DNA from: Thermoplasmata archaeon | Lineage (GTDB): Archaea; Thermoplasmatota; Thermoplasmata; Thermoplasmatales; Thermoplasmataceae | Reading direction: 5' to 3' | DNA length: 23,120 nucleotides | NCBI GenBank assembly: GCA_021833045.1 | Contig: JAKBGP010000008.1 | Span: 1 to 23,120, forward strand | The notes under the pieces: generated by a model | Database searches by the model: none | What the model was told of the DNA's origin: nothing | Seen by the model: the letters and a program-made list of their open reading frames with translations, nothing else | Shown: one piece after another, positions 1 to 23,120 of the stretch | Layout of the letters: the number at the start of each line of letters is the position of its first letter | Position numbering within the stretch: the stretch's first letter is position 1 | Position numbers and translations under genes: made by a program

Positions 1-51
1 CGCCCCGGTCTTTAGGATATGTTCATAAATGAGGTGGTATTAGGAATGTAA

Positions 52-222
52 CAACTGAAGGCTGACCTGAGAATTTACATGCGTGTGATGAAATGGATCA
101 TGAATGGGGGCCATACTCTCGTCACCATGGTGAGAAGGTGCAGGGTCAAGGCAATGTTTCTCTGCCTTGGTTACAATGCACTCACCATGATCACATTGAA
201 AAAACAGGGAAAGATAGCGTAG
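52..222 (+). pseudogene. possible degraded transposase C-terminal remnant
   Basis: An open stretch of about 56 codons ends at TAG 220-222. It has no start codon and has in-frame stops just upstream at 49-51 and 13-15. The tail is basic then hydrophobic (RRCRVKAMFLCLGYNALTM), which loosely resembles the C-terminal end of several archaeal transposases. I cannot assign it to an IS family and no terminal repeats are visible. It could equally be chance open frame. Confidence 0.2.
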
Positions 223-460
223 GTTGTGGAACAATAATAAGAAACAGGGAGAAAAATAAGAAAAAAGAGATAAATCAAGGATCAACAACTCATATTCTGA
301 CAAATTTCTGTAAGAAAGAGTCGAATTCGGGGTTTCGATCTACCCGTGGCGAATAATTACTGGGATATTAGAAAACGTCTGTATTAATTTTTTGTTCGCT
401 TTCATCCTCTTGCCAAGTCAAGAGGTCTTCCCGATCATGAATGATAAAAATTATTTCATA
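223..460. other. gene-poor leader region with one inverted repeat
   Basis: No credible coding sequence is seen here; the open frames are short and of odd composition. The only structure noticed is a perfect 7-bp inverted repeat, CCTCTTG (406-412) and CAAGAGG (419-425), separated by 6 nt. It lies about 75-95 nt upstream of pdxS and is not followed by a T run, so it looks more like a regulator site or chance hairpin than a terminator. Confidence 0.35.
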
Positions 461-475
461 AACCTTTAATATTAA
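461..475 (+). promoter_or_regulatory. TATA-like promoter of pdxS
   Basis: The box AACCTTTAATATTAA is centred about 30 nt upstream of the pdxS ATG at 499. No Shine-Dalgarno sequence lies between them. This spacing is typical of leaderless archaeal transcripts. Confidence 0.5.
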
Positions 476-498
476 CATCTTATTTCATATTAGATATT

Positions 499-1509
499 AT
501 GTCACTGAATATTTCAGATTTAAGATATGGCGAAGAACTCCTTAAAACAGGCTTTGCAAAAATGACAAAGGGAGGAGTCATAATGGATGTCACCAACGCC
601 GAGCAGGCTAGAATAGCAGAAACCTCTGGAGCAGTGGCCGTTATGGCTCTCGAAAGGGTTCCCGCAGATATAAGGGCTCAGGGAGGAGTGGCAAGAATGA
701 CTGACCCAGCAAAGATAAAGGAAATTATTGATGCAGTTACAGTACCTGTTATGGCAAAGGTAAGAATTGGACATACCGTTGAAGCCCTTGTACTTGAAGC
801 AGTTGGGGTTGACATGCTTGATGAAAGTGAAGTTCTCACACAGGCAGATCCTTATTTTCACATAAACAAAAAACAGTTGAAGATTCCAACTGTTTGTGGT
901 GCAAAAAATGTTTCTGAAGCTGTGAGGAGAATATTTGAGGGTGCGGCGATGATAAGAACAAAAGGTGAGGCGGGCACTGGAAACGTGGTAGAGGCAGTAA
1001 GGCATGTTCAGATGATGAAGGAAGCAATTAAGCTCATAAAATCCATGAGTAACGGAGATATGGCCAAGATTGCCGCCGTTATGGTAGATCCTTACACAAA
1101 ACTCAGAGGCGACGTAATGATGGGACTATACAGTAAAGAAGTTGCAGGCGGAGGATCAGATCTGTACTATGGAATGGATGTTGGAAAGATGGCAGACGAA
1201 ATGCTGTCTGTACTCAAGGACATTAAGAGAATGGGAAGGCTCCCTGTAGTCAATTTTGCTGCAGGAGGCATTTCCACTCCAGCCGATGCTGCACTGATGA
1301 TGAAGATGGGAATGGATGGAGTGTTTGTAGGGAGTGGAATTTTTAAATCGCCAGATCCGATTAAAATGGCCAAAGCCATGGTGGATGCCGTCGAAAACTT
1401 TGAAGACTACAGACTTGTCGGAAATGTCTCTTCGAACCTTCCTTCAATGGAAGGAATTGATGTGACAGAACTTCCGAGGGAACAGAGGCTATCAGAAAGA
1501 GGAATTTGA
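499..1509 (+). CDS. pdxS: pyridoxal 5'-phosphate synthase subunit PdxS
   Basis: The lyase subunit of the DXP-independent vitamin B6 pathway. It condenses ribose 5-phosphate, glyceraldehyde 3-phosphate and ammonia to pyridoxal 5'-phosphate on a TIM barrel, with ammonia supplied by the PdxT glutaminase. Visible signatures are IMDV with Asp30, VMAKVRIGH with the Schiff-base Lys87, [10 protein letters not shown] with the second lysine Lys155, and VVNFAAGGI...ADAALMM...[11 protein letters not shown] near the C-terminus. At 336 residues it is longer than bacterial PdxS (about 294). The extra length is around residues 185-230, the site of an insertion also known in other archaeal PdxS proteins. The ATG at 499 has a TATA box 30 nt upstream. 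A DUF92 gene follows after 12 nt and is probably co-transcribed. No pdxT is present in the window, so it must be elsewhere. Confidence 0.97.
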
Positions 1510-1521
1510 AATAGAAATTAA

Positions 1522-2253
1522 ATGCTAACATTTCCCTCAATTCAATATATATTAATTTCATCCATTGTTCTCATTATTCTCTTTCTCTCATCGTATTTAA
1601 TTGGAATACTTGACCTGAAAGGTACCATAGCTGCAGTCATATTTGGAGGCATAGTGATGTTTCTTGACTCCATGTCGTGGCTTGCAATTCTGGTTGTATT
1701 CCTTCTCATTTCATATTTTGCAACCAGATACAAATTTGACTATAAAAAATCCGCTAACACCAGTGAAGGAAGTGATGGAAAAAGACATTTCAGCAATGTG
1801 TTTTATGCAGGTATGATGGCACTGTTTATTGCCGTTGCAAATTTTATCAGCCCATACCCATACCACTATTTTGTCCTGTTTTCAGCTGCCATTGCTTCCA
1901 TAACTGCCGATACGTTTGGATCTGAAATTGGCGTAGTCGACTCTAATACATACCTGATAACAACTTTCAAGAGAGTTAGGACAGGAACCAATGGAGGCAT
2001 ATCATTACTTGGTGAATTTGCCACTCTGTTTGGTGCACTTATTATAGGAGTGACATATGTTCTCCTTTCGTCTTCCCATAATCTAATAGCAGGTCTAGTA
2101 GGTGTTACTATGGCAGGATTTGCAGCCGCACATGTAGACTCTATTCTTGGTGCAACTCTTGAAAATAGAAATATTATGAATAAGGGACAGGTGAATTTTC
2201 TCGCTTCCCTCTCCTCAGTTCTAATAGCTATACCATTCTTTATGTATTTTTAG
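1522..2253 (+). CDS. DUF92 (TMEM19/VTE6-type) integral membrane protein
   Basis: A polytopic membrane protein of 243 residues with about six hydrophobic segments (roughly 8-30, 34-50, 52-68, 96-128, 163-183, 188-204, 224-243). The DUF92 hallmarks are present in order: ADTFGSEIG (129-137), GTNGGIS (155-161), DSILGATLE (206-214) and NKGQVNF (220-226). The family includes plant VTE6, a phytyl-phosphate kinase, so a prenyl/isoprenoid-phosphate role such as membrane lipid or quinone side-chain salvage is conceivable, but the archaeal substrate is unknown. The gene starts 12 nt after pdxS with no ribosome-binding site of its own, suggesting shared transcription. Its stop lies 5 nt from the stop of the convergent crotonase-like gene. 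Confidence 0.85.
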   Translation: MLTFPSIQYILISSIVLIILFLSSYLIGILDLKGTIAAVIFGGIVMFLDSMSWLAILVVFLLISYFATRYKFDYKKSANTSEGSDGKRHFSNVFYAGMMALFIAVANFISPYPYHYFVLFSAAIASITADTFGSEIGVVDSNTYLITTFKRVRTGTNGGISLLGEFATLFGALIIGVTYVLLSSSHNLIAGLVGVTMAGFAAAHVDSILGATLENRNIMNKGQVNFLASLSSVLIAIPFFMYF

Positions 2254-2258
2254 AATAA

Positions 2259-2906
2259 TTACAATGTTTTCAATAGAAAGTACTCTCTTTCAGTGGAAAG
2301 GACATTTCTAATATCCCTTAACCTGTTTCTTCTCACTAAATTGAGTCCAGGATTTCCAAGTTTTGTAATATAGACAGATGCTTTTTCCAGAAAATCATCT
2401 CCTTCCATTATTATGTCACAATTGCTTTTCTCTTCTGCCTCTCCACTCTTGAAGAAAGAATATTTCAGTGATGAAAGCGAGAAACCCATCACTGGCTCAT
2501 AATTGCCTGACACTTCCAGTAGAGATCCTTTTTTTGAAATGATCACATCGGAAAGAAGTGCAAGTTCAACGCCAAGGTTCTGAGCATTACCATTAATTAT
2601 TGATATGATAGGTTTGTCCATTGTGGAAAGGAATGATGCAGTTGCCGACGTGAGTTCAAGATATGTCTTGACCGTTGAATTGTCCAAATTTCTGACACCT
2701 TTGAAGAAAGTATCGTTTGTTCCTGTAATGGCAAGAGACATGACCTTTTCATCTGTAATTGCAAGAGTAATGGCTCTCAGAAATTCATCAAAAAAATTCA
2801 TGGTGACCTTGCCATCTTCTCCTGTAAGTATGGCAATTACACCTATTCCATCTTCCTGCCAGAAGCTTATTTCCTTGAACCCCACAACTTTAGGTGCCTT
2901 ACTCAT
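2259..2906 (-). CDS. divergent enoyl-CoA hydratase/isomerase (crotonase) superfamily protein
   Basis: A 215-residue protein with a crotonase-like core: MSLAITGTNDTFFKG (oxyanion-loop region) and MDKPIISIINGN followed by LGVELALLSDVII, which matches the DKPVIAAVNG...GCELA..CDI pattern of the family. It is shorter than typical enoyl-CoA hydratases (about 260). The GGG loop is changed to NLG, placing Leu where the second oxyanion-hole glycine sits. The first catalytic glutamate position (VELA) is kept, but the second is not at the expected +20 spacing. The gene may be a binding or scaffold protein, or have altered chemistry. It overlaps the end of the cytochrome b gene by 8 nt and is therefore almost certainly the last gene of the Rieske-cytochrome b operon. 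Confidence 0.7.
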   Translation of the reverse strand: MSKAPKVVGFKEISFWQEDGIGVIAILTGEDGKVTMNFFDEFLRAITLAITDEKVMSLAITGTNDTFFKGVRNLDNSTVKTYLELTSATASFLSTMDKPIISIINGNAQNLGVELALLSDVIISKKGSLLEVSGNYEPVMGFSLSSLKYSFFKSGEAEEKSNCDIIMEGDDFLEKASVYITKLGNPGLNLVRRNRLRDIRNVLSTEREYFLLKTL

Positions 2907-4581
2907 AGTAATATGCCAGCCTGTATATTCTTATTCCTATACCGACAATAATGAGGAGGGCCCCCAGGCCAATTCCAAATACCGCTTCCTGAACCAGGTT
3001 CAATGGGTTTGCCTGAATCATAAGCCAGAGTATTTCAGCAGAGATTATAAAGAGGATTGAAACAAGTGTCTTTGCAACCCTTATGCTCACAGTTATACCC
3101 TTGGTAGGTTGAGTTTCTATCCTTGCAAGATTAGCATAATCAGCAGATTTCACGGTTCCAAAGGCCGCAAAAGCAGTGGCGGAACCAAAAATTCCAAGTT
3201 CCGACATGTTTCCAGCATTAATGCCATGAAGTATAGATGAGAACTGCATTGCAAGTTCAAATATTCCAATGATCAGAAGTATCATGAATATTCCAAATGA
3301 TGTTGATATCTTGCTTATAGAAGGCGTAAAGGCACCCTTCTTATAGAAGTGCCCCAGAAGAAGGAAAAATGCTATGACTATGACAAATGGTGGCAGAAGA
3401 ACATATGTGACATCGGTGTTGTTTATAGGAATTCCTGGAGCAAGCACGCCCCATGCGGAGAGTACTATCAGGTAAATTATTGCAATGACACCGAAAGCAG
3501 TGAAAATAGATCTTGAAAGAGGGTGGAGATTTTTGGACCTGTCAATGAATGGAACAAGAAGGAAATATATCAATGGAAGCCCACCAAACCATATGGAAGC
3601 TGCAAGTGCCGAATATCCCCCAAAAAAGTTGAACATCTTGAAGTCAACCGCTTTATAAACAAAGAGAAGGAACCATGGCGGATAAGGTGGCACGTATGAT
3701 GCCAGCGGTGAAGATGGTGATACCTGTGGGAATGGATCGAATATGGCAGGAACACCCATGTTCAATGCTCTCAGGGCATCAACTGCTGACGGAAGAATAA
3801 TGAATATTCCAAAGGAAAAAGCAGCTAGCTGCATCATGAAAAGAAGGTTGTAAGGGAACCATGGTTTATGTTCCGGCTTATCCTTTTCCACGGCAGGAGC
3901 GGTGTAATTAGCTGATCTCTGGCTTGGCATCATCCCATTGGCCTCTGCAAGATAGAAGTGGAAACCGAAAAGTGCCCCTACAAGAGCTGCCAGAATAATA
4001 TGCCATCCAAGCATTCTTATGAAAAGTGATGTGTTTGTTCCGTTTCCGAACAATATATACTCTGATATATTTCCAAGGACAGGCACAGATAGCGCTATTC
4101 CTCTTCCCACATCCGTAGCGTCAGCAGAGAGCACATCGCCAGTCATAGAATACCCGAAGTAGCCAACTCCAATTGTTAGCGCAAGAAGAATCAGACCGGT
4201 TATCCATTGAAGTTCTCTCGGTCTCTTATATGCTCCGGAAAAGTAATTCCTGAACATGTGAATATAAATTAGGACAATCATTGCATAGGCACCATAAAGA
4301 TGCGTCGTAAGGATAAGCTCCCCATAAGGAACGTTATTCAGAATATATTCAGTGGAGTTGTATGCGTTCGCGGGATTATAATACAGAAGAAGCATTAAAC
4401 CGGTTACCACTTGATATATGAATGCCATGGAAATCACAGCGCCAGTCCAGTACCAGAACCCACCTTTCTTTCTCATGTAGTCTGGAACAGTTGCAAGGGG
4501 GAGTTCATTTATCTTTAAGGGGTCTTCCCCAAGGACGTTTCTAATTATATTTTTAACGTTGAATGAAGGTTTTTTCACCAT
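2899..4581 (-). CDS. cytochrome b subunit of a quinol-oxidising bc-type complex
   Basis: The diheme cytochrome b core of a Rieske/cytochrome b complex, moving electrons from reduced quinone to the Rieske centre across the cytoplasmic membrane. It has 560 residues and about 12-13 hydrophobic segments. Heme ligands form two pairs, His94/His108 and His194/His208, each 14 residues apart as in bc1-type cytochrome b (b6 proteins have 15 in the second pair). The Qo-site motif, PEWY in most homologues, reads PPWF at 301-304. The C-terminal part, about residues 350-560, is longer than in canonical cytochrome b and contributes extra membrane segments. The ATG at 4581 follows the Rieske stop by 9 nt, so the two are co-transcribed. 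No cytochrome c1 or sulfocyanin gene is in the window; the electron acceptor is not shown. Confidence 0.93.
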   Translation of the reverse strand: MVKKPSFNVKNIIRNVLGEDPLKINELPLATVPDYMRKKGGFWYWTGAVISMAFIYQVVTGLMLLLYYNPANAYNSTEYILNNVPYGELILTTHLYGAYAMIVLIYIHMFRNYFSGAYKRPRELQWITGLILLALTIGVGYFGYSMTGDVLSADATDVGRGIALSVPVLGNISEYILFGNGTNTSLFIRMLGWHIILAALVGALFGFHFYLAEANGMMPSQRSANYTAPAVEKDKPEHKPWFPYNLLFMMQLAAFSFGIFIILPSAVDALRALNMGVPAIFDPFPQVSPSSPLASYVPPYPPWFLLFVYKAVDFKMFNFFGGYSALAASIWFGGLPLIYFLLVPFIDRSKNLHPLSRSIFTAFGVIAIIYLIVLSAWGVLAPGIPINNTDVTYVLLPPFVIVIAFFLLLGHFYKKGAFTPSISKISTSFGIFMILLIIGIFELAMQFSSILHGINAGNMSELGIFGSATAFAAFGTVKSADYANLARIETQPTKGITVSIRVAKTLVSILFIISAEILWLMIQANPLNLVQEAVFGIGLGALLIIVGIGIRIYRLAYYYE

Positions 4582-4590
4582 TTTATCTCC

Positions 4591-5337
4591 TCACGCAGAT
4601 GACATATTTATCAAGGTTGTCTTTTTGAGATTAGATATACCATTTCCTCCAGACAGGTCTGATGGATGTCCGAAAACAGTGGGACCTACCAACTTTTTTG
4701 CAAATACAGCGTCTGTTATGCTATCGTAGGAAAGAACCACGTTAGGTAAAGGCTTTTGGGTTGGGTGGGTTATGATGGATGCGCCTTTGTAAGGATCGTA
4801 TGTGCTTCCATGGCAGTTGCAATGTATAACTCCGTATTTCTTGTTTTCGCTGTTAAGCGTTGACTGAACATTTGAAGGAAGTTGTGACAGTGAGTTTGGT
4901 GGGTAATAATGAATAATTGGGGGAATGCACCCAAGATGCTGGCAGATTGCACTGTATGAAACAAGTGAATCGCTGGGGCCAACACCGGGAGGAGATGTGA
5001 ACGTCTGTCCCGTTGCATCAATCAGCACAGAAGATGGCGGTACGGGGTCTGGGAACTTGATGAGGAAATTTGGCTCGTCAGAGAGTGGATAATAATATAC
5101 CCATACCTGAGCGCTCATTACAGGAAATGTTGAAACCTTCAGAGGGACTGGTGCCGAATTCGGGGTAGAGGGATCATTCCAGTAAAGCATTGTTTCAGGA
5201 AAGCCACTGAGACCAACAGCGGGTGTTATAATGTTTTGTATGGCTCCTTTTCCCATGCCTCCAACGGCAGCCACCGCAGAAAGCCCGATGAGTGCTTTTA
5301 AAAATCCCCTTCTTGATTGGTTTACTTCTTCACCCAT
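4591..5337 (-). CDS. Rieske 2Fe-2S iron-sulfur protein
   Basis: The high-potential Rieske subunit partnering the downstream cytochrome b. The cluster-binding boxes are CQHLGC (Cys/His/Cys at 132, 134, 137 from this start) and CNCHGS with Cys173, Cys175 and His176. The spacing between boxes is about 35 residues, longer than the usual 15-20. The N-terminus has SRRGFLK followed by a hydrophobic stretch, a twin-arginine-like signal anchor placing the cluster outside the cytoplasm. I chose the ATG at 5337 (248 aa) over an upstream TTG at 5352, because the ATG has an AT-rich promoter box about 26 nt upstream and gives the normal short cytoplasmic leader before SRR. First gene of the operon with cytochrome b and the crotonase-like protein. 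Confidence 0.93.
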   Translation of the reverse strand: MGEEVNQSRRGFLKALIGLSAVAAVGGMGKGAIQNIITPAVGLSGFPETMLYWNDPSTPNSAPVPLKVSTFPVMSAQVWVYYYPLSDEPNFLIKFPDPVPPSSVLIDATGQTFTSPPGVGPSDSLVSYSAICQHLGCIPPIIHYYPPNSLSQLPSNVQSTLNSENKKYGVIHCNCHGSTYDPYKGASIITHPTQKPLPNVVLSYDSITDAVFAKKLVGPTVFGHPSDLSGGNGISNLKKTTLINMSSA

Positions 5338-5359
5338 ATTTGGTAAATACAATATGGTT

Positions 5360-5373
5360 TAAAATAATTTTCA
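5360..5373 (-). promoter_or_regulatory. TATA-like promoter of the Rieske-cytochrome b operon
   Basis: On the minus strand the AT-rich box GAAAATTATTTTAA lies about 26-30 nt upstream of the ATG at 5337, and no Shine-Dalgarno sequence lies between. A leaderless transcript is inferred. Confidence 0.45.
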
Positions 5374-5434
5374 AATATGTTATTTCTTAAAGAAACGTGA
5401 TATAGATCATAATAAGAATTTATCATGAAAAAAC

Positions 5435-6460
5435 TTATTTTTTTGTGAAGAGAAAAATATATTCATGTTTAAACAGATAGTAGCCACCTACCAGTGCCCG
5501 GTAGCGCCAGAGCTCTTGACTTCCCCTCTTTCCTCTTGTTTCTTCATAATTCTTGACTATAATGCTCTTCAAGTAAAACCCCTTTTTCATTATCTCATTC
5601 ATTGACAGAAACCCCAGCGGAATCCACCTTCCATTTTCATATTTATCGCCAATGACAAGTGCCAGGTGACCATCTTTTGACATTACTTTATTACATTTCT
5701 CCGCTATTATCCCAATTTTTTCAAGAAAGGTCTCCTGTTCTGGGCAAATGGAGAGATCCCCCTCTATATCACTGAATTTGATAATGTCGTGATATGGGGG
5801 ATGAAGTATTGCAAGCTTTATTTCCTGGCATCCCTCTTCTTTCAGTATTTCATCATAATCAATTCTGGAACTGTCCCCATTGTGGAAGCATATGTGCACA
5901 TTATGAACATCTTCTTCGCGAATAGCCTCAATTTTGCTTTTGGCAGATGAAAGAATTGCAGGGTTGAGGTCTATGCCTATAGCATTTCTTTCCATCTTGT
6001 AAGCCTCAATTGCACTGGTTCCACTTCCCATGAATGGATCCAGAATCCAATCACCCTTCCTGGTGTATCTTAGCATTAACTGACGAGGGATCTGTGGGAC
6101 AAAGTTTCCCCAGTATGATGCATCATGCCCTTTAGCCCTGTCTCGTTTTTCCATAAGCCAGAGACTGTCCGTAAGTATTTCATTATAATCTTTCCATCTC
6201 GCAAGATTCAGATCATTGATTCTATTATTTTTAATTTTGAAAATTGAATCCAGTGCCTTTCTTGCATAATGATCGATTCTTTCAACACTTCTGGCACTGA
6301 TACTGTGTTCCAGGTTATCTATAAGCGTAATATTGTTTCTCTCCAGCATTTCTGTAGCCATCGTCAGCACTTCGCCAAGAATCTTTTTCTTTTCGAGAAT
6401 ATCTTCTACATGGAGCGCTTTTTCTATTTTTTCGGAGATACCTTGAGAAACCGCAGACAT
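5435..6460 (-). CDS. orphan SAM-dependent DNA methyltransferase (N4/N6 type, permuted order)
   Basis: An amino-methyltransferase of the DNA methylase N-4/N-6 class. It has an N-terminal helical region (about 1-105) and then WGNFVPQIPRQLMLRY, a motif X-like segment. SAM-binding motif I is DPFMGSGT at 141-148, GIDLNPA is motif II, and the catalytic motif IV reads HPPY at 220-223. The order X-I-II-IV differs from the more common N4/N6 layout in which the catalytic motif comes first. In motif IV the usual Asp/Asn/Ser is replaced by His. No restriction endonuclease or specificity subunit is adjacent. The ATG at 6460 is preferred to the adjacent GTG at 6463. It follows rmuC by 29 nt and may also have its own promoter at the end of that gene. 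Methylation target (DNA versus RNA) is not proven by sequence. Confidence 0.75.
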   Translation of the reverse strand: MSAVSQGISEKIEKALHVEDILEKKKILGEVLTMATEMLERNNITLIDNLEHSISARSVERIDHYARKALDSIFKIKNNRINDLNLARWKDYNEILTDSLWLMEKRDRAKGHDASYWGNFVPQIPRQLMLRYTRKGDWILDPFMGSGTSAIEAYKMERNAIGIDLNPAILSSAKSKIEAIREEDVHNVHICFHNGDSSRIDYDEILKEEGCQEIKLAILHPPYHDIIKFSDIEGDLSICPEQETFLEKIGIIAEKCNKVMSKDGHLALVIGDKYENGRWIPLGFLSMNEIMKKGFYLKSIIVKNYEETRGKRGSQELWRYRALVGGYYLFKHEYIFLFTKK

Positions 6461-6483
6461 CACAACACCCTCTCAATTAAAGG

Positions 6484-6493
6484 AAATATTTAT
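6484..6493 (-). promoter_or_regulatory. possible internal promoter of the methyltransferase gene
   Basis: The minus-strand box ATAAATATTT sits about 28 nt upstream of the ATG at 6460 and overlaps the last codon of rmuC. It could allow expression of the methyltransferase independently of rmuC. Confidence 0.35.
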
Positions 6494-7677
6494 GCATGAT
6501 CATTATCACCTGTTTCTATCCAATCCATCAGTTCTCCCTTCCTGGATGAATTTTCAATCTGTTCAGGAACTTTTTCTGGCCCCTTCAATCCACCAAGTTG
6601 TTCCATGTTCTTTATGACTGGCAAAACCCTGTGCTTCATGGTACCTATTATTTCATTATATGATTTTACGGTGCTGTCAATGCTTCTCCCCATTGATTCC
6701 ATTTTCTGAAACATTCCAATAATTCTTTCATTGAGACTCTCTGCACTACGAAGGATGTCGACAGCATTGTCCATGGATTTTCTTTCTCTCCATACTGAAC
6801 TTACAATTTTCATCAATGCCATGAGCATAATAGGAGATGAAATTATGATATCATTTTTCATGGAATATTCCATTATCTCATGATCTTCCGTCAATGCGGC
6901 TGATAGCATTGATTCTGCCGGGAGGTACATTATTACAAAATCAGCGGAATTGTTCAGCTTTGAACTGTATTCTCTTGAGGAAAGTTTCCTTATGTGTGAT
7001 CTGATATCTGAAGCAAACTGAGATATGAATTCTTTTTTCATTTTCTGGTCAGAAGCCTCAATGAATTCGAGGTATTTCGAAAAGGGGGCCTTTGCATCCA
7101 GTATGATTCTCCTCTCCCCGGGAAGATTCACTATCATATCTGGCCTCTCTCCAGTATTCATAACGAACTGCTCATCAAAATCAATGTGCTCAACCATTCC
7201 TGCTAGTTCCACGATCCTCCTCATGGACATCTCCCCCCATTTCCCTCTTTCTTGCGGATTTCTCAATATCTCACTTAGAAACCGTGTCTCATCTTTAACC
7301 TTGGAACTTAGATCCATTAAAGAGGAGATGACTTCCTTGAGGCCACCATATTCTTCCTTCCTGTTTATTTCAAGATCTCGAATCTTCCTGGAGTAATCAT
7401 CAATAAGATCCCTCATTGGCTTAAGAATTCCACTTATCTCCTCGGATTTTCTTTCCATAACAGTTTCAGTGTTGGATGCAACTACCCTTGCCATAAATTC
7501 GGAAATGCTGTGTGACTGGGAGCTTGTTTCGTTCATTACTTCCATGGCAATGGTTTTAATAACGTCCTTGTTGAGGCCAGCATAAATTTTTTTCCTTCTG
7601 TTCAAAATCAGGTATATGATTGTTACCAGTGCTGATCCAGAGCCAAAACCAATCACAAAATATACCAAAGAAAGCAT
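6490..7677 (-). CDS. rmuC: RmuC-family DNA recombination/nuclease-fold protein
   Basis: A 395-residue RmuC homologue. Residues 1-26 form a single N-terminal membrane anchor, 40-140 are a long charged coiled-coil region, and the conserved RmuC domain follows. Visible motifs are RGKWGE (144-149), ERPDMIVNLPG, the PD-(D/E)xK-like ILDAKAP around residues 192-198, and DFVIMYLPAE (246-255). Bacterial RmuC limits rearrangements at inverted repeats; the biochemical activity is inferred from the nuclease-like fold. RmuC is mainly a bacterial family, so transfer into archaea is plausible. ATG at 7677 has an AT-rich box (TCTATATTCATAA) about 25-30 nt upstream. The methyltransferase gene follows on the same strand. 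Confidence 0.9.
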   Translation of the reverse strand: MLSLVYFVIGFGSGSALVTIIYLILNRRKKIYAGLNKDVIKTIAMEVMNETSSQSHSISEFMARVVASNTETVMERKSEEISGILKPMRDLIDDYSRKIRDLEINRKEEYGGLKEVISSLMDLSSKVKDETRFLSEILRNPQERGKWGEMSMRRIVELAGMVEHIDFDEQFVMNTGERPDMIVNLPGERRIILDAKAPFSKYLEFIEASDQKMKKEFISQFASDIRSHIRKLSSREYSSKLNNSADFVIMYLPAESMLSAALTEDHEIMEYSMKNDIIISSPIMLMALMKIVSSVWRERKSMDNAVDILRSAESLNERIIGMFQKMESMGRSIDSTVKSYNEIIGTMKHRVLPVIKNMEQLGGLKGPEKVPEQIENSSRKGELMDWIETGDNDHA

Positions 7678-7749
7678 TATATTACATTACTATTATGAAT
7701 ATAGATTTTTCCTGATAATTATTGTTTTCATGGTAGCTCACCTTACATG

Positions 7750-7766
7750 TAAGCTTTTATATTAAT
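7750..7766 (+). promoter_or_regulatory. promoter of the radical SAM gene
   Basis: TAAGCTTTTATATTAAT is centred about 30 nt upstream of the ATG at 7790. The first 11 bases, TAAGCTTTTAT, recur exactly upstream of the MFS gene at 9004-9014. Confidence 0.5.
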
Positions 7767-7789
7767 AATACCACAGTTATTGATTGTGT

Positions 7790-8905
7790 ATGGCAATGTA
7801 TCGCCCTGATCTGCTGTTCATAGAAATGACGAAGGCATGTGATTACTCATGCTTACATTGCAGGGCCTCATCCATAAGGTTTCCCTCGCGTAATGATTTG
7901 GGGATGAAGGATATAAATGAAATTATAAACAGCATCGGAAATATAGCAGAAGTAACCGGAAGGGCCCCTCATGTCGTACTTACCGGTGGAGATCCACTTA
8001 TGAGTCCTTCTTTTATAGATACTGTATCTGCATTGAGTGATTCATCGGTGGGTTTTTCAGTAAGCCCTGCAGTTACAGAGAAACTAAACACAGACATGCT
8101 TTCTTTCCTTATGGATAAAGGGATGAATTCTATGTCCATTTCCCTTGACGGGCAGCCAGAGATACACGATGAGATAAGAAAATGCAATGGCTTGTTTCGT
8201 GAAACCCTTTTCGCAATGAGCACTATCAAGGATTTTGGTATAAAACTCCAGATCAACAGCACAGTGATGAAAAGGAATCTGATGGATTTTCCGTTCATTC
8301 TTAAGATACTGAGAGAATACCAGATCAGAACATGGGAAATATTTTTCCTTATAGCAACTGGAAGAGGAAAGGGTGAGAAACCAATTTCGAGCCTTGAAGG
8401 CGAAGATTTTCTGAAGTACCTTCTGCATGTTGAGGCCTCAGGAACTGCAATCAGAACAGTTGAAGCGCCTGAATACAGGAGAATAAAGCAGATGGCAATG
8501 GAAGGGTTTCCAATGATAGGGGGAGATATATTCAGGGAACTTATAAGGCGAAGCGAGGATACCAACATAACCGGACTTCTGAGAGCCAAAACATATCCTA
8601 CAAATGGAAAGAGGATCAAAACTGCCTTCATTTCATCTAACGGAGATGTGAGTGTATCTGGTCTATTTAATCTGAAACTGGGAAGCATCAGGGAAACACC
8701 ACTCCAGAGTATTCTAGAAGATAATGAAATCCTGATGAATATTGAGAGCGGGGATATGTTCCGGGGAAAATGCGGAAGATGCAGGTACAGGAAAATCTGT
8801 GGCGGATCAAGGGCAAGGGCCTTTTCAGAGAAAAATGATTACCTTGAGTCAGATAGTCTCTGTGTATATTCACCTGAGATAAATGAGGATGTAATAGCTA
8901 TATAG
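7790..8905 (+). CDS. radical SAM/SPASM protein (NirJ/AhbD-like; TIGR04053-type)
   Basis: A radical SAM enzyme of 371 residues. The 4Fe-4S/SAM site is CDYSCLHC (Cys17, 21, 24), followed by LTGGDPL (64-70) and SISLDG. The C-terminal SPASM-like cluster domain has Cys328, Cys331, Cys337 and Cys358, including the distinctive CGGSRARAF. EIFFLIATGRGKG in the middle and CGGSRARA at the end are typical of a radical SAM/SPASM group related to the heme-modifying NirJ/AhbC/AhbD proteins, but the substrate of this group is unknown to me; a heme/porphyrin or peptide substrate is possible. ATG 7790 is chosen over TTG 7784 because it fits the upstream TATA spacing. An MFS transporter follows on the same strand after 126 nt. 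Confidence 0.85.
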   Translation: MAMYRPDLLFIEMTKACDYSCLHCRASSIRFPSRNDLGMKDINEIINSIGNIAEVTGRAPHVVLTGGDPLMSPSFIDTVSALSDSSVGFSVSPAVTEKLNTDMLSFLMDKGMNSMSISLDGQPEIHDEIRKCNGLFRETLFAMSTIKDFGIKLQINSTVMKRNLMDFPFILKILREYQIRTWEIFFLIATGRGKGEKPISSLEGEDFLKYLLHVEASGTAIRTVEAPEYRRIKQMAMEGFPMIGGDIFRELIRRSEDTNITGLLRAKTYPTNGKRIKTAFISSNGDVSVSGLFNLKLGSIRETPLQSILEDNEILMNIESGDMFRGKCGRCRYRKICGGSRARAFSEKNDYLESDSLCVYSPEINEDVIAI

Positions 8906-8944
8906 ACTTTTACCGAGTTTGTAACAATTTTTATCTAAATATAT

Positions 8945-8976
8945 TTAAATATAAACTTACTATACTTAAATATAAA
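8945..8976 (+). repeat. direct repeat TTAAATATAAA x2
   Basis: TTAAATATAAA occurs at 8945-8955 and again at 8966-8976, a centre-to-centre spacing of 21 bp (two helical turns), within the AT-rich gap between the radical SAM and MFS genes. The spacing fits an operator bound on one face, but simple AT richness could also explain it. Confidence 0.4.
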
Positions 8977-9003
8977 ATCTGAAATATTTCATAGTTCCAC
9001 ATT

Positions 9004-9014
9004 TAAGCTTTTAT
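9004..9014 (+). promoter_or_regulatory. promoter-like box of MFS transporter 1
   Basis: TAAGCTTTTAT begins 28 nt upstream of the GTG at 9032 and is identical to the box before the radical SAM gene (7750-7760). Confidence 0.4.
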
Positions 9015-9031
9015 CAAAGCGTGGAATTTCT

Positions 9032-10195
9032 GTGATTTCTGCTAATCAGTTCCTCAGGGTTTTTTCCCGTTCACAGTTGTGGATCTTTCTTCCTTTGTAC
9101 CTCTATCTACAAAGAAATGTTCCATACATGACCATAGGCATACTCTTTTTTTTGATGTCAGTTCTTTCCCTTCCTTTCACACTTTATGGCGGAAGATTTA
9201 TCGACAGGAATGGGCCAAAAAAAGCGATCATCATCAGCAATGCATCACTTTCTGCAATACTCATCATGCTATTTTTTACTGTGCTCTACAACTCGAATCT
9301 CTATTACTTATATTTCATCCTAATCTGTACCGAACCTTTCATGAATATAATAGGTTCAGCGGATAATGTGATCGTTTCTCAGTACTCATCCTCTTCACAG
9401 AGAACAGCTGCTTTCAGTGTGGTCAGGATATTCCAGAATGCAGGATTTTCCTTAGGTCCCGCTATTGGGGGTTTTGTCGCTTTATTATCCTACAGCTATG
9501 TTTTTCTTATAACCGCAGTATCTTCAATCATTGAACTGATAATCTACATTCTTTATCTTGAGGAAACAAAAATTACAGGTGTTAATCAGAATAGGAACAT
9601 TCAGGCTAAATTCTACGCTGCCTTCCGGAACAGGAATTTTTTCATGATATCCATACTGATAGCCCTTTTTTTTGTAATAATGGGTCAGTGGGGAACAACC
9701 CTTACACTATTCTGGAGAGGGTATGACTCTATGACTACTATACAGGTAGGAATGCTCTATTCGGTCAATGGAATAGTTGTCACCTTGGGACAGATCCCGA
9801 CAAACAGGCTCATTGCCGGATTAAGTGATATAGCAAGGATAAATCTTGGCTATCTCCTGTATCTTTTTTCATTTTCTATTCTTCCCTTCTTCACAGGATT
9901 TTCATTCCTTGTTGTGGATACCATAATCATCACACTGGGAGAAAATATCATAACCCCGTCCATCAATTCAGTAATAAGCAGGGCGTCTCCGCCTGAGGCA
10001 AGAGGACAGTATTTCACTTCATTTCAGGCGCTTACTGGATTGGTGGCCCCTTCAGCTCCCGTATTAGGGACATTTCTGCTTACGGTTTTCAGCAGCAATA
10101 TGGGAATGATGTGGTACCCTTTAACCATAATCGGTACAATATTTTTCATCGCTTTTATCCCAATATGGAAAAAAATAAAGTTATACGAAGATTAA
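9032..10195 (+). CDS. major facilitator superfamily transporter
   Basis: A 387-residue membrane protein with 11-12 hydrophobic segments arranged as two six-helix halves, separated by a basic cytoplasmic loop near residues 180-200. The loop after TM2 reads GGRFIDRNGPKKA, the classic MFS D-x-x-G-x-K/R motif A. It is most like drug/metabolite efflux members, but the substrate cannot be read from sequence. The start is GTG; no upstream ATG is available in frame, and the N-terminus is short before the first helix. The stop codon overlaps that of the convergent second MFS gene by two bases. It may work with the radical SAM gene upstream, since their promoter boxes share an 11-mer. Confidence 0.85.
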   Translation: MISANQFLRVFSRSQLWIFLPLYLYLQRNVPYMTIGILFFLMSVLSLPFTLYGGRFIDRNGPKKAIIISNASLSAILIMLFFTVLYNSNLYYLYFILICTEPFMNIIGSADNVIVSQYSSSSQRTAAFSVVRIFQNAGFSLGPAIGGFVALLSYSYVFLITAVSSIIELIIYILYLEETKITGVNQNRNIQAKFYAAFRNRNFFMISILIALFFVIMGQWGTTLTLFWRGYDSMTTIQVGMLYSVNGIVVTLGQIPTNRLIAGLSDIARINLGYLLYLFSFSILPFFTGFSFLVVDTIIITLGENIITPSINSVISRASPPEARGQYFTSFQALTGLVAPSAPVLGTFLLTVFSSNMGMMWYPLTIIGTIFFIAFIPIWKKIKLYED

Positions 10196-11346
10196 CTTAT
10201 GTTTATCTTTTTCAATTCAGCCATTCCAATGGGGAGCATTACCATAGAAATTGCTGCAAGGAACAACCATGAAACAAATTGGTTGATTGAATATACATAA
10301 CCAAAGACGGATGCTATTATAGCTCCTGCAGCGATCTGGATCCCATTCATTATAGAAATTCCAAGTGGAACATATTTCTCTTCTTTTTCAATCCTGATCA
10401 CATAGAAATATTCCAGCGAGAAGAGAATAATACTCATAACTCCACTTGCTGCCGAGGCAAAGAAAAGATAATCTGGAAACCCTAGTGCCTGTATTGCAAC
10501 TATTATGCATATAGTTATTAGAAACGATGGAAGAATTACCGCAGGTGAACCGATGTGAATTCTTCTGTAAATAAATAACCCAAATATTCCTGCAAATAGG
10601 GCAAGAGAACCGATGAGCCCTGCAACAGTAGGATTAAACCCAAGAACCTGGGCAAAAGATTTTTCATATTCTCCAAAAGTGAAATTCATCCCCCAATACC
10701 CTGAGAGGGCGAGGGAAAGAAGTATGAGGGGCTTTGAGAAGAATCTTGATTTTACGTTTTTCCTGAAATCCTTACTGCTGCCTTTTTTGAATGTCTTAGG
10801 AATGAAAAGGATTCCACATATGGTAAAAATCAGTGTGACAATTCCGGAAATTAGAAGAAGATTCTGCCAGGAGAACATCGGAGAAAGAAATGAGAACAAT
10901 AATATTCCTATACCCCCACCAATTGAAAAAGCAGTGTTGAATACTGCAAGGTTAGTGGAGGATTTTGTCCGATCTATCTCATAAAGAACTCCAACACCCG
11001 ATGAGAAGAAGAATGCAGCACCTACTCCAACCATGAACCTAGAAATCAGGAATATTAAGAAATCCGGTGAGAAAATAGATAGAATAATGGCAATTGACAT
11101 AATTATCATTCCGGACATGGCCGTGTTTTTTGCACCAATCTTTGCAGCTATGAGTCCCGAAGGAATCTGAAACAGTGCCGTACCAAGCAGAAAGGCGGAG
11201 AGTATCAATCCGCTAAGATAGAATGGGGTTCCGTATGCATTGAGGATGTTGAAAAGGAGAGGGGATACATTGTACCAATTCATTGCGTAAAGGACTCTGA
11301 GGATGAGCATTATTGTAATACTCCCCCGTACCCCGAAACTTTTCAT
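10192..11346 (-). CDS. major facilitator superfamily transporter (second copy, different subfamily)
   Basis: A 384-residue MFS protein with about 12 hydrophobic segments. After TM2 it has GLIAAKIGAKNTA, a weaker motif A lacking the usual aspartate. A helix around residues 100-120 reads RFMVGVGAAFFFSSG, typical of the N-terminal half of MFS proteins. It shares no long identity with the neighbouring MFS gene, so this is not a tandem duplication. ATG 11346 overlaps the stop of the asparagine-synthase-like gene by ATGA, a strong sign of translational coupling. The natural reading is an enzyme-transporter pair, with this protein moving either a substrate or a product of that ATPase. Confidence 0.85.
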   Translation of the reverse strand: MKSFGVRGSITIMLILRVLYAMNWYNVSPLLFNILNAYGTPFYLSGLILSAFLLGTALFQIPSGLIAAKIGAKNTAMSGMIIMSIAIILSIFSPDFLIFLISRFMVGVGAAFFFSSGVGVLYEIDRTKSSTNLAVFNTAFSIGGGIGILLFSFLSPMFSWQNLLLISGIVTLIFTICGILFIPKTFKKGSSKDFRKNVKSRFFSKPLILLSLALSGYWGMNFTFGEYEKSFAQVLGFNPTVAGLIGSLALFAGIFGLFIYRRIHIGSPAVILPSFLITICIIVAIQALGFPDYLFFASAASGVMSIILFSLEYFYVIRIEKEEKYVPLGISIMNGIQIAAGAIIASVFGYVYSINQFVSWLFLAAISMVMLPIGMAELKKINIS

Positions 11347-12071
11347 CTGTTGTTTCCTCGCGGTAATTCTTTCTTTAGAAACCTATTGATTCCAGAACCG
11401 TACTGTGCTGCTTTTTTTGGCCTGTGAATGATGAAGTCAGGCAATCCTGCGATTCTTGCGGCTTCCCTGATTATAATCTTGTTTTCTTCGGCTGATACAT
11501 GCATTTCATAAGGAAGTACGGAAAAGGAGTCAAGTATATTTCTGTCAAGATAGGGAGTAATTAGAGTTTTTCCACTGGATGATCCTATTCTCATCTCTCT
11601 TGGCAATGTTGTGGTGAACAGTTTTTCCAGGCTTTTCCTGTTACTATTTTCCCTGCCATCCCTGAATTTCATGTATCCATAGAAAATCTCATCTGCTCCC
11701 TGTCCAGTCATAATCTTACCCTGTTTCACATGATCGCATGCGATCTGGAATACAGTCTCAAAACCGATATCTGTAAAAGTTATGTTTTTGTCCGTTTCTA
11801 TAACCTTCATGAATGCTTTCCTAACCATTTCTTCCCCAGTTTCGATGATATTAAGATTCAGGGAAAATTCATTGCAAAGTTTTTCTGAAAATGAAATATC
11901 CTGGCTTTCGGGAAATCCTATTGTGTAGGGTATGATTTTGTCCATATAGATGGAAAGAAGAAGCGAACTGTCTATTCCTCCAGAAAAAAGAAGCGCAGTC
12001 TTATAACTTATGGATTCATGCTGATCTCCAAGCATCTTTAAAAGAAGTTTTGCCCGGGAAATGACATCCAT
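11343..12071 (-). CDS. standalone asparagine-synthase (AsnB C-terminal) domain protein
   Basis: A 242-residue N-type ATP pyrophosphatase resembling only the synthetase half of AsnB. The PP-loop is LLFSGGIDSS (residues 27-36), followed by TGQGADEIFYGY (122-133), ITPYLDRNILD and a C-terminal HRPKKAAQYGSG. The N-terminal glutaminase domain of true AsnB, with its catalytic Cys2, is missing, so it would need free ammonia or another amine, or it may adenylate a different carboxylate. Similar standalone proteins occur in other archaea without assigned function, and lasso-peptide cyclases are relatives. It is the first gene of a two-gene operon with an MFS transporter (4-nt overlap) and is divergent from the PIN-ATPase gene across only 51 nt. 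Confidence 0.8.
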   Translation of the reverse strand: MDVISRAKLLLKMLGDQHESISYKTALLFSGGIDSSLLLSIYMDKIIPYTIGFPESQDISFSEKLCNEFSLNLNIIETGEEMVRKAFMKVIETDKNITFTDIGFETVFQIACDHVKQGKIMTGQGADEIFYGYMKFRDGRENSNRKSLEKLFTTTLPREMRIGSSSGKTLITPYLDRNILDSFSVLPYEMHVSAEENKIIIREAARIAGLPDFIIHRPKKAAQYGSGINRFLKKELPRGNNR

Positions 12072-12090
12072 GTACCCAGAATTACATGAG

Positions 12091-12104
12091 AATTAATAAA
12101 TAAT
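12091..12104. promoter_or_regulatory. shared bidirectional TATA element
   Basis: AATTAATAAATAAT lies midway in the 51-nt gap. Its centre is about 26 nt from the GTG of the PIN-ATPase (12123, +) and about 26 nt from the ATG of the Asn-synthase-like gene (12071, -). It is the only good TATA candidate for either gene, so one element may serve both directions. Confidence 0.5.
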
Positions 12105-12122
12105 CTTAAGCCCTGATCATGT

Positions 12123-13904
12123 GTGGACTATTTACCGGATACTTCAGTTATTATAGACGGCAGATTCAGGAAATTCATGAACAGCATAGATGACAATTCC
12201 TGTGTTATCTTTTCCGAAACAATGCTTTCCGAAGTTGAGCACCAGGCAAACGAGAACAGGTCGGTTGGATTTGCTGCCCTGGATGAAATGAAGAAGATAA
12301 GGAAGATCTGCTCAGATAAAGGCATAAGCATAGAAGTAAGAGGAAAGAGGCCCCTTGAATGGCAGATGAAGAATGGAAAAAAAGGTGAACTAGATAATGT
12401 TATCAGGAATGATGCATGGGAGCTGAATGCAACTCTTGTGACAGGAGACAGGATACAGAGGGATCTTGCCACAATTAAGGGAATTAGTGTAATATACCTT
12501 CCAGCAGAAGATCTGAATGTATCCAATATAGAGGATTTTTTCGACGAGCAAACCATATCAGTGCACTTGAAAGCAGGAACAAATGTAAAGTTGAAGAACG
12601 GTACTCCCGGAACAGTAAATCTCGTGAAGACTGAAAGAGTAGTGAGCGAGCAGGAGGCAGATGCAATTGCAAACCAGATCATAATGAGGGCGGGCAATGA
12701 GGAGAAATCTATGATAGAGATGGATATGTCAGGGGCCACAGTGGTACAGCTCGGCAACATGAGAATTGTCATAACGAGAAAACCATTTTCAAGTGCTACC
12801 GAAATAACTGCTGTGAGGCAGCTAAAATCCATTGAAATCGATTATTATAATCTTAACAATACTATACTTTCCAGCATTATGATGAAATCCTCAGGAATCC
12901 TTGTTGCAGGCTCCCCAGGTGCCGGTAAAAGCACTTTTGTGCAGGCACTTGCAAATTATCTAAACAGGAATGGTATGATTGTTAAGACAATGGAGAGGCC
13001 AAGAGATCTTCAGGTTGATCCTGAAATCACCCAGTATACCGCCCTTGACGGCTCAATGGAAAAAACTGGAGATATCCTTCTGCTGGTAAGAAATGATTAT
13101 ACAATTTTTGATGAAATGAGAATCACAGCAGATTTCAGGACATATTCCGATCTGAGACTTGCTGGAGTTGGAATGATTGGCGTTGTGCATGCTACTGCAC
13201 CTATAGATGCGATTCAGAGATTCATAGGAAGGGTTGAGCTTGGAATGATTCCACAGATAATCGACACTGTCCTTTTCATCGATGCAGGAGATGTGAGAAA
13301 AACACTGAAAATACAACATAAGGTAAAGGTTCCACATGGGATGGTTCAGGATGATCTTGCAAGACCAGTAATTGTAATATCGGATGGAATGACAATGGAA
13401 CCCCTGTATGAAATATACACATTCGGGGAACAGATTGTTGTTGTTCCTGTAAATGAAGAACAGGGAATTGCAGATAGGGAAGAGAAGATTGGAAAAGTTC
13501 GGTCATATATAACCAGTGCGCTGAATACTGAAGATGTTCAGGTTGAAATGATAGGAAGAAACAGGGCAAAAGTAAAGATTCCGGAGGAATATAAGGCGAA
13601 ACTAATAGGGAGGAAAGGTTCTAATATAACTAGCATCGAGAAGAACCTTGGCGTATCAATTGATGTTGAGTCAGAAGAACGGGGGGCCGGAAAGGAAGTC
13701 TTATTTGATGTAAGGAACAGAATAATCTACCTTGATTGCAATGTGAAAGATACTATGGTGAATATTTACCTCGATGATATTATCATAATGTCCGGAAGAA
13801 CATCCAGCAAGGGAATCATACGGGTGAAGCTTGATAGTGAAATTGGTCAGAGTCTGATGCGATACGTCAAGAATGGAAAAAGAATTGAATTTAAGACACA
13901 ATAA
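12123..13904 (+). CDS. PIN domain-AAA/PilT-type ATPase-KH protein (PINA-like)
   Basis: A conserved archaeal three-domain protein of 593 residues. The N-terminal PIN nuclease fold (1-125) keeps acidic residues Asp6, Glu36 or Glu39, Asp91 and Asp109 (LVTGDR). A central secretion-type ATPase follows, with Walker A GSPGAGKST (263-271), Walker B YTIFDEMR (326-333) and GVVHAT. A KH domain with LIGRKGSNI (494-502) and a conserved SSKGIIRV near the C-terminus complete it. The Sulfolobus homologue PINA is described as a hexameric ATPase promoting Holliday-junction branch migration and interacting with Hjc, so a DNA repair/recombination role is likely. The start is GTG with a TATA-like element 26 nt upstream. 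It is not a type IV pilus motor despite the ATPase similarity. Confidence 0.92.
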   Translation: MDYLPDTSVIIDGRFRKFMNSIDDNSCVIFSETMLSEVEHQANENRSVGFAALDEMKKIRKICSDKGISIEVRGKRPLEWQMKNGKKGELDNVIRNDAWELNATLVTGDRIQRDLATIKGISVIYLPAEDLNVSNIEDFFDEQTISVHLKAGTNVKLKNGTPGTVNLVKTERVVSEQEADAIANQIIMRAGNEEKSMIEMDMSGATVVQLGNMRIVITRKPFSSATEITAVRQLKSIEIDYYNLNNTILSSIMMKSSGILVAGSPGAGKSTFVQALANYLNRNGMIVKTMERPRDLQVDPEITQYTALDGSMEKTGDILLLVRNDYTIFDEMRITADFRTYSDLRLAGVGMIGVVHATAPIDAIQRFIGRVELGMIPQIIDTVLFIDAGDVRKTLKIQHKVKVPHGMVQDDLARPVIVISDGMTMEPLYEIYTFGEQIVVVPVNEEQGIADREEKIGKVRSYITSALNTEDVQVEMIGRNRAKVKIPEEYKAKLIGRKGSNITSIEKNLGVSIDVESEERGAGKEVLFDVRNRIIYLDCNVKDTMVNIYLDDIIIMSGRTSSKGIIRVKLDSEIGQSLMRYVKNGKRIEFKTQ

Positions 13905-13916
13905 TTCACACAAAAC

Positions 13917-13931
13917 CTTTTTAATTTAATT
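13917..13931 (+). promoter_or_regulatory. TATA-like promoter of the DtxR-family gene
   Basis: CTTTTTAATTTAATT is centred about 25 nt upstream of the ATG at 13949, immediately after the PIN-ATPase stop. Leaderless initiation is inferred. Confidence 0.45.
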
Positions 13932-13948
13932 ATCATACTACTAATATC

Positions 13949-14368
13949 ATGTCAGATGAGGTTTCAATTACAAAGAAGGAAAGAGACTGCCTTGTAACTC
14001 TTGGGAAACATAGAGATTCTAAATTCCCTTTCAGGTTGATTGATTTATCGAAGGATATGGAAATCAAGCCTCCAACTGCACTTAATCTTATTAAGAGACT
14101 TGAAAAAAAGAATCTTGTGATCAGAGAAAAAGGAATGATAAAACTGACCAATAGTGGAGAACATAGATTTTTGGGAGTGGAAGAGACACATAGGGTTTTT
14201 GAGACTCTTATGGTAAAATATGGATTAGGTGTTGATACGGCGTGTGCGCTCAGTGAGAATCTTGACTACCTGCTGAAACATGAAGATATCGACAGAATGT
14301 TTGATATCATGGGAAAGCCAAAAAAATGCCCTCATGGCATAGACATTGTTCTCTCCCACCAATCCTAA
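13949..14368 (+). CDS. DtxR/MntR-family metal-dependent transcription regulator
   Basis: A 139-residue protein with an N-terminal winged helix (about 5-72; recognition helix near PPTALNLIKRLEKKNLV) and a DtxR-type dimerisation domain (78-135) carrying HRVFE and the terminal CPHGIDI. There is no C-terminal SH3-like domain, so it is the short, MntR-like form. Aligned to DtxR, His81 and Glu85 of the ancillary site are kept. The later ligands are changed: DtxR His98 is Cys99, Cys102 is Glu103 (as in MntR), Glu105 is Asp106 and His106 is Tyr107. It may therefore sense a different metal or have lost one site. It probably controls iron or manganese homeostasis, but no transporter target is adjacent. 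It has its own promoter, 44 nt after the PIN-ATPase gene. Confidence 0.8.
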   Translation: MSDEVSITKKERDCLVTLGKHRDSKFPFRLIDLSKDMEIKPPTALNLIKRLEKKNLVIREKGMIKLTNSGEHRFLGVEETHRVFETLMVKYGLGVDTACALSENLDYLLKHEDIDRMFDIMGKPKKCPHGIDIVLSHQS

Positions 14369-14383
14369 CCCATATCTGACTGT

Positions 14384-15388
14384 TCAGAGCGATATTTCTC
14401 CCGGTATTTTTGGAAATGGATGCGTGTATTCTATTCTGCTATAGCCGCATATATATCTTATGAATCTTTCGATGCCTATTCCAAAACCTGCAGAAGGAAA
14501 CAGGCCGTGCGATGCGATTTCCGTAAAAATACGGAACTGCTCAGGGTCCTGATCCTTCGCCTTAATTCTCTCAAGAATTCTTTCCAGCTTGTATTCTCTT
14601 TCACCGCCACTGATTCCCTCACCGAAACCCTCAGGATATATGAGGTCCATGTCTCTAAGGATGCCTGGTTCATCTTCCTTCTCTCTGTCATAGAATTCCC
14701 TTTCCTTAAGAGGTATATCAATAATCCAGAATGGATATTTTTCCTTGGAAGATGCTTCTGCTTCAAAATCCTGGCCGTATTTGTCTTTCAATTCCATGTA
14801 TTTAAACTTCTTGAACTGCACCGATGGAATGGAAATTTTCCTTTCTAGTTTCTCAAGGTCTTCATAATTGGTATCTTTCACGTCATTCACTGCTTCCCTT
14901 ATGATTGATTCTGCAATGGTCATCACATCCTCCCTGCTGGCATCCCTGACCTCCACATCCAACTGTGTGAATTCCAGAAGGTGCCTTCCCGTTTTTTTCT
15001 TATCAGGTATTTCCAACCTGACATTGGGAGAAAACGTGTATATTTTCGGGAACTTTTTTACGAGAATCTGCTTGTGAAATATCATGCTCTTTGTAAGAGC
15101 ATATTCTGTACCTTCATACTTGAATCTGGGATCATAAACAGGATGGTTCAGCGGATCAGTTACCATTGAATATATCACGGGAGGGATTTCCATGAAACCC
15201 ATCCATCTCAATTTTTTTGCCATTGAAGCCCTGACAGTTGTGTTGATCCTCATTGCTATTGCTACAGATTCACTTTCCAGATGCTTCAGCGTGGATTCTA
15301 TTATATTCTTCTCCTTATAACTTTCCATAAGGTTATGATAAAAATTTAGTATTTCACTTTTATCTATTAAATGTAGACATAATGTCAT
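14384..15388 (-). CDS. archaeal asparagine synthetase related to Asp/AsnRS (AS-AR type)
   Basis: A class II aaRS catalytic core without the OB-fold anticodon-binding domain; 334 residues, compared with about 294 for Pyrococcus abyssi AS-AR, an AsnRS paralogue shown to make asparagine from aspartate and ammonia. Shared features are MVTDPLNHP, LTKSMIFHKQ, the motif 2-like FSPNVRLE, LEFTQLDVEV, FYDRE, the catalytic loop ISGGEREY and the motif 3 GIGIERFIRYICG. The start is uncertain: ATG 15388 gives an N-terminal extension, while ATG 15328 (314 aa) fits better with the strong AT box at 15394-15408. Divergent from an Lrp/AsnC regulator with GACATAATGTC elements in between. The alternative, a lysyl/aspartyl-tRNA synthetase fragment, is less likely because the core is complete. 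Confidence 0.85.
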   Translation of the reverse strand: MTLCLHLIDKSEILNFYHNLMESYKEKNIIESTLKHLESESVAIAMRINTTVRASMAKKLRWMGFMEIPPVIYSMVTDPLNHPVYDPRFKYEGTEYALTKSMIFHKQILVKKFPKIYTFSPNVRLEIPDKKKTGRHLLEFTQLDVEVRDASREDVMTIAESIIREAVNDVKDTNYEDLEKLERKISIPSVQFKKFKYMELKDKYGQDFEAEASSKEKYPFWIIDIPLKEREFYDREKEDEPGILRDMDLIYPEGFGEGISGGEREYKLERILERIKAKDQDPEQFRIFTEIASHGLFPSAGFGIGIERFIRYICGYSRIEYTHPFPKIPGEISL

Positions 15389-15393
15389 AAAGT

Positions 15394-15408
15394 AAATATT
15401 TTATATCA
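15394..15408 (-). promoter_or_regulatory. TATA-like box for AS-AR
   Basis: On the minus strand GATATAAAATATTTA would place transcription start near 15378, inside operator site 1. That would favour ATG 15328 as the translation start of AS-AR, with a leader of about 50 nt. Confidence 0.4.
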
Positions 15409-15424
15409 TTAGTCAACATAATGT

Positions 15425-15437
15425 CAATATTTTTATC
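15425..15437 (+). promoter_or_regulatory. TATA-like promoter of the lrp/asnC gene
   Basis: CAATATTTTTATC is centred about 27 nt upstream of the ATG at 15458 with no Shine-Dalgarno sequence. It lies between operator sites 2 and 3. Confidence 0.45.
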
Positions 15438-15457
15438 TAAAGTCGACATAAGTTTTC

Positions 15458-15889
15458 ATGGATAAAAAAGACATAGAAATCATGAAATGCTTAACTGAGA
15501 ACAGCAGGGAAAAAATAGCGGATATTTCAAGAGAGTTAGGAATTCCAAGAATAACAGTTTATGAAAGAATTAAAGGGCTTGTTGAAAGGGGTGTGATAAA
15601 AAAATTCACGATTGTTCCGGATTATACTGCCATAGGCCTTCCAGTGGTAGCATTTATTTTTGTCTCATTCAGGAATACGGGAAAATTATCCCAGAGAGAC
15701 CTTGCAAAAACAATCTCCAGTTTTCAGGAAGTTGATGAGATCTATATCATTGCTGGACAGTGGGATATTCTTGTGAAAATTAGAGCAAGAGACACAGAAG
15801 AAGTGGGAAGTTTTGTTCTCGACAAGTTGAGAGTTATCGATGGTGTCCAGAATACAGAAACAATCAGTGTATTTTCAGTGGTAAAGTAA
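15458..15889 (+). CDS. Lrp/AsnC-family transcription regulator
   Basis: A 143-residue protein with an N-terminal helix-turn-helix (about 3-60; ADISRELGIPRITVYERIKGL) and a C-terminal RAM/Lrp-AsnC ligand-binding domain, in which AGQWDILVKI occupies the usual G-x-(Y/W)-D position. Members form octamers that bind DNA and sense amino acids. The gene is divergent from the aaRS-derived asparagine synthetase, an arrangement like E. coli asnC/asnA, so asparagine is the natural candidate effector (inference). Three related sequence elements flank its promoter, suggesting autoregulation. ATG 15458 with a TATA box 27 nt upstream supports the start and a leaderless mRNA. Confidence 0.92.
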   Translation: MDKKDIEIMKCLTENSREKIADISRELGIPRITVYERIKGLVERGVIKKFTIVPDYTAIGLPVVAFIFVSFRNTGKLSQRDLAKTISSFQEVDEIYIIAGQWDILVKIRARDTEEVGSFVLDKLRVIDGVQNTETISVFSVVK

Positions 15890-15902
15890 TATTTTTCATG
15901 AA

Positions 15903-15940
15903 CACTTTCAATGTAGATGTACAAAAGAAAATTGAAAGTG
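15903..15940 (+). terminator. hairpin downstream of lrp (possible terminator)
   Basis: A perfect 10-bp inverted repeat, CACTTTCAAT (15903-15912) and ATTGAAAGTG (15931-15940), with an 18-nt loop begins 13 nt after the lrp stop and is followed by pyrimidine-rich sequence. It could terminate or stabilise the lrp transcript. It could also be a regulator site. Confidence 0.4.
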
Positions 15941-15989
15941 CCATTTCCTTTCTATTATTACAATTATCAAAGCTTCTATTTCTATAATT

Positions 15990-16103
15990 ATGGCCAATCA
16001 CTCTGCTATACATAAAATTCTAATTGCAGATCACGGAGAATACGTGGTATGGAATGAGAATATAATAGATAATACAGTAGATTTTTCGCTCAAACAATTA
16101 TAA
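15990..16103 (+). CDS. possible 37-residue small ORF of unknown function
   Basis: ATG 15990 to TAA 16101-16103 encodes 37 residues with no recognised motif (starts MANHSAIHKILIADHGEYVV). A weak AT box (TTATCAAAGCTTCTATTTC) lies about 10-25 nt upstream. It is the only plausible frame in the 255-nt gap between lrp and tRNA-Met. Chance is a real alternative. Confidence 0.2.
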   Translation: MANHSAIHKILIADHGEYVVWNENIIDNTVDFSLKQL

Positions 16104-16128
16104 CTTGAAAATCTAGAAAACATAAATG
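16100..16128 (-). terminator. T-rich tract downstream of tRNA-Met
   Basis: On the minus strand the sequence beginning about 17 nt after the tRNA 3' end is rich in T (TTTATGTTTTCTAGATTTT), as in archaeal oligo-T terminators. It would end an eS1-tRNA transcript. Confidence 0.3.
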
Positions 16129-16144
16129 AATGCATTATACTCAA

Positions 16145-16237
16145 TGCCGGGATCGGGGGTCGAACCCGAGACCTCCGGATTTCTCAGTTATAAGATAACA
16201 TATGAGTCCGGCGCTCCACCAGCTAAGCCACCCCGGC
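16145..16237 (-). tRNA. tRNA-Met(CAT), elongator type, with a 20-nt BHB intron
   Basis: The cloverleaf is complete. Acceptor GCCGGGG pairs with TCCCGGC (one G-U), D stem is GCTT/GAGC, anticodon stem is CCGGA/TCCGG, and T stem is TCGGG/CCCGA with loop TTCGACC. The loop CTCATAA gives anticodon CAT. G1-C72 excludes the archaeal initiator (A1-U72); tRNA-Ile2 with agmatidine is the remaining alternative. A 20-nt intron occupies 16181-16200, after position 37. It forms a textbook bulge-helix-bulge: 4-bp central helix CTCA/TGAG, 3-nt bulges TAT and AAA, and an inner GTTAT/ATAAC hairpin with loop CTT. Mature length is 73 nt; CCA is not encoded. It begins 7 nt after the eS1 stop with no clear promoter in between. 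Confidence 0.95.
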
Positions 16238-16244
16238 AAAATGT

Positions 16245-16895
16245 TTAATTGGGTTCAGCGTTACTTTCTTCCTGTACTGTTGTCTCAGGAACAGAAAAGT
16301 TGTATGTCTGACCCATATCTATTAGTTCGGATTTCCTGAACTCAAATTTCTTAAGCGGGTAAACCTCTTTGACACCTGTAAGTATATCATTTATAGACTG
16401 CTCATCCATTATATACCTTGCAAGCTCAAAATAGTCTATGTTTTTTGTCTTTCCTTCTATTAGGTCCCATATAGTTTTTCTGAGTTCAACCCTTTTTGCA
16501 GCTGTTATCTTTCCGTCAGTTATTGCAACGACTTTTAAAACAAATGTGTAATTATCAACTGTTTTTACCTTTATTACCAGTTCAAGCTTTTCTTTTCTTC
16601 TTCTGACCATTCTTCTTATATAATCATCATTGACTGAATGGCCCATAAATATTGTGCTGCATTTTAAGCCAGTACAGTCAGCAATCTTGAATTGAAGCTT
16701 TGAATTCGATTTTTTAAAGTTCCCTGTAAAATCTGAAGTCGGAATTTCAATTGTTCTTCCCTTTAAAGCCTCAGGGCTGGAACCCGGAGTCATTCCTATC
16801 TCTTTCCCACCAAGCTGATTTGGTGCAAGTATTGTGTACCATTTCTTCTCTTTCCACTTGTCTCTTGTTCTTTTCTGTCCTCTTTCACCGGCCAT
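16245..16895 (-). CDS. rps3ae: 30S ribosomal protein eS1 (S3Ae)
   Basis: The archaeal/eukaryotic small-subunit protein eS1, located at the mRNA exit region of the 30S platform. At 216 residues it is of normal archaeal length. Recognisable segments are RDKWKEKKWYTILAP near the N-terminus, GRTIEIPTSDFTG, and RRMVRRRKEKLELVIKVKTVD in the middle. The C-terminal VYPLKKFEFRKSEL is followed by a poorly conserved acidic tail. ATG 16895 is preceded by GAGGGATTAA, a possible weak Shine-Dalgarno (GAGG) with 6-7 nt spacing, and by TTTAAG about 28 nt upstream. tRNA-Met follows after only 7 nt on the same strand, suggesting a joint transcript that is processed. Confidence 0.97.
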   Translation of the reverse strand: MAGERGQKRTRDKWKEKKWYTILAPNQLGGKEIGMTPGSSPEALKGRTIEIPTSDFTGNFKKSNSKLQFKIADCTGLKCSTIFMGHSVNDDYIRRMVRRRKEKLELVIKVKTVDNYTFVLKVVAITDGKITAAKRVELRKTIWDLIEGKTKNIDYFELARYIMDEQSINDILTGVKEVYPLKKFEFRKSELIDMGQTYNFSVPETTVQEESNAEPN

Positions 16896-17228
16896 TTAAT
16901 CCCTCTATGAATGTGTCTCTTAAATCTGACGGTCATTAATCGTTTGAAATTAAATGTTTCGATTATCATTGCTCAGCCGAAGGTATATCCTGAATTAGAT
17001 TTGATGGCTTCCCTTTACTGATCATTTAACGGTTTTGTTTCAATTAATTCAATGCTCTTTTTCATTTTTGTTTTTAATATCTTTCATTTACCCTTTCTGG
17101 CAAATTCCTATTTCATATTCCTATTCACACACTATGATAAATCGAAATAGTCAATAGTGTGTTTCAAATGTGAACAATCATGAATAGATTTCAGAGAAAG
17201 TAAGTATAGGACAGAGAGATGTGTATAT
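16896..17228. other. 333-nt intergenic region, divergent promoters and one inverted repeat
   Basis: No coding sequence is supported. The left part carries the eS1 promoter on the minus strand. The middle (about 17035-17095) is strongly T-rich. The right part has a perfect 9-bp inverted repeat, ACACACTAT (17127-17135) and ATAGTGTGT (17154-17162), with an 18-nt loop, about 67 nt before the phosphoribosyltransferase start. It could be an operator or an RNA hairpin. No snoRNA-like C/D box pair convinced me. Confidence 0.4.
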
Positions 17229-17882
17229 ATGTTCAGGGACAGAGCAGATGCAGGAAAGAAACTAGCAGACACCATCCTTCAGCATCATCTTGACAGATGC
17301 ATCGTGTATGGACTCCCAAGGGGCGGAGTGCCAGTTGCATTTCAAGTTGCCAGGGCACTTGGCAAACCTCTTGATATAATCATTGTTAAGAAAATAGGGG
17401 CACCGAATGATGAAGAACTTGCTCTGGGAGCAATTGCTGGAAATGATCCTCCACTCCTATATTTCAATGGTGCCCTGATGGATTTACTTGGTTACAGAGA
17501 AGAGGATTTACAGCCGAAGATCAGAGAGAAGCAGAAAGAAATACTACTCCTTCAGGAAAAGTTTCATAGAGATAAACATGCAACAAAAGATCCAGATGCC
17601 ACTGCAATTATTGTTGACGATGGGATTGCCACCGGGGCCACAGTAAAGATCGCAATAATGTGGCTGAGATCAATAGCACAGAAAAAGATAATAGTGGCAG
17701 TACCTGTGGCACAGGAATCGGTTATCAAAGATATTCTTAAGCTTGCAGATGAAGTTGTGTGCATACACCGTGTTTCAGTCCTTTATTCTGTTGGTGAATA
17801 TTACAGAGACTTTTCCCAGACGTCGAATGAGGAGGTAATAATGCTTCTTAAACGCGCCAATAGTATGACTAAAAAATATTAA
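17229..17882 (+). CDS. orphan phosphoribosyltransferase-fold protein (COG1926 type)
   Basis: A 217-residue type I phosphoribosyltransferase fold. It starts MFRDRADAGKKLA, has GLPRGGVPVA (28-37, the first phosphate-binding loop) and IIVKKIGAPNDEELALGAIA, which is highly characteristic of the COG1926 group. The PRPP loop is IIVDDGIATGATVK (127-140). Members of this group occur in bacteria and archaea, often near stress or energy genes, and their acceptor base is unknown. A role in nucleotide salvage is only a guess. It appears to be a single-gene unit: it has its own promoter region with an inverted repeat upstream and is followed by 125 nt without genes. Confidence 0.88.
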   Translation: MFRDRADAGKKLADTILQHHLDRCIVYGLPRGGVPVAFQVARALGKPLDIIIVKKIGAPNDEELALGAIAGNDPPLLYFNGALMDLLGYREEDLQPKIREKQKEILLLQEKFHRDKHATKDPDATAIIVDDGIATGATVKIAIMWLRSIAQKKIIVAVPVAQESVIKDILKLADEVVCIHRVSVLYSVGEYYRDFSQTSNEEVIMLLKRANSMTKKY

Positions 17883-17948
17883 ATTGAGAAGTTTCTTGTT
17901 GAATGTTTGTCTGAACGGATGCCTTTCCTCCATTAACCCCCATGTATA

Positions 17949-17970
17949 ATAGATCAAAAATAGATCAAAA
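17949..17970 (+). repeat. 11-bp tandem repeat upstream of rpo11
   Basis: ATAGATCAAAA is repeated twice head to tail at 17949-17959 and 17960-17970, just upstream of the AT-rich rpo11 promoter. An 11-bp period puts both copies on one DNA face, so a regulator or BRE-proximal site is possible. Confidence 0.4.
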
Positions 17971-17974
17971 AGCT

Positions 17975-17988
17975 AATTTTTAATAAAT
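17975..17988 (+). promoter_or_regulatory. TATA-like promoter of the rpo11-trmG10 operon
   Basis: AATTTTTAATAAAT is centred about 26 nt upstream of the ATG at 18008, with no Shine-Dalgarno sequence. Confidence 0.45.
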
Positions 17989-18007
17989 CGTATTTAATTA
18001 CCCATGC

Positions 18008-18328
18008 ATGGAAAGCAAAATCAATATTGTTGATAAACAAAAAGATTCAATAACTTTCGAAATTATGAATTATGATAATACTCTGCTCAGACCGCTGGTA
18101 GAGGAAATACTCAAAGATGAGCAGGTTACTGAGTCAAGGTATTTCATAAAACATCCTGTTATTGACAACCCTCGTGTGTATGTTAAGGTAAAATCCGGCA
18201 AACCACAGGCCGCAGTGAAAAGATCTATCAAGAGGCTTAGTAAGGTCTTTGAAGGCCTTTCCACAGAACTCAACAGGGAATTAAAGAAGGATACATATAT
18301 AGAGAATGAAACCCAGAAGGCAAACTGA
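18008..18328 (+). CDS. rpo11: DNA-directed RNA polymerase subunit L (Rpo11)
   Basis: A small assembly-platform subunit of archaeal RNA polymerase, equivalent to eukaryotic Rpb11, which dimerises with Rpo3/D. At 106 residues it is slightly longer than usual (about 90-95) because of a charged tail. The alpha-like motif is clear: FEIMNYDNTLLRPLVEEIL followed by IKHPVIDNPRVYVKVKSG, then an amphipathic helix (AVKRSIKRLSKVFEGLSTEL). KEOPS subunit Pcc1 is another small archaeal protein of this size, but the HP-(V/L)-(I/L)-D-x-P segment is specific to Rpo11. It is translationally close to trm-G10, whose GTG lies 2 nt after this stop. Confidence 0.9.
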   Translation: MESKINIVDKQKDSITFEIMNYDNTLLRPLVEEILKDEQVTESRYFIKHPVIDNPRVYVKVKSGKPQAAVKRSIKRLSKVFEGLSTELNRELKKDTYIENETQKAN

Positions 18329-18330
18329 AG

Positions 18331-19308
18331 GTGATAAACCCGGGGCAGAAGTATGCCTATATTATAGAGCAGCAGGGTGGCATACTTGAATTTTCTAGTG
18401 AAGACGTGGAATCGGTTGTATCCAAAAAAAATAATTTTTCATTTAAAAAATTAAGCGATAGGCTCTATTTATCAGAATGCACGGAAGAAGCAGTGCATGA
18501 TCTTGCCTTCTTGAAGCGTTATGGTGAGATAATTGGTATTTTTGATAAACTGGAAGATATAAGGGATATTTCACTTCCTGATGGAAAATTCTATATTCGC
18601 GTCATAGACCATGACGGATGCCACGGGACGGAACATGAGGCCATTATAGGAAACCAGTTGAAAGCGAAGGGAAGGGTTTCATTCAACCACAATGATTTTG
18701 TAGTCCTGGTTTTTCATATTGATCTCTGGTACGTCTCACTGGAACGTGTGAAAAAGGATGTGAAAAGAAATGAACGAAGGGCCCCAATGAGACCATATTT
18801 TACTCCAATTTCCATGGATCCTCAATTTGCGGCGTTTCTTGTAAATATGGGGTATTTCACCAAAGGATCTAAGCTTCTTGACCCATTCTGTGGAAGTGGC
18901 GGTATATTGATTGAAGCGGGATTGAAAGGTTATCAAGTATCAGGAATAGATATACTTCCTCAGATGGCTATGGGAGCGACTGTAAACCTGAAGTTTTATG
19001 GAATAAAGAATTTCACCATTCAAAAAGAAGATTTCCTGAAATTGAAGAAATATGAAAAATATGATGGAATAATAACAGATTTCCCATACGGAAGGAATTC
19101 CCATATCAGCACCTCGCATGAGATATTCTACACACAGTGTGCTGAGGTCATGAATCAGGTTTTAAATCCTGGTTCAAGAGCATGCATAGTGACTGATAAT
19201 CCAGACAACCTTGAATTTTTCAGAAGTTATTTCACTGTTGATAAGGTTCTGAGGCAGAGGATACATGCGTCGTTGACAAGAAATTTTGTAAGATTGATAA
19301 AAAATTAG
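18331..19308 (+). CDS. tRNA (guanine10-N2)-methyltransferase Trm-G10 (archaeal Trm11)
   Basis: A SAM-dependent enzyme methylating the exocyclic amine of G10 in tRNA. It has 325 residues: a degenerate THUMP/ferredoxin-like N-terminal half (1-150), then RPYFTPISMDPQFAAFLVNMG, motif I DPFCGSGGI (184-192), GIDILPQM, and motif IV, which reads DFPYGR (250-255) where most homologues have DPPYGR. The rest of the Rossmann-fold methyltransferase domain is intact. The start is a GTG directly after the rpo11 stop, and the context AAGGTGATA partly matches an archaeal Shine-Dalgarno. It forms an operon with rpo11. Its stop overlaps that of the convergent regulator gene. Confidence 0.88.
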   Translation: MINPGQKYAYIIEQQGGILEFSSEDVESVVSKKNNFSFKKLSDRLYLSECTEEAVHDLAFLKRYGEIIGIFDKLEDIRDISLPDGKFYIRVIDHDGCHGTEHEAIIGNQLKAKGRVSFNHNDFVVLVFHIDLWYVSLERVKKDVKRNERRAPMRPYFTPISMDPQFAAFLVNMGYFTKGSKLLDPFCGSGGILIEAGLKGYQVSGIDILPQMAMGATVNLKFYGIKNFTIQKEDFLKLKKYEKYDGIITDFPYGRNSHISTSHEIFYTQCAEVMNQVLNPGSRACIVTDNPDNLEFFRSYFTVDKVLRQRIHASLTRNFVRLIKN

Positions 19309-19886
19309 ATAATGTATCTTGAAACAATCATTGAAACGGTGTGTTCATCGATCCTGAATCTTTCAGCCACTTTCCTGATGCTCAGGGTTTCAATATATTC
19401 TACGAGTATGGCCCGAATAAGTTCATCATGTATGTTTTCATTTATGTAAGCTCTCAGTCCCTTCAGGATGACGTTTTTTTCTTCAACGAGTTTTTTCCTT
19501 TCTTCCATAATGCTGTTGAGCTTGCCATTGATTTCATGAAGCTTGTCGAGCGATATGTCATCGATTTCCCTGCCTTCTTCCTGAATATCCTTGAGGGAAT
19601 AGTGGTTAACCTCAAGAAATCCCGGAGTGTAATCAATCACAATTGTTGAGAAACCAGTTGGCGAGTATATCTTCCTTGGAGGGCCAAAACTACTGGAACT
19701 GTTGCCAGAAAAAATTATCATGTTGGATTTCTCAAGCACTTCAAGGTGTTTATTAATTGCCTGCTGCGAAATGCCCAGTGCCTTGCTTATCTCAAGTGGA
19801 TATGTGGAATCCAAGAGTAACTGTCTGAGGATTGATCTCCTGGTTCCATTCTCCAGCACTGAGAGTATTTCATCTATGGTGACCAT
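19305..19886 (-). CDS. Phr-like heat-shock regulator (ArsR-type winged helix plus coiled coil)
   Basis: A 193-residue DNA-binding protein. An ArsR-type winged helix lies at 1-80 (NGTRRSILRQLLL, SQQAINKHLEVLEKSNMI, FGPPRKIYSPTG), followed by a charged coiled coil at about 112-145. A second helix-turn-helix-like segment lies at the C-terminus (IRKVAERFRIDEHTVSMIVSRY). The first two parts resemble Phr, the heat-shock repressor of Pyrococcus furiosus, in sequence pattern, order and length; Phr controls hsp20 there. Its gene starts 4 nt after hsp20 ends, so it is the second gene of an hsp20 operon and likely represses it through the palindrome upstream (inference). The C-terminal helix-turn-helix is unlike my recollection of Phr. 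Confidence 0.8.
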   Translation of the reverse strand: MVTIDEILSVLENGTRRSILRQLLLDSTYPLEISKALGISQQAINKHLEVLEKSNMIIFSGNSSSSFGPPRKIYSPTGFSTIVIDYTPGFLEVNHYSLKDIQEEGREIDDISLDKLHEINGKLNSIMEERKKLVEEKNVILKGLRAYINENIHDELIRAILVEYIETLSIRKVAERFRIDEHTVSMIVSRYII

Positions 19887-19890
19887 ACTA

Positions 19891-20439
19891 TTACTCTATC
19901 TTCACATTCTTACCTTTTTCTTTCCTGCCATTGTTGAGTTCTATGATCATGTCAAGTATTCCGTTTGAGAACTTTGCTTTTGCCGACTCAGCTTTTATTT
20001 CCTTCTCAAGTTCAATATACTTGTAGTATTTCCTCTTTTCAGTGTTTACCTCAAGAGTAATTCCCATTTCTGACACGGAAAGATCTATGTCTTCCTTTGC
20101 TACACCAGGAAGTTCCACAGTCACATACGCATTGTTGTCATCATAGTTGACATCAACAACAGGTTCTCTTACATCCTTATCCTGTAATTTGAATCCAACA
20201 GGTGACTTTTGCGGAACGTTTCCAAATTCCTGGAATGATGGCTTGCCATCAGGACCTATCTTATAGGTGAATCCATACATGAATGGGTTGAACATACCAC
20301 CTTCAGGGATGTCCTTTACCATTCTCTCCATCATTCTCCTGATTCTGTCATTCATCTTGTCGAAATCGAAGCCAAAGTCCCCAAACATATCGTCGAAAAA
20401 GTCGTCGTCCCAGTCTCTCTCATTTTTTCTTTTCGCCAT
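19891..20439 (-). CDS. hsp20: Hsp20/alpha-crystallin small heat-shock protein
   Basis: An ATP-independent chaperone that holds unfolding proteins. It has 182 residues: an acidic N-terminal arm rich in Asp/Phe (WDDDFFDDMFGDFGFDFD), a linker, and an alpha-crystallin domain from about residue 90 (EPVVDVNYDD...AYVTVELPGVAKEDIDL...FSNGILDMIIEL). It ends in NVKIE, a C-terminal V-x-I motif for oligomerisation. ATG 20439 is chosen instead of GTG 20448 because that GTG is part of a strong Shine-Dalgarno (GAGGTG) correctly spaced for the ATG. It is therefore a leadered gene, unlike most here. It forms an operon with the Phr-like regulator and is divergent from the site-2 protease. Confidence 0.95.
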   Translation of the reverse strand: MAKRKNERDWDDDFFDDMFGDFGFDFDKMNDRIRRMMERMVKDIPEGGMFNPFMYGFTYKIGPDGKPSFQEFGNVPQKSPVGFKLQDKDVREPVVDVNYDDNNAYVTVELPGVAKEDIDLSVSEMGITLEVNTEKRKYYKYIELEKEIKAESAKAKFSNGILDMIIELNNGRKEKGKNVKIE

Positions 20440-20445
20440 TTTATA

Positions 20446-20451
20446 CACCTC
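20446..20451 (-). promoter_or_regulatory. ribosome-binding site of hsp20
   Basis: GAGGTG on the minus strand lies 6 nt upstream of ATG 20439. This is the clearest Shine-Dalgarno in the window and decides the start of hsp20. Confidence 0.7.
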
Positions 20452-20472
20452 TTGTCAACCATTAGTTGACAA
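20452..20472 (-). promoter_or_regulatory. palindromic operator candidate in the hsp20 leader
   Basis: The perfect inverted repeat TTGTCAAC (20452-20459) and GTTGACAA (20465-20472) is separated by 5 nt. It spans from the predicted transcription start (about 20470) to just before the Shine-Dalgarno, where a repressor would block initiation. Confidence 0.6.
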
Positions 20473-20488
20473 CACATAATTAATTAGT

Positions 20489-20500
20489 GGTATAAAATGT
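20489..20500 (-). promoter_or_regulatory. TATA-like promoter of the hsp20 operon
   Basis: Minus-strand ACATTTTATACC would set transcription start near 20470, giving a leader of about 30 nt that contains the palindrome and the ribosome-binding site. Confidence 0.45.
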
Positions 20501-20543
20501 TTTCTGGCTGATCATTCATGAAAAATACACAATGTTTTGCAAA

Positions 20544-20556
20544 AAGTAATTTAAGG
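20544..20556 (+). promoter_or_regulatory. TATA-like promoter of the site-2 protease gene
   Basis: AAGTAATTTAAGG is centred about 30 nt before ATG 20581, with no Shine-Dalgarno sequence. Confidence 0.35.
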
Positions 20557-20580
20557 TATCATTGATATGAGAGCCGCAAT

Positions 20581-22143
20581 ATGTCGTATATATTACTAGT
20601 ACTGATACTCCTGTTTGGATGGGTTTTTGCTATGTCAGTACTCAATCCGTACATCAAAAAAAGTCAGCATTTTCAACTTATGTATGGTGTCCTTCTTCTG
20701 GTGAAAATAAGGAAGAACAGGAATATACTTACAAGACTTGCTAAAGTATCAGATTCAAAATTCTTTTCAAGGCTTTCCATACCGATTGTGTATATTTTAA
20801 TTATTTTAGGTACATTCCTTCTTGTTTTAGGAGCGATACTTTCATTTTCGATAAAGCAGAGCCTTCCACTCAATGAATATCTGGCACTGCCGGGAATCAA
20901 TCCTGAAATACCAGTTACATATGGAATAGTTGCATTCTCCTTGTCTGTAATTATACATGAGATGTTTCATGGGATTGTTGCCAGGAAACATGATATTGAT
21001 GTCACTTCTGTTGGAGTGCTTTTCTTCATAGTGCCTCTTGGAGCTTTTGTAGAACCTGAGGAAAAACAGATAACTGAAGTTGATCCTGTCATACGAAGAA
21101 GAATAGTCGCTGCAGGAATAGCTGTTAATTTTATTATCGCAATATTTGCATTTCTTATTTTCAGTCTTGCTCTTTCCCATGCAGCAGTTCAGACTGAACC
21201 TGGTGCATATCTTGACACTGTTTTTCCTGGTTCCCCCCTTTATAACTCATCCATATCGGGATATGAAATTACTTCCATAGGCAATTTACATGGAAACAAT
21301 GTCAATAATATCGGTTCAGGAATTACCGCTATGCCTGGAACATTGATCAACGTGACTATGTATGATGGGCATGGTTATCATAATTACACCACTCCAGCTG
21401 GCATCACTGTAGCCGCCACCCTTCAAGGTTTCCCAGCTGCTCAGGCAAATGTACAAAATGGAAGTTACATCATATCTATTCAGAATATTACGATATACAA
21501 TCACGCAAGTCTATCTTCTGAATTGAATACTATTCGTCCGGGAACCAACATAACAATGGTAACTGAAGTATTCAACTCCAGCGGTTCCCATCTCATTGGA
21601 ACGTACCATACATACCACTTCAAGACTGCATCAATTTACAGCTACTATGAAAAATATGATCCATCGGCCGCAAACAGCACACAGAAAAATGGGAGTTTCC
21701 TCGGAGTTAATGTAGTATACTCCGGATTGGGAATAATTCCAATGAGTTACATGAAGTCCATAATATTCGGTGACTTTGCATATAAGTCAGGTTTTACCGG
21801 ATTCATGCAATCTATTGCTCTACCTCTGGAAGGACTTAACCCCGTTCCATCAGGTTTCGCATCCCTTTACACTGTACCATTTGGTGGCTCTATTTTCTGG
21901 CCCATTGCAAATATGTTATACTGGTTCTTTTGGGTAAATATTCTTCTTGCAATTACAAATGCACTTCCACTTGCCATATTCGATGGTGCACAGTTCTTCA
22001 GAGATACACTCATAATAAATTCAAGGCATGAATCACTGAAATTTCTCAGGAACGAAAAGACACTTGCAACAATACTTTCATTTGCCACAACCTTTGTGTT
22101 CACTATGATAATGATAGAGATAATCGTTCCGAGGATTATCTAA
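20581..22143 (+). CDS. site-2 protease family (M50) intramembrane metalloprotease with PDZ region
   Basis: A 520-residue membrane zinc protease that would cleave transmembrane substrates within the bilayer. The zinc motif HEMFH (126-130) lies in a hydrophobic segment and the third ligand motif NALPLAIFDG (460-469) lies near the C-terminus. About six to seven membrane segments are seen (2-20, 68-90, 112-132, 144-153, 171-196, 440-465, 492-515). Between them, residues 200-430 form a large loop with PDZ-like repeats (GSPLYNSSISGYEITSIG; NVQNGSYIISIQN) and many N-x-S/T sequons, consistent with exposure outside the cell. Substrates are unknown; S2Ps typically release anti-sigma or membrane-bound regulators, but archaeal roles are poorly defined. 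It stands alone, divergent from hsp20. Confidence 0.92.
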   Translation: MSYILLVLILLFGWVFAMSVLNPYIKKSQHFQLMYGVLLLVKIRKNRNILTRLAKVSDSKFFSRLSIPIVYILIILGTFLLVLGAILSFSIKQSLPLNEYLALPGINPEIPVTYGIVAFSLSVIIHEMFHGIVARKHDIDVTSVGVLFFIVPLGAFVEPEEKQITEVDPVIRRRIVAAGIAVNFIIAIFAFLIFSLALSHAAVQTEPGAYLDTVFPGSPLYNSSISGYEITSIGNLHGNNVNNIGSGITAMPGTLINVTMYDGHGYHNYTTPAGITVAATLQGFPAAQANVQNGSYIISIQNITIYNHASLSSELNTIRPGTNITMVTEVFNSSGSHLIGTYHTYHFKTASIYSYYEKYDPSAANSTQKNGSFLGVNVVYSGLGIIPMSYMKSIIFGDFAYKSGFTGFMQSIALPLEGLNPVPSGFASLYTVPFGGSIFWPIANMLYWFFWVNILLAITNALPLAIFDGAQFFRDTLIINSRHESLKFLRNEKTLATILSFATTFVFTMIMIEIIVPRII

Positions 22144-22583
22144 TTTTTACATTAACTTCGCTGGTTGCTGGGATTATCAATCTCAATACTCCTGAAATCC
22201 CTTTTTTCTAATTAATTTGGGAAAATATGTTTTTTTATTCTTTGTTGGATTTTTGAAGGATGTGTGACGAGATTTTTCAGTGTTAGAGAAAATTCACAGT
22301 TCATATAATCTTTGTACTGTGGAGATATGGCTGATATTTGACTAAATAAATGGATATTTTTTGCATAAACCTTTCGTTTTCTTTTTAATACATAATTCTT
22401 CTGTTGATCATATCTTCTATCTGAAAACCGGGATATCCGTGATGGATGTTCTGCTCAGATTTAGCTGGGTCTATCAAATATTAATTGGAATGAAAACCCA
22501 AATGTCTGAAATATAGGTGTAATTTCACATTTCTGGAGTAATTATGTTTACTTATGCCATAGTATCTGGAAATTGATCGTCAT
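22144..22583. other. 440-nt AT-rich intergenic region before the transposase
   Basis: No coding sequence is supported. T-rich tracts near 22204-22256 could end the site-2 protease transcript. The downstream boundary of the IS1182-type element should fall in the right part, but without the other end I cannot identify its terminal repeat. Confidence 0.35.
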
Positions 22584-23120
22584 TTATCCTGTGGATGCAT
22601 GAAATTCCTCGAATAATGTTCTATTCCCGGTATTTCCAGTGTTATGATTTCCATCCTTTCCATTTTTTATATTGATAACTCTCTTTATGTTGTATGTAAG
22701 TGCAATGATTCCAAATTCTCCCTTTACCTTATTCTTTCCCTTCAGCAGTGTGTAACCAGCATTCATTGCCCTCTTCATAGTGCCGAAGGGGTGTTCCACC
22801 ATGGATTTACGTTTCTTCATCTTCTCATGTCCGATCAGGCTCATCTTCTTCCTGTGCTGATCCACAATATCCTGGTGTTCCCACCTCCAGATCCATCGGC
22901 CTCTTTTGGATTCTGTGCAACCTGTCCTGACGGGACAGGATTCACATGCAGCTGTTGAATATATCCTGTATTTCACACCTTTCACTGTTTTCTGGTTCCT
23001 GAGGTAGTGCATCTCATTCTTCTCCGGACACATAAAGATATCCTTCTCTCTGTTGTATATGAATCTGGATTCATGGAAATTAGGTTTCGGTATTCCTGTC
23101 TTTTATCAGGCATTCCATGT
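22584..23120 (-). pseudogene. IS1182-type transposase, C-terminal part, frameshifted and cut by the window edge
   Basis: The C-terminal third of an IS1182-family DDE transposase. Readable marks are FIYNREKDIFMCPEKNEM and a four-cysteine segment (CESCPVRTGC plus the earlier CP). Next come HPFGTMKRAMNAGYTLLKGK, carrying the late catalytic-core region, and FGIIALTYNIKRVI. The frame is open from 23102 to TAA 22584-22586. Just upstream is an in-frame TAA at 23103-23105, and homology-like sequence (ECLIK) continues in another frame. Deleting one A from the A4 run at 23101-23104 would join the two as LIKTGIPKP, which fits the family pattern. The element is therefore a recent pseudogene, a sequencing error or a frameshift-regulated gene. 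The rest lies beyond the window. Confidence 0.8.

Follow-up and report, generated by a model that had tools for sequence, protein, structure and literature searches.

A divergent Lrp-family regulator and an aaRS-derived asparagine synthetase with conserved operator-like boxes between them: a candidate archaeal counterpart of asnC-asnA

The asparagine synthetase AsnA is related to the class II aminoacyl-tRNA synthetases (aaRS), and both AsnA and the archaeal enzyme AS-AR are of aaRS origin. In Escherichia coli, asnA lies divergent from asnC, whose product, a regulator of the Lrp/AsnC family, senses asparagine and regulates both itself and asnA (accessible portion of PMC4177876); a 1985 title among the references of that paper names AsnC as an activator. 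Archaeal Lrp dimers bind imperfect inverted repeats of 13 to 17 bp that are clustered on one helix face, and they also bind their own control regions (accessible portion of PMC2995911). Within that portion, table 2 of this 2010 review contains no asparagine synthetase among archaeal Lrp targets, and the available excerpts of two other papers mention proteins of both kinds for archaeal proteomes but draw no connection between them (PMC7285479, PMC4463584). We found no report of an Lrp-regulated archaeal AS-AR in a literature that was mostly open access, with the Suzuki-group papers on Thermoplasma volcanium regulators outside it.

Here, we describe a locus in a 23,120-nucleotide stretch of a Thermoplasmata archaeon contig (JAKBGP010000008.1; the window) at which an Lrp/AsnC-family regulator and an AS-AR gene are divergent, with conserved operator-like sites between them (Table 1). 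We infer the operator role of these sites from conservation and covariation. The E. coli unit is already known; what would be new is an archaeal AS-AR/Lrp version of it. The intergenic region is of comparable size (151 bp in E. coli MG1655 and 129 bp in the window), whereas the enzyme (AsnA in E. coli, AS-AR here) and the promoters, which are archaeal here, differ.

Table 1. Features of the AS-AR/lrp locus (positions in the window)
Feature	Position	Strand	Description
AS-AR asparagine synthetase, AspRS/AsnRS-related	14384..15328	-	314 aa from ATG 15328; PF00152, NF005054; best PDB matches 1nnh and 3p8t
Possible AS-AR TATA region	15349..15357	-	~25 nt before ATG 15328; aligns with an A/T block kept in relatives
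Box 1, GACATAATGTC	15376..15386	.	48-58 bp upstream of ATG 15328; -82 from lrp ATG; conserved in register
Box 2, AACATAATGTC	15415..15425	.	Directly upstream of lrp TATA-like stretch; -43 from lrp ATG; conserved in register
Probable lrp TATA region, AATATTTTTATC	15426..15437	+	Centre ~26 nt before ATG; T/A block after box 2 conserved
Half box, GACATAA	15445..15451	+	-13 from lrp ATG; exact in sequence
Lrp/AsnC-family regulator	15458..15889	+	143 aa; above-cut-off matches to PF13404/PF13412 (helix-turn-helix) and PF01037 (ligand domain)

Judged by its domains, the minus-strand product is an AS-AR-type asparagine synthetase. Its sole Pfam domain, the catalytic part (tRNA-synt_2; residues 36 to 327), is AspRS/AsnRS-like and comes without an N-terminal anticodon-binding domain, the alignment to 1wyd beginning at residue 130 of that protein, and the NCBIfam asparagine synthetase A model scores 386.6 bits (cut-off, 309). 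The longest open reading frame extends upstream to an ATG at 15388; in a relative with a 96% identical enzyme (P0001; 314 aa, MESYKEKN), however, the start corresponds to ATG 15328, and most aligned relatives start within a few residues of it, so that the enzyme probably starts there and the intergenic region measures 129 bp. Box 1 overlaps the upstream ATG, and the first-pass annotation had the elements covering the AS-AR start region. Because relatives begin at or near 15328, this placement is unlikely, and the palindrome would stand upstream of the enzyme instead. The candidate TATA region of AS-AR is poor in the window itself. The nearest genome compared has 96% of sampled words in common with the window, and the nearest named contig, among the best 80 of 513 confirmed loci, is a Thermoplasmata archaeon with a 92% identical enzyme.

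The plus-strand product carries an N-terminal AsnC-type helix-turn-helix and a C-terminal ligand-binding domain, and together with the above-cut-off synthetase match this bears out the earlier reading of the pair as an AsnC-like regulator divergent from an aaRS-derived asparagine synthetase. It scored below the cut-offs of both the NCBIfam AsnC equivalog NF008384 (64.2 bits; cut-off, 227) and the LysM model NF040947 (90.9 bits; cut-off, 180), and over the whole protein it is 27% identical to E. coli AsnC. A tree built from 132 Lrp rows placed 104 of the 105 AS-AR-linked Lrps in one clade (support 95/80), together with 17 rows that are unlinked or convergent; outside this clade lie E. coli AsnC and the other Thermoplasma paralogues. 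The tree is limited by its few columns and its long branches, that of AsnC among them. Orthology with AsnC was not supported by either the model score or the tree. The same regulatory logic had been proposed to have "arisen or been kept" with a non-orthologous enzyme; since the regulator falls below the AsnC model cut-off and AsnC lies outside the linked clade, arisen is the likelier half of that proposal and kept the less likely. One compared genome (G076), which we take to be T. volcanium, carries four genes with an AsnC domain, one of which adjoins AS-AR. TvFL3 is presumably a LysM-like one among the others and probably another paralogue than the AS-AR-linked Lrp. It is an Lrp-type protein from a related genus whose specificity has been measured (accessible portion of PMC4177876), and its effector is given as Lys (accessible portion of PMC2995911).

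All three words named in the first-pass annotation, the two boxes and the half box, are exact at the positions in Table 1, and box 1 is the perfect palindrome it was said to be, with GACAT/ATGTC arms that are exact inverted repeats around a single central A. On sequence grounds, we consider it very likely that the boxes are operators of the neighboring Lrp, whose dimers would control both genes. Lrp dimers would bind GWCATNNTGWC-like sites over ~75 bp of the shared control region. With box 2 directly adjoining the TATA-like stretch of lrp and the half box close to the start, the arrangement is suited to autorepression, and Lrp most likely represses its own promoter. Bound at box 1, which immediately precedes the AS-AR promoter, it would set expression of the synthetase; the place of this box would suit activation, though it may serve repression instead. 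Asparagine or a related metabolite would be the effector. Clustered inverted repeats aligned by helical turns are likewise found with FL11, LysM, Ss-LrpB, and Ptr2, with centers two or three turns apart in characterized archaeal Lrps (accessible portion of PMC2995911), compared to nearly four turns between boxes 1 and 2 (39 bp center to center; mostly 40 to 41 bp in relatives).

The divergent pair is widespread. Across 200 Thermoplasmata genomes, a divergent Lrp was found at 50 of 64 AS-AR loci (27/30 in the first set and 23/34 in the rest; E values up to 4.4e-42, the rows below being open frames of AspRS/AsnRS length), and at one of the 64, L039, the Lrp gene is convergent with AS-AR. Among the named loci (best 80 of 513 confirmed), 63 were divergent, 2 were convergent, 4 were too near a contig end, and 11 were without the pair, including four on contigs with Caldiserica-type titles. 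The linked Lrp subfamily occurs in Thermoplasmatota and at loci titled Methanofastidiosia. With GWCATWATGWC, a consensus read off clade A and family f3 by eye, we found a box with at most two mismatches within 150 bp upstream of the enzyme at 88 of 105 loci with a divergent Lrp, leaving 17 without one, but at only 2 of the 21 where no divergent Lrp is present (L147 and L061); at one mismatch or fewer, the counts were 47/105 and 1/21 (L147). The 21-locus control left out the contig-edge loci L043, L137, L194, L195, and L198, the contig repeats L056 and L057, and L030/L074 and L186.

These distributions bear on an alternative that we regard as unlikely, namely, that the boxes serve autoregulation of lrp only, with AS-AR a passive neighbor and another amino acid (lysine, glutamine, or aspartate) as effector. 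It draws on the boxes found on the lrp side, at positions -13 to -21 relative to the start of lrp, in family f3, L174, L024, g30, and part of AUK/Dive; in the f3 intergenic region, CGTCATTATGACG or a near form typically separates a TATA-like stretch from the start of lrp. Archaeal Lrp effectors are also diverse, as table 1 of the review indicates, and the best PDB matches of the window Lrp are chains of PH1519 (FL11), whose effectors are Lys, Arg, and Gln (accessible portion of PMC2995911). However, most loci by far across a deep subfamily retain the linkage to AS-AR, box 1 of clade A stands on the AS-AR side, and, as counted above, AS-AR genes without a divergent Lrp seldom have a box before them; these observations speak against this alternative.

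Assignment of the boxes to the linked Lrp gains from covariation with its recognition helix, in which residue x of the PRxT motif can be either V/I or A/T. When the core CATNWTG was kept constant, proteins with V/I had boxes with GACAT on both sides in 17 cases, GTCAT on both in 0, mixed in 13, and another base on one side in 7, whereas A/T proteins had 0, 19, 4, and 11, respectively; two I-plasma-like boxes in this anchored count have T on the readable side, contrary to the rule. A plain count of all GNCAT half-sites gave an odds ratio of only 2.9 (P = 6e-4; phylogeny disregarded) and is noisy partly because start-codon GTCATG words enter it, which the anchored count avoids by omitting the start codon. 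Both counts omit L068, the helix position was unreadable in three rows (all half-sites) and one row (anchored), and the core and outer-letter rule were fixed after a first look at the data. These sequence comparisons offer good supporting evidence that the helix residue covaries with the second half-site base. We read this as support, not proof, because phylogeny leaves few changes (clade A; the L174 group versus its sister f3), perhaps two or three independent contrasts.

Genome-wide, the motif was no more frequent than its reversed control (198 versus 292 matches over 14 genomes). Across 77 genomes, the two-box pattern gave 19 rows, of which 8 (7 genomes) were at the AS-AR/lrp locus and 11 elsewhere, against 13 control rows. 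The box-plus-TATA pattern at three mismatches or fewer likewise showed no excess in these 77 genomes (63 rows versus 62 in the control); 9 of 9 rows at one mismatch or fewer and 13 of 14 at two or fewer were at the AS-AR/lrp locus, from which the pattern itself was drawn. Because these counts show no genome-wide excess, the regulator looks local, as AsnC is described. A wider regulon was tried and rejected, the pattern counts being close to or below the controls and the sole other exact palindrome in genome G001 lying inside an open reading frame. It would be quite improbable, clearly more so than pure autoregulation, that the boxes are sites for a different DNA-binding protein or promoter elements of a general kind: box 2 does abut a TATA-like stretch, but the motif is not in excess across genomes, the boxes accompany the linked Lrp, and their sequence covaries with its recognition helix. 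In genome G083, which we take to be T. acidophilum, we also observed double boxes at L213 (~1523) and L224 (~1525), one preceding an amino acid permease and the other flanked by MFS-like genes on both sides; these are partly kept in near relatives and were not seen in more distant ones.

Conservation in close relatives further sets the boxes apart from their surroundings. Over 28 relatives (Lrp 52 to 74% identical), the mean best mismatch to GACATAATGTC was 1.68, compared to 3.56 (standard deviation, 0.13) in shuffles, and sites with at most three mismatches numbered 59, compared to 14.5 in shuffles (largest, 26). Matches with two mismatches or fewer kept their register: 30 of 32 lay at -82 to -89, -43 to -45, or -11 from the lrp ATG, and five relatives have GATATTTTGTC at -11. 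Four of the 28 (L003, L080, L081, and L105) have nothing better than three mismatches to the word of the first-pass annotation. Intergenic lengths were 109 to 136 bp, mostly 129 to 134 bp, with starts chosen automatically. When 24 of the 29 clade-A sequences were aligned (five near-copies left out), the best-conserved 11-base noncoding stretches began at 15413 to 15415 and 15374, i.e., at boxes 2 and 1. The 81 loci reduced to 72 distinct intergenic regions, among them that of the convergent L039, which was removed afterwards; the shuffle tests and box counts take no account of common descent.

Within the window, the motif word alone is unremarkable, since matches with at most two mismatches (10) are close to expectation (8.6); what is remarkable is the clustering at this locus. 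The 129-bp intergenic region holds two sites with at most one mismatch, a number that dinucleotide shuffling reached in 0 of 20,000 trials, with a single site appearing in 73. In a motif-free version, in which an 11-mer with exact arms is repeated with at most one mismatch, 42 of 5,000 shuffles were positive; in the real window, 8 of 2,300 tiles were positive, all overlapping and all at the AS-AR/lrp locus.

The consensus also extends beyond the lineages from which it was drawn. With nine further groups equally weighted, GWCATWATGWC ranked first of 120 half-site-permuted palindromes (2.00 mismatches; the runner-up, at 2.12, is a near variant of it), in a test that was not blind, because the regions had already been inspected when the consensus was written, and whose group "other" includes L103, also in clade A. 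Mean mismatches versus shuffles were 0.67 versus 3.06 (L174), 1.00 versus 3.09 (L024), 1.80 versus 3.34 (AUK/Dive), 2.00 versus 3.04 (Methanofastidiosia-like), 2.20 versus 3.03 (g63/61), 2.30 versus 3.17 (g30), and 2.77 versus 3.15 (I-plasma-like). Boxes were absent from g54 (3.50 versus 3.20), core-pattern boxes were found in 0 of 4 rows each of g54 and the Methanofastidiosia-like group, though their pairs are linked, and a box with at most one mismatch occurred in 2 of 13 I-plasma-like rows. The conservation expected by the first-pass annotation in relatives that keep the pair thus holds in most lineages, but fails in g54 and is weak in the I-plasma-like and Methanofastidiosia-like groups. 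Chance palindromes in AT-rich DNA would match the unexceptional window total, but the in-register conservation, the 20,000 shuffles, the rank of the consensus, and the contrast between linked and unlinked loci make them an explanation we dismiss, and by these sequence comparisons the boxes behave as conserved footprints.

Box number and position vary among clades. Because the start-proximal box is the most widely shared, we take it to be the older operator and the boxes at -44 and -84 to have been added within clade A, an order that we infer; the half box in the window may be the counterpart of the start-proximal box. In several family f3 members (L042 to L063), a second recurring inverted repeat, roughly CGGATANTATCCG, was noted by eye midway between the enzyme and lrp.

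Tentatively, and with a little less than even confidence, we propose that the locus is an asparagine switch of the archaea's own, independent of that of bacteria: an Lrp subfamily tied early to the aaRS-derived synthetase would sense asparagine, with flips between GACAT and GTCAT co-evolving with the helix position. If true, archaea, in which few regulatory circuits are known, would have arrived at the same control logic through another regulator subfamily and another enzyme. Such a switch would suggest an effector for a large Lrp subfamily, would predict the operator in dozens of genomes, and would pair one helix residue with one half-site base in a simple testable rule.

Several loci depart from the common arrangement. 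In the E-plasma genome G163, AS-AR and lrp are apart, and the lrp relatives are without a clear full box. At L106 to L109 (G163 and G216 to G218), where the subfamily lrp is not beside AS-AR, a shared GACAATT or GACAAAT precedes the TATA-like stretch, with no full boxes. Genome G239 has two separate AS-AR/Lrp pairs in one assembly (L083 and L110), each with boxes, which may reflect duplication or strain mixture. AS-AR was also present on contigs titled Caldiserica, Caldisericales, or Caldisericaceae (L166, L169, L180, and L203), without an Lrp neighbor or a box within two mismatches; these copies may represent transfer to bacteria or binning error.

Other features of the window were noted in passing. 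At 493 to 503, the minus strand carries GACATAATATC, which differs from the motif by one mismatch and extends over the start (499) of an SOR/SNZ (pdxS-like) gene. A 242-aa protein encoded at 11343 to 12071 (minus strand), adjoining an MFS gene, has PF00733 (asparagine synthase) as its only Pfam match and no glutaminase part. Between lrp and the ribosomal S3Ae gene lies a tRNA gene (16145 to 16237, minus strand) that was found by Rfam, not by ARAGORN, and that by eye seems to bear an intron.
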